Origin: Planobispora longispora
Lineage (GTDB): Bacteria > Actinomycetota > Actinomycetes > Streptosporangiales > Streptosporangiaceae
Direction: 5' to 3'
NCBI RefSeq assembly: GCF_016863135.1
Contig: NZ_BOOH01000016.1
Span: 1-64,000, forward strand
Length of the DNA: 64,000 nt
Made by a program: the position numbers and the translations under genes. The notes below the pieces were generated by a model. That model did no database searches. It had not been told where the DNA came from and saw nothing but the letters and a program-made list of their open reading frames with translations. Positions 1-64,000 of this stretch are shown piece after piece. How positions within the stretch are numbered: position 1 is the first letter of the stretch; each line of letters opens with the position of its first letter.

Positions 1-123
1 CTCGCCGCTCTGGCACACGCCGTCGCGGTTGGCCGCCGAAGCGGGCGAGGCGGTGGCGAGCACCGATCCACCGAGCGCCGTCGCGGCGACCGCCGCGGTG
101 AAGATCTTGTTAAGCGTTCTCAT
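1..123 (-). CDS. Secreted small protein, 5'-terminal part (peptidase inhibitor I36-like)
   Basis: Only the first 41 residues lie in the window; the gene runs off the left edge. They form a classical Sec signal peptide: MRTLNK, a hydrophobic AAVAATALGGSVLA core and an ASPASA-A cleavage region, followed by the mature start NRDGVCQSGE. That mature start resembles small cysteine-containing actinobacterial exoproteins of the peptidase inhibitor I36 group, which is a resemblance and not proof. An excellent ribosome site (AGAAGGAG, 6 nt before ATG) fixes the start. It lies 41 nt downstream of the next secreted protein gene on the same strand, so the two may be co-transcribed. Confidence 0.7.
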   Translation of the reverse strand, partial: MRTLNKIFTAAVAATALGGSVLATASPASAANRDGVCQSGE

Positions 124-163
124 GGTGTTCTCCTTCTATCTGTACGGCCTGGGTCTCGGATGG

Positions 164-1009
164 TCAGCGGAGCCGGTACTCCTCCCAGGTGCGGATGGTC
201 ACCTTCGGGCCGTCGTCCGGGCCGCGGCCGGCGAGCCCGTTCAGACCGAGGTAGTAGTCACCGACCTGGTGCTGGGCCTGGCTGGAGAGGTCGGTGTCGC
301 TGATGGCGGCGGCGTGGATGTGCCATGGCCAGTCGCCCTGACGGGGGTTACGCGTCCATGCCGCGAAGCCGACGCTTCGCAACGCGCGGACGGCCGCGGC
401 GCGGGTGGCGGGGTTCATCCCCTCGACCGAGATGTCGACGACGCCCCCGCCGTCATGGGTGCCTGCGGACGTGGGATCGCCGCCGGGGTTGTACGACCCC
501 TGCAACAGCACGAGGTTCCGGCCGAGCAGCCGCTTCGCCTCGGCCAGCATGCTCCGCGTGCGGGTGTTGACGACGACGCCCCCGGTGGACACCCGGGCGC
601 CCGGGGTGATGATGCGGGTGACCCTGAAGCGGCCGGCTCCGAGCTTGGTGAGCGATGCCTTGCCCGGCAGGCCGTTGGCGGCGGACCTGGTGTAGCCGAG
701 CGACTTCTGGAACTTCGCGTAGGCGGTGACCGTCGTGCTGCCGAAGTAACCGTCGACCCACTTCGCGTCGAGCAGGCGCCGGTCACGCAGCGCCTGCTCG
801 ACGAGGAGCACGCTGGCCTCGGCGCCCGGGGTCAGCGTCTCGTCAGACCGCCGCGGGTCGATCTGGGCCGCCTTGACGGTGGCTTCCATGTTCACGGTCG
901 GAAGGGCCCTCGCGTCGGACGCCTGTGCCGCCGACATCCCGGACGCTCCGGTCAGGCAAGCGACCAGAGCGGCCGCTGTGAGGCCAGTTGCGCATGAGGC
1001 CGGCTTCAT
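164..1009 (-). CDS. Secreted peptidoglycan-binding protein with M15-like metallopeptidase motifs
   Basis: The protein has 281 residues. Residues 1-30 are a Sec signal peptide. Residues 64-125 look like a peptidoglycan_binding_1 three-helix repeat (YFGSTTVTAYAKFQKSLG). The C-terminal half carries GTHDGGGVVDI (183-193) and WPWHIH (227-232). Their spacing recalls the HxxGxAxD and WxWH zinc ligands of D,D-carboxypeptidases of the VanX/VanY (M15) type, with H185, D192 and H230 or H232 as candidate ligands. It probably acts on peptidoglycan outside the cell. The ATG at 1009 is chosen because GGGAGA precedes it and it opens the signal peptide; upstream in-frame starts would add an arginine-rich stretch. 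Catalysis is inferred, not shown. Confidence 0.8.
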   Translation of the reverse strand: MKPASCATGLTAAALVACLTGASGMSAAQASDARALPTVNMEATVKAAQIDPRRSDETLTPGAEASVLLVEQALRDRRLLDAKWVDGYFGSTTVTAYAKFQKSLGYTRSAANGLPGKASLTKLGAGRFRVTRIITPGARVSTGGVVVNTRTRSMLAEAKRLLGRNLVLLQGSYNPGGDPTSAGTHDGGGVVDISVEGMNPATRAAAVRALRSVGFAAWTRNPRQGDWPWHIHAAAISDTDLSSQAQHQVGDYYLGLNGLAGRGPDDGPKVTIRTWEEYRLR

Positions 1010-1172
1010 CGTTTCTCCCGCTTTCGGATGCTGTGAGTGGTTCCTGCAGCGGGGTTCACGCTTCCGGGTTTGTTCATGCGTCCGCAAGAAAATCCTGTTG
1101 TCAGCCTGTTCAGCGGGCTTCCTTACAGGCGGACACGCCGTCTTACAGGTCGTCCGACGGCGAACGAGACGC

Positions 1173-1270
1173 ACAGGCCACGACTACACGGGCGGCGTTC
1201 TGACAGGCGCGACCGTACAGGCGGCGTTCGCACAGGCCGCGACCGTACGGGTGGCGTTCTGACAGACCGG
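1173..1270. repeat. Tandem repeat, about 30 bp, three units plus a partial
   Basis: Imperfect copies start at 1173, 1203 and 1232, and a fourth partial copy at 1262. The shared core is ACAGGC-CGAC-GTAC-GG-GGCGTTC. The array sits in the 437-bp intergenic region between the divergent secreted-protein gene and the clpP pair, about 100 bp upstream of the palindromic operators. I see no coding potential in it. Confidence 0.7.
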
Positions 1271-1374
1271 CATCACCGAGCCGGCCGCGTCCATGGCCGG
1301 CGCTTCCGCACCTTGGCTCTCCTGGTCCCCGGTCACCGCCGCAATGCTGCGAACCGGGCCGGAAACCGAGTTCC

Positions 1375-1391
1375 ATCTGCTCAGAGCAGAT
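1375..1391. promoter_or_regulatory. Palindromic operator 1 upstream of the clpP pair (PopR-box-like)
   Basis: A perfect 8-1-8 inverted repeat: ATCTGCTC, A, GAGCAGAT. It lies 56 bp upstream of the clpP3-like start. PopR of Streptomyces lividans is known to activate clpP3-clpP4 through palindromes of TCTGCC type, and this half site shares TCTGC. It overlaps the neighbouring palindrome by three bases. Confidence 0.65.
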
Positions 1392-1407
1392 CTGCCCCAG
1401 GCAGATC
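1389..1407. promoter_or_regulatory. Palindromic operator 2 upstream of the clpP pair (PopR-box-like)
   Basis: A perfect 8-3-8 inverted repeat, GATCTGCC-CCA-GGCAGATC. The TCTGCC-N3-GGCAGA core agrees with the PopR box I recall for the Streptomyces clpP3-clpP4 promoter. It lies 39 bp upstream of the ATG of the first clpP gene, so an activator here would sit close to the RNA polymerase site. Confidence 0.7.
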
Positions 1408-1446
1408 GTGTCGACGCCGGTCCGGATCGCCTCACATGATGGGCGT

Positions 1447-2073
1447 ATGAGCGGAGAATCAAATATTCCACTGTTCAATGAGCGGGTGAGGCGCGAGCTC
1501 TACGACCAGCGTGTCCTCGTTCTCGACGGCCCTCTCGATGACGACAACGGGACACTTCTGGCCACGCAGCTCATGGCACTCGCCACGCAGGACGCGTCGA
1601 CGGACATCGCATTGTGGATTCACTCGCCGGGCGGGTCGGTTCCCTCGATGCTCGCGATCCGCGACATCATTCGACTCATTCCCTGTGACGTGTCGACCCT
1701 CGTGCTGGGCATCGCTTACAGCGCCGGACAATTCCTGCTGTCATCGGGGGCCCGAGGGAAACGCCGCGCCCTGCCGCACGCACGTGTCCTGATGCACCAG
1801 GGCTCGGCGGGGATCGCCGGCACCGCAGTCGACATCGAACTGCAGGCCGGCGACCTCCGGCATACTCGCGACACGGTGCTCGGCCTCATCGCCGAGGACA
1901 CGGGGCAGCCCGTCGAGCGCATATTCGAGGACTCCCTGCACGATCGCTGGTACACGGCACGAGAGGCACTGGACTACGGCTTCATAGATGCAATCGTGCA
2001 AAATTTCGACGAAATCGCGCCGCGCAACCGCCCGCGGCTCGGATTCGGCATCACCGAAGGAGCCGACCAGTGA
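1447..2073 (+). CDS. clpP3: ClpP-type serine protease subunit with complete triad (ClpP3-like)
   Basis: This 208-residue protein covers a whole ClpP subunit (peptidase family S14). The triad aligns as S92 (GIAYSAGQ), H117 (RVLMHQ) and D166 (HDRW), and the oxyanion/strand motif HSPGGSV is intact, so it should be catalytically competent. ClpP rings assemble as tetradecamers with an AAA+ unfoldase (ClpC or ClpX). The start at 1447 keeps both operators upstream of the gene; a GTG at 1408 would abut operator 2. It overlaps the next gene by GTGA, indicating a translationally coupled pair. The symbol rests on the operon plus the PopR-like regulator; these genes are distinct from the housekeeping clpP1-clpP2, which are not in the window. 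Confidence 0.9.
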   Translation: MSGESNIPLFNERVRRELYDQRVLVLDGPLDDDNGTLLATQLMALATQDASTDIALWIHSPGGSVPSMLAIRDIIRLIPCDVSTLVLGIAYSAGQFLLSSGARGKRRALPHARVLMHQGSAGIAGTAVDIELQAGDLRHTRDTVLGLIAEDTGQPVERIFEDSLHDRWYTAREALDYGFIDAIVQNFDEIAPRNRPRLGFGITEGADQ

Positions 2074-2660
2074 GCACATATACGATTCCGAATGTCATCA
2101 CTCAGAATTCCCGCGGCGAGCGGATCATGGATGTCTACTCGCACCTTCTCACCGAGCGGATCATCTATCTGGGCACCGCGATCGACGCGGGCGTCGCGAA
2201 CGCGCTCATCGCGCAGCTGATTTTTCTGGAGTCGGACAACCCCGAGGCCGAAATACAGTTCTACATCAACTGTGAAGGCGGGGATCCGAGTGCGATGCTC
2301 GCGATATATGACACCATGCGCTACATCCGCCCGCGGGTTTCGACGACCTGCGTCGGACAGGCCGTCGCGGTGGGCGCCGTCCTTCTCGCCGCGGGTGCCG
2401 AAGGAAAGCGTGCCGCTCTCCCGCACGCACGAGTGATCCTGCATCAACCAGCTGCTCAGGGACGCGGAACGATCCCCGATCTCATCTTGCAAGCCGACGA
2501 GGTCGTGCGTGTCCGAGCAGACATCGAGCGCATCCTGTCACGGCACACCGGCCAGACGGTCGAGACTCTACGCGCCGACACCGATCACGATCGCGTGTTC
2601 ACCGCGACCGCGGCCTTGGAGTACGGACTCCTCGATCAGATCATCGAGGAGCGTTCATAG
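2070..2660 (+). CDS. clpP4: ClpP-like subunit lacking the catalytic serine (ClpP4-like)
   Basis: The protein has 196 residues with full-length ClpP homology. In the active-site loop VGQAVAVGAVLLAAG the residue aligned with the nucleophile is A100 (codon GCG at 2367-2369). H125 (RVILHQ) and D174 (DHDR) are kept. The conserved PGGS loop is changed to EGGDPS. It should therefore not hydrolyse peptides itself but could pair with the ClpP3-like subunit, as the plant and cyanobacterial ClpR subunits do. It starts at GTG 2070, overlapping the previous stop, with GAAGGAG upstream. Whether other actinobacterial ClpP4 proteins share this change cannot be told from the window. Confidence 0.9.
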   Translation: MSTYTIPNVITQNSRGERIMDVYSHLLTERIIYLGTAIDAGVANALIAQLIFLESDNPEAEIQFYINCEGGDPSAMLAIYDTMRYIRPRVSTTCVGQAVAVGAVLLAAGAEGKRAALPHARVILHQPAAQGRGTIPDLILQADEVVRVRADIERILSRHTGQTVETLRADTDHDRVFTATAALEYGLLDQIIEERS

Positions 2661-2687
2661 GCCAGTGGATGATCCCCGCAAGCCGCG

Positions 2688-3044
2688 CTACGCGGCCAGA
2701 GCATACGCCGCCGAGCAGGTGGCGCCTCTCGACGCGCTGCTCTGAGCGGACCTCAAGCTCTCGGCGACGGCAAGGGTCAGATCGACCAGGGTCACATCCA
2801 GCGCGCCGGCGACCGCGGCGATCATTTCGCTCGACGGCTCCTTGACGCCCCGTTCCATCTCGGAGAGATACTGCGGCGAGACTCCGGCGCGCCGCGCCGT
2901 CTCGGTCAGCTTCTCGCCCCGCTCGTGACGAAGGTCTCTGAGACACTCACCGAGCGCGTGCCGCCACAGCGGCTCGCGAGCCGGAGACGACTTGGGGCCG
3001 GTCCGATCGATCGCTGGACGTAGCGGCGGGCGAGAAGAGGCCAT
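2688..3044 (-). CDS. popR: XRE-family regulator with ssrA-like C-terminal degron (PopR/ClgR-like)
   Basis: The protein has 118 residues. A Cro/C1 helix-turn-helix spans about residues 33-88, with RRAGVSPQYLSEMERGVKEP as turn and recognition helix; this sequence is of the ClgR/PopR type that controls Clp protease genes in actinobacteria. The chain ends in SAAYALAA, whose last five residues equal those of the E. coli ssrA tag. In Streptomyces PopR is known to be degraded by ClpP1P2 through C-terminal alanines, so the regulator accumulates only when the main protease fails. It is convergent with the clpP pair, 27 nt from its stop. The likely targets are the palindromes at 1375-1407. Confidence 0.85.
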   Translation of the reverse strand: MASSRPPLRPAIDRTGPKSSPAREPLWRHALGECLRDLRHERGEKLTETARRAGVSPQYLSEMERGVKEPSSEMIAAVAGALDVTLVDLTLAVAESLRSAQSSASRGATCSAAYALAA

Positions 3045-3179
3045 GCTTCACTTTAGGTAGACGGCGCGTTCGAGTTCAGTCGGATCCGCGCAGAGCGGAA
3101 TCGCCCACCGGCTGTCGTGGTGCGCCGCCTTGCCCGGTCAGATGAGAGCCTTTCGGATCACCTGCCGGGTGTACGGCGA

Positions 3180-3446
3180 TCACGACCGTCGATGCATGAT
3201 GGTCAGCAGAATGCCGACCGGTGTCGTAATCGCCATCAATGCCAGACAGAGCAACGCATCCACGCGGATGTTCATGTGGGGCAGGTAGGTCATGATGTAC
3301 CACTGATCGAAGGCGGCGAGAAGCCAAGCCGCGGCTGGCAGCAACAGGTAGTAGGAGCGTCGCGTGCGGCGTAGCGCCAGGAAGAGACCCACGAAGATCA
3401 ACCCGCCGAGGGTCAGGGAGACCAGGTACAGCGTCGCTGCGCTCAT
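3180..3446 (-). CDS. Small membrane protein, three predicted transmembrane helices
   Basis: An 88-residue protein that I do not recognise. Hydrophobic spans lie at about residues 5-24, 31-49 and 62-84, separated by an RRTRRS loop. It ends in HRRS. There is no signal peptide and no known domain. It lies 135 nt downstream of the popR-like gene on the same strand, though the gap is wide enough for its own promoter. The AT-richer codons compared with the oriC genes fit an accessory region. Confidence 0.6.
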   Translation of the reverse strand: MSAATLYLVSLTLGGLIFVGLFLALRRTRRSYYLLLPAAAWLLAAFDQWYIMTYLPHMNIRVDALLCLALMAITTPVGILLTIMHRRS

Positions 3447-3699
3447 ATGGTCGCTTCCGTTCTGTTAGATCAATCTGAAGCCACACCAGTGCAGGCTGTA
3501 GTCGGCTCCCCACGCAGGGATCGGGAAGCTTTGGGACGGTAGTCACAACGGTGCTTGTAAACCGCCAGTTCAGCCCATCCGGGCTCCCCCTTGCACCCGC
3601 CACCAGCAGGAAGAACACCTTCGCTGGCTGAGGTGACGCAAGGGCGCAACCGGCTGCGAGGTCCCCTTCGAGGAGGAAGCGGAGGGTACGCTCGCAAGA

Positions 3700-4122
3700 T
3701 TGAGCGGGAACGAGTCATGCGGGGCGGATGTGTCTGCTCGTGATCGCCGGTTGGCGCGCGGAGCGTCCTGGCCGTTGACCCGGACGGATCTGGGTGAGGC
3801 TCTCGGGGAGGACTTCCAGCATGTGCGGGAGCTGGAGTTCTCGGGCGGGGTGCCGCAGGACTGGGTCCTGGCGGTCAGATGGCGTCCGGGGCGCGCGGGC
3901 GGCATGCATCCGCAGGTCTACGGAATCGCCCTGTCGGTTCATCCCGTCCGTTCAGCGGACCGAGCTGAGATCCGGGAGGCGCTGCGCAAGGACGTCCTGC
4001 CAGAGTTGCGCAGCTGGATCACTCAAGCGGTGACGGCTCCCGAGACATGGACGACCGCCTCCCACTGGTTGGGGTGGCAGTGGACGGAGCGCCGGGTGTT
4101 CGAGTCGGAAGAGACGTCATGA
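3700..4122 (+). CDS. Hypothetical protein
   Basis: Up to 140 residues with no family that I recognise. It is soluble, mixed alpha/beta in appearance, with Trp-rich segments (DWVLAVRWRP near residue 53 and HWLGWQWTERR near 122). The start is uncertain: TTG at 3700 gives the longest frame, while GTG at 3730 would also work. It ends about 110 bp before a recombinase remnant, so it may belong to a decayed integrative element. Confidence 0.5.
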   Translation: MSGNESCGADVSARDRRLARGASWPLTRTDLGEALGEDFQHVRELEFSGGVPQDWVLAVRWRPGRAGGMHPQVYGIALSVHPVRSADRAEIREALRKDVLPELRSWITQAVTAPETWTTASHWLGWQWTERRVFESEETS

Positions 4123-4230
4123 GAGCTCCGGCTGCGGGGAGCGGTCGAAGCCGTTGGCGGAGCGGCTGTGCGGGCAGCGTCGCGGACTTCGATGCGGCGG
4201 GTTGATCGGGTACGACGCAGACAAGTGGCG

Positions 4231-4358
4231 GTGATCTATCAGCACTCCACCCACGATCGACAGCCAGAGGTTGCCCGCAAGCTCGGCGACCTCGCCTGTG
4301 GGCACTCGGGAAGCGATCGATCCCGCAACGGGCACGGAAGCCGGACGAGGCCGAATGA
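4231..4358 (+). pseudogene. Tyrosine recombinase C-terminal remnant
   Basis: The translation VIYQHSTHDRQPEVARKL matches the last catalytic motif (tyrosine in YQHS) and tail of the recombinase at 5807-6529. A single-base deletion in the stretch corresponding to ARGALG shifts the frame relative to that intact copy; read across the shift, both copies end in the same GAGGCCGAATGA. Everything upstream of the tyrosine motif is missing. This is the tail of a dead integrase gene next to a duplicated attachment site. Confidence 0.8.
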
Positions 4359-4460
4359 AGACCAAAGTCCAGGTGAGGCTACCGTTCCTGACCTGGGCTT
4401 TTCATCTCCTGAGGGCGATGGGGTCTAGAAGATCCGAACTCCTGACACCCTGCTTGCAAA
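4231..4460. repeat. Direct repeat A: integrase tail, terminator and tRNA-Ala 3' half (matches 6401-6632)
   Basis: The segment is about 80 percent identical to 6401-6632, in the same order and orientation: recombinase tail, terminator-like hairpin with the ACCTGGG arm, then the tRNA-Ala 3' half. The last 42 bases (4419-4460) correspond to the tRNA from the anticodon loop to the discriminator base, with a few substitutions. The two copies are offset by about 2170 bp. This is the footprint expected of tandem or repeated integration at the tRNA-Ala 3' end followed by decay. Confidence 0.75.
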
Positions 4461-4700
4461 CCGATTCGATCTTGGACCGTACGGACCGCGAGCTGGGCGG
4501 AGGACTCCCCGCGGGTGACCGTGACTGACCGCTTTTGACCGCCCATAACGGCCCTCTAATGACCCAACGATCGCAAGGCGCCCACTGCTGCCATAAGAGC
4601 CTCATCACTCTGTCGGTTAGAAGGACTCTGTGCCCTACGAACCCGATGATCTTCCCGGCGCCTGGTATCAACTTGGAGATCAAGGGCGACGGCGTGAAGC

Positions 4701-4946
4701 TTAGCGGCGTTGTCCCTGCTCGCGAAGCGCCACCTCCAGGCGTAATCCAAGTCCGATCAGCGCTGTGAACCACAGGCCCACGAGCCATGGCCACGACGGG
4801 AAGTCACCGTCGAAGAGCAGGATGCCGAAGGACAGAACCATGCCGCCGACCAATGCAGTAGAGCCCAGAGTGCGGACAAATACAACGTGGTCGTCGGGCT
4901 CGGGGCCAGGAATGTAGGGAGGCGGGGTCTCTGTAGGCTCAGTCAC
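4701..4946 (-). CDS. Small membrane protein, two predicted transmembrane helices
   Basis: An 81-residue protein of unknown function. The N-terminus is proline-rich and cytosolic-looking (TEPTETPPPYIPGPEPDD), followed by hydrophobic spans at about residues 27-45 and 52-71 and a short basic tail (REQGQRR). It lies inside the segment bounded by the two tRNA-Ala-related repeats and so was probably carried by the mobile element. Confidence 0.55.
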   Translation of the reverse strand: MTEPTETPPPYIPGPEPDDHVVFVRTLGSTALVGGMVLSFGILLFDGDFPSWPWLVGLWFTALIGLGLRLEVALREQGQRR

Positions 4947-4959
4947 GCTGGAGAGAATC

Positions 4960-5292
4960 TCATGGTGGATCTAATGAACAAAACCACTCATCTGCCTTGA
5001 CTTTTCCCCGCCCGGTCTTCCCATCCGTTTCTGTCGCAGTACGCGTCCGCCAGCTTCCGCCATCCCCGGACAGCCGGATGTCGAACCGGATCTCGTCATC
5101 GGGCCTTTCGGGCCACAGGGACGACCAGACCACGAGTTCCGGCTCCACCGCCCGGAGGACGCGCGGCTCGACTTCATCGGGGCGCAGGTCCAGCCACTGC
5201 CGTCCACCAGGTCGCCGCGGGTCGGTCAGACTCTCCCACACGATACGAGGGGGCGGCGGCTGCGTACGCTCTCGCGAACCCAGTTCGATCAT
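4960..5292 (-). pseudogene. SRPBCC-like protein, probably truncated or frameshifted at its C-terminus
   Basis: The first 75 or so residues (IVWESLTDPRRPGG, LRPDEVEPRVL, LVVWSSLWPERPDD, IRFDIR) resemble a short actinobacterial protein family with an SRPBCC-type fold. After SGDGG, where I would expect a continuing beta strand, the translation becomes a low-homology basic tail ending WFCSLDPP. This suggests a frameshift or deletion near 5050. It lies in the mobile-element remnant. A functional short variant remains possible. Confidence 0.5.
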
Positions 5293-5372
5293 TTCCGCAG
5301 TCTAGAAGGCGACCGTCACACGGTCGCCGTCCACCGGTTCGGAAGACTTGGACGCTCGGCCTGCTGATCTGC

Positions 5373-5645
5373 TTACGGCTCTACATATTCGTTCGAGCGA
5401 TCATCTCGGAGCCGAGCATCCCCGCCGGAGGCAGAGCCTTCGTTCTTGAACCGCTCGATCAGTACAGCTGCGATGAGGGAAAGCGTTCCGATGACCCCGC
5501 ACAGGGCTATGGCGATCCCCATCCCTGCCCAGCGGATCACTGCCGCTGTTGGTGCTGTCTCTCCGGGAACGTTCATCGCCATGTACATCATGCTGAGGGC
5601 CATAAAAAAGAAGCCACCGTAGGGGAGGAACCTGAAGCGATCCAT
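5373..5645 (-). CDS. Small membrane protein, two predicted transmembrane helices
   Basis: Started at ATG 5645 the protein has 90 residues: hydrophobic spans at about 8-24 and 38-62 and a charged tail with Asp/Arg-rich GGDARLRDDRSNE. No family recognised. The frame stays open upstream to 5804, but that extension looks non-coding and no good ribosome site supports either start. It lies within the recombinase-bearing remnant. Confidence 0.45.
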   Translation of the reverse strand: MDRFRFLPYGGFFFMALSMMYMAMNVPGETAPTAAVIRWAGMGIAIALCGVIGTLSLIAAVLIERFKNEGSASGGDARLRDDRSNEYVEP

Positions 5646-5806
5646 GGCGATTGATCTTAGGAACCCCGGCGTGAGGGGCGATAGAGCTTCATAGGTGGTC
5701 AGCACAACGGCCGGCGCCGACCCGAAGGACGCCATAGGCGCCGCGTAGCGGTCGGGGCCGGTGGTCGGAGCGACCGTGCGGGTGGCGGCGCGACGCGCCG
5801 CCACCC

Positions 5807-6529
5807 TTGACCGTTGTGGATGACCAGCTCACCAAGCGGAACCCCTGCCGGATCAAGGGTGCTGGTCAGAAGAAGTCACCGGAGCGTCCGGTGCTCACGG
5901 TCGCCGAGGTCTACAAGATCGCCGACGCGATCGAACCGCGTTACCGGGCACTGGTACTCCTGGCGACCTTCGGCAGTCTGCGGTGGGGCGAGCTGGCCGG
6001 CCTCCAGCGCCGAGACCTCGACCTGGACGCCGGAACCGTGCGGGTGCAACGCCAGTTGATGCAGATCACCGGCAAGGGCCTCGTCTTCACCGAACCCAAG
6101 TCCGCGGCAGGCAGGCGAACGGTGGTGATCCCCGAACTGATCATCGAGGACCTGCGGGAGCACGTGAAGGACTTCACCCAGGACGGGGACAAGGGACTGA
6201 TCTTCGCCGGCCCGGATGACGGTCCACTCCGCAACACCAACTTCAACCGCCGCGTCTGGACGCAGGCTCTCCAGGACACCGGCCTTCCGAAGATCCACTT
6301 TCACGACCTCCGGCACACCGGCAACACCCTCGCCGCGAGCGCCGGGGCGTCGATCCGGGAGCTGATGGAGCGCATGGGCCACTCCAGCACGCGCGCCGCG
6401 ATGATCTATCAGCACTCGACGGACGAGCGGCAACGAGAGGTCGCCCGCAAGCTCGACGGCCTCGCCCGTGGGGCACTCGGGGAGCGATCGGGCACGCAAC
6501 GGGCACGGGAGCCGGACGAGGCCGAATGA
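5807..6529 (+). pseudogene. int: N-terminally truncated phage-type tyrosine recombinase (integrase)
   Basis: 240 residues holding the complete catalytic domain: R59 (SLRWGEL), K98 (TEPKSAAGRR), H166-R169 (HDLRH), H192 (MGHSS) and nucleophile Y201 (MIYQHS). Full-length relatives have roughly 150 more N-terminal residues (arm-binding and core-binding domains); here homology begins abruptly at VVDDQL, near the junction with unrelated DNA at about 5805, and only a TTG is available as start. It reads toward the tRNA-Ala gene, the usual layout for pSAM2-like elements. A catalytic fragment without the core-binding domain is unlikely to integrate DNA. Confidence 0.8.
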
Positions 6530-6632
6530 AGATCAAAACCCAGGTGAGGCGACCATGCCTGACCTGGGCTTCTTCATGTCGTGAGAGCGGTGGAGCCTAG
6601 GAGATTCGAACTCCTGACATCCTGCTTGCAAA
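6401..6632. repeat. Direct repeat B: integrase tail, terminator and tRNA-Ala 3' half (matches 4231-4460)
   Basis: Second copy of the repeat described at 4231-4460, here joined to the complete tRNA-Ala gene. The 3' half of the tRNA (6591-6632) is the presumed attachment core. Confidence 0.75.
6539..6568. terminator. Bidirectional hairpin terminator between int and tRNA-Ala
   Basis: Arms CCCAGGTGAGGC and GCCTGACCTGGG with one internal mismatch and a six-base loop. On the minus strand it is followed by TTTTGATC, so it would end tRNA-Ala transcription; on the plus strand GCTTCTTC follows, ending int. A diverged copy is present at about 4369-4400. Confidence 0.65.
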
Positions 6633-6663
6633 GCAGGCGCTCTGCCAACTGAGCTAAGGCCCC
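6591..6663 (-). tRNA. tRNA-Ala (anticodon TGC)
   Basis: 73 nt with a standard cloverleaf: acceptor GGGGCCT paired with AGGCTCC, including the G3-U70 wobble that specifies alanine, D arm AGCTCAGTTGGCAGAGC, anticodon stem CCTGC/GCAGG with loop TTTGCAA, T loop TTCGAAT, discriminator A, no encoded CCA. Its 3' half is the presumed attachment site of the neighbouring integrative element and is duplicated at 4419-4460. In actinobacteria this tRNA commonly sits near gyrA and the DLW-39 gene. Confidence 0.97.
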
Positions 6664-6785
6664 GAGACCAAGCCGATGACCTGCGTGGACGGGCAGAACG
6701 GCTTGCTTCAGTCGTACACCGTAGCAACAGCTCGGGCGTTCCCGCCACTCGCGGTCGCTTCGCGTGTGCGGAATGCCGGGTGCGG

Positions 6786-7502
6786 TCAGCGGGTGGAGCC
6801 GATGATCGAGGACTCCGGGAGGTCGACGCCGAGGACCAGTCCGGGGAGGTCGGCGATGGATTCCACGATGTGGGTGGCGCCGCCCTTGATGAGGCGGTCC
6901 TTGCTGTGGACCCCGGTCATGATGCCGGCCACCACCGAGGCTCCGGCCCGGCGGCCGGCGAGCATGTCGCTCTCCGAGTCTCCGGCGACCGCGACCTGCC
7001 GGACGTCCTCGACGCCCAGACGCATCACCGCGGTGAGGATCATGTCGGGCATGGGACGGCCCCGGCCGGCGTCTTCCGGGGACAGGGCGAGGTCGATCTT
7101 GTCGGACCAGCTCAGGGCCGTCAGCACGCGGCCGAGGGTGGCCCGGCTGAAACCGGTGACCAGGCAGATCTTGACGTCGGCGCCGCGGAGCTTCTCCAGC
7201 GCCTCGATGGTCCCCGGCAGGGGGAGGAGGCCGGAGCGTTCGATCACACCCTCGTAGGAGCGCTCGAAGGTCAGGTTGGCCGCCTGGGCCTGCGCCTCGT
7301 TGTCGGGGAAGATACCGCGAAAGATGTCGATCTTGGGGCATCCCCGGGACCGGTGCACGTGCACCATGGCGCGTGCGTATGCCCCGGTCCCGGGCACGAT
7401 TCCCTGCGTGGCGATCGCCTCGGCGAACGCCCGCTCGACCATGGCGACGTCACCGACGGTGGTGCCTGCCAGATCCAGACAGGCAAGTTTGATGGGTGTC
7501 AT
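6786..7502 (-). CDS. HAD-superfamily phosphatase, phosphonatase-like
   Basis: 238 residues. HAD motif I is DLAGTT (nucleophile D10, with Ala in place of the usual +2 Asp, as in phosphonoacetaldehyde hydrolases), motif II is VTGFS near residue 110, the GRPMPDMI substrate loop is typical of the phosphonatase group, and motif IV is AVAGDSESDM. The family cleaves C-P bonds or phosphate esters of small molecules in the cytosol. The Schiff-base lysine that defines true phosphonatase is not obvious, so substrate is unknown. Start ATG 7502 chosen for GGGGG just upstream; an ATG at 7526 lacks a ribosome site. Confidence 0.85.
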   Translation of the reverse strand: MTPIKLACLDLAGTTVGDVAMVERAFAEAIATQGIVPGTGAYARAMVHVHRSRGCPKIDIFRGIFPDNEAQAQAANLTFERSYEGVIERSGLLPLPGTIEALEKLRGADVKICLVTGFSRATLGRVLTALSWSDKIDLALSPEDAGRGRPMPDMILTAVMRLGVEDVRQVAVAGDSESDMLAGRRAGASVVAGIMTGVHSKDRLIKGGATHIVESIADLPGLVLGVDLPESSIIGSTR

Positions 7503-7555
7503 TCCCCCAACCTTGCTATGGATCATCAGAGCACCCGAATCGGTAGTCGCGCAGG

Positions 7556-7675
7556 TCAGTTCTCGCTGCCGGTCGCCTCAGTCCACAGGTCGAGCTCGGC
7601 GCGACCGGCCTGAACCTTGCGCCAGACCAGCAGCCCCCCAAGAGCGACAAGCGCCAGAACGAGCAGCTTCTTCAC
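7556..7675 (-). CDS. DLW-39 family small membrane protein
   Basis: With the GTG at 7675 the product is exactly 39 residues: a single hydrophobic span (LLVLALVALGGLLVW), then KVQAGRAELDLWTEATGSEN with the DLW motif that names this actinobacterial family. It is a core gene normally found near gyrA and tRNA-Ala/Ile. Function unknown. Longer in-frame starts are possible but would not match the family length. Confidence 0.8.
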   Translation of the reverse strand: MKKLLVLALVALGGLLVWRKVQAGRAELDLWTEATGSEN

Positions 7676-7925
7676 GGTGTGACCCCACTTCTTGACGGTC
7701 TCACCTGCCGGGGTGAGACAACGCCCGGTTCCAACGGTTCCTTGCAGCCTAGCAAGGGATCGGACGATGGCCCGGTATGCGAACAATCCGAGAGGAGGGA
7801 ATCTGTGTTCCCCTCGTGATTTTCGTCACTGTCCCGCACGGCTCGCACCGACATGATCACGATCCGCCACGAGCCCGGCCACGGAGGCGCGTCACGCGAG
7901 GTCCTCTTCCGTACGGCGAGCGGTT

Positions 7926-7980
7926 CCCGTACGGCGATCATCCCGCCCGTCCCGTACGGCGATCATCCCGCCCGTCCCGT
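7926..7980. repeat. 25-bp tandem duplication overlapping a stop codon
   Basis: Two perfect copies (7926-7950 and 7951-7975) of a 25-bp unit beginning CCCGTACGGCGATCATCC, followed by a third CCCGT. The stop codon of the pentapeptide-repeat gene (7938-7940, minus strand) lies in the first copy, so the second copy codes for the last residues of that protein. Confidence 0.85.
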
Positions 7981-9041
7981 GCGGGACGCGACAGGGCGTT
8001 GCGCCCCCGCTCCAGGGCGAGCGCGACGAACTTCAGGTCGGCGTGCTCCCGCGCGGCCGCCAGGGACTCCTTCGCCGTGTCGTAGCAGTCGAGCGCCCTG
8101 TTCCAGTCGGCGTTCCCACCGCCCTCCTCGTCGAGGCGGTCGATCTCCTCGCCGAAGCGGGTGACGTCCTCCTCCAGTTCCTTCCTGAACTCCTCGAACC
8201 GGATCGCCGACTCCGCCGCGGCCTGCCCGGCCTCCCGCCTGCGCCGCAGCCTCCGCGAGACGACCTTCCGGAGGATCCACGCCGCGACGAGCCCGAGCAT
8301 TCCGAGGAAGATCTTCCATCCGACGGGCATCCGGCTGGTCGAGCCCGACAGGTCGGCGCCCCTGGCGAACCTGGTGTCGGCGTCGGTCACGTCGGCGTCC
8401 TCGAAGGCGGCGCCGTGCAGCTCGGAGAAGTGGAGCTCGGCCCCGACCAGCGACGCCTCGCGGAAGATCGCATCGTAGAACTTCCCGTGGGACAGGTCGG
8501 CGCGGTCCAGCCGGGCCCGGGTGAAGTCCGCCCGGTCGGCCCTGACGCTGCCCAGCCCGGCATCGTGCAGGGTGGCGGCGGTGAGCAGGGCGTCCTGGAG
8601 GCCGGCGTTGGTGAGCTCCGCCCGGGAGAGGTCCGCCCCGCGGAGGTCCGCACCGCCGATGTCGGCGTTGGCGAGCCGCGCGCCGACCAGCCGGGCTCCC
8701 CGGAGGTCGGCCCCTCTGAGCTGCCGGAGGGCGGTTCCCCTGAGGGAGGCGTCGCGTAGGATCGCGCGGTCGAGCCGTACCGATCCCAGATCGACCCCGT
8801 CCGCCCGGACGCCGGTGAGGTTCGCGCAGCTCAGGTCGGCGGGGAGGTCCGTCACGGTGGTCAGGTCACGGCCCGACAGGTCCGGGCCGCTGCCGGGGTC
8901 GCATCCAGCCCCGGCCGGGCCCGAAGGAGTGATCGGCCCCGAAGGATCGGCAGGGCCCGGAGAAGCCTCCCGCACCGATGGGACGGCCGCCAGCGTCACC
9001 GCCGTCACCGTGGTGACCAGGAGCCGGGGGAGAACAGACAT
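7938..9041 (-). CDS. Secreted/membrane pentapeptide-repeat protein
   Basis: 367 residues. A signal peptide or first membrane span (about 5-22) is followed by about 33 pentapeptide repeats of A(D/N)LxG type between 52 and 235 (for example ADLRGARLVGARLANADIGG), which should fold as a right-handed quadrilateral beta-helix. A transmembrane span follows at about 242-258, then RRLRRRRE and a helical cytosolic tail with Glu-rich segments. The topology puts the beta-helix outside and the tail inside. Start ATG 9041 opens the signal peptide. Role unknown; some soluble family members mimic DNA and protect gyrase, but an exported one probably does not. Confidence 0.85.
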   Translation of the reverse strand: MSVLPRLLVTTVTAVTLAAVPSVREASPGPADPSGPITPSGPAGAGCDPGSGPDLSGRDLTTVTDLPADLSCANLTGVRADGVDLGSVRLDRAILRDASLRGTALRQLRGADLRGARLVGARLANADIGGADLRGADLSRAELTNAGLQDALLTAATLHDAGLGSVRADRADFTRARLDRADLSHGKFYDAIFREASLVGAELHFSELHGAAFEDADVTDADTRFARGADLSGSTSRMPVGWKIFLGMLGLVAAWILRKVVSRRLRRRREAGQAAAESAIRFEEFRKELEEDVTRFGEEIDRLDEEGGGNADWNRALDCYDTAKESLAAAREHADLKFVALALERGRNALSRPARDGRDDRRTGRAG

Positions 9042-9100
9042 GCGTCACTCACTATCTCCCCCGAGTCCTCCCGGATTCTACCGGCGCCCGGCCGGCGCGA

Positions 9101-9385
9101 TCATGGCTCCCCGACGAGGTCGGCGTAGCCGGGATTGTTGTCGATCCAGTACCTCACGAACGAGCAGCGGGGGATCACTCGCGCGCCCTCGGCCCGTGCC
9201 GCGTCGAGCGCCTCCCGGACGAGCTCGCCGCCTATCCCCCGGCCCTCGAACGCGCCGTTCACCTCCGTGTGGGTGTAGATGATCACTCCGTCCCTCCGGA
9301 CGTACTCGATGTGGCCCACCCGGGCGCCGTCCAGCTCCGCCTCGAAGCGGTTCTTCCCCGGCACCTCCGTGACCTTGACGGTCAT
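9101..9385 (-). CDS. Small GNAT-type N-acetyltransferase (YidJ/GtcA-like, about 94 aa)
   Basis: The short GNAT family with only the core beta-alpha fold: strands MTVKVTEVPGKNRFEAEL, the acetyl-CoA loop FEGRGIGGELV (Q/RxxGxG/A motif) and the CSFVRYWIDNNPGYADLV ending typical of the family. These proteins are about 90-100 residues, so it is full length. Substrate unknown; cytosolic. It lies between the pentapeptide-repeat gene and the glycosyltransferase with its own upstream gap (GGAGCGGG before ATG). Confidence 0.88.
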   Translation of the reverse strand: MTVKVTEVPGKNRFEAELDGARVGHIEYVRRDGVIIYTHTEVNGAFEGRGIGGELVREALDAARAEGARVIPRCSFVRYWIDNNPGYADLVGEP

Positions 9386-9452
9386 CCCGCTCCCCTTTCG
9401 ATCCGGCCGCCCGGATCAGCGGCGTGCGCGCGCCGTTCATTCCCGGGCTGTC

Positions 9453-10610
9453 TCAGCCCTCTCGATGCCCCCGCAGCAGCTCGGCGAACAGGTTCTCCCA
9501 CAGCGGCATCACCCGGTCGGGGGCGTACTCCCGCACGGTCCTCAGCGCCGCCGCGCCCATCCTCCGGCGCAGCTCCCGGTCGGCCATGAGCCGGCTGACG
9601 GCCGCGGCGAGCGCGTCGACGTCACCGGGCGGCACGAGCAGCCCGTCGACCCCGTCGGTCAGCACGTCGGCGGGGCCCGTCGGGCAGTCGAAGGCCACGA
9701 CCGGCAGGGCGTGGGACATCGCCTCGATCATCACCATGGGCAGCCCCTCGAAGCGGGAGCTGAGCACGTACAGCGACGCGCCGGCCAGTTCCTCGCCCAG
9801 CCTGCTGCTGCGGCCGGGCAGCGTGATGACCCCGGCCATGCCGTGCTCGTCGATGAGCTCCCGCAGCTCGGTCCGTTTCTGGCCGGTGCCGTAGATGTCC
9901 AGCCGCCAACCCGGATGATCCCGTACGGCCCGCGCGAACGCGGGGACGAGCATGTCGAAGCCCTTCTGCGCGACCAGGCGGCCCGCGGCGACCGCACGCC
10001 GGTCGTCGTGGGTGGACAGGCGCTGGTCGATCGTGTTGAGCGCGTTGGGGATCCGCACGACCGGGGTGCCGGGCAGCAGCTCCTGGTAGTCCCGGCGGTC
10101 GGTGGAGGTCAGCACGACGACCGCGTCGAGCTTGCCGTAGTGGCGGGCGATCTGCCTGCGGACGGGATCGGGGTGGGTCGCCAGGTTCATGTGCTCCTGG
10201 GCGATCCGCACGACGGACGGCGGGGTACGGCGGGCGGAGATGAGGTTCAGCGCCGGGCGGGTGGTCACGAGGATGCCGTCGTCCAGGGTGGAGACGTAGC
10301 CGATGACGGCCTTCTCCACCCGTTCGGTGAAGTAGCCTGCGGCGAACTCCCCCCTCGGAACGATCCGTCCCCGGAGCGCCCTGCGGATCCGGCGGACGGC
10401 CGAGTCCGGCGGCGCCCCCTCCCGCTGGTCCACCAGGGCGGTGATCGTGACGCGCGGGTCGAGGGGGAAGCGCGGCCGGTCGCGGCGCCGTACCACGCTG
10501 ACGATCTCGACCTCGTGCCCCGCCTCGGCCATCGCCCCGGCCTGGTTGATCACCGTGCGGATCGTGCCGCCCATGCCGTAGGCGTGCAGGAGCATGTAGC
10601 GGATCTTCAT
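9453..10610 (-). CDS. GT4-family glycosyltransferase
   Basis: 385 residues, a GT-B fold retaining glycosyltransferase. The N-terminal domain starts with MKIRYMLLHAYGMGGTIRTV (glycine-rich acceptor loop), and the C-terminal domain has the donor motif AAGRLVAQKGFD and the EX7E element in SRFEGLPMVMIEAM. No membrane span, so it acts at the cytosolic face on an unknown lipid or glycan acceptor. ATG 10610 overlaps the stop of the sulfotransferase gene by ATGA, so the two are translationally coupled and may modify the same glycan. Confidence 0.88.
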   Translation of the reverse strand: MKIRYMLLHAYGMGGTIRTVINQAGAMAEAGHEVEIVSVVRRRDRPRFPLDPRVTITALVDQREGAPPDSAVRRIRRALRGRIVPRGEFAAGYFTERVEKAVIGYVSTLDDGILVTTRPALNLISARRTPPSVVRIAQEHMNLATHPDPVRRQIARHYGKLDAVVVLTSTDRRDYQELLPGTPVVRIPNALNTIDQRLSTHDDRRAVAAGRLVAQKGFDMLVPAFARAVRDHPGWRLDIYGTGQKRTELRELIDEHGMAGVITLPGRSSRLGEELAGASLYVLSSRFEGLPMVMIEAMSHALPVVAFDCPTGPADVLTDGVDGLLVPPGDVDALAAAVSRLMADRELRRRMGAAALRTVREYAPDRVMPLWENLFAELLRGHREG

Positions 10611-11500
10611 GACGCCGCCAGATATCCCCACGTCCCGCAGATGGGTTTCAGCACCTCGGGGATCTCGTCCGGTCCGGGGAGCTCCCGGCCCTGCTGCACG
10701 GTGCCCGACCGGATCTTGTCCTTCCAGTCGCCGAGGCCCTTGCTGATCACCGCCTGGTCACCGTACGAGATCATGCCGGGCTCCCACGGGATGTCCAGGA
10801 AGTCGCACACGCGGCGGGTCTCCGTCTCCGGGTCGGCGGTCAGGTCCTCGTAGCGGACGGTCAGCCCGGCAAGCGCCTCGCGGGCCCGCTGGACCGCCTT
10901 CATGTAGCGCAGGGCGTCCAGTGCGGCCTCCTCCGGCGTGCGCCTGTCCGGGCTGGCCTCGTGCCAGGACGTCGCGACGGAGGCCGGGTGGCGGAGCAGG
11001 AAGACGAAGCGGGCGTCGGGCCAGCAGGCGGCGATGCGGCGGAAGGCGAAGGCGTTGGCCGGGGTCTTGTCCACGATGAAGGACTTGCCGCTGCGGACCA
11101 GCTCCCGGTGGAGCACCCGGTCCCACAGGAGGTGTTCCAGGTCGGCCTGGTTGTGGCCGAGCGCCTCCATGGCCCTGCGCGACAGCGTGGTGCCGAAGCC
11201 CACGGTCAGCCGGCGCACGTGCAGCTCGTGGGGGGCGTGCAGGAGGGAGTGGGCGTTCATCATCGCCCGCAGGAGGGTGGAGCCGGACCTGACGGGCGAG
11301 AGGATGAAGATCGGCGCTCGCAGCAGCCGGTCGGCCTGCGGGTCCGCGGGCGGCCGGACGAGTTCCGCGCCCGCGGTGGCGGCGGGCGTCCGCGTTCCCT
11401 CTGGCGTCGCCCGCGCTTCTCCCGCCGGCGTCTTCGCCCGGATGACCCGGAATCCGGTGAACCTGACCAGAGCGTCGTTGACTGTCCGCTGCCAGTTCAT
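10607..11500 (-). CDS. PAPS-dependent sulfotransferase
   Basis: 297 residues. The 5'-phosphosulfate-binding loop is PIFILSPVRSGSTLL (about residues 63-77) and the 3'-phosphate-binding segment is RFVFLLRHPASVATSW (about 165-180); both are the signatures of cytosolic sulfotransferases that transfer sulfate from PAPS to hydroxyl or amine groups. The start at ATG 11500 avoids an upstream stretch without ribosome site. Coupled with the downstream GT4 gene, suggesting a sulfated glycan or glycolipid, as in mycobacterial sulfolipids or sulfated glycopeptidolipids. The acceptor is not known. Confidence 0.85.
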   Translation of the reverse strand: MNWQRTVNDALVRFTGFRVIRAKTPAGEARATPEGTRTPAATAGAELVRPPADPQADRLLRAPIFILSPVRSGSTLLRAMMNAHSLLHAPHELHVRRLTVGFGTTLSRRAMEALGHNQADLEHLLWDRVLHRELVRSGKSFIVDKTPANAFAFRRIAACWPDARFVFLLRHPASVATSWHEASPDRRTPEEAALDALRYMKAVQRAREALAGLTVRYEDLTADPETETRRVCDFLDIPWEPGMISYGDQAVISKGLGDWKDKIRSGTVQQGRELPGPDEIPEVLKPICGTWGYLAAS

Positions 11501-11689
11501 GCCGTGGCACGCTACCCGGCTTTCCTGGCAGTTCACTGAAGGTTCATACCAGCCGACTCACAGGAAACGCCCATGTACGGCCCTGCCGAAGAAAGCATGA
11601 GAGCCGATGCCCGAAATATCGGAAAGGGAGGTCAGGAAACCCTGGGAACGCCCGGAACGCCCGGAACGCGCCTCGGGAGTTCACCGCGG

Positions 11690-11759
11690 GAAGCCGGGAG
11701 CGCGTCAAGCCGCGGGAAGCCGGGAGCGCGTCAGGCTGAGAGAAGCCGGGAGCGCGTCA
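11690..11759. repeat. 26-bp tandem repeat ending on a stop codon
   Basis: Three copies of the 18-bp core GAAGCCGGGAGCGCGTCA start at 11690, 11716 and 11742, period 26 bp. The TCA of the third copy (11757-11759) is the stop codon of the MFS gene read on the minus strand, so the array runs from the stop into the downstream region. A shorter GGAACGCCC repeat precedes it at about 11646-11670. Confidence 0.85.
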
Positions 11760-13049
11760 GGAGTGCACCGTCTCCCGCGCGGGCTCAGGAGTGCGCAGCC
11801 CCCGCACCCCCGGGGAGAGTAGCGCGGCGAAGCAGGACAGCAGCACGATCGCGGCACAGCCGATCAGCGCGTTCTCCGGGCCGATCACGATCGCGAGCGG
11901 GCCCGCCACCAGGAGCCCGATCGGCCCGAACATCAGCGATCCCAGCGCGTCGTAGGAGCTCACCCGCGACAAAGCCTCGGCCGGTATCTCCCGCTGCATG
12001 GTGGTGCTCCACAGGATGCCGAAGATGTCGAAGCAGACGCCCAGCACGGCCGCCCCGGCGACGATCATCCACAGCGGCGCGTTCAGCCCGAGCAGCAGGT
12101 ACGGCAGAGCCGACGGGATCAGGAAGAGCGTGGCGACCAGGATGGGGCGCCGGGGCCGGATCCGCAGCGCGACGAAGACACCGGCGATCATGCCGACCGC
12201 CTCGCCCGCCAGGATCGCCGTCCAGGCGCCCGCCCCGCCCAGATTCTCCTTGGCCACCAGGGGCCCGAGCACGCCGTGGGCGGCCTGCACGGCCATCACC
12301 AGCACGGAGAACTGGGCGACGATCACCCAGAGCCACTGCCGGGAGATGAACTCCCGCCAGCCCTCGCGCAGGTCGGCCAGGACCGAGTGGCGCCCCGGGG
12401 CGTTTCCCTTCCCCAGCGGGGAACCGCCGTCCTTCCCCGGTGGGGAGCCCTCCACCTGGGTGAGGCGCATCGCCGCCACGAGGACCGCCGCCACGGTGAA
12501 CATGACTCCGCTGACGATCAGAGCCCAGCCGCCGCCGATCAGGACCACCGTGGCGCCGCCCGCGACGAGCCCCGTGATGCGCGAGAAGTTCTCCCCCAGC
12601 CGCAGCAGGGCGTTGGCGGTCTGCAGGCGGTCGGCCGGGACGACGTCGGGGATGATGCCGGTCAGCGTGGGATAGAGGACAGCCGTCGCGATGCCGGCGG
12701 CCGCCGCGGCCACCGCCAGGGCGGGCAGGGGGGTCCATCCGGTGAGCAGCATCACGGCCAGGCTGAAGAACGCCGCCGCGTTCAGCGCCTCACCGCCCAT
12801 CATCACCCGGTTCCTGGGCATGCGGTCCGCGATCACCCCGCCGACGAGCATGAAGGCCACCGTGGGCAGCGCCTCGGCGGCGAGGACCACCGACAACGTC
12901 GTGGCCGTCGCCCCGGGCAGCCCGAGGACGCCGAAGGCCAGGGCCACGGGGGCGAAGGAGATGCCCAGCGTCGAGACGGTCCGGGCGGCCATCAGCAGGG
13001 TGAAGCTCCTGTCGCGGAACATGGCGAGGTCGCGGCGGTAGCTGTGCAC
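11757..13049 (-). CDS. MFS transporter (drug/siderophore exporter type)
   Basis: 430 residues with about 12 membrane helices. The loop between helices 2 and 3 has GGVIADRMPRNRVM (the MFS signature GxxxDRxGRR), and the central loop carries KDGGSPLGKGNAPG. The sequence type resembles EntS-like exporters. GTG 13049 chosen because GAAGGAG lies seven bases upstream; an ATG at 13022 has none. The adjoining WYL regulator gene, 137 nt upstream on the same strand, might control it. Substrate unknown. Confidence 0.88.
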   Translation of the reverse strand: MHSYRRDLAMFRDRSFTLLMAARTVSTLGISFAPVALAFGVLGLPGATATTLSVVLAAEALPTVAFMLVGGVIADRMPRNRVMMGGEALNAAAFFSLAVMLLTGWTPLPALAVAAAAAGIATAVLYPTLTGIIPDVVPADRLQTANALLRLGENFSRITGLVAGGATVVLIGGGWALIVSGVMFTVAAVLVAAMRLTQVEGSPPGKDGGSPLGKGNAPGRHSVLADLREGWREFISRQWLWVIVAQFSVLVMAVQAAHGVLGPLVAKENLGGAGAWTAILAGEAVGMIAGVFVALRIRPRRPILVATLFLIPSALPYLLLGLNAPLWMIVAGAAVLGVCFDIFGILWSTTMQREIPAEALSRVSSYDALGSLMFGPIGLLVAGPLAIVIGPENALIGCAAIVLLSCFAALLSPGVRGLRTPEPARETVHS

Positions 13050-13186
13050 CGGATGGCTCCTTCGAATGACTCGCGAAGAGGACTATCCTGCCGATTTCCC
13101 ACCTGAATGTCGCGTCAATAAACCGTGGCGGGCAGCACGGAGCCGCAGGCCCGGCCGACCGGAAGCCCGTTCAACCGCAGGTCCGG

Positions 13187-14143
13187 TCAGCCGGAGGCCC
13201 GCAGGAAGAGCTCCCCCGTCGCGCGCAGGTGGTCGCGGAACTCGGGCGGCTGGACGACCTCGAACTCCGCGCCCAGCGCCCCGAGGACCAGGACCGGCCA
13301 GTCGAAGTCGTCGGCGCCGATCCGGAGCCGGCACGTCCGGCCGTCGGCCGCCTCGACCGTCCCGCCCGTGACGGCCACGACCTTCTCCACGTCGGCGACG
13401 TCCGCCCGCACGTCCACCACGACCTCGCGCTGCCGCGTCTGCGCGGCGATCCGGGAGCGGACGAACTCGGCCGCGTCGCCGCCGGGAATCTCCCGGGGCC
13501 GGAACCGTGCTCCGGTGACGGCCGGACCGTCCAGCCGGTCGACCCGGAAGGCCCGCCAGCCGTGCTGCTCGGCGTCCCAGGCGAGGAGGTACCAGCGGCG
13601 CCAGAGCGAGACGAGGCGGTGCGGATCGACCAGCCGGGTGGTCGGCGCGCCCTCCCGGTCGGTGTAGGAGAACCGCAGGCGCTCGTTGTCCCGGCAGGCC
13701 TGCGCGATCACCGTCAGCACCGCCGCGCCGACCTTCGGCCCGCTCCGGGGGAGCGGGCGGGAGGTGGCGGAGTGGAGCGCGTCGACGCGGCGGCGCAACC
13801 GGGGCGGCATGACCTGGACGATCTTCGCCAGCGCGTGCACCGACGTCTCCTCGATGCCCTCCACGGCGCCGTCGGCCGCCGCCCGCAGGCCGATCGCGAT
13901 GGCCACCGCCTCCTCGTCGTCGAGCAGCAGCGGCGGCATGGCCGTACCGGAACGCAGCTGGTAGCCGCCCGCGACGCCGCGGCTGGCGGCGACCGGGTAG
14001 CCCAGCTCGCGCAGCCGGTCGATGTCACGGCGCAGGGTGCGCTCGCTCACCTCCAGCCGGGTGGCCAGTTCCGCCCCCGGCCAGTAACGGTGCGTCTGCA
14101 GAAGGGACAGCAGCTGCAAGGTCCGCGCGCTCGTGTTCGCCAT
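13187..14143 (-). CDS. YafY/WYL-domain transcriptional regulator
   Basis: 318 residues: an N-terminal HTH_11 domain (ELATRLEVSERTLRRDIDRL, about residues 24-43), the GGYQL wing (59-63), then a WYL domain with RRWYLLAWDAEQHGWRAFRV (about 180-200) that probably binds a ligand, and a WCX C-terminal region. The gene is divergent from the NmrA-like gene with an 88-bp intergenic region that should hold both promoters, so that gene is the likely target. Autoregulation is common in the family. Confidence 0.9.
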   Translation of the reverse strand: MANTSARTLQLLSLLQTHRYWPGAELATRLEVSERTLRRDIDRLRELGYPVAASRGVAGGYQLRSGTAMPPLLLDDEEAVAIAIGLRAAADGAVEGIEETSVHALAKIVQVMPPRLRRRVDALHSATSRPLPRSGPKVGAAVLTVIAQACRDNERLRFSYTDREGAPTTRLVDPHRLVSLWRRWYLLAWDAEQHGWRAFRVDRLDGPAVTGARFRPREIPGGDAAEFVRSRIAAQTRQREVVVDVRADVADVEKVVAVTGGTVEAADGRTCRLRIGADDFDWPVLVLGALGAEFEVVQPPEFRDHLRATGELFLRASG

Positions 14144-14231
14144 GGATTCAGATTCGATCCTTTTCAGGCCAGAAAGTGACCGGAATCAAGCCTAGCGTTG
14201 TTCTCGCAGCCACCGTGAAGGAGGAAGACAC

Positions 14232-15095
14232 ATGAAGATCCTGGTCACCGGGGCGACGGGGTTCGTCGGCCGGAACGTGGTCACGCAGCTTCTCCAGGCG
14301 GGAGTGGAGGTCCGCGCGCTGACCCGGAACCCGGCGAAGGCGAACCTGCCCGAGACGGTGGAGGTCGTGCGAGGCGATCTGACCGACCTCTCGACGGTCG
14401 CCCCCGCGCTGGAGGGCGTCACCGCGATGTACCTCTTCCCCGTCGAGGAGACCGCGCGCGAGGTCGTCGCGCTGGCCGGGCAGGCCGGGGTACGGCGGAT
14501 CGTGGACCTGTCGGCCGCGTCCGTCACCGCCGGCCTGCACACCAACCCGGTGGAGCAGGCCGTGGAGGAGTCGGGACTGCAGTGGACGCACGTGCGGCCC
14601 TGCGGGTTCATGGCCAACATGCTGCAGATCTGGGCGCCCTCCGTCCGCGCCGAGCGCGTCGTGCGCTACCCCTTCGCGGACGATCCGATGAACCTCATCC
14701 ACGAGGCCGACATCGCCGCCGTCGCCGTCGCCGCCCTGCTGGAGGACGGCCACCACGGCGCGGCGTACACGCTCACCGGGCCGGCGCTGGTCACGGTGCG
14801 CGAGCAGGTCCGGGCCATCGGCGAGGCCCTGGGCGAGGAGGTCCGCTACGAGGAGGTCACCCGCGAGCGGGCCCGGGAGCTCATGAAGGCCCAGGGCGGC
14901 TTCGCCGCCGAGAGCGCCGACCTGATGCTGGGCTTCACCGACTACGGCGGCGAGGCGGCCTCGGGCGAGGACGGCTACTCCGACCAGGACTGGTCGGTGC
15001 TGATGCGGCCCTGGCCCGACGTGGAGAAGGTCACCGGCCGGCCCGCCCGCACCTACGCGGAATGGGCCCGCGACCACATCGAGGACTTCCGCTGA
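14232..15095 (+). CDS. NAD(P)-binding NmrA-like/SDR-type protein
   Basis: 287 residues of the atypical short-chain dehydrogenase group. The Rossmann loop is VTGATGFVGRNVV (residues 5-17), RNPAKA follows strand 2 and favours NADPH, and HVRPCGFMANML is characteristic of NmrA-like proteins, which often lack the YxxxK pair and may act as redox sensors or reductases on quinone-type substrates. AAGGAGGAAG precedes the ATG. Divergent from the WYL regulator gene. Confidence 0.9.
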   Translation: MKILVTGATGFVGRNVVTQLLQAGVEVRALTRNPAKANLPETVEVVRGDLTDLSTVAPALEGVTAMYLFPVEETAREVVALAGQAGVRRIVDLSAASVTAGLHTNPVEQAVEESGLQWTHVRPCGFMANMLQIWAPSVRAERVVRYPFADDPMNLIHEADIAAVAVAALLEDGHHGAAYTLTGPALVTVREQVRAIGEALGEEVRYEEVTRERARELMKAQGGFAAESADLMLGFTDYGGEAASGEDGYSDQDWSVLMRPWPDVEKVTGRPARTYAEWARDHIEDFR

Positions 15096-15213
15096 CGACG
15101 CCCCGATCGCCGGGCCGGCCGGGGCGTCCGGCGATCTGCCGGTTCGTCGGACCGGAGGCGACGGCCCGCGCCAACACCAAGGTCGGTTGCGAGGCCTGAC
15201 CGGAGCACCGATG

Positions 15214-15246
15214 AAAGGCCCCGTACGACATGCCGTGCGGGGCCTT
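15214..15246. terminator. Hairpin terminator after the NmrA-like gene
   Basis: Arms AAGGCCCCGTACG and CGTGCGGGGCCTT (one G-U pair) with a six-base loop, followed by TCTCC on the plus strand and preceded by a short run giving TTTCAT on the minus strand. It lies 118 bp after the stop and isolates the following small transcription unit. Confidence 0.75.
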
Positions 15247-15334
15247 CTCCACGGTCACGCCCGCGCGCGAGCCGACGGACAAAACAACTCCGCCGTCGGG
15301 GCGGGCGCAGAAAGATGATTCATCGAAAAAACAC

Positions 15335-15363
15335 TTGGCATCCCGGCCGGGGCAATCTACTCT
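15335..15363 (+). promoter_or_regulatory. Candidate sigma-70-type promoter upstream of a 32-codon ORF and the tRNA array
   Basis: TTGGCA (15335-15340), a 17-bp spacer and TACTCT (15358-15363). Position, about 40 bp before a ribosome site and ATG, is good for a leadered transcript. It is a motif match only. Confidence 0.45.
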
Positions 15364-15403
15364 CTTTAATACAGGAACCGGACGACAGCGAGAAGGGCCG
15401 ACC

Positions 15404-15502
15404 ATGAACGCGTATGAAGCCGCCGCACTGCAGTGGTGCGGATCCGGCCTGCGCCGCGTTCCCGGTGCCGGCGGTCTCGCACCCCCCGAGGCGCCCGTGT
15501 GA
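15404..15502 (+). CDS. Possible 32-residue peptide gene upstream of the tRNA array
   Basis: The reading frame starts at ATG 15404 with AGAAGGG upstream and encodes MNAYEAAALQWCGSGLRRVP followed by a Gly/Ala/Pro-rich tail ending APPEAPV. The first half is helical and amphipathic. A promoter match precedes it and a GC-rich hairpin follows the stop by 16 nt. It could be a leader peptide, a small protein or chance. There is no run of a single amino acid, so classical attenuation is not evident. Confidence 0.35.
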   Translation: MNAYEAAALQWCGSGLRRVPGAGGLAPPEAPV

Positions 15503-15518
15503 CCATCCTTGCACGGTA

Positions 15519-15550
15519 GCCGCCCCGGGGAAGACCACCCGACGGGCGGC
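15519..15550. terminator. GC-rich hairpin following the 32-codon ORF
   Basis: Arms GCCGCCC and GGGCGGC separated by 18 bases, followed by TTCGTCGTTCC. It could be a weak terminator of the small ORF transcript or an attenuator ahead of the tRNA array that begins about 190 bp later. The 15551-15742 stretch between them shows no other gene. Confidence 0.45.
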
Positions 15551-15742
15551 TTCGTCGTTCCGGGGCGCAATCCGGGAACGTGCGGGATCGACACGGGTGC
15601 GCGCCACGGGCGGCGATCGGTCTCCGGGACCGGCGTATTCGAATTCGATCCCACCGCCCACGTGAATGCCTTTCCGCGCCCGCACGCGGAATAACCGGTC
15701 ATTCCCCTACGACAATTCAACAGCGAAATGCGCGTGTTTTAT

Positions 15743-15817
15743 CTCCGGGCTGATGGTGAAACGGCATCACGCCTGCCTTGCAAGCAGGAGTTCAGGGTTC
15801 GATTCCCTGTCTGTCCA
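15743..15817 (+). tRNA. tRNA-Ala-like gene (anticodon TGC) with an unpaired acceptor stem, likely pseudo
   Basis: D arm GATG/CATC, anticodon stem CCTGC/GCAGG with loop CTTGCAA, and T arm CAGGG-TTCGATT-CCCTG are all intact. The 3' acceptor strand TCTGTCC would need GGACAGA on the 5' side, but the DNA there reads CTCCGGG and does not pair. Either the 5' end was replaced or the gene is dead. First unit of the array. Confidence 0.6.
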
Positions 15818-15841
15818 CGGGGCGCCCCGTACGGCGCCCGC

Positions 15842-15913
15842 GCCGCAGAGGCCGAACCGGTAAGGCGGCTGGCTTCCACCCAGCAGGACGGGGTTCGAGT
15901 CCCCGCTGCGGCT
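15842..15913 (+). tRNA. tRNA-Gly-like (anticodon TCC)
   Basis: 72 nt. Acceptor GCCGCAG/CTGCGGC fully paired, 3-bp D stem GCC/GGC, anticodon stem GCTGG/CCAGC with loop CTTCCAC, T arm CGGGG-TTCGAGT-CCCCG, discriminator T as in bacterial tRNA-Gly, no CCA. The acceptor sequence differs from the usual GCGG start of bacterial tRNA-Gly. Confidence 0.75.
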
Positions 15914-16084
15914 CTGCCCTGAAAGGAGAGGGCACGGGTCCGAGACTCGGCGGCGGGAGTGGCGACCCCCGCCCGGTCGACGTCCCACACGCGTCCGTAC
16001 GGCCCACGCCACCCGGACCGGACGCGCGGTCACAGCTGGTCAGCACAGGAATCCGATGATCGATACGAATACGAATACGTGCGG

Positions 16085-16159
16085 TGCCGGATCGTCCAAT
16101 CGGCAGGACACCCGACTCTGGATCGGGGAACGGAGGTTCGATCCCTTCTCCGGCAGCCA
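16085..16159 (+). tRNA. tRNA-Gln (anticodon CTG), CCA encoded
   Basis: Acceptor TGCCGGA/TCCGGCA fully paired with the U1-A72, G2-C71 start typical of tRNA-Gln, anticodon stem CCCGA/TCGGG with loop CTCTGGA, T loop TTCGATC, discriminator G and encoded CCA (16157-16159). It is the only member of the array with CCA. The 171 bp before it contains no convincing further tRNA. Confidence 0.85.
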
Positions 16160-16167
16160 CACGACCC

Positions 16168-16239
16168 GTGGGTGAAGTGTCAGCGGAAGCACACGACCGT
16201 GCCGAGGTCGCAGGGCGGGTTCGAGTCCCGCCGCCCACT
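16168..16239 (+). tRNA. tRNA-Gly-like (anticodon GCC)
   Basis: 72 nt, 8 bp after the previous CCA. Acceptor GTGGGTG/CGCCCAC (one G-U), D stem GTG/CAC, anticodon stem CGACC/GGTCG with loop GTGCCGA, T arm GCGGG-TTCGAGT-CCCGC, discriminator T. The second acceptor pair is T-A, not the C-G that glycyl-tRNA synthetase usually prefers. Confidence 0.7.
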
Positions 16240-16240
16240 C

Positions 16241-16314
16241 GCCGCTCTGGCCCAACCGGGAGAGGCGCCGCGTTCAGAGCGCGGAGGTTCCGGGTTCGAA
16301 TCCCGGGAGCGGCA
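16241..16314 (+). tRNA. Class I tRNA with Leu-type anticodon CAG
   Basis: 74 nt, starting two bases after the preceding tRNA. Acceptor GCCGCTC/GAGCGGC fully paired, anticodon stem CCGCG/CGCGG with loop TTCAGAG (anticodon CAG, codon CUG), a 5-nt variable loop AGGTT, T arm CCGGG-TTCGAAT-CCCGG, discriminator A. Bacterial leucine tRNAs are class II with a long variable arm; this one is class I, so its amino acid cannot be inferred from the anticodon. Confidence 0.7.
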
Positions 16315-16361
16315 CGACGGTCGGAAGACGTCCGAGGACGTCGGAGGACACCGAAGACGAT

Positions 16362-16450
16362 GGAAGGCGTCCGGTCAGGTCGAGGAGCACCGTTGGAAGC
16401 GGTGTACGCGGCGGTGACGTCGCGGCCGGGTTCGAATCCCGGGCCTTCCG
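16362..16450 (+). tRNA. tRNA-Ser (anticodon GGA), class II
   Basis: 89 nt. Acceptor GGAAGGC/GCCTTCC fully paired, anticodon stem CACCG/CGGTG with loop TTGGAAG, long GC-rich variable arm (about 21 nt), T arm CCGGG-TTCGAAT-CCCGG, discriminator G as required for serine. Confidence 0.85.
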
Positions 16451-16455
16451 CGCAT

Positions 16456-16531
16456 GGCTCGTTGGTCTAGGCAGGTCCAGGACACCTGGTTCTCACCCAG
16501 GAGGACATCGGTTCGAATCCGATACGAGCTA
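16456..16531 (+). tRNA. tRNA-Glu-like (anticodon CTC)
   Basis: 76 nt, five bases after the tRNA-Ser. Acceptor GGCTCGT/ACGAGCT with a G1-U72 wobble, D stem GTC/GAC, anticodon stem CCTGG/CCAGG with loop TTCTCAC, T arm ATCGG-TTCGAAT-CCGAT, discriminator A followed by CC. Last clear member of the array. Confidence 0.8.
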
Positions 16532-16568
16532 CCGAGCACCGGGCGGTTCCGCCGGCCGGGTTCGACCC

Positions 16569-17489
16569 TCAGCCGAGCAGGCCGCTGATCGTGGTCATCA
16601 CCGGGATGGAGACCAGGGTGGTGATGAGCACGGCGCGGCGGGCGAGCGGCTTCGCCGTGCCGTAGTGCACCGCGAAGACGTAGATGTTCTGCGCGGTGGG
16701 CAGGGCCGCCAGGAGCGTCGCCGCGAACAGGAGCTCGCCGTCGAGCCCGAGGGCGAAACGGCCGACGAGGTAGGCCACCGCCGGTTGCGCGAGGCACTTG
16801 AGGACGACGGCCAGGGCGACGTCACGGCCGTGGCCGTTCTCCTCGGCCTGCCGGGCGCCGCTCAGGCTCAGGCCGTACGCGATCAGCGCGACCGGCACCG
16901 CGGCCGCCGCCACCAGCTCGATCGGGCGTGTGAGCATCACCGGCAGCCTGACACCGGTGAGCGCGATCACCAGCCCGAGCAGCGTGGCGACGGTGAGCGG
17001 GTTGCGCAGCGGGCGGGCCAGGACCTTCCAGGCGGATGTCCCGCCCGAGGTGTCCCGGTCCAGGAGCAGGAACGCGATCGGGGCCATCACCAGGAGCTGG
17101 GACAGCAGGATCGGCGCGATGAGGGCGCCGTCGCCGAGCACGTAGATGCAGACGGGGATGCCGAGGTTGCCGGCGTTGACGTAGGAGGTGGAGAGCGCCC
17201 CGATGACCAGCTCCGACCGCCCCCGCCGCCAGATCGGGCCCGCCACGGCGAGGAACACCGCCTGGACGGACAGCACGCCGGCGACGTTCGTCACGAACAC
17301 CGGCGAGAAGATCGACTTCAGGTCCGCGGTGGCGACCGTGGTGAACAGCAGGGCGGGCGTGGCGATGAGGAAGGCCAGCCGGGAGAGGACCAGCTCGTCC
17401 TGGGGGCGCAGCGCGCCGCCCACACCGGCCAGGTAGCCGAGAACCGCGACCGCCACCAGTACGGCGAAGGCCCCGACAACCTCCGACAT
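16569..17489 (-). CDS. AEC-family transporter (auxin efflux carrier type)
   Basis: 306 residues, ten predicted membrane helices in two five-helix halves, with the hydrophilic loop LSGARQAEENGHGRD between them and the conserved LSTSYVNAGNLGIPV (helix-broken Asn/Pro region) near residue 105. Family members export or exchange malate, auxin-like acids and other carboxylates; the substrate here is unknown. ATG 17489 is preferred over the near-cognate codon two codons upstream. It converges on the tRNA array, ending 37 bp from the tRNA-Glu. Confidence 0.88.
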   Translation of the reverse strand: MSEVVGAFAVLVAVAVLGYLAGVGGALRPQDELVLSRLAFLIATPALLFTTVATADLKSIFSPVFVTNVAGVLSVQAVFLAVAGPIWRRGRSELVIGALSTSYVNAGNLGIPVCIYVLGDGALIAPILLSQLLVMAPIAFLLLDRDTSGGTSAWKVLARPLRNPLTVATLLGLVIALTGVRLPVMLTRPIELVAAAAVPVALIAYGLSLSGARQAEENGHGRDVALAVVLKCLAQPAVAYLVGRFALGLDGELLFAATLLAALPTAQNIYVFAVHYGTAKPLARRAVLITTLVSIPVMTTISGLLG

Positions 17490-17641
17490 CCCCAAGGACT
17501 CCGCTCGAATCCGACCGACCGCGACCTTCGACAGTCTGCCCCACCCGCCCGAACCGGCCGGCGCCGCCCCGGTCGGCAGGACCCGCGGCGGAGCCGGCGT
17601 GAGCTGTTCCGGCGGGCCGGGATCCGTGTGACGATGCAGTA

Positions 17642-17998
17642 ATGGACGGTGGTGAGTACCGTGAGCGGGCGGAAGCGGCGCGGGCTCGGGCTCGGGCCGC
17701 GGAGGAACGGGCTGTCGTGGCCGCGAGCCGGGCCGATGCGCTGGAACGGGGCCACGCCTCTCCGGCCGGTGAGGCGGTTCACAGCGAAAAACCCGTGGGA
17801 GAGGCGACGCGAAACTGCGCCGCGGCCAGGGAGCAGGCGGGACGGGCTCATCTGCAGGCGGCGCGCGCCCACGAGCAGGTGGCGGCGCTCCAGGATCTCG
17901 TGGCTCGGATGAGTGACGTCGCGGCCGCGCGCCGGCGGGAGACCGAACAGCGCCGTACGGCCGCGACGGCGGATCGGCGGGAGGCGGCCTCGCCGTAG
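17642..17998 (+). CDS. Hypothetical Ala/Arg/Glu-rich coiled-coil protein
   Basis: 118 residues, almost entirely predicted helix: AARARARAAEERAVVAASRA at the start, and AREQAGRAHLQAARAHEQVA in the middle, both with heptad-like spacing. The single break is around SPAGEAVHSEKPVGE. No signal peptide or membrane segment. I do not recognise a family. Confidence 0.55.
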   Translation: MDGGEYRERAEAARARARAAEERAVVAASRADALERGHASPAGEAVHSEKPVGEATRNCAAAREQAGRAHLQAARAHEQVAALQDLVARMSDVAAARRRETEQRRTAATADRREAASP

Positions 17999-18017
17999 TG
18001 CGAGCCCGCGTTCCCGG

Positions 18018-19886
18018 CTATCCCCGGGAGTCCGCCCGCCGGCCCGCGAGCGCCCGCAGCACCTCTTTCTCCAGCGCGGGGGCGAGAGAGCGCATGAACG
18101 TCGCCGTGATGTGACCGTTGTCGGAGTAGACCAGCGTGTTGCCGATCACCGCCGGGCAGCGGTCGTCCGGACAGAAGGTGGCGTTGAAGTCGGCGACCGT
18201 CACGTTGGCGGGTATCGGCCCGGCTGTCGGCATGCGCTCGGCCAGGCTGCGGCTGCGAGGCGCGACGCAGGCGGCGGCGCCCTTGGTCTCCACGCACTCG
18301 GGCGGATCGAAGCCCATCCGCGGCGTGTCGCGGATGGCCAGGACGTCGATGCCCATGGCGTCGAGCTGACGCCACCGCTCCGGGTACCCGCGGGGCATGT
18401 TCTCGCCGCGTTCCCACTCGCTGGACTCGGTCGCGGTGGTGATCAGCAGGTCCGGGTCGAGTTTGGGGAGCTCGGCGAGCACGCCCTCCTGCCACTGATC
18501 GCACATGGGCTGGGGTTTGCCCTTGTAGAGCTGCACGGTCGTGGACAGGGTGCAGGCGCCCTTGGTGATGTTGACGATCTGCCAGCCGTTCTCCTCGCCG
18601 AGCACTTCGAGGGCGGGCAGCCAGTGGGCGGCGTGGGAGTTGCCGACCAGGGCGATCACCTTGTCCGGATTTTTCGATCCGTAGCGGCATATGAGGACTT
18701 CCGCTTCCTTGAGGTGCTGCGCGCACCCGTCCGCGTACGACCTGGGCCGGTCCTCGGCCGCCAGCTCCGGAGCGGGCGTGATCGCGCTGCCCTGCTGGGG
18801 CAGGAAGGTCACCAGCATGGACCCGACGAGCGCGGGCGCCAGCAGGAGCGGTCCCCAGCCGCCCGTCCGGTCCGTCAGCTCGGTCGTCACCGCGGCCAGT
18901 GCGAAGCTGGCGGCCAGGATCAGCAGGATGCCCTTCCAGCTCGCCGCGGTCCGGTCCGTGGCCGTGAGGTAGAAGACGAAGATCGGCCAGTGCCACAGGT
19001 AGAGCGCGTAGGAGATGCGGCCGACGTACAGCAGCGGGCGGAGCGTCAGCAGCCGGTCCGCGCCGCCGGCCGCGCCGGCCACGATGACCGCCGCGGCGGC
19101 CAGCGTCGGCCACAGCGCGACGTACCCCGGGAAGCTCGTCGAGACCTGCAGCACCAGCCCGCACGCGACCAGTGCCGCCAGCCCGAGCCAGCCGAGCACC
19201 ACCCGCACGGGTTTCGGCACCTTCAGGAACGGCAGGGCCACGGCGAGCAGCCCGCCCAGCGCCAGCTCCCACAACCTCGCGCCGGTGTCGAAGTAGGCCC
19301 AGGCCTGATCGGTGGCCGTACGGAAGATCGAGTACGCCAGGGAGAGCACGAAGACCGCGGCCATCAGCCCCACGAAGACCTGGAGCTTCCGCCGGGCCAT
19401 GAGCAGGAGCACCGGCCAGACCACGTAGAACTGGCCCTGGATCGCCAGCGACCAGAAGTGCTGCACCGGGCTCACCGCGTTGCCCGCGGACAGGTAGTCC
19501 ACCGCCGAGAAGGCCAGCTGCCAGTTCTCGTAGTACAGGGCCGAGGCGACGACCTCGGCGACCGTGCCGTCCCAGCGCGTCTTCGGCAGGATCAGCACCA
19601 TGCCGATCAGCACGCCGAGCAGCGTCAGCCCGGCGGCCGGCAGGAGCCTGAGCACCAGCCGCCTGGCGAAGGCCCAGAGCTTGACGTGCTCGTCACGCAG
19701 GAGCGAGCCGGTGATCAGGAAGCCGGTGAGCATCAGGAAGACGTCGACTCCGCCCGAGACCCGGCGCGGCCAGATGTGGTAGATCACCACCAGGAGTACG
19801 GCTACCGCACGTAACCCGTCGATTTCCAGCCTGCGCTCGGACCTGCCGGTCCGGGGGCGCTGGAGGGCGTGGCGGGCGACTGACAT
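18018..19886 (-). CDS. Acyltransferase 3 (OafA/YrhL type) fused to an SGNH hydrolase-like domain
   Basis: 622 residues. The N-terminal 380 or so residues form the ten-helix acyltransferase_3 domain, with EIDGLRAVAVLLVVIYHIWP carrying the conserved Arg and His. The periplasmic C-terminal SGNH domain begins near residue 415 with VALVGNSHAAHWLPA (Ser of the GNS/GDS block) and ends with YSDNGHIT (Asp-His pair). Such two-domain enzymes O-acetylate surface polysaccharides or peptidoglycan. ATG 19886; N-terminal RPRTGRSERR is cytosolic. Confidence 0.92.
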   Translation of the reverse strand: MSVARHALQRPRTGRSERRLEIDGLRAVAVLLVVIYHIWPRRVSGGVDVFLMLTGFLITGSLLRDEHVKLWAFARRLVLRLLPAAGLTLLGVLIGMVLILPKTRWDGTVAEVVASALYYENWQLAFSAVDYLSAGNAVSPVQHFWSLAIQGQFYVVWPVLLLMARRKLQVFVGLMAAVFVLSLAYSIFRTATDQAWAYFDTGARLWELALGGLLAVALPFLKVPKPVRVVLGWLGLAALVACGLVLQVSTSFPGYVALWPTLAAAAVIVAGAAGGADRLLTLRPLLYVGRISYALYLWHWPIFVFYLTATDRTAASWKGILLILAASFALAAVTTELTDRTGGWGPLLLAPALVGSMLVTFLPQQGSAITPAPELAAEDRPRSYADGCAQHLKEAEVLICRYGSKNPDKVIALVGNSHAAHWLPALEVLGEENGWQIVNITKGACTLSTTVQLYKGKPQPMCDQWQEGVLAELPKLDPDLLITTATESSEWERGENMPRGYPERWRQLDAMGIDVLAIRDTPRMGFDPPECVETKGAAACVAPRSRSLAERMPTAGPIPANVTVADFNATFCPDDRCPAVIGNTLVYSDNGHITATFMRSLAPALEKEVLRALAGRRADSRG

Positions 19887-20025
19887 GACGCCACAGAATA
19901 TGACTCTTTTAACTAACCGGACAAACTTCCGTCGGTTCAGAGACCATTTCGATAAGCGCCATTCTCACCGACCCCGCCGGCCTCGCCGAGGAGCACCCAC
20001 GGGCCGCCAGTCACCCGGGAGATCG

Positions 20026-20058
20026 AAAAAGGCCACTTCCCGTTGTGGGAAATGGCCT
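20026..20058 (-). terminator. Rho-independent terminator of tRNA-Ile
   Basis: On the minus strand: AGGCCATTTCCC, loop ACAAC, GGGAAGTGGCCT, then TTTTTC. A 12-bp stem with one G-U pair directly followed by a T run, 10 bp after the tRNA. Confidence 0.9.
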
Positions 20059-20068
20059 CTGAACTGGG

Positions 20069-20142
20069 TGGGGCTACCAGGACTTGAACCTGGGACCTCT
20101 TCCTTATCAGGGAAGCGCTCTAACCGACTGAGCTATAGCCCC
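20069..20142 (-). tRNA. tRNA-Ile (anticodon GAT)
   Basis: 74 nt, standard cloverleaf: acceptor GGGGCTA/TAGCCCC, D arm AGCTCAGTCGGTTAGAGC, anticodon stem CTTCC/GGAAG with loop CTGATAA, T loop TTCAAGT, discriminator A. Located after gyrA and the DUF3566 gene, as usual in actinobacteria. Confidence 0.97.
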
Positions 20143-20291
20143 TCATCGTGCGAGAACGGTATCGCATCCGCGAGGCGGTGGCGAATCCGTTCGCTCGAAC
20201 TGGGAAAAGCTTACCGCGTTCCGGCACCTGCTCGCGCCACGTCCCCGGGCCGGAATGGCCGGGGACGTGGCGGCGGGCGGGGTCACGGCGG

Positions 20292-21077
20292 TTACTCGGC
20301 CTCGCTGAAGGTGACCTCGATGCCGCCCACCAGGTCGGAGGCGACGTTGTAGATGACCGCGCCGATGGTCGACAGGGCCGTGATGAGCACCACGTTGACC
20401 GCGCCGATCAGGGCGGTGTAGCCGAGGATGCGGACCGGCTCGAACCAGGAGGCGATGTCGAAGGAGATCTCGGCTCCCTGGCCCTCGCCCTGGGTGAACT
20501 GGTTCACCGAGCTGATGATCGAGTCGAAGACGCCGAGGCCGCTCAGCACCATGTAGAGCACCGCGACGGCGACGAACAGCACCACGAAGCACACCAGCGA
20601 CAGCACGAAGCTGAACTTCATGGCCGACCAGGGCTCGATCCGGCGCAGGACCAGATGGGCCTTGCGCGGCGTCCGCGACGCCGCGGCGTCCTGGGGCTTC
20701 TTGGGAGCCGTCTCCGAGGCGGGAGGAGCCGACAGGCCCATCGGCCCGGCCCCGTCGACGGACGGCTGCGGCGGGTACGGGGGCGGGGGAGAGGACACCG
20801 GACCGGGAGCCCAGGGCTTGGCGGCCTCGGTGGCCGCGGGGCGGATCCGGATCGTGGAGTCACTCGGCTGGTCGTCCTCGATGGCCTTCACCTTGGCCCT
20901 GCCCTTGAACTCGTCGGTCGCCGAGTCGTCGGTCGCCGGCGCGGGCGCGTTACCGTCGTCCGGTGACTCGACCACCTCGACGACATCCGCTTCAGTGGTC
21001 TTGTCCATCTTCTCCGTCACCTGCTCGCGTGTCGATGGGGAGGCCGCTCGCGGACTCGATCCGGCCTGAGCGCTCAC
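20292..21077 (-). CDS. DUF3566 membrane protein downstream of gyrA
   Basis: 261 residues: a disordered, acidic then Pro-rich N-terminal half (PPPPYPPQPS), a charged RKAHLVLRRIEPWSAMKFS segment, and the DUF3566 core with two membrane helices at about 155-182 and 220-245. It is found next to gyrA across actinobacteria; in mycobacteria a protein in this place links to cell-wall growth, but the function of DUF3566 is not settled. GTG 21077 follows the gyrA stop by three bases, with GGGGAG upstream, so it is probably expressed with gyrA. Confidence 0.9.
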   Translation of the reverse strand: MSAQAGSSPRAASPSTREQVTEKMDKTTEADVVEVVESPDDGNAPAPATDDSATDEFKGRAKVKAIEDDQPSDSTIRIRPAATEAAKPWAPGPVSSPPPPYPPQPSVDGAGPMGLSAPPASETAPKKPQDAAASRTPRKAHLVLRRIEPWSAMKFSFVLSLVCFVVLFVAVAVLYMVLSGLGVFDSIISSVNQFTQGEGQGAEISFDIASWFEPVRILGYTALIGAVNVVLITALSTIGAVIYNVASDLVGGIEVTFSEAE

Positions 21078-21080
21078 GAG

Positions 21081-23567
<2,487 letters not shown>

Positions 23568-23615
23568 GGGGTGTGGATCCTTTTCAGAGTCGGACAGGAG
23601 GCTGTACGGCTGCCG

Positions 23616-25616
<2,001 letters not shown>

Positions 25617-25988
25617 TCACCGTCGTGAATGCCCCGATGCGTTCACCCAGGGGAATCGGCTCGCTTGCCGGGGGGTGACACGCAAACGGACGTGTCCGGA
25701 ATCCGAGTCCATTCTAGCGGTTCGGAGGGCGTGATGTGGCATTGAAGGGCCCTGAAAGCCTCTCTCGCGCGTCGATCATCGTTTCCAGCATCCCCCTACG
25801 GGGAGGGGGGTCGTCGCGTCAGAGGGGCCGCTGATCCGCTCCGGCGCGAGCGGCCGACCGCCGGGCGGCTGTCGTTCGACGGACCGTAACCGGGTGATAA
25901 CGGCGGCCGTTGACGGGCCGTTACCGGTCTAAGCGACGGTCCGAAACCGGCCGCCGTAGATGGCCCGGAACCGGACACAGGGTGGCGC

Positions 25989-26170
25989 GAGATCGGCCGG
26001 TGGTGACCCGGAACCCGGCGCGGGATCGCCCGAGATCAGCCGACGGTGGCTCGGAGCCGGGCGCGGGGCCGCGTGAGATCAGCCGACGGTGGCTCGGAGC
26101 CGGGCGCGGGATCGCCCGAGATCAGCCGACGGTGACCTGGAGCCGGGCGCGGGATCGCCCGAGATCAGCC
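25989..26170. repeat. 43-bp tandem repeat array between dciA and gyrB
   Basis: GAGATC(A/G)G starts at 25989, 26032, 26075, 26118 and 26161, an exact 43-bp period. The unit contains GAGATCAGCCGACGGTG, then CGGAGCCGGGCGCGGG. The last copy holds the stop codon of dciA (26165-26167). The remainder of the 605-bp gyrB upstream region (25560-25988) shows no gene that I can support. Confidence 0.9.
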
Positions 26171-26818
26171 GTAGGTGTCGCCGGGACCCCGGCTCCCGGT
26201 CACCCGCAGTCCTCCGCTGGACCGGGGAGCGTTCTGCGGGCCCTGCACGTTCACCCGCCGCACCGTTCCCTCGCCCAGCTCCTCGTTCAGGCGCTTGATC
26301 AGGGTTCGGGCCAGCAACCGCACCTGGGTCGCCCAGGCAGTGGAGTCGGCGGCCACCACGACCTCGCCGTCCGTGAAGCTCTCCGGCCGGGTGTGCGCGG
26401 CCATCTCGAGGCCGACGATCTCGTGCCAGCGGCCGAACACCCCGCCCACCGCCGCCGGTTTCTCCCACCCCCGGTCGGCGAGCAGATCGGCGATGGCGCG
26501 GCCGAGCAGCTGGGGGTCTCCCGAGGACCTGAGCACCCCGGCGGCCTTCCGCCGCGGCTCACGGCGGGGGAGCTGGCCGCGCTTGGCGGCGTCCGCCTTG
26601 GCCTGGGCCAGCTTCTCCCTGGCCAGGGCGGCTCCCTTGGCCGCCGTACCGGCGGCGCCGCCCGCGGACTTGTCCGCAGCATCGCCCGCGGACTTGTCCA
26701 CGGCCTTGCCCGCCGCATTGTCCACAGCCTTGTGCATGGTCTTGTTCACAGCGGCGTCCGCGCTTGCGGGCGCGGAGCCCCGGGCCGGTCCCGCTCTGGG
26801 GGGTCGGTCATCGGACAC
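26165..26818 (-). CDS. dciA: DUF721 protein, replicative-helicase loader/operator DciA
   Basis: 217 residues. The C-terminal part (about 100-190) is the DUF721 domain with [16 protein letters not shown], the conserved W in FGRWHEIVG and [17 protein letters not shown]. DciA is the ancestral bacterial helicase operator that helps DnaB at the origin. The N-terminal 80 residues are a low-complexity Ala/Lys/Asp stretch with repeats of the [16 protein letters not shown] kind. GTG 26818 lies inside the end of recF (11-nt overlap), so translation is coupled. Confidence 0.92.
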
Positions 26819-28313
26819 GGGTCACGCTCCCCTCTGCCACGTCGAACCATGCCCCGGCCAGCTCCGTCGGAACATCGCCGGGGACCGCGGCGGTGATCAG
26901 CACCTGCTCGGCGGAGGAGACGAACTCGGCGAGGCGGCGGCGGCGCTGGGTGTCCAGCTCCGCGAAGACGTCGTCGAGGATCAGCACCGGATCGCCGCCG
27001 TCGGCCCGGAGCAGCTCGTAGGCGGCCAGCCGGAGCGCCAGGGCGAACGACCACGACTCGCCGTGGCTGGCGTAGCCCCGGGCGGGCAGCTCCCCCAGGC
27101 CGAGGAAGAGGTCGTCGCGGTGCGGGCCGACGAGGGTGACGCCTCGCTCCAGCTCGGCGCTCCTGACCTCCAGCAGGGCCGCCCGCAGCGCCTGCTCGAT
27201 CGCGCCGCGGTCGACCACGCTCTGACCGGCCGCGGGATGCGCGTCCTGGCCCACCGCGGGATGCGCGCTCTGACCGGCCGCGGATTGCGTGTCCCGGTCC
27301 GCCGCGGGATGCGCCTTGTGAGCCGCCGTGCCCTGAGCCGCCGCGGGCCGCGCGGTCGTGCCCCGCCCCGCGGTTCCGTGCTCCGCCATGACGCTCCGGG
27401 CGCCGGCGTCGCGCCCGTTCGCGCTCTCGCCGACCGGGCCGCGGGCGGGCTGCTCCTCCGTCGCCTGTCCACCGGCTGTGGAAACACCGGCTGTGGAACC
27501 AGGAGCCGGAGGGACGTCGTCCGGGGAGACGCCCTCCGGGGAGACGCCGTCCCCGCCTGTGGACAACGTGCCGCGGTATTCGAGGCTCGCCGGGGCCGAG
27601 CCGGGCGCGAGCGAGGCGTAGGCCGCGGCGACCAGCGGGCGCAGCGCCTCGACCAGCTCCAGCCGGGCCGCCAGCAACTCCGCGCCCTGCCTGGCCAGGT
27701 GGGCGTCCCACACCTCCAGCGTGCTCAGCACGTCTCCGGCTCCGGCCGCGGCGAACCCCGCGTCGTTCTCCGCCCGCCGCCCGCTCCGGCTTCCCCGCCG
27801 GGCCTGGGCGGCCGTGCGCAGCAGGGCGCCGCGCTGCTTGAGCACCCGGTCGTAGTCGGCGCGGACCCCGGCGAACCTGGGGGCCCTGGCCACCAGCAGG
27901 TCGTCCAGGAAGCGGCGCCGCTCGGAGGGGTCGCCCTTGACCAGGGCGAGGTCCTCGGGGGCGAACAGCACGGTGCGCAGGAGCCCGATGACGTCACGCG
28001 GCCGGGACATCGGCGAGCGGTTCAGCCTGGCCCGGTTGGCCCTGCCGGGGTTGATCTCCAGCTCGACCAGGGCCCGGCGGTCGTCGCGCACGACCACCGA
28101 GCGCACGATGGCCCGCGACGCGCCGTGCCGTACCAGCGGGGCGTCGGTGGCGACGCGGTGGCTCGACTGCGTCGCCACGTAGCCCAGCGCCTCGACCAGA
28201 TTGGTCTTGCCCTGCCCGTTGGGCCCCACGAAGGCCGTGACGCCCGGCTCCAGGCCGAGGTCGACGGTGTCGTATGACCGGAAGTCGGTGAGCGAGAGAT
28301 GGGCTACATGCAC
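26808..28313 (-). CDS. recF: DNA replication/repair protein RecF with a large low-complexity insertion
   Basis: 501 residues versus the usual 370-380. Walker A GPNGQGKT (residues 30-37), the ABC-type signature region near 418-430 ([13 protein letters not shown]) and Walker [14 protein letters not shown] (442-454) are intact. The excess lies in about residues 252-368 (27209-27560): Pro/Ser-rich, then near-repeats such as [15 protein letters not shown]. The insertion sits in the coiled-coil arm region before [15 protein letters not shown]. RecF loads RecA at gaps with RecO/RecR. Frame and codon bias hold throughout, so it is not a pseudogene. Confidence 0.95.
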
Positions 28314-28572
28314 CCCGTTACGTTATTACCTTCCCGCGCATCCGGGGCGGTCGAAGCCGTCCCTCCCCACCCCGTGGACAGTCTCCGGAGCTCGCGCGGG
28401 GGAGCCGGCGCGGGGCGGGTTGTGCGCACAGCCTGTGGAGGGGCCGTGTCCGTACGGCCCGCGCCTGTGGACGACGCGCGGGCCCGGACCGTACGGGGAC
28501 CGCGGCGAGGACCCGCTGCGAGGACCGCCCCGTGCGAGGACGGCTCGGCGGTCCCGGCGGTCTCGACGCGGG

Positions 28573-29517
28573 TTACTGGGCGGCCTCGACCGGCGGGACG
28601 ACGTCCGCGCCCGGGGAGTCGGCGCCCTTCTCCACCTCTCCCGCCTTGGAGGCGATGGCGTGCCCGCCGAACTGGTTGCGCAGGGCCGCCACGACCTTCA
28701 TGGCCGGCGAGTCGTCCTGGCGCGAGGCGAACCGGGCGTACAGCGCGGCGGTGATGACCGGCAGCGGGACCGCGTGGTCCACCGCCGCCTGCACGGTCCA
28801 CCGGCCCTCGCCCGAGTCCTGAGCGTAGCCGCGCAGCTCCGACAGGTCGGGGTCTTCCTCCAGCGCGCGGACCATCAGGTCCAGCAGCCAGGAGCGGATC
28901 ACCGTGCCGTGCCGCCAGCTCTTGAACGCCCCGGCCACGTCGGTCACGACGTCGGAGGCCTCGAGCAGCTCCCAGCCCTCGGCGAAGGCCTGCATCATGC
29001 CGTACTCGATGCCGTTGTGGACCATCTTGGCGAAGTGGCCCGCGCCGATCTGGCCCGCGTGGACGAAACCGTCCTCGCCCTCGGGCTTGAGGGTCTGGAA
29101 GATCGGCATGAGCCGCTGGATGTCGGCGTCGTTGCCGCCGACCATCAGCGCGTAGCCGTTCTCCAGTCCCCAGACGCCGCCGCTCACGCCGCAGTCGACG
29201 AAGCCGATGCCACGGGCGGCGAGCTCCGCGCCGTGCTTCTGGTCGTCCACATAGTGCGAGTTGCCGCCGTCGATCACGATGTCCCCGTCGGACAGCAGCT
29301 GCCCGAGCTCCTCGACGGTCGCCTGGGTCGGCGCGCCGGCGGGGACCATGACCCACACCGCGCGCGGCGCCTCGAGCCGCTCCACCAGTTCCTTCAGGCT
29401 CGCGACGTCGCTGACCGCCGGGTCCCGGTCGTAGCCCACGACGTCGTGGCCGCCGCGGCGCAGGCGCTCGGCCATGTTGCCGCCCATCTTGCCCAGCCCG
29501 ACCATGCCGATCTGCAT
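28573..29517 (-). CDS. gnd: 6-phosphogluconate dehydrogenase, decarboxylating (YqeC/Gnd II type)
   Basis: 314 residues. NAD(P)-binding GLGKMGGNMA at the start, DGGNSHYVDDQKHG and VSGGVWGLENGYALM (substrate phosphate site), and KMVHNGIEYGMMQAFAEG with the catalytic Lys. The shorter (about 300 aa) subfamily is typical next to recF in actinobacteria. It oxidises 6-phosphogluconate to ribulose 5-phosphate. ATG 29517 has GAAGGGGGTG upstream; the longer frame start at 29550 would overlap the neighbouring gene. Confidence 0.93.
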   Translation of the reverse strand: MQIGMVGLGKMGGNMAERLRRGGHDVVGYDRDPAVSDVASLKELVERLEAPRAVWVMVPAGAPTQATVEELGQLLSDGDIVIDGGNSHYVDDQKHGAELAARGIGFVDCGVSGGVWGLENGYALMVGGNDADIQRLMPIFQTLKPEGEDGFVHAGQIGAGHFAKMVHNGIEYGMMQAFAEGWELLEASDVVTDVAGAFKSWRHGTVIRSWLLDLMVRALEEDPDLSELRGYAQDSGEGRWTVQAAVDHAVPLPVITAALYARFASRQDDSPAMKVVAALRNQFGGHAIASKAGEVEKGADSPGADVVPPVEAAQ

Positions 29518-29542
29518 TCGAGCACCCCCTTCAGGGTTTCCA

Positions 29543-30283
29543 TCATCCACCCGGTGCCAGCCGGGCCCGCGCGAGCCTCACCAGCTCGGCGTTCCCCGCT
29601 ACGGGGCCGCCCACAGGGCTGTGGAGGACGTCCTCCAGCCCGATGCGCGTGGCCAGCCCCAGCCGTCCGGCCTCATCCACAAGTACCCATGTCGGGGCGT
29701 GCTCACCATGAAGCAGCCGTGGACCGGGAACGGCCAGCTCGTCGAGCCGGTCGAGCACGGCGTGCGCGCGGGCCACGGCGGTCTCCTCCGCGCCGCCGAT
29801 GATCTCCACGAGCACCCGGACGCACTCCAGGCCGGTCGCGGCCAGCGCCTCGGCGTCCGTCACGGACCAGACTCCGGCCTCGACCCCCACGCCGAGCCGC
29901 CGAAGATCTTCCCACATGCCGGGGAAGTCCGGTTCCGAGAGGTTGACCGAGGCGAAGTCCGGCCGCTCCTCCGCAGGCAGGACGGCCCAGCCGCGCACCT
30001 CCCGGCGCCGCGCCTGCACATCCCCGCCGGTTATCCACAGCCCTGTGCTCACTCCGACGGGAAGCCCCGGCGCGGCCCGCCGTACCGCGCCGACGGCGGC
30101 CCCGATGCGGGCCGCGCTGAGGGACTCCCTGCCCGCCTCGTCGCGCGGATGGATGTGCACGGCTCCCGCACCGGCCTCACGCGCCTCACGGGCCGCCTCA
30201 GCGAGCTCCAGGGGCGTCAGAGGGAGCGCGGGATGCTCACCCGGTTCCCTGCTCCCGTTGAGGCACGCCTTGATCAAGATCAT
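29543..30283 (-). CDS. BKACE family protein (3-keto-5-aminohexanoate cleavage type, DUF849)
   Basis: 246 residues, TIM-barrel fold. MILIKACLNGSREPGEHP, the zinc ligand motif VHIHPRD (about 42-48), a second His in HGEHAPTW (about 194-201) and the Glu of GLWITGG-type strand are as in BKACE enzymes, which condense beta-keto acids with acetyl-CoA. Slightly short for the family (usually 270-310), so its substrate pocket may be reduced. Same strand and 26 nt upstream of gnd, likely one transcript. Confidence 0.82.
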   Translation of the reverse strand: MILIKACLNGSREPGEHPALPLTPLELAEAAREAREAGAGAVHIHPRDEAGRESLSAARIGAAVGAVRRAAPGLPVGVSTGLWITGGDVQARRREVRGWAVLPAEERPDFASVNLSEPDFPGMWEDLRRLGVGVEAGVWSVTDAEALAATGLECVRVLVEIIGGAEETAVARAHAVLDRLDELAVPGPRLLHGEHAPTWVLVDEAGRLGLATRIGLEDVLHSPVGGPVAGNAELVRLARARLAPGG

Positions 30284-30339
30284 GTCCGCTCCCGTCTCCG
30301 CGAGGACCGACGGGGATCATGGTCTCAGGGGGCTCTGTC

Positions 30340-30373
30340 GGCGTCCCCGGCGGCTCACCGCCCCGGGGACGCC
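30340..30373. terminator. Hairpin terminator downstream of dnaN
   Basis: Perfect 11-bp arms GGCGTCCCCGG and CCGGGGACGCC with a 12-base loop, immediately after the dnaN stop (30379) on the minus strand. It has no T run, as is common in high-GC actinobacteria. Confidence 0.7.
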
Positions 30374-30378
30374 CGTCT

Positions 30379-31518
30379 TCAGTTCGACAGCCGGATCGGC
30401 ATGATCAGGTAGCGGTAGTCGGGGGCGCCGCCGTCCTCGGCGGGCTTGCCGCCGGTGAGGATGGCGGGCTTGGTGGAGGTGGTCATCTGCAGGCGGGCCA
30501 CGTCGGAGTCGATCGCCCCCAGGCCCTCCAGCAGGAACTGGTGGTTGAAGGCGATGTTGATGTCGTCGCCCTCGAAGTCCACCGGCAGGACTTCCACAGC
30601 CTGTGCCTCGTCGCCGCTGCCGGCCTCCAGGACGACCTCGCCGTCGCGGAACGCCAGCCGGACCGGGGTGTTGCGCTCGGCGACCAGGGCCACGCGCTTG
30701 ACCGCCTCGACGAAGCTGCCCACGGGCAGGTCCGCGCGGGCGGAGAACTCGGTGGGCAGCAGCGAGCGGTACTTGGGGAACTCGGGGTCGAGCAGCCGGG
30801 TGGTGGTGCGCCGCCCGGCGCTGGAGAAGCCGATCATCCCCTCACCGGTGCCGCCGACGGAGCTCAGCGCGATCTCGACCTCGGCGCCGGTCGCGCCCAT
30901 GGCCTTCGCGGCGTCGGCGAGGGTCTTGCCGGGGATCATGGCGATCGCCGAGATGTCCGCCTGCTCCGGCTGCCACTTCAGCTCCCGTACGGCCAGGCGG
31001 TAGCGGTCGGTGGCGGCGAGGGTCACGGTGTCGCCCTCGATCTCCATGCGCACGCCGGTGAGCATGGGGAGGGTGTCGTCCTTGCCCGCGGCGACCGCGA
31101 CCTGGCCGACCGCCGAGGCGAACACGTCGCTGCCGACCTTCCCCGCGGCCGGGGGCATCGCCGGCAGGGAGGGATAGTCCTCCACAGGCATGATGGGGAG
31201 AGTGAACCGGGCGCTGCCGCAGGTGACGATGGCGCGGGCCCCCTCCACCACGAAATCCACAGGCTGTGCGGGGAGCGCCCGGGTGATCTCGGCGAGGAGC
31301 TTGCCGGAGACGAGCGTCACGCCCGCCTCACCCGTCTGCGGTTCGAGGGTCACCTCCGCGGAGACCTCGTAGTCGAAACCGGAGAGCTTGAGCTGACCGC
31401 TCTCCGTGACCTCCAGTCGCATGCCGGCCAGCACCGGCACGGAGGGACGCGCCGGCAGGCTGCGTGCCGTCCATGCGACCGCCTCTGCGAGTACGTCTCG
31501 GTCGACCCGGAACATCAC
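30379..31518 (-). CDS. dnaN: DNA polymerase III beta subunit (sliding clamp)
   Basis: 379 residues, three repeated clamp domains; ends with YRYLIMPIRLSN, the usual clamp C-terminus. Begins FRVDRDVLAEAVAWTARSLP. GTG 31518 is favoured because GGAGG lies nine bases upstream; ATG 31515 directly follows and is equally possible. Located after the oriC region and dnaA in the standard order. Confidence 0.97.
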   Translation of the reverse strand: MMFRVDRDVLAEAVAWTARSLPARPSVPVLAGMRLEVTESGQLKLSGFDYEVSAEVTLEPQTGEAGVTLVSGKLLAEITRALPAQPVDFVVEGARAIVTCGSARFTLPIMPVEDYPSLPAMPPAAGKVGSDVFASAVGQVAVAAGKDDTLPMLTGVRMEIEGDTVTLAATDRYRLAVRELKWQPEQADISAIAMIPGKTLADAAKAMGATGAEVEIALSSVGGTGEGMIGFSSAGRRTTTRLLDPEFPKYRSLLPTEFSARADLPVGSFVEAVKRVALVAERNTPVRLAFRDGEVVLEAGSGDEAQAVEVLPVDFEGDDINIAFNHQFLLEGLGAIDSDVARLQMTTSTKPAILTGGKPAEDGGAPDYRYLIMPIRLSN

Positions 31519-32108
31519 GTGGATCTGCCTCCTGTGTGTCGAGCGCTGTCCGCTCGGTGCCTTCGGTGCCTTGGGTTCAAGTGTTCACTGTCCCGCACAT
31601 GCGCTCCCCCGGAACCCTTCTATGGGGTTTGAGTTTTCCCTTGAGAGATAAGTGGGGTCATCACAGTAGGGGGTGTGGAAACTGTGGAGGACCGCTGTTT
31701 CCGCAGTTCAGTTGCTGTTTTTTCATCCACCGGGGTTGTGGGCGAAGGATGTGGGTAACCCGTGCGCCTGGGGATGACGGAACTGTACCCACAGGCCGTC
31801 CCCAGATCTTGGGTCTGCCGTCCCCAGCTTCCCGGTGGTTATCCACGATGTTTCCACAGCTTATCCACGGGGTAGGAGTCCGTTTTGTGCCTGGGGAAAA
31901 CTGTGCGCACAGGGCGTCCACAAGTTGTCCACGAGTTACTAACAGGTTCTCCCCAGGTTCTCCCCAGACTTGTCCACATCTGCTGAAAACCCTTCACGTT
32001 CCCCGATCGCGTTTTTGATCATGATCGGGGCCCGACAGACCTCTTATCACGCCCCCGCGATTGATCCACAAGGTTTTCCACAGGCTGTGCATCGTCTGAG
32101 GAAAAGGC
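31519..32108. other. oriC: Origin of replication region (oriC) with DnaA boxes, between dnaN and dnaA
   Basis: 590 bp without a gene. DnaA-box-like 9-mers: TTACCCACA (minus, 31750-31758), TTATCCACG (31839-31847), GTTTCCACA (31850-31858), TTATCCACG (31861-31869), TTGTCCACG (31925-31933), TTGTCCACA (31970-31978), TGATCCACA (32062-32070) and TTTTCCACA (32074-32082), most in one orientation. An AT-richer segment (31980-32050) contains CCCCGATC and GATCGGGG arms around TTTTTGATCAT and could be the unwinding element. This is the usual actinobacterial oriC position. Confidence 0.88.
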
Positions 32109-33908
32109 TCATCCGCCGCGTGACTGCTGCTTGATCCTGGTCGTCAGCTCGTTGACCTGGTTGTAGATCGAGCGACGCTCGGCCATGAGCGACCGGATCT
32201 TCCGGTCGGCGTGCATGACCGTGGTGTGGTCGCGGCCGCCGAACTGCTGGCCGATCTTCGGCAGCGACATGTCGGTGAGCTCCCGGCACAGATACATCGC
32301 GATCTGCCGGGCGGTGACCAGGACCCGCGAGCGGGAGGTGCCGCACAGGTCCTCGATCGACAGGCCGAAGTAGGTCGCCGTCGAGGCCATGATGCTCGCG
32401 ATGGTGATCTCCGAGTCGGCGTCCTCGGTGATCAGGTCCTTCAGCACGACCTCGGTCAGCTGCAGGTCCACCGACTGCCGGTTCAGGCTGGCGAACGCCG
32501 TCACCCGGATCAGCGCGCCCTCCAGCTCGCGGATGTTGGTGGAGATGCGGCTGGCGATGTACTCCAGCACCTCGGGCGGGGCGGCCAGCCCCTCCTGGAT
32601 CGCCTTCTTGCGCAGGATCGCGATGCGCGTCTCCAGCTCGGGCGGCTGGACGTCGGTGATCAGGCCCCACTCGAACCGGTTGCGCAGCCGGTCCTCCAGG
32701 GTGATCAGCTGCTTGGGCGCCCGGTCGCTGGAGATGACGATCTGCTTGTTGGCGTTGTGCAGCGTGTTGAAGGTGTGGAAGAACTCCTCCTGCGTCTGCT
32801 CCTTGCCCTCCAGGAACTGGATGTCGTCCACCAGCAGGATGTCCACAGCCCGGTAGCGGCCCCGGAAGTTGTCGGCCTTGTGGTCGCGGATGGAGTTGAT
32901 GAAGTCGTTGGTGAACTCCTCCGAGCTGACGTATCTCACCCGCGCGCCGTCGTAGAGGCTCTGCGCGTAGTGGCCGATCGCGTGCAGCAGGTGCGTCTTG
33001 CCCAGGCCGGAGTCGCCGTAGATGAACAGCGGGTTGTACGCCTTGGCCGGCGCCTCGGCCACCGCGACCGCGGCGGCGTGCGCGAAGCGGTTGCTGGAGC
33101 CGATGACGAACGTCTCGAAGGTGTACTTCGGATTCAGCCGCCCGGGCTCCTTCGCCGTACGGCCGCCGCCGCTCGGGCGGGAGTCCCACCTGTTCTGCGG
33201 GGGCGCGGGGGCCGGGCTCGGCGCCGGACGGTCGAAGCCGTCGTTCTCGGGACGGGGCGGAGGGGGCTGAGGGGTGTATCCGCTCCGGCCGTAGCCGGGG
33301 TTCTGCTCGGCCGGGGACTGACCCGCGGGGGACTCCGCCGGGAGGTACGGCTGCCCGGGCTCCTCGGCGCGGGGGTAAGGATAGGCGAACTGCTGGCCCT
33401 GTGACTGGCGCTGTGGATATTCGGTGGACGGAGGGCCCGCGGGAGCGGGGTGGGGATAGCCCGACGGGATGCCGGAAGCACCGGGGGATTGGGGAATTCC
33501 CTGCTGGCCATAGCCCTGCTGGGCTCCGTCGCCCTGTGGATAATCCACCTGGGGAAGCGGCGGGGTCTGGGGATAATTCGGCTGCGGAGCCTGTGGAGAA
33601 GCCTGTGGATAAGGCTTCGACCTGGGGGTCCCCCCCTGCTCGGAACGGGCCGCCGAAGGATCCACCATCACCGCGAACCGGATGGGACGGCCGAGCTCCT
33701 GGGAGAGCGCATGGGTCACCAGGGGACGGAGCTTGTTGTCCAGGACATCCCTGGCGAAATCGCTCGGAGCGGCCAGCACGATGGTGTCGTTCATCAACCC
33801 GAAGGGCCGGGTCATACCGAGCCAGGCGCGGTGAACCGGCGGAACACCCTCATTGAGGGAGTTCTCCAGCACCCGTGCCCAGACCGCGCCGAGATCCATC
33901 TCATCCAC
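32109..33908 (-). CDS. dnaA: Chromosomal replication initiator DnaA
   Basis: 599 residues. Domain I 1-85; a very long domain II linker (about 90-255) rich in Pro/Gln/Tyr with many YPQ and PQ repeats; AAA+ domain III with Walker A GDSGLGKT (298-305), Walker [15 protein letters not shown] and sensor/Arg-finger [11 protein letters not shown]; domain IV with the DnaA signature [20 protein letters not shown] and [11 protein letters not shown]. Streptomyces DnaA has a comparably long linker. GTG 33908 follows GGAGGAGG by ten bases; ATG 33899 is an alternative. Confidence 0.97.
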
Positions 33909-34320
33909 GGCTCGGCTTCCTCCTCCCGGCGGGGCCCCCGTACAAGCTCACCGCGCTGCCTTCGCACTTATCCACACCGATGGCCGCCGAGCGCATCGGA
34001 CTCTCTCGTTGTCCACAGATCGGTGCCGGGCGCGAGGCCACTGGCACCGGCCTCGAAATCCACATCGGATCCACAGGCTGTACACAGCCCCGTACTGACC
34101 GCCAAGTCCTTGTTCCGGCAGTGGAGAGATGGTTCGAAGCGCCGACAGTAGCCCGTGTCCACAGCTGTGTACAAGACGTTGTCCACAGCCTAGTGGCAGT
34201 GCGAGGGGGGCTGGGCGCACATCCTGTGGACAAAGTTACGCGGTGGATAACCGCCCTGTGGAACAGTGGATAACCTGAGTGCCGCGGTTCCCGGTTTGAC
34301 CTGGGACGCGTCCTCCCCGT
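33909..34320. promoter_or_regulatory. Second DnaA-box cluster, between dnaA and rpmH
   Basis: Perfect boxes TTATCCACA (33968-33976) and TTGTCCACA (34009-34017 and 34179-34187, and inverted at 34225-34233), plus GTGTCCACA (34155-34163) and inverted TTATCCAC-type copies at 34242-34250 and 34265-34273. This region holds the dnaA promoter, so the boxes probably serve autoregulation, and may add to origin function. No gene seen in it. Confidence 0.8.
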
Positions 34321-34325
34321 AACGT
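34296..34325 (+). promoter_or_regulatory. Candidate rpmH promoter
   Basis: TTGACC (34296-34301), 18-bp spacer, TAACGT (34320-34325), about 110 bp upstream of the rpmH GTG. Good match to the vegetative consensus. Confidence 0.55.
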
Positions 34326-34437
34326 ACGACGGTCGGCTTGCCACGCGACGGCTATTTCGCATGCCTCGCATCCGGCAAGTCAGCCACTGTCGAGCGTCCC
34401 CATGTGCTGGGGATGAGCCTCAAGCCTGGAGCCACTC

Positions 34438-34575
34438 GTGAGCAAGCGTACTTTCCAGCCGAACAACCGCCGCCGCGCGAAGACCCACGGCTTCCGGCTG
34501 CGTATGCGCACCCGCGCCGGCCGCGCCATCCTGGCCGCCCGTCGTCGCAAGGGCCGCGCCGAGCTCTCCGCCTGA
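34438..34575 (+). CDS. rpmH: 50S ribosomal protein L34
   Basis: 45 residues: (V)[19 protein letters not shown], then [16 protein letters not shown] and a tail ending GRAELSA; the normal length and sequence of bacterial L34. GTG start at 34438. First gene of the conserved rpmH-rnpA-yidD-yidC-khpB-rsmG cluster reading away from dnaA. Confidence 0.97.
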
Positions 34576-34690
34576 CGCGTCATCCACCGTGCCCGGCCCC
34601 GTGCCGGGCCGGGCAGCGGCGTCCCTTCGCCCGTCGGCCACGCTGTCGGCGGGCGAAAGCCGTACCTGCCCAGGGTCGGAAGGTCCTCTC

Positions 34691-35077
34691 GTGCTGCCGT
34701 CCGGATCCCGCATGCGCCGGGGCGAGGATTTCGCCGACGCGGTCAGGAAGGGCGGTCGCGCCGGCCGTCCCACCCTGGTCGCGCACCTTCGCGTGCCCGC
34801 AGAACCTGCTGTGACGGACGACCCGCCCCTGGTGGGATTCGTCGTGAGCCGTGCCGTCGGCGGCGCGGTGATCCGCAATCAGGTCAAACGCCGGCTGAGA
34901 CACCTGATGCGGGAACGCCTTGATCGGCTTCCGCGGGGTAGCCTGCTGGTTGTACGCGCCAATCCACCGGCCGCGTCCGCGCGAAGCGAGCGCCTTGCCG
35001 CCGAACTCGACGTCGCGCTGGATCGTTTACTCAGGCGGCGAGAGTCCCCCAAGACTCGCATGGACGGACGACGATGA
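34691..35077 (+). CDS. rnpA: Ribonuclease P protein component
   Basis: 128 residues from GTG 34691. The RNase P protein signature is clear: [26 protein letters not shown] (RNR motif that contacts the RNA). It matures tRNA 5' ends with the rnpB RNA. The frame stays open upstream to 34589 but that part is not conserved-looking, and [13 protein letters not shown] is the usual N-terminus. Its last codons overlap the yidD start. Confidence 0.93.
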
Positions 35078-35352
35078 CGGCGCAGCAGACCGCCGGGAGC
35101 TCCCCGGCAGCCAGGGCCCTGATGGCTCCCATCCGGTTCTACCGGGCGTTCGTGAGCCCCCTGCTGGGCCCCCGTTGCCGTTTCCACCCCTCGTGCAGCG
35201 CCTACGGCCTTGAGGCGATCGCCGTCCACGGCGCGCTGCGCGGCATATGGCTGACGATCCGGAGAATCGGGCGTTGCCACCCATTCCATCCCGGAGGTTT
35301 AGACCCGGTGCCCCCACGCCCGGTCCGGTCCCACGAAACGCAAGGGAGCTAG
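35074..35352 (+). CDS. yidD: Membrane protein insertion efficiency factor YidD
   Basis: 92 residues. The family hallmark [20 protein letters not shown] with two of its cysteines and the later RCHPFHPGG are present. ATG 35074 overlaps the rnpA stop by ATGA. It assists YidC-dependent insertion at the membrane. Confidence 0.95.
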
Positions 35353-35356
35353 CTCG

Positions 35357-36313
35357 GTGGAGCTGTCCTGGCTCAACTGGCTCTATACGGCCGTTGCGCA
35401 AGTCATCACCTGGATTCATGCGGGATACAGCACTTTCATCCCGCGAGACAGCGGGCTCAACTGGGCGCTGACCATCATCACGCTGACCGTGCTGATGCGA
35501 ATCCTGATCTTCCCGCTCTTCCTCAAGCAGATGCGCTCGTCGAAGAAGATGCAGGAGCTCGCGCCCAAGGTGCAGGAGCTGCGCAAGCGCTACAAGAACG
35601 ACAAGCAGCGCATGAACCAGGAGGTCATGGCGCTGTACCAGGGGGCGGGGGCCAACCCGCTCGGCGGCTGTCTGCCGATCCTGGCGCAGTTCCCGATCTT
35701 CATCTCGATGTTCACCGTGCTGCAGGCGATGGCGGCCGGCCAGCCGAAGTTCGGCATGTCCCAGGACCTGGTGAACGACGCCCGGGCGGCGCACATCTTC
35801 GGCGCCCCGCTTCCGGCGACGTTCTTCACCAGCTCGGCCGACATCGTCGAGCTCGGCGCCGACGCGGTCCTGGCCAAAGTCGTCATCGGGATCTTCGTGG
35901 CGGTCAGCTCGCTGACCACCTTCCTCACCGTCCGGCAGAGCGTGACCCGCTCGATGGCGCAGATGCCGGACAACCCGATGGCGCAGCAGCAGAAGATCCT
36001 GATGTACATCTCGCCGCTGTTCGCGATCTTCTCGCTCAACTTCCCTCTCGGTCTCGTCCTCTACTGGGTCACCACCAACCTGTGGACGCTCGGCCAGCAG
36101 CACTGGTTCTACAGCCGCAACCCCGCGCCGGTGGTCGACGCCAAGGGCAACGTGGTCACTCCCGCGCCCAAGCCCGGCCTGATGAGCAAGCTGAAGAAGA
36201 CCGCTCCCGAGCCTGAGGCTCCGCCCGAGCCGCCGGGACCCAAGGTCGTCCGCCGGCAGGACCACCTGGCCCGCCAGCCCCGCAGCAAGCGCCCGGGCGG
36301 AAAGAAGCCCTGA
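35357..36313 (+). CDS. yidC: Membrane protein insertase YidC
   Basis: 318 residues of the Gram-positive type without the large periplasmic domain. Five transmembrane helices; the hydrophilic groove Arg is in ILIFPLFLKQMRSSKKMQEL (first loop coiled-coil follows). GANPLGGCLPILAQFPIFI is the highly conserved helix 2-3 region. The C-terminus is basic and Pro-rich (KRPGGKKP), suiting ribosome binding. GTG 35357, four nt after yidD. Confidence 0.96.
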   Translation: MELSWLNWLYTAVAQVITWIHAGYSTFIPRDSGLNWALTIITLTVLMRILIFPLFLKQMRSSKKMQELAPKVQELRKRYKNDKQRMNQEVMALYQGAGANPLGGCLPILAQFPIFISMFTVLQAMAAGQPKFGMSQDLVNDARAAHIFGAPLPATFFTSSADIVELGADAVLAKVVIGIFVAVSSLTTFLTVRQSVTRSMAQMPDNPMAQQQKILMYISPLFAIFSLNFPLGLVLYWVTTNLWTLGQQHWFYSRNPAPVVDAKGNVVTPAPKPGLMSKLKKTAPEPEAPPEPPGPKVVRRQDHLARQPRSKRPGGKKP

Positions 36314-36348
36314 ATTCCCATCCCGACAGCACGAAGGAGTGGCTGGAC

Positions 36349-36849
36349 GTGTCCGAGGCCCAGCAGGAGACCGCGACCAAGACGGCTCCCGATCTCTCAG
36401 CCCTGGAGCAGGAGGGTGAGATCGCAGCGGACTACCTCGAGGGTCTGCTCGACATCGCCGACATCGACGGCGACATCGACATGGACGTCGAGGGCGACCG
36501 CGCCGTCGTGTCGGTGGTCGACGTCAAGGGCGTCGACCTGGTGGGCGCCAACGGCGAGGTCCTGGAGGCCCTCCAGGAGCTCACCCGTCTCGCCGTCCAC
36601 CGCCAGACGGGTGAGCGCTCCCGCCTCATGCTCGACATCGCCGGCTACCGCGAGCGCCGCCGGACCGAGCTCAAGGAGCTCGGCGCCAAGGTGGCCGCGG
36701 ACGTCAAGCGCTCCGGCGAGCCCAAGGCGCTGCGTCCGATGACCCCCTTCGAGCGCAAGATCGTGCACGACGCCGTCGCGGCCGCGGGCCTGCGGAGCGA
36801 GTCCGAGGGCGAGGAGCCCCGCCGCTTCGTGGTCGTCCTCCCCGCGTAG
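36349..36849 (+). CDS. khpB: KhpB/Jag RNA-binding protein (KH-R3H)
   Basis: 166 residues: acidic N-terminus, KH-II domain (about 30-100, VVDVKGVDLVGANGEVLEAL with the GxxG-like loop) and R3H domain (about 105-160: LRPMTPFERKIVHDAV, then the arginines before the C-terminus). It lacks the N-terminal Jag_N domain, as usual in actinobacteria. Probably binds small or messenger RNAs with KhpA. GTG 36349 with GAAGGAG 13 bases upstream. Confidence 0.93.
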   Translation: MSEAQQETATKTAPDLSALEQEGEIAADYLEGLLDIADIDGDIDMDVEGDRAVVSVVDVKGVDLVGANGEVLEALQELTRLAVHRQTGERSRLMLDIAGYRERRRTELKELGAKVAADVKRSGEPKALRPMTPFERKIVHDAVAAAGLRSESEGEEPRRFVVVLPA

Positions 36850-36876
36850 CGGCGACGCCGTACGGCGAGCGGACCG

Positions 36877-36912
36877 GCCGCCGTTCCCGACCCGTCGGGA
36901 ACGGCGGCTTTT
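36877..36912 (+). terminator. Rho-independent terminator after khpB
   Basis: A perfect 14-bp stem GCCGCCGTTCCCGA/TCGGGAACGGCGGC with loop CCCG, followed by TTTT. It ends the rpmH-to-khpB transcript 28 bp after the stop. Confidence 0.95.
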
Positions 36913-37299
36913 CCATGCGGAGCCTTCTCCGGGCGGCCGTCGCTCACCGGCGGCCGGGTGGCGGCCGGGTGGCGGCCGGCGGTTGGCGGTTGGCAGTCGC
37001 CGGTTGGTGGTGGTCGGTCGGCGGCTGGGCGGTGGCCGGTGGTCGGCGGGATCCGTGGCGCCACACTTCCGGCGATATATCCCCGCTTTCCCGGATCGCT
37101 CTTCGTCCCGCCTGTGCCCGCCCTATCCGCTAGCCAGTTCGACTGCCGTACTTCAGGTACGCTCGCGCTGTCAGTGCATTCCCCAGGGGTTCTCGCTCCC
37201 GGCTGGGCGGCGGGAACCCTGACATGTGTTAGCCGGTGACCTGTCGGCCACAGACCCTCTGGGTCGGCGTGTGGATTCTGAGGAAAGAGTGATCGTTCA
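36913..37299. other. Intergenic region with GGCGGCC/GGTTGGC low-complexity repeats
   Basis: 387 bp before rsmG without a gene. From about 36950 to 37055 the plus strand is a G-rich series of GGGTGGCGGCC, GGCGGTTGGC and GGTGGTCGG units with almost no runs of C. The AT-richer part from 37060 to 37290 should contain the rsmG promoter; I see no convincing hexamers. Confidence 0.5.
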
Positions 37300-38013
37300 G
37301 TGACCGACCAGCAGTTGCCCGAGCCGCCCGAGGTCGCTCACGAGGTGTTCACCGGTGAGGCCTGGTCCCGCGCGGAGGCGTTCGCGGAGTTGCTGGCCGG
37401 TCCCGGCGTCGTGCGCGGACTGCTCGGTCCGCGTGAGATCCCCCGGATCTGGGACCGCCACCTGCTCAACTGCGCGGTGGTCGCCGAGGCGATCCCCGCC
37501 GACGTACGGCTGGTCGACATCGGGTCCGGCGCGGGCCTGCCCGGCCTGGTGCTCGCGATCGTCCGGCCGGACATCTCGGTCACGCTCCTGGAACCGCTCC
37601 TGCGCAGGACGGTCTTCCTGGAAGAGTGTGTGGAGACGCTGAAACTCGAGAACGTCGAGGTGCTCCGCGGGCGGGCGGAGGAGTTCGCGGGCAGGCGCGA
37701 GTTCGACGTGGCCTCCGCGCGCGCGGTGGCGCCCCTGGACCGGCTGCTGACGTGGGCGCTGCCGCTTCTGCGTGAAGGGGGAGAGCTGCTGGCGATGAAG
37801 GGGGAGCGCGCGGCGGAGGAACTCGCGGCCGCCGACACGCAATTGCGCTCCAGTGGAGTGCGGACAGCCGAGCTTGTTTCGGTCGGGCACGGTAAGGTCG
37901 AGCCGCCTGCAACTCTCGTCAGGGTGGTCGCCGGTCGGGCCCCCATGAAAGCGTCGCAGGCCTCTCGCCGGACAGACCGGGCCTCGCGGTCGAAGCGGGC
38001 ACGAGGCCAGTAA
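37300..38013 (+). CDS. rsmG: 16S rRNA (guanine527-N7)-methyltransferase RsmG/GidB
   Basis: 237 residues. SAM-binding LVDIGSGAGLPGLVLAI (about 70-86), the upstream IWDRHLLNCAVV and downstream SARAVAPLDRLLTWALPLL are family signatures. It methylates G527 in the 530 loop; loss in actinobacteria gives low-level streptomycin resistance. The tail from about 205 is basic and probably disordered. Confidence 0.95.
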   Translation: MTDQQLPEPPEVAHEVFTGEAWSRAEAFAELLAGPGVVRGLLGPREIPRIWDRHLLNCAVVAEAIPADVRLVDIGSGAGLPGLVLAIVRPDISVTLLEPLLRRTVFLEECVETLKLENVEVLRGRAEEFAGRREFDVASARAVAPLDRLLTWALPLLREGGELLAMKGERAAEELAAADTQLRSSGVRTAELVSVGHGKVEPPATLVRVVAGRAPMKASQASRRTDRASRSKRARGQ

Positions 38014-38285
38014 GACAGACCGAGCAAAGCGAGTAGAGGCCAGTGGATGACCGTGAGAGTGCGATCGTCAGCATGATGAGCGGTCTCGGCTGGCCTCGGA
38101 GCCCCGTCTCCCGGCGGCCTGGACGCTCCTCCGGTCTGGGCTGGCCGCTGCCGGCTCCTTCCGGGAGCGCGAGTCCGGCGGAGCCGGCGAGAACGGTCGA
38201 GGCAGGGAAACCGGTCACCGAGGTGAGGCCGGTTGACAGTGCCGGGCCGGCCAGCATGGCCGTACCGACCGGAAGGATGACGACC

Positions 38286-39212
38286 GTGACCCAGACCCCC
38301 CTTAACCCCGGCGACTCGCCGCTGGTACGAGAGGCACTCAGTTCAGTGGTTTCACGTGAAACATCGACCCAGACGACTACGGTCCCGTCCGGTGACTCCC
38401 CGGGGAGCCGGAACGGCGAGTGGCCGCGACCGCCTCGGACTCGCATCTTCACCGTCGCCAACCAGAAGGGCGGCGTGGGCAAGACCACCACATCGGTGAA
38501 CCTGGCCGCAGCGCTGTCCATGCACGGCCAGCGCGTCCTGGTGGTGGACCTCGACCCGCAGGGCAACGCCTCCACGGCGCTGTCCATCGAGCACCGCGGC
38601 GACGTGCCGGACATGTACAAGGTGCTCGTGGAGGACATGCCGCTCATCGAGGCGGTGAAGGAAGTCCCGGAGATGCCCGGGCTCTACTGCGCTCCCGCCA
38701 CCATCGACCTGGCCGGAGCCGAGATCGAGCTGGTCTCCATGGTCGCCCGTGAAGCACGGCTCCAGCGCGCCCTGGCGGCCTACGACGCCATCGAGCTCGA
38801 CTACATCCTCATCGACTGTCCGCCCTCGCTCGGCCTCCTGACGGTCAACGCCCTGATGGCCGCGAACGAACTGCTCATCCCGATCCAGTGCGAGTACTAC
38901 GCGCTGGAGGGCCTGGGCCAGCTGCTGCGGAACGTGGATCTGGTGAAGGCCCACCTGAACCCCACGCTCGACCTGTCCACCATCCTCCTGACGATGTACG
39001 ACGGCCGTACCCGCCTCGCCTCCCAGGTCGCAGACGAGGTACGGTCCCACTTCGGCGACCGGGTCCTGAGCACGCTGATCCCCCGGAGCGTGCGTGTCTC
39101 CGAGGCCCCGAGCTACGGCCAGTCGGTCATGACCTACGACCCGGGCTCCAGCGGCGCGATGGCCTACATGGACGCCGCCCGTGAGATCGCATACCGCGGC
39201 GCGGCGGTGTGA
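38286..39212 (+). CDS. parA: Chromosome partitioning ATPase ParA (Soj)
   Basis: 308 residues from GTG 38286 (GGAAGG nine bases upstream). Deviant Walker A KGGVGKTTT, VVDLDPQGNAST and IDCPPSLGLLT are intact. The frame stays open upstream to 38043, which would add 81 Pro/Ser-rich residues; I judge this unlikely. Residues 22-26 (VSRET) are encoded by a perfect parS site within the gene. ParA forms nucleoid-bound dimers that move ParB-parS complexes. Confidence 0.92.
   Translation: MTQTPLNPGDSPLVREALSSVVSRETSTQTTTVPSGDSPGSRNGEWPRPPRTRIFTVANQKGGVGKTTTSVNLAAALSMHGQRVLVVDLDPQGNASTALSIEHRGDVPDMYKVLVEDMPLIEAVKEVPEMPGLYCAPATIDLAGAEIELVSMVAREARLQRALAAYDAIELDYILIDCPPSLGLLTVNALMAANELLIPIQCEYYALEGLGQLLRNVDLVKAHLNPTLDLSTILLTMYDGRTRLASQVADEVRSHFGDRVLSTLIPRSVRVSEAPSYGQSVMTYDPGSSGAMAYMDAAREIAYRGAAV
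38349..38362. other. parS: parS site 1, inside parA coding sequence
   Basis: Perfect GTTTCACGTGAAAC, the ParB-binding consensus. Preceded by GTG and followed by ATC but not embedded in a longer palindrome. Confidence 0.95.
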
Positions 39213-39303
39213 ACGGTGAGAACGTCGTGGCGGGCCTCGTCATGAACACTGCTGGGGTCATGCACACTACTGAGAGCGGAACCACGACGCCGGGGGAGGG
39301 GCA

Positions 39304-40314
39304 GTGAGCAAGCCCAGGGGATTGGGCCGAGGTCTGGGAGCACTCATCCCGACGGCGCCTCCACCCGCCGAGCCCGTGACGTCGGGAGCGACCACGACGG
39401 CGATCGCACCGGAACCGGTGAGCCCGATCCGGAGGGGCCTGGGAAGCATCTCGGGGGGAGAGCCGGGGCCGGACCTCAAGCCGGTCGCCGGAGCCTACTT
39501 CGCCGAGCTCTCGCTCAAGGTCATCTCCCCGAACCCCCGGCAGCCACGTGAGGTCTTCGACGAAGGGGCTCTGGAGGAGCTGGCCGCGTCCATCAAGGAG
39601 GTCGGCCTCCTGCAGCCGGTCGTGGTGCGTCCGGTGGGCGAGGGCCGCTACGAGCTCATCATGGGGGAGCGCCGCTGGCGGGCGTCCCAGCTGGCCGAGC
39701 TCGATGTGATCCCCGCGATCGTCCGGGAGACGGCGGAGGACAAGCTCCTCCTCGACGCGCTGATCGAGAACCTCCAGCGCGAGCAGCTGAACGCGATCGA
39801 AGAGGCGGCCGCCTACCGGCAGCTCCTGGACGACTTCGGCGCGACCCACGAGCAGCTCGCCACCCGGGTCGGTCGTTCCCGTGCGCATGTGACGAACACC
39901 CTGCGCCTTCTCAATCTCCCACCGAAGATCCAGAAGCGCGTCGCGGCGGGCGTGCTCTCCGCAGGACACGCGCGGGCGCTGCTGGCCATGGACGACCCGG
40001 CGGCGCAGGAGCGCCTGGCCGACCGGATCGTGGCGGAGCTGCTCTCGGTGCGGGCGGTCGAGGAGATCGTGGCCGTGGGCGATGCGTCCGCTGCGGCTGC
40101 TCCCGCCGAGCCCCGCGCCCCCCGGGTGAAGCCCGAAGAGGACCCGTCGCTCCGTCGGCTGGCGGACCGGCTGTCCGACCATTTCGAGACGCGGGTGAAG
40201 GTGGACTTCGGGCGGCGTAAGGGCCGGATCGTGGTCGAGTTCGCGACCATCGACGACCTTGAGCGAATCATCGCCACGATGTCTCCCGAGTCGCTGCGCT
40301 CAGAGGATCTGTAG
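39304..40314 (+). CDS. parB: Chromosome partitioning protein ParB (Spo0J)
   Basis: 336 residues. N-terminal KPRGLGRGLGALIP (ParA-interaction region), CTPase domain with IMGERRWRAS (GERRxRA motif) and ENLQREQLNAIEEA, the parS-reading helix-turn-helix ATRVGRSRAHVTNTLRLL, an Ala/Pro linker and the C-terminal dimerisation domain. GTG 39304 follows GGGGGAGGGGCA. Terminated by the parS palindrome 8 bp after its stop. Confidence 0.96.
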   Translation: MSKPRGLGRGLGALIPTAPPPAEPVTSGATTTAIAPEPVSPIRRGLGSISGGEPGPDLKPVAGAYFAELSLKVISPNPRQPREVFDEGALEELAASIKEVGLLQPVVVRPVGEGRYELIMGERRWRASQLAELDVIPAIVRETAEDKLLLDALIENLQREQLNAIEEAAAYRQLLDDFGATHEQLATRVGRSRAHVTNTLRLLNLPPKIQKRVAAGVLSAGHARALLAMDDPAAQERLADRIVAELLSVRAVEEIVAVGDASAAAAPAEPRAPRVKPEEDPSLRRLADRLSDHFETRVKVDFGRRKGRIVVEFATIDDLERIIATMSPESLRSEDL

Positions 40315-40321
40315 TCGCCGT

Positions 40322-40369
40322 ACGCCGAGGGCCGCGATGTTTCACGTGAAACATCGCGGCCCTCGGCGT
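40322..40369. terminator. parS: 48-bp perfect palindrome with parS site 2 at its centre, after parB
   Basis: Positions 40322-40345 are the exact reverse complement of 40346-40369. The centre GTTTCACGTGAAAC (40339-40352) is a perfect parS, flanked on each side by ten more symmetric bases of the GAGGGCCGCG kind. As RNA it would form a 24-bp hairpin and could end parA-parB transcription; as DNA it binds ParB. Both roles are inferred from sequence. Confidence 0.9.
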
Positions 40370-40649
40370 GTTGAGGAGAGCGCGGCCCCCGCCGTGGTGA
40401 GAAGAGCATCGCCTCTTCTGTCGGCGCCACCAGAACTACCGGTGCCGTCAGAATCGAGCCTGTCCGTGAGGGGCCACCCGATATCTCTCCTGAGGAGCTT
40501 CAGGGGTGCCCGCCGTAGCCGTGCTCATCGAGGCGGACAGACGGCTCCGCGCTGTCGATCCGGCGGTCTGCCGTTCGTGTAGGGGGTGGAGACATGCCGG
40601 GGACGGCCCCGGCGTACGGCACCGGCACCGGCACCGCAGGAGGCATCTC

Positions 40650-41234
40650 ATGGGCAAGGTCGTCGTGATCGAGCATCTGACGCTTGACGGCGTCATGCAG
40701 GCGCCGGGGCACCCGGAGGAGGATCCGCGCGACGGCTTCCGGCACGGGGGATGGGCGACCAGGAACCACGACCCGGTCATGCAGGAGGTCATGGGCGCCT
40801 CCATGTCGAGCTCCTGGTCGCTGCTGGCCGGCCGTACGACATACGAGCGCTTCGCGGACTACTGGCCCAGGCAGGCGCCGAATCCGTTCACCGAGGCGCT
40901 CGACCGCGCGCAGAAGTACGTGGCGTCGACCACGCTGACCGAGCCGCTGCCCTGGCAGAACTCCACCCTCCTCAAGGGCGACGCCGCAGCCGCCGTGGCG
41001 GGACTCAAGGAGGAGGTGGCGGAGAATCTGGTGGTGTTCGGCAGCGGGGTGCTCGTCCGGTCGCTGCTCCCGTACGGCCTCGTCGACGAGTTCGTCCTCC
41101 TGATCCACCCCCTGGTCCTGGGAGAGGGCCGCAGGCTGTTCCCCGGCTCCGGCCCGGATCTGCCCGCTCTTCATCTGGCGGGGTCCACCACGACCGGCAC
41201 CGGTGTGATCATCGCGACTTACCGGTCCGCCTGA
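40650..41234 (+). CDS. RibD C-terminal/dihydrofolate reductase family protein
   Basis: 194 residues. MGKVVVIEHLTLDGVMQAPG opens the DHFR-like Rossmann fold, LLAGRTTYERFADYW is the family helix, and the NADPH-binding LVVFGSGVLVRSL follows. Many such paralogues exist in actinobacteria as stand-alone reductases of unknown substrate. ATG 40650 is chosen for AGGAGG six bases upstream. Confidence 0.9.
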   Translation: MGKVVVIEHLTLDGVMQAPGHPEEDPRDGFRHGGWATRNHDPVMQEVMGASMSSSWSLLAGRTTYERFADYWPRQAPNPFTEALDRAQKYVASTTLTEPLPWQNSTLLKGDAAAAVAGLKEEVAENLVVFGSGVLVRSLLPYGLVDEFVLLIHPLVLGEGRRLFPGSGPDLPALHLAGSTTTGTGVIIATYRSA

Positions 41235-41265
41235 AGCTGATCAAGCCTGGCACCGGTGCGGCGGC

Positions 41266-41293
41266 GGCGCACCCGAGCGGAGCGGGGTGCGCC
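41266..41293. terminator. Convergent hairpin terminator
   Basis: Arms GGCGCACCC and GGGTGCGCC, 10-base loop, between the convergent stops at 41234 and 41308. Confidence 0.75.
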
Positions 41294-41307
41294 TCGCCTG
41301 AAGCCGC

Positions 41308-41784
41308 TCAGGTGCTCACGTGGGCCCTGAACCGCTCGTGGGCGGCCTGCTTGGAGACGCCCATCGCCTCTCCCACTTCCGCCCAGGAGGCCCCGGTCTC
41401 CCGGGCCCGGGAGACGGCCTGATCGAGCAGGGTGCGCTGCCAGCTCTCTATCTGCGACAGCAGAGTGAGGGCGGCGAGAGGACGCTCGGCCGCAAGGCTG
41501 ACGATCTGCTCGCACAGCAGGTTCGACTTGGTCACCAGCCAGCTCGGGGGCGCGGCGGCGAGCAGTGGTGGGGCATGCCTGCTCCACCATCGGTACTCCG
41601 CCTCTTTGGAGCCCTCCGGAGTGGCCGGAAACCGGCGCCGGTCGGTCCACCCGCAGGAACATGCGGCCTGATAACCGACGAAGGTCTTGGTGAAGGCACT
41701 GGCGGACGGCGCCGGCTCCCCATTGGGAAGCACGGGTGCGACGAAGCCCTCATGGTCGGGAAGCTCGGCGAACTTCAGCGTCAT
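41308..41784 (-). CDS. Hypothetical protein with C-terminal helix-turn-helix
   Basis: 158 residues from ATG 41784. The first half has a possible metal-binding CSCGW motif (about 36-40) followed by Trp-rich WWSRHAPP. The last 35 residues (GASWAEVGEAMGVSKQAAHE) are a helix-turn-helix of a type common in short actinobacterial proteins, so it probably binds DNA. Function unknown. Confidence 0.65.
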   Translation of the reverse strand: MTLKFAELPDHEGFVAPVLPNGEPAPSASAFTKTFVGYQAACSCGWTDRRRFPATPEGSKEAEYRWWSRHAPPLLAAAPPSWLVTKSNLLCEQIVSLAAERPLAALTLLSQIESWQRTLLDQAVSRARETGASWAEVGEAMGVSKQAAHERFRAHVST

Positions 41785-42004
41785 AGTCGTCAAGGTTCCC
41801 TGACGGATAGTCGGCGGCGCAAGAGCATTGCGGGAATTCAGACGCCGTCCTGACGCGCCTGCCGACCCGGCCGGGCACAGCCGTCCCGGAACCGGAGAGC
41901 CCTGGGCCGCGTGGCAGGCCGGTGGCATGTTCGGCTGGTACGTTGATCGAGGTGATCCGACAGCACCGCGACTCCTCCGTAGCGCCGTTCCCGGGCAGGG
42001 CAGC

Positions 42005-43024
42005 ATGAGGATCCGAGAGATCTCGACCACGGACTACCACACCGCCGGTGAGCCGTTCCGGATCGTCAGCGATCCGCCGGTCGCCATCGAGGGCGCGACG
42101 GTGGCGGAGAAGCGCATGTTCGCGATCGGCGACCCGCACGTCGACCGTCTTCGCCGGTTGTTGTGCTTCGAACCGCGCGGGCACGCGGACATGTACGGCG
42201 GGTTCCTCGTCGAGCCCGACGACGACGGCGCGCATGTCGGCGTCCTGTTCTGGCACAAGGACGGCTTCTCCACGGCGTGCGGCCACGGGACCATCGCGCT
42301 GGGCGTGTGGGCGGTGCACAGCGGGCTGGTGGAACCCGACCCGTCGGGTGTCGCGGAGGTGCGCATCGACGTGCCGTCCGGACGGGTGACCGCGCGGGTC
42401 CGCACCGACGGGGAGCGGTTCACCGGGGTCGACTTCGTCAGCGTTCCCAGTTACCCCCTCCACCGGAAGGTCGAGGTGACGACCTCACGCGGCGAGGTCG
42501 TCGTCGACATCGGCTTCGGCGGGGCGACGTACGCACATCTGGACGCCTCCGGCATCGGCCTCGGCGTCGCTCCGGAGAACTACACCGAGCTGATCGCCGT
42601 CGGCCGTGAGATCAAGTGGCTCCTCGACGACACCGCGTACGCCGTCCACCCGCTCGACGACCGGCTCAGCGGCGTCTACGGCACCATCCTGTTCGAAGAC
42701 CTCGGAACCGACGCCGAGGGGAATCTTCATCAGCGCAACGTCACCGTCTTCGCCGACGGTGAGGTCGATCGTTCGCCGTGCGGATCGGGGACCTGCTCGC
42801 GGGTGGCCGTTCTCGCCGCAGACGGCGTCCTGTGGCCCGGGCGGGAGCTCGTCCACGACTCCATCGTGGGAACCCGGTTCCACGCGCGGATCGCGGGGGA
42901 GCTGACGGTGGCCGGCCGTCGGGCCGTCGTCCCCGAGATCACCGGCATGGCCTTCCGGACCGGCCGGCACATCTTCGAGATCGATCCGGAGGATTCTCTG
43001 GGAGAGGGGTTCGTGCTCCGGTGA
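42005..43024 (+). CDS. Proline racemase family protein (likely hydroxyproline epimerase)
   Basis: 339 residues, two-domain diaminopimelate-epimerase-like fold. Both catalytic cysteines are present: ACGHGT (first half, near residue 91) and SPCGSG (near residue 260). Two Cys indicate an epimerase or racemase of proline or 4-hydroxyproline; trans-3-hydroxyproline dehydratases have Thr at the second position. The stop overlaps the start of the next gene by GTGA, so the two enzymes work together. Confidence 0.9.
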   Translation: MRIREISTTDYHTAGEPFRIVSDPPVAIEGATVAEKRMFAIGDPHVDRLRRLLCFEPRGHADMYGGFLVEPDDDGAHVGVLFWHKDGFSTACGHGTIALGVWAVHSGLVEPDPSGVAEVRIDVPSGRVTARVRTDGERFTGVDFVSVPSYPLHRKVEVTTSRGEVVVDIGFGGATYAHLDASGIGLGVAPENYTELIAVGREIKWLLDDTAYAVHPLDDRLSGVYGTILFEDLGTDAEGNLHQRNVTVFADGEVDRSPCGSGTCSRVAVLAADGVLWPGRELVHDSIVGTRFHARIAGELTVAGRRAVVPEITGMAFRTGRHIFEIDPEDSLGEGFVLR

Positions 43025-43977
43025 CTCCAGCGTCCTTGCCGTACATCGGCCCCGAGCAGATCGCCGCGCTGCTGTCACCGCGTGAGGCCGTCCAGGCCGT
43101 CGAGGCGGTGTTGCGCGACGGATTCGACCCCGCCGACGATCCCGTGCGAAGCCAGGTCGGCATCCGGCACGGGCAGTTCCTCCTCATGCCCAGCGAACTC
43201 GCCAGGAGCGCCGGAGTGAAGATCGCTACTGTCGCCCCGCGCGACAGCGGCGCCGGCCTGCCCCGGATCCAAGGGCTGTACGTGCTGTTCGACGCCGTGA
43301 CCCTCGCTCCCAAGACCCTGCTCGACGGCCCCGTGCTGACCGCGTTGCGCACCCCGGCCGTCTCGGTCGCGGCGGTCGGACCCGCCCTGACGCGAACGAC
43401 CGAGCCCGCCGGTGTCGTCGTCTTCGGCGCCGGACCCCAGGGGACGGGGCACGCCGACACGCTGCGATCGGTGCTGGCCGGGAAGCGGGAGATCGCCGGC
43501 GTGACCTACGTCGTGCGGCATCCGGAGGCGTACGCCCGGCTCCGGCGTCCTGACGTCGCGATCGTGAGCACCGGCGGCGACGAGGCCGCAGAGGCGGTTC
43601 GCGATGCGGCCGTGGTGGTGTGCGCCACGGACTCGCGCGTCCCTCTCTTCGACTCGACGCTCGTACGCGATGACGCGGTGGTGATCGCCGTGGGTTCGCA
43701 CGAGCCCGACGCCCGGGAGATCGACGCGGCTCTGTTCCGGCGTGCGCAGGTCATCGTCGAAGACGTGAAGACGGCGCTGCGCGAGTGCGGCGACATCGTG
43801 ATGGCCGTCGCGGAGAACGCCGTCACCCCGCAGCACCTGGTCGCGATGCGTTCAACCGTCCGCGGCGAGGTGGAGCTCGCCGCGGACCGGCCTGTCCTGT
43901 TCAAGAGTTCGGGCATGTCCTGGGAGGATCTCGTCGTCGCCGAGGCGATCGTCTCCCGACTGGAGAAGGATTCCTGA
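43021..43977 (+). CDS. Ornithine cyclodeaminase/mu-crystallin family protein
   Basis: 318 residues. N-terminal MTPASLPYIGPEQIAALLSP, RTPAVSVAAV (substrate/dinucleotide segment), Rossmann motif VVVFGAGPQGTGHA (about 130-143) and AVGSHEPDAREID are family signatures. Members act as ornithine cyclodeaminases, delta1-pyrroline-2-carboxylate reductases or alanine dehydrogenases. Coupled with the proline-racemase gene, a pyrroline-2-carboxylate reductase role in hydroxyproline or D-proline use is the best guess. Confidence 0.9.
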   Translation: MTPASLPYIGPEQIAALLSPREAVQAVEAVLRDGFDPADDPVRSQVGIRHGQFLLMPSELARSAGVKIATVAPRDSGAGLPRIQGLYVLFDAVTLAPKTLLDGPVLTALRTPAVSVAAVGPALTRTTEPAGVVVFGAGPQGTGHADTLRSVLAGKREIAGVTYVVRHPEAYARLRRPDVAIVSTGGDEAAEAVRDAAVVVCATDSRVPLFDSTLVRDDAVVIAVGSHEPDAREIDAALFRRAQVIVEDVKTALRECGDIVMAVAENAVTPQHLVAMRSTVRGEVELAADRPVLFKSSGMSWEDLVVAEAIVSRLEKDS

Positions 43978-44050
43978 GTTCCCGCCCCATCACTGAGACA
44001 CGTTCGGCCGTACGTCGTGGACGACCGATGCGGCGAACACCACAGGGGAG

Positions 44051-44078
44051 GGGCGATGTTTCACGTGAAACATCGCCC
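44051..44078. terminator. parS: 28-bp perfect palindrome with parS site 3, between convergent genes
   Basis: GTTTCACGTGAAAC (44058-44071) is extended symmetrically to GGGCGAT...ATCGCCC. It lies between the convergent stops at 43977 and 44082 and would form a 14-bp hairpin as RNA, so it is probably both ParB site and terminator. Confidence 0.88.
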
Positions 44079-44081
44079 TCT

Positions 44082-45134
44082 TCATGAGTGGGAGGCGACC
44101 GCCGTGCGGATGTCGGAGACGAAGGTGTCCACCTGTTCCGGGGTGGTGTCGAAGGCTGTCACCAGACGGACCACGTTCTCCGCGGCGTCCCACATGTGGA
44201 AGAGGTAGCGCTGCTGGAGTTCGGTGACGGCCTTCTCCGGGAGCCGGGGGAAGACCGCGTTGGACTGGACGGGCCAGCGCAGGGAAACCCCCGGCAGATC
44301 GCTGATGCCGTCGGCGATGCGGTGGGCCATCGCGTTGGCGTGGGCGGCGTTGTCGTGCCAGAGGTTGTCGGCGAGGAGCGCGGTCAGCTGGACGGAGACG
44401 TAGCGCATCTTCGAGGCGAGCTGCATGCCCTGCTTGCGGAGGAACAGCGCCGAGGAGTCCAGCTCGGGGTTGAGGATGACGAGCGCCTCGGCTCCCATGG
44501 CGCCGTTCTTGGTGCCGCCGAAGCTGAGCACGTCCACACCGGCGTCGGTGGTGAGGGTGCGCATCGAGCAGCCGAGCTCGGCCGCCGCGTTGGCCAGGCG
44601 CGCCCCGTCCATGTGGAGGAAGAGCCCCCGGGAGTGGGCGAACTCCGCGAGCTCCGAGATCTCGTCGGCGGTGTAGGCGGTGCCGCACTCGGTCACCTGA
44701 GAGATGGAGATGACCCGGGGCTGGGCGTACTGCGTGTTGCCGAGGACCGAGAGGTGGTCGCGGATGTCGTCGGGCGCGACCTTCCCGTCGTCGGTGGGGA
44801 GCGGTACGAGCTTGGCGCCCAGGACGCGCTCGGCCGCCCCGCCCTCGTGGGTGTTGATGTGGGCCGTGGCCGGGCAGAGGACGGAGTCGTAGAGGCGCAG
44901 GAGCAGGCCCAGTCCCACCACGTTGGCGCCGGTGCCGTTGAACATCGCGTACGCCGTCGCCTGGGAGCCGAACTCGGCGCGGAAGGCGTCCTGCATCGCC
45001 TCGGTCCACGGATCCGAGCCGTAGGCCGGGGCGTCCCCGACGTTGGCCTCCATGACAGCGGAGAGGATCTTCGGATGCACGCCCGCGTGGTTGTCACTGG
45101 CGAAGCTCTTGGGGAAAAGCGTGGTGGTCAGCAC
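44082..45134 (-). CDS. ltaE: Low-specificity L-threonine aldolase
   Basis: 350 residues, fold-type I PLP enzyme. FASDNHAGVHPKI at the N-terminus, the HMDGARLANAAAELG segment and the PLP lysine in SFGGTKNGAMGAEAL are all present. It cleaves threonine or allo-threonine to glycine and acetaldehyde. The GTG at 45134 has no ribosome site upstream, so the message may be leaderless; the longer open frame upstream is repeat DNA and unlikely coding. Confidence 0.9.
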   Translation of the reverse strand: MLTTTLFPKSFASDNHAGVHPKILSAVMEANVGDAPAYGSDPWTEAMQDAFRAEFGSQATAYAMFNGTGANVVGLGLLLRLYDSVLCPATAHINTHEGGAAERVLGAKLVPLPTDDGKVAPDDIRDHLSVLGNTQYAQPRVISISQVTECGTAYTADEISELAEFAHSRGLFLHMDGARLANAAAELGCSMRTLTTDAGVDVLSFGGTKNGAMGAEALVILNPELDSSALFLRKQGMQLASKMRYVSVQLTALLADNLWHDNAAHANAMAHRIADGISDLPGVSLRWPVQSNAVFPRLPEKAVTELQQRYLFHMWDAAENVVRLVTAFDTTPEQVDTFVSDIRTAVASHS

Positions 45135-45143
45135 AGGGCCAGC

Positions 45144-45240
45144 GTAGGTGAGGGGGGCGTCCGCGTGGTCGCCCGGCTCCGCCGTACGAGGGTAGGTGAG
45201 GGAGGCGTCCGCGCGGTCGCCCGGCTCCCACCGTACGGCG
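45144..45240. repeat. Two copies of a 37-bp element, 48-bp period, upstream of ltaE
   Basis: GTAGGTGAGGG-GGCGTCCGCG-GGTCGCCCGGCTCC occurs at 45144-45180 and 45192-45228 with few differences, each followed by a CCGTACG sequence. A further GGAGGC/GGAGAC hexamer run lies at 45281-45310. The array separates ltaE from the upstream ddl-like gene. Confidence 0.75.
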
Positions 45241-45331
45241 GAGCCGCCGGGCCTCGCCGCACCGGCGCTGCGGCGAGCGCCGGAGGCGGAGGCGGAGACG
45301 GAGACGGAGGACGCGGGATGCGGGATGCCGG

Positions 45332-46288
45332 TCAGGCGGAGCCGCGGGCGGCGGCCTGCTCCAGGAGGATGCGGCACAGGGAGCCGAGGTCCTCTCCGGC
45401 GGCCTCGGCGGCCATCGGGAGGAGGGAGGTCTCGGTCATGCCGGGGGCGACGTTGACTTCGAGGAAGTGGGGACGGCCCTCGGCATCGACGATGAGGTCG
45501 GTGCGGGAGATGTCCCGCAAGCCCAGGGCGGTGTGCGCGGTCACGGCCATCTCGGCGCAGGCGGCGGAGACCTCGGGGGACAGGCGGGCCGGGGCGAAGA
45601 ACTCCGTGCGGCCCGCGGTGTACCGGGCGGCGTAGTCGTAGACGCCGTCCACGGGGACGATCTCCACGGGCGGCAGGGCGACGGGGCCCTCGCCCAGATC
45701 GACCACGGAGACGGCGACCTCGACGCCCTCGATGTAGCGCTCGATCAGAGCCGTGTCCCCGTAGGCGAAGCAGCCGACCATGGCCGAGGGGAGGTCCTCG
45801 GCGCTGCGGACGATCGAGGCGCCGAGCGCGGAGCCGCCGCGGGACGGCTTGACGAACAGCGGCAGGCCGAGGCGTTCCACGATGCGGCCCAGGACCGCGG
45901 ACGCGCCCAGGTCGTGGAAGGTCTCCTTGGGGAGCGTCACCGAATCGGGGGTGCGCAGGCCGACGGATCGGACCATCGTCTTCGCCGTGGGCTTGTCGAA
46001 GGCGATGCGGCAGGCGTCGGATCCGGCCCCCACGTAGGCAACGGAGAGCAGGTCGAGCACCGAGCGGATGGCGCCGTCCTCGCCGGCTCCGCCGTGCAGG
46101 GTGACGAAGACCGCGCTCGGCGGGTCGGCCAGCACCGAGGGGACCAGTGACGCGTCGGTGTCGCGCGTCTCGACGGAGACGCCCGCGGCGCGCAGCACCT
46201 CGCTCACCCGGCGTCCCGAGCGGAGGGACACCTCCCGCTCGTAGGACAGCCCGCCCGCCAGGACGAGTACGTGGCCGAGATCGCTCAT
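45332..46288 (-). CDS. ddl: D-alanine--D-alanine ligase family protein
   Basis: 318 residues, ATP-grasp fold. LAGGLSYEREVSLRSGRRV (Gly-rich N-terminal loop), LHGGAGEDGAIRSVLDLL, the ATP clamp KPSRGGSALGASIV and the metal/phosphate loop FLEVNVAPGMTETSLLP are clear. Residues LSVAYVGAG include the usual Tyr of D-Ala specificity (YTG-type helix). Located apart from the mur cluster, so it may be a second ddl or a related dipeptide ligase. Confidence 0.88.
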   Translation of the reverse strand: MSDLGHVLVLAGGLSYEREVSLRSGRRVSEVLRAAGVSVETRDTDASLVPSVLADPPSAVFVTLHGGAGEDGAIRSVLDLLSVAYVGAGSDACRIAFDKPTAKTMVRSVGLRTPDSVTLPKETFHDLGASAVLGRIVERLGLPLFVKPSRGGSALGASIVRSAEDLPSAMVGCFAYGDTALIERYIEGVEVAVSVVDLGEGPVALPPVEIVPVDGVYDYAARYTAGRTEFFAPARLSPEVSAACAEMAVTAHTALGLRDISRTDLIVDAEGRPHFLEVNVAPGMTETSLLPMAAEAAGEDLGSLCRILLEQAAARGSA

Positions 46289-46557
46289 CCGAATACCTCC
46301 TCAGGCCCCCGGTCCCTCTCCGGGACCTCCGGGCCGCTTTCCCAACACCCGAATGATCGTCGCATGACGACACCGGAAGTCACCGTACGGTACTCCGGCG
46401 CAGGTGACCACGGAGGTTCCCCCGGGCCGCGCGCCGCACCGGCTCGCCGCACCGACGGCACCGGCTCGCCGTACCGGCGCCGAGAACGTCAGCCCGGCCC
46501 CGGTCGCCGGGCAGGCCAGGCCGGGACCCGGAGGCGGCGGCCCGGCCCGACGGCGGG

Positions 46558-47883
46558 TCAGGCGAGGTCGGGACCCGGGGTGTCGACGCCGATGTGGTCG
46601 GGGTAGGCGCCGGTGCCGAACGTGTCGCGGAGCTGGAGCTCCTGCTCGACCACCCCGGCCAGGCGGCGGACCCCCTCGCGGATGCGCTCGGGCTCCGGGT
46701 AGCAGTAGGACAGCCGCATGAAGCGGGCCCCGCTGCCGTCGGCGTAGAAGCCCGTGCCCGGGACGAACGCCACCCGCTCGGCGACCGCGCGCGGCAGGAG
46801 CACCTTGGAGTCGAGTCCCTCGGGGAGGGTCGCCCAGACGAAGAACCCGCCGCGGGGGCGCGTCCAGGTGCAGCCGGCCGGCATCAACGCCTCCAGCGAG
46901 GAGAGCATCGTGTCCCGCCGCTCGCGGTAGAGCTCGCGGAAGGTCTTGATCTGCTCGCGCCACGGCTGGGTCGCCAGGTATTCGCCGACGGCGAGCTGGG
47001 TGAAGGTGGAGTGCGACAGGACCGCGGACTCCATCGCCAGCACCAGCTTGTCGCGGACGGCGTGCGGGGCGAGGGCCCAGCCGACCCGGAAACCGGGGGC
47101 CAGCGTCTTGGAGAACGAGCCGAGGTAGACGACGCCGTCGGGGTTGTCGGCGCGCAGCGCCCGCATGGGATCGCCGTCGAAGCCGAGCAGGCCGTACGGA
47201 TTGTCCTCGACGATCAGCACGCCCGCGCGCTGGCAGATCTCCAGCACCTGCCCCCGGCGCTCGGCGTTGAGCGTCACGCCCGCGGGGTTCTGGAAGGTGG
47301 GGATCGTGTAGAGGAACTTGATCCGGCTGCCCGCGGTCTGCAGGGCGTAGACGGTCTGCGCGAGGGACTCGGGGATGATGCCCTCGTCGTCCATCGCGAT
47401 GTGCACGACCTTGGCTTGGTAGGCGGCGAAGGTGCCCAGCGCGCCCACGTAGGACGGGCCCTCGGCGAGGATGACGTCGCCGGGGTCGATGAAGATGCGG
47501 GTGATCAGGTCGAGGGCCTGCTGCGAGCCGACCGTCACCACGACGTCGTCGGCGTTGCCTTCGATCCCCTCCAGGCGCATGACGTCGCAGATCTGCTCGC
47601 GCAGGTGCGGGTCACCCTGGCCGGAGCCGTACTGGAGCGCGACCGGGCCGCGCCGGGCCACCAGGTCGGAGACCAGCTCTCCCACCACGTCCAGGGGGAG
47701 GGCGGTGACGTACGGCATGCCGCCGGCCAGCGAGACCACCTCGGGCCTCGACGCGACGGCGAAAAGAGCTCGGACCTCGGAGGCGACCATCCCGGTAGCT
47801 CGCGCGGCGTACCGGTCGACGTAGGCGTCGATACGCGACCCGTGGGCCGCGACGGTCCGACCGTGATCCGGCTCCTGGGACAC
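46558..47883 (-). CDS. PLP-dependent aminotransferase (2-aminoadipate/MocR-like type, no HTH)
   Basis: 441 residues, fold-type I. VSLAGGMPYVTALP, LQYGSGQGDPHLREQIC, TVGSQQALDLITR and PTFQNPAGVTL are characteristic; the PLP lysine is in LGSFSKTLAPGFRVGW. Unlike MocR regulators it has no N-terminal DNA-binding domain. Family members transaminate 2-aminoadipate, aromatic or branched amino acids. GTG 47883 with AGGAGG 6-7 bases upstream. Confidence 0.9.
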   Translation of the reverse strand: MSQEPDHGRTVAAHGSRIDAYVDRYAARATGMVASEVRALFAVASRPEVVSLAGGMPYVTALPLDVVGELVSDLVARRGPVALQYGSGQGDPHLREQICDVMRLEGIEGNADDVVVTVGSQQALDLITRIFIDPGDVILAEGPSYVGALGTFAAYQAKVVHIAMDDEGIIPESLAQTVYALQTAGSRIKFLYTIPTFQNPAGVTLNAERRGQVLEICQRAGVLIVEDNPYGLLGFDGDPMRALRADNPDGVVYLGSFSKTLAPGFRVGWALAPHAVRDKLVLAMESAVLSHSTFTQLAVGEYLATQPWREQIKTFRELYRERRDTMLSSLEALMPAGCTWTRPRGGFFVWATLPEGLDSKVLLPRAVAERVAFVPGTGFYADGSGARFMRLSYCYPEPERIREGVRRLAGVVEQELQLRDTFGTGAYPDHIGVDTPGPDLA

Positions 47884-48074
47884 GGTCCACCTCCTAGGTC
47901 GTATGAGAGCACATGTGCTCAAACTAGATAAACAAGGGTACGTCAGTGATTCCGGCTACCCGCGTGCGGGACCGTACACCCTGAAACGGAGACCCTCGCT
48001 GGGCTACGATGCCAGCTGGGGACGTCGTTTACGCGTGTATTTCGCACTCGTCTTGCCAGGATTGGGGCCAACAG

Positions 48075-48695
48075 GTGTCGCGTCGGCTGGCTAACGTCAC
48101 TCTCGACAACCTTGACGACCTGCCGCGCCGCTGCCGTCGGTGCGTCTTCTGGGAGCTCGACCCCGTCACGGGGGAGCGGGCGATCGAGGCGGGCGATCCG
48201 GAGCTGGAGAAAGAGGCCTGGATCTCGGCCACCCTCCTGGAGTGGGGGAGCTGCGGGAAGATCGCATACGTGGACGGGGTGCCCGCCGGGTTCGTGCTCT
48301 ACGCGCCCCCGCTCTACGTGCCGCGCTCGGTGGCCTTCCCCACCTCGCCCGTCAGCGCCGACGCCGTGCTGCTGATGACCGCGCACATCATCCCGGAGTT
48401 CTCCGGCGGGGGGCTCGGCCGGATGCTCGTGCAGGGCGTGGCCAAGGACCTGACCCGGCGCGGGGTGCGGGCGATCGAGGCGTTCGGCGACCTGAAGTGG
48501 GAGCAGCCGGGGGCGTGCCTGATGCCCGCCGAGTATCTGCTCTCCGTGGGGTTCAAGACCGTACGGCCGCACCTGCGCTTCCCCCGCCTCCGCCTGGAGC
48601 TCAAGAACGCCGTCTCGTGGCGTGAGGACGTCGAGGTGGCGTTGGAGAGGCTGCTGGGTTCCATGAGCCCGGAACGGGCGCTGCGGCCCGTCTGA
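48075..48695 (+). CDS. GNAT-family N-acetyltransferase
   Basis: 206 residues from GTG 48075. A Cys pair in LPRRCRRCVFWELDP opens the protein, a conserved actinobacterial feature; the GNAT core is VLLMTAHIIPEFSGGGLGRM (acetyl-CoA loop GGGLGRM) and a C-terminal EYLLSVGFKTVRPH. Substrate unknown. The frame is open from 48009, but that stretch lacks the family start. Divergent from the aminotransferase gene. Confidence 0.8.
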   Translation: MSRRLANVTLDNLDDLPRRCRRCVFWELDPVTGERAIEAGDPELEKEAWISATLLEWGSCGKIAYVDGVPAGFVLYAPPLYVPRSVAFPTSPVSADAVLLMTAHIIPEFSGGGLGRMLVQGVAKDLTRRGVRAIEAFGDLKWEQPGACLMPAEYLLSVGFKTVRPHLRFPRLRLELKNAVSWREDVEVALERLLGSMSPERALRPV

Positions 48696-48764
48696 GCCCC
48701 TCTCAGGAGCGCCCAGCCGCGTCCGGCCGCCCGCGGGCGATGTCCGGCCGCCCCTGAGCGGTGC

Positions 48765-48860
48765 CCGGGACGCCCGTGAGCAGTCTTCGGCCGCCCGTAT
48801 GCAGTCTCCGGATATCCGTGTGCGGTCTCCGGCGGTCCGTGTGCGGTGCCCGGAGCGCAT
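48765..48860. repeat. Degenerate 21-24-bp tandem repeat downstream of the GNAT gene
   Basis: About four imperfect units of the type GTG-GCAGTCT-CGG--GTCCGT follow each other from about 48770. Looser copies (GCCGCCC, CCGGCC) extend back to the stop at 48695. The whole 303-bp interval to trxA contains only this and the terminator. Confidence 0.55.
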
Positions 48861-48862
48861 GC

Positions 48863-48895
48863 GAAAGCCCCCTCGCGAGGGGCGAGAGGGCTTTC
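48863..48895. terminator. Bidirectional terminator between the GNAT gene and trxA
   Basis: Arms GAAAGCCCCCTCGC and GCGAGAGGGCTTTC with one mismatch and a five-base loop. CTTTC on one strand and GCTTTCGC on the other supply weak T runs. Confidence 0.8.
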
Positions 48896-48998
48896 ACCGG
48901 TGGGTGTGCCGCTCGGAAGCGGGTGGTACGGCCGGAAGCCGCCGTGGGGTGCGGCCGGCCGCAGGGGGCCCTCCGGAACGACCCCGACGGGAGGCGTC

Positions 48999-49322
48999 CT
49001 AGATGATGCCCTCGAGCTCGCGAAGCAGCATGGCCTTCGGCTTGGCGCCGATGATCTGCTTCACAACCTCTCCGTTCTTATAGACGTTCAGGGTCGGGAT
49101 CTGGAGTACGCCGTACTTCTGGGCAATTGCCTGGTTTTCGTCGACGTTGAGCTTGACGATCTCCAGCTTCTCGCCCTGCTCCTTGGCGATCTCCTCCAGG
49201 ACCGGCGCGACCTGGCGGCACGGGCCGCACCACTCGGCCCAGAAGTCGACGAGCACGGGCTTGTCGCTCTTCAGGACGTCGCTCTCGAAGCTGGCCTCGG
49301 TCACGTTCTTGATGGCGCCCAC
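48999..49322 (-). CDS. trxA: Thioredoxin
   Basis: 107 residues with the canonical [14 protein letters not shown] active site (C32, C35), the cis-Pro in [13 protein letters not shown] and a normal length. It reduces protein disulfides using electrons from the thioredoxin reductase encoded 49 nt upstream. GTG start 49322 with GGGAG upstream. Confidence 0.97.
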
Positions 49323-49371
49323 GGTTCTTAACTCCCTCTTTCCTGGGTCTTTTCCCGTCGTGCTGTTGTTC

Positions 49372-50304
49372 TCAGGCGTCGGCGCGGTCGGCCAGCCAGC
49401 GCTCGGCGTCCAGGGACGCGGAACAGCCGGTGCCCGCGGCGGTGATCGCCTGCCGGTAGGTGTGGTCGACCACGTCGCCGGCGGCGAAGACGCCGTCCAG
49501 GTTGGTGCGCGTGGAGGGGGCGTCGACCTTGATGTAGCCCTCGTCGTCCAGCTCCACCTGACCCTTGACCAGCTCCGTGCGGGGGTCGTGGCCGATGGCG
49601 ATGAACAGGCCGGTGGCGGCGAGCTCGGTCTTCTCGCCGGTCTTGAGGTTGCGCAGCCGTACTCCGGAGACCTTCTCCTCGCCCAGGACGTCGACGACCT
49701 CGCTGTCCCAGACGAAACGGATCTTCTCGTTGGCGAACGCGCGATCCTGCATGATCTTGCTGGCGCGCAGCTCGTCCCGGCGGTGCACGACGGTCACCGA
49801 GCTGGCGAACCGGGTCAGGAAGGTGGCCTCCTCCATGGCGGTGTCGCCGCCGCCGACGACCACGATGTCCTGGCCGCGGAAGAAGAAGCCGTCACAGGTG
49901 GCGCACCAGGACACGCCGTGGCCGGACAGGCGCTTCTCGTTGGGCACGCCCAGCTCGCGGTAGCCCGAGCCGGTGGCCAGGATGACGGCCTGGGCGTGGA
50001 AGGTGCCCTCGGCGGTCTTGACGACCTTGGGGGTGACGGTCAGGTCGACCTCGACCACGTCGTCGGCGACCAGCTCGGCGCCGAACCGCTCGGCCTGCTT
50101 GCGCAGCCCGTCCATGAGGTCGGGGCCCATGATGCCGTCGGGGAAGCCGGGGAAGTTCTCCACCTCGGTGGTGTTCATCAGCGCACCGCCGGCGGTGACC
50201 GACCCCTCGAAGACCAGCGGGTTGAGGTCGGCGCGTGCGGAGTAAACCGCCGCCGTGTAACCGGCGGGACCCGATCCGATGATGATCACATTGCGGACGT
50301 CCAT
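49372..50304 (-). CDS. trxB: Thioredoxin reductase (NADPH)
   Basis: 310 residues. FAD motif [20 protein letters not shown], redox-active [11 protein letters not shown] (CxxC), NADPH loop [16 protein letters not shown] and C-terminal FAD segment [19 protein letters not shown] 50304 opens the FAD domain. Followed by trxA on the same strand; separated from the sigM operon upstream by a terminator, so it has its own promoter between 50305 and 50383. Confidence 0.97.
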
Positions 50305-50383
50305 CACGCGTTGCGCCTTTCCCTCTGTCGTTGCAGTCGCGTCAACAGATCCTAGGCTCCACTGATTCCCGCTCGGCGCGAGA

Positions 50384-50415
50384 AGGCCCGGCACGGACGG
50401 ATCCGTACCGGGCCT
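50384..50415. terminator. Hairpin terminator between the anti-sigma gene and trxB
   Basis: Arms AGGCCCGGCACGGA and TCCGTACCGGGCCT with one mismatch, four-base loop. On the minus strand it is followed by TCTCGC. Confidence 0.75.
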
Positions 50416-50482
50416 ACGCGGATTACCGGGGTTTGAGACCGGGACGAACGGGTCATTCGGCCCGCCGTCCCGGGGGCTCTCC

Positions 50483-51382
50483 CTAGTTCCAGGACGCCAG
50501 GGCGGGCTTGCGCACGTTCTCGCACTCGGGGCCGACCACGTGCACGCGCACCTGGTTCTTGGCCTTGTTGTGCCAGAAGAGCACGATCTTGGCCTCCTGG
50601 CCGTTGTAGAAGCCCTGGTCGACGGCGAACGGGGTCTTGCCGGCCTGCGTCGACACCTGCTGCACGCAGCGGGTGAGCTCGGAGTTGCCGCTGCCGTTGA
50701 CGATGGTCGCCGGAGCGATGTACGTCATCAGCGAGCCGCGGAGCTCCTGGTCGGTGTAGTTCCAGTTGCTGTCGGTGACCTGGTACGTCTCGGGCCCGGC
50801 CGGTTCCGGGGCGGCCTGGTAGTTCGGGACCGGACCGCCGGACGCGGAGAGCATGCCGGTCGTCACCACGGTCGCGCCGATCACGGCCGCGGCCACTCCC
50901 GCCGCGGCGGCGGGCAGGGCCCACCGGCGCCGGGCTCCGGCCCTGCGCCGCCTGGACGGCGTCACCGGGACGACGACGCCGTCGTCGCCGACGACCCCCA
51001 GTCGCGTGACCGGCTCGGCCTCCGGCTCACGGAGCTCGCGGAAGGCCGGCGACTCCGAGCTCCGCGCGCTCCGCGTCTCCCACGGCGCGTCGCGCATCAT
51101 GTCATCCCACGCCGGTGCTTCCACCAGCCCGACACCACCTCCACGGAAGCTCTCGGCCTCGGCGGCCAGCGCTCGGTCGATCCGGAGCGCGACCCCCATC
51201 GGCATCGCCGGGGTGGGCGTCGCCGCGAGCACCTCGCGGACAGCTGCGAGATCGGCGAGGTTCTCACCACAGGGATCGCAGATCGCGAGATGTTCACGAA
51301 CCTGCAGCGCCGTGGCGGCGTCAAGGAGACCCTCGGCCAGTTCGGCCAGGATCTCCAGGTCGTAGTGCGTATCACCCGTCAC
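50483..51382 (-). CDS. Zinc-finger (ZAS/HC2) transmembrane anti-sigma factor
   Basis: 299 residues. The cytosolic N-terminus carries the HC2 zinc motif HLAICDPCG (H31, C35, C38), which holds the cognate ECF sigma factor. A Pro/Glu-rich linker, RRRR stop-transfer signals, a membrane helix at about 155-178 and an extracellular domain with two Cys (TRCVQQV, PECENV) follow. GTG 51382 overlaps the sigma-factor gene end by 11 nt: a sigma/anti-sigma pair, corresponding to RsmA of mycobacteria. Confidence 0.9.
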
Positions 51383-52019
51383 GAAGTTCTGCTCCCTTCG
51401 CCGATGAGACGCGAGATAGGTCAGATCGGTTCCGCAGATGCGAAAGAATTGGGACAAGCTTGGCGCGACCGCGCGCGCACCGACTCTTCACGGTTCCGCT
51501 CGGAACCTGCAGGACATGGGCCGCGTCCTCGACGGAGTAGCCCATCATGTCCACGAGCACCAGGGCCGCCCGCTGGTCCGCCGGCAGCAGCTTGAGCGCG
51601 GAGGAGACCTCCATGGAGACCTCGCGCTCGGCCGTCTGGTCGGGGACCGGGGTGTCGCGCTCGGCGGCCTCGATCAGCTCGTCGTCGGCGACGGGACGCA
51701 CCGACTTCCTGCGCATGCGGTCCAGGCAGGCGTTCACCACGATGCGGTGCAGCCACGTGGTGACCGCCGCCTCGCCGCGGAAACTCTCGGCCTTGCGGTA
51801 GGCGGACACGAAGGCGTCCTGTACGGCGTCGGCCGCCTCGTCGGGATCGCCCAGCGTGCGCAGGGCGACCGCCCACATGCGGTCTCGGTGACGCTTGACT
51901 ATTTCACTGAAAGCGTGCGGATCCCCGGCGATGTGCCGGTTCAACAGGTCGGCGTCGGACACGGTGGGCCGCGCCGCCTGCTGATCCGCCGCTGGCGGGG
52001 TCTCGGGTGGGGAATTCAC
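51372..52019 (-). CDS. sigM: ECF RNA polymerase sigma factor SigM
   Basis: 215 residues. Region 2 (HAFSEIVKRHRDRMWAVALR, then DAADAVQDAFVSAYRKAESF) and region 4 (LPADQRAALVLVDMMGYSVE with the VPSGTVKSRCARGRAKL recognition helix) are standard. Position before an HC2 anti-sigma gene, trxB and trxA, and next to murJ, identifies the SigM locus, linked to thiol and envelope stress. GTG 52019 follows AGGA. Confidence 0.9.
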   Translation of the reverse strand: MNSPPETPPAADQQAARPTVSDADLLNRHIAGDPHAFSEIVKRHRDRMWAVALRTLGDPDEAADAVQDAFVSAYRKAESFRGEAAVTTWLHRIVVNACLDRMRRKSVRPVADDELIEAAERDTPVPDQTAEREVSMEVSSALKLLPADQRAALVLVDMMGYSVEDAAHVLQVPSGTVKSRCARGRAKLVPILSHLRNRSDLSRVSSAKGAELRDG

Positions 52020-52145
52020 AAGGAAGGTCCTGCTATACCGGTCCGGGGACAACACCACTACGGGATAGATGGTGCCACGAAATCTCCCATGATCGGCAAG
52101 AAGACGGGTGAACTAGAGCAAATCGCACTGGTATGGCCGAGTGCG

Positions 52146-53687
52146 TCACTTGACCGCCAGAACCTTCACCTCGTTCACCTGCCCCCGGAATCTCCCCTGG
52201 TGGGGAGGGAGTTCCCGGAACCAGACCAGGAGGTAGCGCCCCTTCTTCGGGGAGTCGACGGTGAAGGTCGTCTTCCCGCCGACATCGGAGGATTTCGCGA
52301 TCACACCGAGGCCGTCCAGGCTCTTGGAGTCGCCCGCCCGCAGCTCCACGTTCGCTCCGGACGTGCCGCCGAAGTCGATCGTCACCTCCTTGACCGGCAC
52401 GCTGTCCTTCAGGTCGAGGAGGAGGCCCACGCCGGTCTTCAACCGGCCGAAGTCGGCGGAGTCGTACGACTCGGAGTGCCAGTCGGTGGAGGGCTTGCCG
52501 TCCACCGCGGCGGCCGCGCGCTTGCTCTGCTCCTCCTGGTCGCCCAGCGGGTCGAAGCCCGAGGCCGACATGGACTTCACCTCGCGGGTGGCCGTGGCCG
52601 GCGCGGTGGTGGAGGGCTTGGAGGTGGCGTCCGCCGACGGAACCCCGCCGTTGCCGATGTTGCGGCCCAGCGTCCAGGCGCCGAGACCGACGGCGGCCAT
52701 CACCAGCAGGACGACCAGGCCCATGACGACCTTGCCGACCAGCCCTCCGCCGCCGGAGGAGGGCGCAGGGGCGTACTGCTGGGGGACGTAGTGCTGGGAC
52801 GGGGACGCCTGGGTGGGCCGGTGCTGCTGGGGCGCGGGCTCCAGGCCCTCCGAGCGGGAGGCCGTCACGGGAGGCGGCGGCGCCGCGGTCGGGATGGGCA
52901 TCGGGACGGGCCGCGGCACGGACTCCAGGGCCTCGGCGACCTCCGCGGGAGTCGTCAGCGGGGTCAGGCCGCGCCTGCTGTCCGGAAGGATCACCCGGCA
53001 GGTGACCGTGTCGAGGTAGTTGGGGACCCCGGCGGTGACCTGGCGCGGTGTGCAGAAACGCCCGTCGTCCGTGGGCGCGACGGGAAGATCGCACTTGTCC
53101 GGCTCGCCCGGCCAGTGGCCGGTCAGCCCGGCGTACAGCAGGCGGCCGAGCCCTTCGGCGTCGGCGCGGGCGGCGTCGTCGACCCGCATGTTGTCGTCCG
53201 CCACGTCGGCCAGGACGGCGTCGATGCCGAGGCCGAGCAGCTTGACCGTGCCGCCGGCCGTCCACACCAGGTGGTCGGGGGTCAGGCACAGGTGCGGGAT
53301 GCCGGCCTCGTGGGCGTGGGCCAGCGCCTCGGCGAGCTCCGCGACCAGCCCGGCCGCCCGCTCGGGCTCCAGCGACCCGGTGGCGACCAGGTCGGTCAGG
53401 CTCTCCCCGCTCACCCACTCGCTGACCACGTAGGAGCGGCCGTCGTCCTCGGTGGCGTCGAAGACCTGGGTCAGCCGGGGGTCGGTGAGGCGGCTGGCCG
53501 CGCGGGCGGCCGTCACGACCTCGTTGATGCGCGGGAAGTCGGGAGCGAAGGTGTGGACGGCGACGGGGCGGGCGAGCACCTCGTCGACGGCCTTCCAGAG
53601 CGTGGCTCCACCGGACTCGTGGACGCGATCCTCAAGCCGGAACCGCTCGGCCAGTTTCGTTCCGGGCTCGATCGCGGAGGTGCTCAT
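52146..53687 (-). CDS. Pseudokinase with transmembrane helix and extracellular discoidin-like domain
   Basis: 513 residues. The N-terminal 260 residues have a protein-kinase fold, but key residues are lost: the HRD loop reads HLCLTPDHL and the DFG loop reads LGLGIDAVL; no Gly-rich ATP loop of normal form. A Pro/Gln linker, a membrane helix (about 338-361) and a beta-rich C-terminal domain (SYDSADFG, LLLDLKDSVPVKEVTIDFGG) like galactose-binding or discoidin domains follow. In M. tuberculosis the equivalent pseudokinase is fused to MurJ (Rv3910); here it is a separate gene between sigM and murJ. Confidence 0.85.
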   Translation of the reverse strand: MSTSAIEPGTKLAERFRLEDRVHESGGATLWKAVDEVLARPVAVHTFAPDFPRINEVVTAARAASRLTDPRLTQVFDATEDDGRSYVVSEWVSGESLTDLVATGSLEPERAAGLVAELAEALAHAHEAGIPHLCLTPDHLVWTAGGTVKLLGLGIDAVLADVADDNMRVDDAARADAEGLGRLLYAGLTGHWPGEPDKCDLPVAPTDDGRFCTPRQVTAGVPNYLDTVTCRVILPDSRRGLTPLTTPAEVAEALESVPRPVPMPIPTAAPPPPVTASRSEGLEPAPQQHRPTQASPSQHYVPQQYAPAPSSGGGGLVGKVVMGLVVLLVMAAVGLGAWTLGRNIGNGGVPSADATSKPSTTAPATATREVKSMSASGFDPLGDQEEQSKRAAAAVDGKPSTDWHSESYDSADFGRLKTGVGLLLDLKDSVPVKEVTIDFGGTSGANVELRAGDSKSLDGLGVIAKSSDVGGKTTFTVDSPKKGRYLLVWFRELPPHQGRFRGQVNEVKVLAVK

Positions 53688-53882
53688 GAGTCCTCCGAAA
53701 TGGGAGACAGGTCAGTCTCGTGCCCCGTGGACACGAGAGAACGCCTCGCATGATGCCGGGTGGATCCGCCCACGCCCTCCTGCTTCCGTTAGCCGCATGT
53801 CGCCACACGCGTCGCACCATGGTAGTGCCGCAGTGGTTCCACCCGGGTTCTCCTCTTTAGACGAGTGGGCGGAATCTCTGGG

Positions 53883-55490
53883 TTACCGCCGTACCCGTCC
53901 TGTCACCATTCCAACGACCGAGCTCACCTCCGGGATGCGCATGCGGTGAGCGATGACCAGATAGAGCACCATGCCGAGCCCGCCCCCGGCGGCGAGCATG
54001 ACGGCCGCGCTGAGGGGGTCCAGGCCCGCCAGCTCCTGCGTGAGCCACAACACGCCCAGCGCGACCAGGGCGCCCGGGACGGCGGCCGTGTACATCCGCG
54101 ACAGCCCGGCCGCCACCGCCCGCCCGTTCAGGCCCCCCGCGCGGCGGGCGGCGAGGTTCCAGGCGACCACGGTGCCCACCACGTAGGCGGCGGTGAAGGC
54201 GCAGGCCAGGCCCATCACCACGTACCGCGGCGGGAGGACGGCCGCGAACAGCACGCTGAGGGCGATGCTCACCGCCGTGTTGCCCGCCCCGATGAAGACC
54301 GGGGTGCGGGTGTCGCCGAAGGCGTAGAAGACGCGCAGGAGGAGCTGATAGATCGAGAACGGCACCAGCGCCAGTCCGAAGACCTGGAGCACGTTGCCGA
54401 TGTAGACGGCGTTGTCCAGGTCGTTGTTGCCCCAGGAGTAGATCAGCACGGTCACGGCCGGGCCCAGCACCATCAGCAGCAGTCCGGCGGGCACGAGCAG
54501 CACCGAGACCAGCCGCACGCCCGAGGCGAACTCCTCGCGGATCGAGACCAGGTCGCCCTCCCCGGCCGACCGGCTCATCCGGGGCAGCATCGCGGTGATC
54601 ACCGAGACCGCGATGATCCCGTACGGCAGCTGGAAGAGCTGGTACGCCTGGGCGTAGGCCGTGTTGCCCGCGCCCTCGACCGCGTCGCCCGCGCCGGAGG
54701 CGATGTTGGTGGTGACCAGGAAGCCGAGTTGGGTGATGGTCACGTAGACGATCGTCCAGGAGCCGGCCCTGGCCATCTCGCCCAGCCCGGCCTCCCGCAG
54801 GCCGAACCGGGGGCGGAAGCGGAAGCCCGCCCGGTGCAGCGAGACCATCAGCACCAGGCACTGGGCCACGATCCCGGCGGTCGTGCCCAGTCCGAGCAGG
54901 GCGAGGTCGGCGTCGCTCACCCGATCGACGTCCGAGCCCGCCGCGCCGGCCGTCACGAAGTAGAGGGCCAGGACGCCGATCATCACGATGTTGTTCAGCA
55001 CCGGCGCCCACATCGGCGCGGCGAACCGGTCGCGGGTGTTGAGGATCGCCCCGGCGATGGCCCCGATGCCGAGGAAGGCGATCTGGGGAAGGACGAACTG
55101 CGTCAGGACGACCGCGACCTCGATGCGCCGGGGACTCCAGCTGTCATCGGTGTAGAGGCTGATCAGCGGGTGGGCGAGCAGCACGGCGACCACGGTGAGC
55201 ACCGTCAGGGCGATCGTCCCGATCGTCATCAGCCGCTGCTCGTAGGCCCGGCCGCCGTCGGGGTCGTGCTTCTGGTGCCGGACGATCATCGGGACGATGA
55301 CGCTGCTCAGCACCCCGCCGATGAGATAGTCGAACAGGATGAACGGGATCGCGTTGGCGATGGTGTAGGCGTCGCCCATGTAGGCGCTGCCCAGCGCCGC
55401 CACGAGCACCGCCGAGCGGGCGAACCCCGTGACGCGGGAGACCATCGTTCCCGCCGCCATGATCGCGCTGGCTCGCAGGATCCTGCTCAT
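53883..55490 (-). CDS. murJ: Lipid II flippase MurJ (MviN)
   Basis: 535 residues, about 14 membrane helices, MOP superfamily. The N-terminal RASAIMAAGTMVSRVTGFAR (conserved Arg residues of the central cavity) and YTIANAIPFILFDYLIGG are typical. It flips lipid II for peptidoglycan synthesis. No C-terminal kinase-like extension is present. ATG 55490. Confidence 0.95.
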   Translation of the reverse strand: MSRILRASAIMAAGTMVSRVTGFARSAVLVAALGSAYMGDAYTIANAIPFILFDYLIGGVLSSVIVPMIVRHQKHDPDGGRAYEQRLMTIGTIALTVLTVVAVLLAHPLISLYTDDSWSPRRIEVAVVLTQFVLPQIAFLGIGAIAGAILNTRDRFAAPMWAPVLNNIVMIGVLALYFVTAGAAGSDVDRVSDADLALLGLGTTAGIVAQCLVLMVSLHRAGFRFRPRFGLREAGLGEMARAGSWTIVYVTITQLGFLVTTNIASGAGDAVEGAGNTAYAQAYQLFQLPYGIIAVSVITAMLPRMSRSAGEGDLVSIREEFASGVRLVSVLLVPAGLLLMVLGPAVTVLIYSWGNNDLDNAVYIGNVLQVFGLALVPFSIYQLLLRVFYAFGDTRTPVFIGAGNTAVSIALSVLFAAVLPPRYVVMGLACAFTAAYVVGTVVAWNLAARRAGGLNGRAVAAGLSRMYTAAVPGALVALGVLWLTQELAGLDPLSAAVMLAAGGGLGMVLYLVIAHRMRIPEVSSVVGMVTGRVRR

Positions 55491-55565
55491 GCGCTCTTCT
55501 CCGCCCGCCGGACGCTCGCTGGTTTCACTGCTTCACGACTTCCAAGGTTCTCGGGGGCTCCGGGC

Positions 55566-57788
55566 TCAGGACTCGTTCCCGGCGGGCACGGCGGGCTGCC
55601 GGGCCGGGGGTTTGGCGGCCGCGGCGCGACGGGCTCCGCGGCGGCGCAGGATCCGCATCACCACGGCGGCGAGCATCACCACGAGGGCGCCGCCCACGAT
55701 CACCAGGGCGATCCCGGTGTAGCCGGTCGTCCGCACGGTCAGTTTGACCCGCTCGCCGTACTTGCGCTCGTCGTCGGTGGTGAGCTGGACCGTCACCGAG
55801 GTCTGGCCGCTGCCGTTGGGGATCATCGGGACCCGGATGGTCTCGGTCTGGCCGCTGGAGATGACCATGGAGTCCTCGTAGGGCTCGATCTTCAGCAGCT
55901 TGGGCCTCTCCGAGGTGACCTTGACCCGGACCTTGACGGTGCTCTCCAGGCCGTTGCGGACGCTGATCGGCACCTCGCCGTCCTGTCCGGCCAGGGTGCG
56001 GATCTGGGAGAGCTCGTTGCCGGTGATCGAGACCTTGGCGATCCGGGCGTCGATCGTCTCCCGCACCCGCTCGACGTACGGCGCCGCGTCGTCGGTCCGG
56101 CCCCGCCAGGCGGAGGAGGAGAGGCGGAGCAGCGCCCGGTCGAACGTGGCGACGTCCGAGGCCGTGGTGACGGCGGCGGTCAGGTCGGCCCGCGCGTCGA
56201 CCCGGCGGACGCTCCCCATGTAGGCCTTGTCGAGCTCTCCCTGCCGGTCCTGGCCGGTGTAGGCGAGGTCGGCGCGGGCCGCCGGAGTCTTGGCCGGCTT
56301 CACCGAGTCGAGCGTCGCGGGCGTCACCCAGGGCAGGGACGCGGCCGTCTCCACCAGGTCGGTCACGTAGGCCGGGTCGGGGGACCAGCGCCGGGGCGGG
56401 ACGACGAGCACGGTCCGGGGGGAGGCGGCGGCCGTGGCGCCGGGAGCGGTCTCGGCACCGGGGGCGACGGCGCTCTCGGCGCTGATCATCGCGGTCTCGG
56501 CGATGAAGCGCTGCCGGTTCAGCAGGGCGGCGCCCGGGGCGGAGGTCGCCGCCGCGCCGAGGGTGTCGCTCAGCACGGAGTCGGCGACCAGCGCCTGGAC
56601 CGGGCCGCTCACGCTGGACAGGGAGCCCACGGCGTCCGGGGTGACGGGCGGCGGGGCGGAGGCGTCGGCGCCCTCAGGGGTGGCCGGGGCGGCCACGGTG
56701 GTCGCGAGCGGCAGGTTCATCGAGTTCAGCAGCACGGTGCCGACCCCGGAGGTCGCCAGGAGATCCAGCCCGTCGTAGTCGATCATCCCGCCGACCGGCC
56801 AGGCGATGTCGGTGCGGACCTCGCGGCCCAGGATCTCCGCGGCGACCTTCGCGCCCGTCTCGACGCCCGTCGCGGTGACGTCGTCGAGGCCGTTGTGGGC
56901 CAGGGCGGTCACGTCGGGGTCGGCGTAGGGGGTGGCCACCACCGGGGGATCGGTCAGGGCCGTCCTGAGGTCGCCGAGCCACGTGGTCGCGGCGGGGTTT
57001 CCGGGCCGGCGCGCGGTCCTGCCCTCCGACCTGCTCCAGTGGGCGCCGCCCGCGACCCGCGCGTCGTCGAGCAGCGCGGGGTCGACCACCCAGGTGAGGC
57101 CCTCGACCGAGGAGGTGTCCTGGGCGATCTTCAGCAGGTTGCCCAGGCGCTTGCCCGAGGCCATGGCGGCGGGCAGGCCCTCGTCGATGAAGGTGCCGTC
57201 GTCGGCCCGGCGGGGCTGGTCGACGATCGGCAGCACCACGGCGAGCCGCGTGCGCGGCGCCTTGACGTCCTGCGGCAGGTAGGTGATGAAGGTGCGCTGG
57301 ACGGCGACCTGCTGGCCGAGGCCGTCACGCACCTGGATCATCACCGGGTAGACGCCGAAGCGCGAGATGCCCAGCCTCTGCGGGGTGAAGGCGAACTCCC
57401 ACGCGACCTTGCCCGACGGCGCGATCGGCTGCTGGTAGTTCTCCACCAGCCACGGGGCCGGCTGGTACCCCTCCTGGCCGCTCAGGTAGGCGGCCATGTG
57501 GGCGCGCTGGGTGAACGGCTGCGGGGAGTAGTTCATCCGGATGTAGAGGTTGCTGAGGACCTCCTTGCCGGTGTTGAGGAGGGAGCCGGAGACCTTGATC
57601 TCGGTGGTCGGCTCCCGGGGCAGGTCGGGCCCGATCTCCTCGACCACGAGCTGGGCGGTCTGGCGCGCCGTGTTCGGGGCGGCACTCGCCGTGCCCGCCT
57701 GCGCGCTCGCCGTACCGTGAAGGGCCACGGCCGCCGGAGAGAGCAGCGTGGCTGTGAGGGAGGCGAGCAGCGCGGCCTTGCGGATCAC
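55566..57788 (-). CDS. DUF6049 family secreted, membrane-anchored protein
   Basis: 740 residues. Signal peptide 1-32; an immunoglobulin-like domain (EIKVSGSLLNTGKEVLSNLY); a large central alpha/beta region with polysaccharide-deacetylase-like features; C-terminal Ig-like strands, one membrane helix (about 693-713, ALVIVGGALVVMLAAVVMRI) and a basic cytosolic tail. It is the counterpart of Rv3909 next to murJ in mycobacteria, of unknown but envelope-related role. GTG 57788. Confidence 0.88.
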   Translation of the reverse strand: MIRKAALLASLTATLLSPAAVALHGTASAQAGTASAAPNTARQTAQLVVEEIGPDLPREPTTEIKVSGSLLNTGKEVLSNLYIRMNYSPQPFTQRAHMAAYLSGQEGYQPAPWLVENYQQPIAPSGKVAWEFAFTPQRLGISRFGVYPVMIQVRDGLGQQVAVQRTFITYLPQDVKAPRTRLAVVLPIVDQPRRADDGTFIDEGLPAAMASGKRLGNLLKIAQDTSSVEGLTWVVDPALLDDARVAGGAHWSRSEGRTARRPGNPAATTWLGDLRTALTDPPVVATPYADPDVTALAHNGLDDVTATGVETGAKVAAEILGREVRTDIAWPVGGMIDYDGLDLLATSGVGTVLLNSMNLPLATTVAAPATPEGADASAPPPVTPDAVGSLSSVSGPVQALVADSVLSDTLGAAATSAPGAALLNRQRFIAETAMISAESAVAPGAETAPGATAAASPRTVLVVPPRRWSPDPAYVTDLVETAASLPWVTPATLDSVKPAKTPAARADLAYTGQDRQGELDKAYMGSVRRVDARADLTAAVTTASDVATFDRALLRLSSSAWRGRTDDAAPYVERVRETIDARIAKVSITGNELSQIRTLAGQDGEVPISVRNGLESTVKVRVKVTSERPKLLKIEPYEDSMVISSGQTETIRVPMIPNGSGQTSVTVQLTTDDERKYGERVKLTVRTTGYTGIALVIVGGALVVMLAAVVMRILRRRGARRAAAAKPPARQPAVPAGNES

Positions 57789-57857
57789 GTGCCGGCCAAG
57801 GGTGGAATACGGCGCACGCCCGTAATGCTAAGGGGTGTCCGACCGGCGCCGCCGGGC

Positions 57858-58379
57858 TTACCCGGCGAGCTGTGCGGTCACCGGCTCGGTTCTGATCCGG
57901 GGCTGGGAGAGGTCGGCGACCTTCCCGGAGACGAGTCCGAGCAGGTCGGCGGCGTGTATCAGGAGCGCGGTGTGGCGCTCGCCGGTCGGGGTGTGCACGA
58001 GTCCGGTGATCCTGTGCAGCCGCTCGTCCACGAGCACGGTCAGCCCCTCGGGGAGCAGCAGCGGGCAGACCAGCCCGGCGGCGTAGTCGGTGGCGGAGTT
58101 CACGGTGAAGGCGGAGGCGGGGCGGACCCTGCGGGCGCCCAGCGCGCCGCCGATGGCGCCCGGCCTGGGCGGCGACCCGACCGGGGAGACGACCGCCACC
58201 GGTTCGCGGCCGATCCGCGTGGTGACCTCGAAGACGGAGACGCCCACGCAGGTCGCGGGGTCGGCGGACAGCACCTCGGGCAGCTCGTCGGCACACGTCA
58301 ACGCGCGCGGAAGGCGTACGATCTCATGATGGATCTGGTGGGCCAGGAGCCATCGGTGGATCGCGAGGGCGTCCTTCAT
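57858..58379 (-). CDS. YbaK/EbsC-type aminoacyl-tRNA deacylase
   Basis: 173 residues. IHHEIVRLPRALTCADELPE, VSPVGSPPRPGAIGGALGA and the conserved late GLVCPLLLPEGLTVLVDE match the YbaK/ProX editing fold, which hydrolyses mischarged tRNA in trans. The usual catalytic Lys near the SGGRG-like block is not evident, so activity is uncertain. Divergent from the CCA-adding enzyme gene. Confidence 0.75.
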   Translation of the reverse strand: MKDALAIHRWLLAHQIHHEIVRLPRALTCADELPEVLSADPATCVGVSVFEVTTRIGREPVAVVSPVGSPPRPGAIGGALGARRVRPASAFTVNSATDYAAGLVCPLLLPEGLTVLVDERLHRITGLVHTPTGERHTALLIHAADLLGLVSGKVADLSQPRIRTEPVTAQLAG

Positions 58380-58500
58380 GAATGTCCTCCCTGCCTCGTC
58401 GCTCAGCCCCGTCCGGCTCCCTGACCGACCGTAACCTGGTGATCGCTACACGGCGTATCCCCAGCGGGGAACGTATCCCTAACCGAAGGACCTACCCGGT

Positions 58501-59937
58501 TTGTCCCTTTCAAATCTGACTGAGAGCCAGCGGCACGGCATGAGCGAGCTGTTCCGGAAGATCGCCCCGGTCGTCGACGAGCTCGGCGATCTCTTCGCCG
58601 GGCGGGGATACGAGATCGCCCTCGTGGGCGGTTCCGTCCGTGACGTCCTGCTCGGCAGGATCGGCAACGACCTCGACCTGACCACCAGCGCCCGCCCCGA
58701 GGCGGTCCTGGAGCTCATCCGCGACTGGGCCGACACGACCTGGACGATCGGCATCGACTTCGGCACGGTCGGCGCGCGCAAGGGCAACTGGATGCTGGAG
58801 ATCACCACCTACCGCAGCGAGTCGTACGACCCCCGCTCGCGCAAGCCCGAGGTGATCTACGGCGAGACTCTGGAGGGCGACCTCGCCCGCCGCGACTTCG
58901 CGGTCAACGCGATGGCGCTTCGGCTGCCCGGCCGGGAGTTCGTGGACCCGCACGGCGGCCTGGACGACCTGCACGCCAAGGTGATGCGCACCCCGGGTCC
59001 GCCGGAGCAGTCCTTCGACGACGACCCGCTGCGGATGCTCCGCGCCGCCCGGTTCGCCAGCCAGCTCGGCTTCACCGTGGACCCGGCGGCCTTCGCCGCG
59101 ATGACCGCGATGGCCGACCGGATCGAGATCGTCTCCGCCGAGCGGATCCGCGACGAGCTGGACAAACTGATCTGCGGCGACCACCCCCGCGAGGGGCTCG
59201 GCTACCTGGTCGACTCCGGGCTGGCCGCGCACGTCCTGCCCGAGCTGCCCGCCCTCCGCCTGGAGATCGACGAGCACCACCGGCACAAGGACGTCTACGA
59301 GCACACCCTGATCGTCCTGGAGCAGGCCATCGACCAGGAGGAGGGCGGCCCGGACCGGATCCTGCGCTGGGCCGCGCTCATGCACGACGCGGGCAAGCCC
59401 AAGACCCGGCGGCACGAGCCGGGCGGCCGGGTCTCCTTCCACCACCACGAGGTGGTCGGGGCCAAGATCACGAAGAAGCGCATGGCGGAGCTGCGGTTCC
59501 CCAAGGACGTGGTGGCCGACGTCTCCCGCCTGGTCGAGCTGCACCTGCGCTTCCACGGGTACGGCACCGGCGAGTGGACCGACTCGGCGGTGCGCCGCTA
59601 CGTCCGGGACGCCGGGCACCTGCTCGAACACCTCCACAAGCTCACCCGGGCCGACTGCACCACTCGCAACCGGCGCAAGGCCCAGGCCCTGTCCCGGACC
59701 TACGACCAGCTCGAGGAGCGCATCGCCCGGCTCGCCGAGGAGGAGGAGCTCGGCAAGATCCGTCCCGAGCTGGACGGCAACGAGATCCAGGCGATCCTCG
59801 GCGTCCCGCCCGGCCCGGTCGTCGGTCGCGCCTACAAGTTCCTCCTCGACCTGCGCATGGACGAGGGCGTCATCGGCAAGGAGGCCGCCGCCGAGGCCCT
59901 GCGCGCGTGGGCGCGGGAGAACGGCCTGATCTCCTGA
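58501..59937 (+). CDS. CCA tRNA nucleotidyltransferase (poly(A) polymerase family)
   Basis: 478 residues. Nucleotidyltransferase head VGGSVRDVLLGRIGNDLDLT with the two metal-binding Asp, RRDFAVNAMAL and the RNA-binding ERIRDELDKL, then an HD domain (MHDAGKPKTRR). It adds or repairs tRNA CCA ends, relevant here because most tRNA genes in the window lack encoded CCA. TTG 58501 has GAAGGA upstream; ATG 58540 is an alternative. Confidence 0.93.
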   Translation: MSLSNLTESQRHGMSELFRKIAPVVDELGDLFAGRGYEIALVGGSVRDVLLGRIGNDLDLTTSARPEAVLELIRDWADTTWTIGIDFGTVGARKGNWMLEITTYRSESYDPRSRKPEVIYGETLEGDLARRDFAVNAMALRLPGREFVDPHGGLDDLHAKVMRTPGPPEQSFDDDPLRMLRAARFASQLGFTVDPAAFAAMTAMADRIEIVSAERIRDELDKLICGDHPREGLGYLVDSGLAAHVLPELPALRLEIDEHHRHKDVYEHTLIVLEQAIDQEEGGPDRILRWAALMHDAGKPKTRRHEPGGRVSFHHHEVVGAKITKKRMAELRFPKDVVADVSRLVELHLRFHGYGTGEWTDSAVRRYVRDAGHLLEHLHKLTRADCTTRNRRKAQALSRTYDQLEERIARLAEEEELGKIRPELDGNEIQAILGVPPGPVVGRAYKFLLDLRMDEGVIGKEAAAEALRAWARENGLIS

Positions 59938-60098
59938 CCCCGCCCGCCGTCCCGGAACGTCCGACGGGACGCCGGGAGGCGATACGGCACGGTCCGGTCC
60001 TCTCCCGCCCGCCGGCCCGGGGCAGTCGATGAGGCGCCGGGTCGGCGGGATGCCGTACGGTGCGGCCCGGCGCCGTGGGCGGCGCGTAAGGTGGCCGC

Positions 60099-61325
60099 GT
60101 GGACGTGCTAGGTCTCGATCGCGATCACGTGTGGCATCCCTACGCCGCGACGCCCCCGGCCGTGCCGGTGCACCAGGTGGTGCGGGCCGAGGGGGTGCGG
60201 CTGACCCTCGCCGACGGGCGGGAGCTGGTCGACGGGATGTCGTCGTGGTGGGCGGCGATCCACGGCTACAACCACCCGCGTCTCAACCAGGCGGTCAGGG
60301 ACCAGCTCGGGGACATGGCGCACGTCATGTTCGGCGGCCTCACCCACGAGCCCGCCGTACGGCTGGCGCACCGGCTCGCGGGCATGACCGGCCTGCCGAA
60401 GGTGTTCCTCGCCGACTCCGGGTCGGTGGCCGTCGAGGTCGCGATCAAGATGGCCTTCCAGTTCACCGGGAGGAGCCGCCTGCTGACGGTCAGGGGCGGC
60501 TACCACGGCGACACCTTCGGGGCGATGGCCGTGTGCGACCCGGTCAACGGGATGCACCACCTGTTCTCCGGCGCGCTCCCTGAGCACCTCTTCGTCCCCC
60601 GGCCCCCCGCCCGCCACGAGGAGTCCTACCTCGCCGAGCTGGAGGCGACGGTCGCCCGGCACGCCCGCGAGCTGGCGGCGATCATCGTGGAGCCGGTCGT
60701 CCAGGGCGCGGGCGGCATGCACTTCTACCACCCGGCCTACCTGCGCCGGCTCCGGGAGCTGGCCGACGAGCACGGCGTCCTGCTGATCGCCGACGAGATC
60801 GCCACCGGCTTCGGCCGCACGGGGGAGTTGTTCGGCTGCGACCACGCCGGGATCAAGCCCGACATCATGTGCCTGGGCAAGGCGCTGACCGGCGGTTACA
60901 TGTCGCTGGCGGCGGCCCTGTGCACCGAGCGGGTCGCGGCGGGCATCGGGGTGCTGATGCACGGGCCGACGTTCATGGGCAACCCGCTGGCCACGGCGGT
61001 CGCGGGGGCCTCGCTCGACCTGCTGGCCGAGCGGCCCTGGCGGGAGGAGGTCGCCGGGATCGAGGCGGGGCTCGCCGGGGGCCTGGCCGGGATCGCCGGG
61101 CTCCCCGGGGTGAAGGACGTGCGCGTGCTCGGCGCGATCGGCGTGATCGAGACCACCGCACCCGTCGATGTCTCGAAAATTCAGGACATCGTGATGCGGC
61201 ACGGCGTCTGGCTCCGGCCGTTCGGCCACCTGATCTACACCATGCCGCCGTACGGGATCGGCGACGACCTGGAGCGGATCACTACCGCGATGACGGCTGC
61301 GGCACGGGCGCTCGGCGCGGCGTGA
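60099..61325 (+). CDS. bioA: Adenosylmethionine-8-amino-7-oxononanoate aminotransferase (BioA)
   Basis: 408 residues, class III aminotransferase. The substrate-binding [16 protein letters not shown] and the N-terminal HVWHPYA are diagnostic of Bio[12 protein letters not shown], the PLP aspartate in [14 protein letters not shown] and the PLP lysine in [11 protein letters not shown] are present. It makes diaminopelargonate in biotin synthesis; bioF and bioD are not nearby. GTG 60099. Its 3' end overlaps the convergent MFS gene by 44 bp. Confidence 0.92.
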
Positions 61326-62577
61326 CGATCCGGTAGACCACCGCCCCGCCGGCGTATCCGGCGGTGATGAGGCCGAGCACGAGCAGCGACTTGCCGTCCT
61401 GCGGCAGCAGCAGCGCCGCCAGGGCGGCGGCCAGGACGTAGCTGCCGTTGAAGAGCATGTCGTAGATCGAGAACGCGCGCCCGAGGTAGGCGTCCTCGAT
61501 GTCCCGCTGCACCATCGTGTCCGCGCAGATCTTGATGCTCTGCCCGGCGATGCCGAGCACGAAGCCCCCGACGGCGAAGCCCCACTGCTGGAACGGCGCG
61601 CACAGGGCGAACGTCACGACTCCCGCGGTGACGAGCATGGCCGGGATCCACCGCTGGACGCCGAAGCGCTCGGTGGCCCACGGCGTGACCAGCACGGCCA
61701 GGAAGTAGCCCACCCCCGACGTGGCGACCACCACGGTCACCGCGTCCAGCGCGTCCTCGGCGCTCTCGGCGAAGTAGTAGCGCGAGAGCATCACCAGCAT
61801 CGCCGTGCACATGCCGTACATGAACCGGTGGGTGGCCATCGCGCCCATCGCCGCGGCGGCGGCCCGGTGGTGGACGATGTGCCGCGCGCCGTCGGCCAGG
61901 CCGCTCAGCACGTGCCGCACGGCCTCGCGGGCCTGCGGCCGGTTCGGGTCGTAGGCGGGGCCGAGCAGTTCGCGGCGCATCGTCGCGGCGATCAGCGCGC
62001 TGAGCCCGAAGATGAGGCCGGACATGACCATGAGCACGGCGATGCCCTGGTCGTCGGCTCCGAAGGCCTTCCTGAGCAGGTAGCCGACGCCCACGCCGAC
62101 GAAGGTCAGCACGGTGCCCGAGGTCGGGGTGACCGCGTTGGCCACCATCAGCCGGTCGGACGGGACGACGTGCGGGAGCGAGGCTCCCAGCGCGGCCAGG
62201 AAGAAGCGGTTCACGCCGAGCACGCACAGCGCGGCGGCGTAGAAGATCCAGTCGGGCACGCCGGCGAGGAGCAGGGCCCCGGTGGCCAGCAGCAGCGTGC
62301 CGCGGATCAGCGGCGCGACGACCAGGATCTGCCGCCGGGACCAGCGGTCGATGAAAACGCCTGCGAACGGTCCGAGGACGGAGTACGGCAGAAGCAGTAC
62401 GGCCAGGCCCGCGGCGATCTGGACGGCGCTGGTGCTCTTCTCCGGGCTGAAGAAGGCGAACCCGCCCACCGCGAACTGGAAGATCCCGTCGGAGAACTGC
62501 GAGACCAGGCGGGTGCTGTACAGCCGCCGGAAGTCCCGCCCCCGCAGGACCACACGCAGATCGGATACGAACGACAC
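61282..62577 (-). CDS. MFS transporter
   Basis: 431 residues, 12 predicted membrane helices. [20 protein letters not shown] at the start and the loop [14 protein letters not shown] are as in MFS_3-type exporters. Function unknown. Terminal codons overlap those of bioA on the other strand, so the two transcripts are antisense at their ends. Confidence 0.88.
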
Positions 62578-62723
62578 TCGCCCAGCCTATGCGTGCCGAT
62601 CCCGATCACAGCATCGGGAACATCCCTGATATCTCAAATGACCTGAAACGACATATCCGGATCTTTCATAACCTATCGCCGATCAGGTGTGGTGAGCAGA
62701 CATGATCACGTACCCTCGGTCGA

Positions 62724-63305
62724 GTGACACCTGATGAGCACGTCGTCCTTGTCGACACCGACGGAAACGCGATCGGCACGGCGCCCAAGGCGGCGGTGCA
62801 CGGCACCGACACGCCGCTCCACCTCGCCTTCTCCAGTTACGTGTTCGACGAGAACGGCAGAGTGCTGCTCAGCAGGCGTGCCTTGCACAAACTCACCTGG
62901 CCGGGCGTGTGGACCAACAGCTGCTGCGGCCACCCCCTGCCCGGCGAGTCGCTCCCGGACGCGGTGATCCGCCGCCTCTCCTACGAGCTGGGTCTCCAGG
63001 TCGACCGGGTGGACCTGCTGCTGCCCCGCTTCTCCTACCGGGCGGTCATGGACAACGGCATCGTCGAGCGCGAGCTCTGCCCGGTCTACCGGGCCGTCGT
63101 CTCGGCCGAGGCGGCGCCCAACGCCGACGAGGTCGACGACGTGCGCTGGATGCCCTGGAAGGAGTTCGCCGACGACGTGCTCCACAACGACATGGCGATC
63201 TCCCCCTGGTGCCGCGAACAGCTCTCCCACCTCGACGACCTCGGCTCCGACCCCCTCCTGTGGCCCGTCGCCAGCCCCGCCGACCTCCCTCCCGCCGCCC
63301 GCTGA
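62724..63305 (+). CDS. idi: Isopentenyl-diphosphate delta-isomerase type I
   Basis: 193 residues, Nudix-like fold. Catalytic Cys in TNSCCGHPLPGE (near residue 68) and Glu in VERELCPVYRA (near 115), with the metal-binding His. Interconverts IPP and DMAPP for isoprenoids. GTG 62724; no ribosome site is seen, possibly leaderless. Confidence 0.96.
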   Translation: MTPDEHVVLVDTDGNAIGTAPKAAVHGTDTPLHLAFSSYVFDENGRVLLSRRALHKLTWPGVWTNSCCGHPLPGESLPDAVIRRLSYELGLQVDRVDLLLPRFSYRAVMDNGIVERELCPVYRAVVSAEAAPNADEVDDVRWMPWKEFADDVLHNDMAISPWCREQLSHLDDLGSDPLLWPVASPADLPPAAR

Positions 63306-63339
63306 CCCGTCCCATCCCGTCCGGGGCGGGCAAAGGCGA

Positions 63340-63370
63340 GAGCCCTCCGCCCGGGGTGGACGAAGGGCTC
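63340..63370. terminator. Convergent hairpin between idi and ino1
   Basis: Arms GAGCCCT and AGGGCTC with a 17-base GC-rich loop that can pair partly (CCGCCCGG). Confidence 0.6.
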
Positions 63371-63387
63371 GGGGGTGAGGGGAGCGG

Positions 63388-64000
63388 TCAGCGCTCGACC
63401 TCGCCGCGGATGAACTTCTCGACGTACTCGCGGGCCTCGTCGTCGGAGTACTGCTCCGGCGGGGACTTCATGAAGTAGGAGGAGGCCGAGAGGATCGGGC
63501 CGGCGATGCCGCGGTCGAGGGCGATCTTGGCGGCGCGGACGGCGTCGATGATGATGCCGGCGGAGTTGGGGGAGTCCCACACCTCCAGCTTGTACTCCAG
63601 GTTCAGCGGGGTGTCGCCGAAGGAGCGGCCCTCCAGGCGGACGTAGGCCCACTTGCGGTCGTCCAGCCACGGCACGTGGTCGGACGGGCCGATGTGCACG
63701 TCGGCCTTGCCCATCTCGTGCGGGATCTGCGAGGTGACCGACTGGGTCTTGGAGATCTTCTTGGACTGCAGGCGCTTGCGCTCCAGCATGTTCATGAAGT
63801 CCATGTTCCCGCCGAAGTTGAGCTGGTAGGTGCGGAGCAGCTCGACACCGCGGTCCTCGAACAGCTTGGCCATCACCCGGTGCGTGATGGTCGCTCCGAC
63901 CTGGGACTTGATGTCGTCGCCGACGATCGGCACCCCGGCCTCGGTGAACTTCTCCGCCCAGACCGGGTCGGAGGCGATGAACACCGGCAGCGCGTTGACG
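63388..64000 (-). CDS. ino1: Inositol-3-phosphate synthase, 3'-terminal part
   Basis: The last 204 residues are in the window; the 5' end is beyond 64000. [31 protein letters not shown] and [19 protein letters not shown] with [19 protein letters not shown] match the short actinobacterial myo-inositol-1-phosphate synthase. It supplies inositol for mycothiol and phosphatidylinositol lipids. Confidence 0.96.

Follow-up and report, generated by a model that had tools for sequence, protein, structure and literature searches.

Control that responds to the charging of tRNA is known from T-box leaders. In Streptomyces lividans, attenuation by leader peptides has been described at alaL-alaS, thrL-thrS, trpL2-trpS and ilvL-ilvBHC (PMC8079986). 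Dense sets of redundant tRNA genes that spread horizontally, called tRNA array units, are found on mycobacterial plasmids, phages and chromosomes (PMC5966550, PMC6582537). The role of such redundant arrays is not clearly understood, and one study cited in that literature reported a deletion without phenotype (PMC5966550). A further described system is the HDV-like theta ribozyme, a structured RNA located directly 3' of tRNAs in phages (PMC10879173).

In this work, we describe an array of seven tRNA genes in a window of 64,000 nucleotides from Planobispora longispora (contig NZ_BOOH01000016.1, positions 1 to 64,000), and we propose from comparison of related loci that it is an accessory tRNA operon under ribosome-mediated transcription attenuation, a reading to which we give a probability of about 0.72. 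As with the S. lividans leaders, which are likewise found in an actinomycete, a short, translated-looking leader containing residues of the regulated amino acids precedes the regulated genes (PMC8079986); unlike there, the terminator precedes tRNA genes, these belong to several isotypes, the leader mixes residues, and a structured RNA lies within the operon. The proposed response to tRNA charging is shared with T-box leaders, whereas the leader region here has no Rfam match and contains an ORF instead. The locus resembles the mycobacterial tRNA arrays in its dense, redundant genes and horizontal spread (PMC5966550, PMC6582537), and in having a tRNA-Leu with a short variable loop (PMC6582537). 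It differs in holding seven genes, against the 20 or more clustered genes that define a tRNA array unit (PMC5966550), in its fixed position near oriC, and in its leader and terminator, words that do not occur in PMC5966550. What sets the locus apart is the combination of a matched leader in front of a reduced accessory array and a structured RNA inside it. A search of the open-access literature returned no published leader-controlled tRNA operon, leaders being known for synthetase and biosynthesis genes, which is weak evidence of novelty.

All seven genes were recovered by ARAGORN on the plus strand between 15747 and 16533, with the anticodons given in the preliminary description of this DNA: tRNA-Ala(TGC) (15747..15818; Rfam 62.3 bits), tRNA-Gly(TCC) (15842..15914; 61.4 bits), tRNA-Gln(CTG) (16085..16159; 57.5 bits), tRNA-Gly(GCC) (16168..16240; 39.7 bits), the 75 nt class I tRNA-Leu(CAG) (16241..16315; 54.5 bits), the class II tRNA-Ser(GGA) (16362..16451) and tRNA-Glu(CTC) (16456..16533; 60.0 bits). 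Six of the seven exceed the gathering score of the Rfam tRNA model (39.7 to 62.3 bits, with Gly(GCC) as the minimum), while Ser(GGA) falls under the Rfam thresholds and leaves as its sole trace a tRNA-Sec match of 29.4 bits against a threshold of 47. The genes are separated in places by 0, 4 or 8 nt according to ARAGORN, and the T-loop TTCGA is unbroken in all of them. The reported breaks of identity rules are present, but they are less unusual than first described: the G1-U72 pair of Glu is ordinary, being shared by both of the remaining Glu(CTC) genes of the genome (L051), and the T2-A71 pair of Gly(GCC) is seen again at the equivalent genes in the arrays of relatives. The position near oriC was likewise confirmed, with gyrA/gyrB at 21.1-25.6 kb and dnaN and dnaA at 30.4-33.9 kb. 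The span covered by the preliminary description excluded the upstream leader region (15335-15559), and the conserved RNA of the Gly-Gln spacer (15915-16029) was not mentioned in it. A tRNA-Val(GAC) called by ARAGORN on the minus strand (15088-15180) is likely a false call, as it lacks Rfam support and touches the end of an NmrA-like gene.

The class I CAG gene, regarded initially as an anomaly, reads as a tRNA-Leu and would presumably be charged with leucine. Class I is the form of the genome's Leu(TAA), Leu(TAG) and Leu(CAA) genes (L052, L053 and L060), which measure 74-76 nt and have similar D arms and a short variable arm; no class II gene for these three anticodons was found in this genome. 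A class I Leu(TAA) query matched 79 of 100 relatives, some of the matches being partial, and the best 12 loci were all Leu(taa) genes of 74-75 nt. Miscoding of CUG by the class I CAG tRNA need not be invoked, since class I Leu(TAA) is widespread in relatives and a single LeuRS passes the family cut-off.

The Planobispora genome yielded 64 tRNA matches, and ARAGORN applied to the fetched loci found another gene elsewhere in the genome for each of the seven array anticodons. This rules out a sole-copy housekeeping role, the finding that the preliminary description had named as counting against its view. That view, of a compact mixed array of atypical and redundant tRNAs of the plasmid and phage kind, is upheld by colinearity with arrays of relatives and of a plasmid. 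The gene order is a 7/7 colinear subset of a 25-tRNA stretch in another genome (G032, locus L011), and 6/6 shared genes are colinear both with a 30-tRNA array elsewhere in P. siamensis (L076, 2322-11278), which is the second array of that genome, and with a 35-tRNA array on a Nonomuraea plasmid (L081), which opens with Trp and Ala(GGC). Colinearity with arrays of 25, 30 and 35 tRNAs suggests that the seven genes are a reduced relative of such arrays. Shorter versions adjoin the same AEC transporter gene in P. takensis, P. rosea and the genome G060. The neighbourhood is preserved in P. rosea as far as gyrA, and the Glu, Ser and Gln genes are missing at the corresponding site; the Ser and Glu genes are absent from the array site in all five aligned relatives, so that genes have been lost between relatives. 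Compared with these five, the tRNAs that are present are 88-99% identical and the spacer RNA 82-92%, against 22-55% for the two long spacers and 61-86% for the two short ones (the Ala and Gly columns of G018 were excluded as misaligned, because that genome lacks Gly(TCC)). The difference between 88-99% in the tRNAs and 22-55% in the long spacers argues that the array is kept by selection. The tRNA set thus appears old and retained, with losses, and the array reads as a reduced accessory array, left over from a larger one of the mobile type and maintained close to oriC within the genus. A mobile element at the site was rejected, as no integrase occurs among the scanned neighbours at 7-25 kb and the neighbours are conserved in P. 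rosea. Elsewhere in the window, positions 164-6663 look like the end of a prophage, with an integrase (5807-6529) beside a housekeeping tRNA-Ala(TGC) (6589-6663), endolysin-like and repressor-like proteins and two ClpP genes (1408-2660).

Upstream of the array, beyond a hairpin terminator of the preceding gene (15215-15246), lies a series of elements on the plus strand. A promoter-like TTGGCA-17 nt-TACTCT (15335..15363) is aligned and conserved upstream in eight relatives; a stricter scan for a sigma-70 consensus listed no promoter there. It is followed by a Shine-Dalgarno sequence AGAAGGG (15391..15397) and by a leader ORF of 32 codons (15404..15502), which would encode MNAYEAAALQWCGSGLRRVPGAGGLAPPEAPV. 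The ORF is conserved in eight genomes with 31-34 codons and all three stop codons in use, and 69 of its 145 single-change codons are synonymous, compared with 42 expected. The stop codon is enclosed in a predicted hairpin (15495..15516) that reads CCGTG/CACGG here and CCATG/CATGG in P. rosea, and next to it stands a GC-rich, terminator-like hairpin, GCCGCCCCGGG...CCCGACGGGCGGC, with a T-containing tail (15518..15559). The tail is weak in T, and a terminator scan requiring 5 T in 8 did not list this hairpin; the GC-rich hairpin also occurs in relatives, and a T-run is present in the group of loci designated g4 and in others. In g4, a promoter at least 180 nt upstream was found at 35 loci and a script found an ORF in 34 of them; after three were dropped as wrong picks, the 31 leaders gave 185 synonymous among 464 single-change codons against 142 expected, from sequence pairs that are not independent. 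The first tRNA of the array starts 245 nt past the leader stop, and a separate promoter for the tRNAs is possible because of this distance. A conserved block, GACAATTCAACAG, precedes the first tRNA (15711..15723, plus strand). This block or its variant GACAATTC stands about 20-36 nt ahead of the first tRNA and occurs also in L082 and L072, where it seems too near the tRNA to be a -35 box.

The same arrangement was sought with a pattern made of the leader end, the stop codon and the terminator, with no tRNA letters. It gave five matches in 338 family genomes and none with a reversed control, and at all five an ORF is in frame and tRNAs follow 9, 18, 21, 28 and 43 nt downstream. Three of the five are loci or leaders already known when the pattern was drawn, and two are new: a Pro-Met-Gly operon with the leader MNTMPKRGTQPGQGPMSRQASG, and an Ala-Gly-Gly operon with a leader of 60 residues, Ala and Gly accounting for 27 of the 59 that follow the start. 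The pattern is specific but misses most leaders, that of the window included. A slightly wider version matched 0 of 394 genomes class-wide, and the leader pattern in this form may be restricted to the family. Promoter, leader ORF, stop-codon hairpin and terminator-like hairpin form the predicted layout of the majority of the family's accessory tRNA operons that were examined, and the full arrays L081, L076 and L011 are also preceded by leaders; the leader of a further locus, L201 (G330:C2), has a peptide identical to that of the Nonomuraea plasmid array L081. No leader with a terminator was found at G246, G234 and G052, the leader of G180 is not intact, and five plasmid loci (from Mycobacterium, Pseudarthrobacter, Tsukamurella and two from Streptomyces), three of which hold 1-3 tRNAs, have no clear leader.

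The evidence that carries the proposed regulation is the correspondence between leader residues and tRNA isotypes. It was examined in 14 operons with limited isotype sets, which were redealt among the leaders, so that a composition bias shared by the leaders cannot help; the leaders were chosen by eye and by script after the first cases had been seen, some of the operons are related to one another, and the G665 leader was read from a shorter start whose Shine-Dalgarno sequence is poor. The content of own-isotype residues lies above the mean of the other leaders in 14/14 operons, and the mean log-ratio was reached by 0 of 200,000 permutations. Every isotype of an operon occurs in its own leader in the 14 operons, which 19 of 200,000 permutations equalled. 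With the last five leader residues removed, the counts were 0/200,000 for the log-ratio and 1 for presence; with one operon per isotype set the count was 0/100,000, and with the nine operons outside the Planobispora group, g4, g6 and N. gerenzanensis it was 2/100,000. Four chromosomal operons matched by the pattern gave 4089/100,000, the true pairing being the best of 24. All 13 residues tested are commoner in leaders whose operon has the respective tRNA, internal Met at 7/80 versus 2/326. Examples are the leaders of a Leu-Leu operon (MSYEARQEQAGGLLLVLVLRQRRSPAE), a Leu-Met-Arg operon (MKFETIMRRRMRRILLMPRQASG) and a Trp-Met-Pro-Gly-Pro-Gln-Ile operon (MESGRMQRSQPAWPVPMRIPGVPAPIGAEAGSRFQAAG); an operon of two Leu tRNAs in G028, found after the test, has the leader MGTCEASILGAALPGGLALLGPAG. 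In g4, Pro makes up 15.2% of the leaders of operons with a Pro tRNA (25 leaders) versus 9.6% where there is none (6). The match of the window leader taken alone is weak, 0.61 versus 0.58.

In relatives, the leaders are rich in the amino acids of the downstream tRNAs, so a shortage of those tRNAs is probably what turns the spare set on. During smooth translation, the ribosome would reach the stop codon, transcription would end at the terminator, and the spare tRNAs would stay off. Scarcity of one operon tRNA, whether uncharged, cleaved or lost, would stall the ribosome on the leader; the stalled ribosome would prevent termination, and RNA polymerase would continue into the back-up tRNAs. In minimum-energy folds with the ribosome-covered part masked, the terminator stays in the stalled states of 6/6 leaders and is partly weakened in one state of L154; under this equilibrium folding, which yields neither an antiterminator nor a clean switch, it is lost only in the ribosome-free fold of the window. 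A link to translation stress, one of the ideas put forward in the preliminary description, is now the best supported of them.

In whiB7/wblC-type genes, upstream ORFs sense a general slowing of translation, and the leaders here might do the same, responding for example to ribosome-targeting antibiotics and not to the shortage of a particular tRNA. The stop-codon hairpin and the terminator would suit any translation-coupled attenuator of this sort, but the agreement of leader residues with isotypes is not predicted by it, and we regard this explanation as unlikely. It is quite unlikely, too, that the ORF and its terminator make up an independent gene for a small protein, with the tRNAs transcribed from another promoter. 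Such an arrangement would fit the approximately 200 nt between terminator and first tRNA in the window and close relatives, with their conserved GACAATT block; against it, this distance is just 9-43 nt at the five pattern matches, the layout accompanies tRNA operons in differing gene surroundings, and leader residues match the isotypes.

Another reading is that the array has no special regulation, being either a horizontally acquired remnant in decay or simply a means of raising dosage for common codons. Colinearity with full mobile-type arrays and the loss of genes between relatives agree with such an origin, as does, for dosage, the observation that 5/7 genes read the codon used most often for their amino acid across 46 window ORFs. 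The conservation of the tRNAs and the spacer RNA above the long spacers and a terminator-like hairpin ahead of the array, which speaks against steady high expression, nevertheless make this very improbable. A supply of tRNAs to a tRNA-dependent biosynthetic pathway, suggested earlier from their redundancy and unusual features, did not gain support and is hardly credible: gene content varies between relatives, the intact T-loops resemble those of translating tRNAs, and a Pfam scan of 37 of the 53 window ORFs taken as genes, together with three alternative frames, revealed no domain of the cyclodipeptide synthase, lantibiotic dehydratase or Fem type. P. rosea is a thiopeptide producer (PMC8269224) whose version of this site has no Glu, Ser or Gln gene. 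In that species, 53 of 63 tRNAs rank within the top 119 expressed genes, a figure given without naming the array tRNAs (PMC8269224).

The spacer between Gly(TCC) and Gln contains a predicted structured RNA of about 115 nt (15915..16029, plus strand) with hairpins at 15915-15934, 15946-15976 and 15991-16025. In a DNA search with this spacer, matches at E<=0.01 were obtained in 167 of 297 family genomes; among the best 25 (E up to 5.4e-6), 24 have a tRNA just upstream and one is a short match without a tRNA (L110). A sequence-only alignment of 22 of these 24 copies, two with an insertion being excluded, has 97.8% of its cells able to pair and 10 pairs that change on both sides; its covariation score was reached by 0/500 shuffles and collapsed in slid versions. 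A covariance model then placed the RNA in 70 of 341 family genomes and 10 of 68 genera, and class-wide in 8 of 394 genomes, all 8 belonging to the family, with about nine candidates scored per genome. The 71 copies fitted to the model, an alignment that leans to the model, show 17 pairs changing on both sides (0/500 shuffles). The support comes from covariation, as the minimum energy is no better than that of shuffles (z 0.17). A loop TGGCG (15960-15964) is able to pair with CGCCA (16007-16011), in 69/70 distinct rows; since these loops hardly vary, the contact is a guess.

Like theta ribozymes, the RNA lies directly 3' of a tRNA, but the ribozyme is a nested double pseudoknot with 5'-end cleavage (PMC10879173), whereas the consensus here consists of predicted hairpins and the one possible loop-loop contact. 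It also differs in its distribution: plasmid and phage records gave no match at E<=0.01, viral contigs no exact pattern, and the mobile arrays L081, L082, L076 and L011 no match. Rfam 15 has no family that overlaps it, at a cut-off of E<=1 for the window and of E<=2 for five other copies. In 47/71 copies a tRNA lies upstream within 160 nt, the distance being -1 to 4 nt in 44 of them, and in 43/71 one lies downstream within 200 nt, with a distance of 0 to 4 nt in 32. The RNA would be set free when the tRNAs flanking it are processed. No tRNA was recognised just upstream in 24/71 copies, and 15/71 have one on neither side, suggesting that the RNA can persist without recognised tRNAs. A promoter-like GTGGCR-N18/19-TACCGT occurs within 400 nt upstream of 47/71 copies, compared with 5 of 2921 background windows that were 130 nt long. 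This motif was drawn from the same loci, and in g4 it is post hoc, because the spacer was widened after inspection; a narrower first version matched 1 of 12 g4 loci. Copies without recognised tRNA neighbours include L161, L162, L164, L167-L169, L172 and L175-L177, most of which have the promoter-like motif 33-97 nt upstream. At tRNA-less copies, the RNA may be a stand-alone gene. A riboswitch for a downstream gene was rejected, as the genes that follow are diverse and often on the opposite strand.

Taken more broadly, it seems somewhat better than an even bet that in Streptosporangiaceae the accessory tRNA operons, whether chromosomal or, in at least one case, carried by a plasmid, serve as insurance sets that tune themselves: the leader peptide would consist of residues matching the tRNAs under its control, and a shortage of any one of these would turn on the entire set, along with a structured RNA from a new family that acts in stressed translation. 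If this is true, such arrays would be off in normal growth and on when the tRNAs of the host fail, as they might under attack by toxins that cut tRNA or when amino acids are short. Attenuation would then extend from amino acid and synthetase genes to the tRNA genes themselves, and one RNA family would be added.
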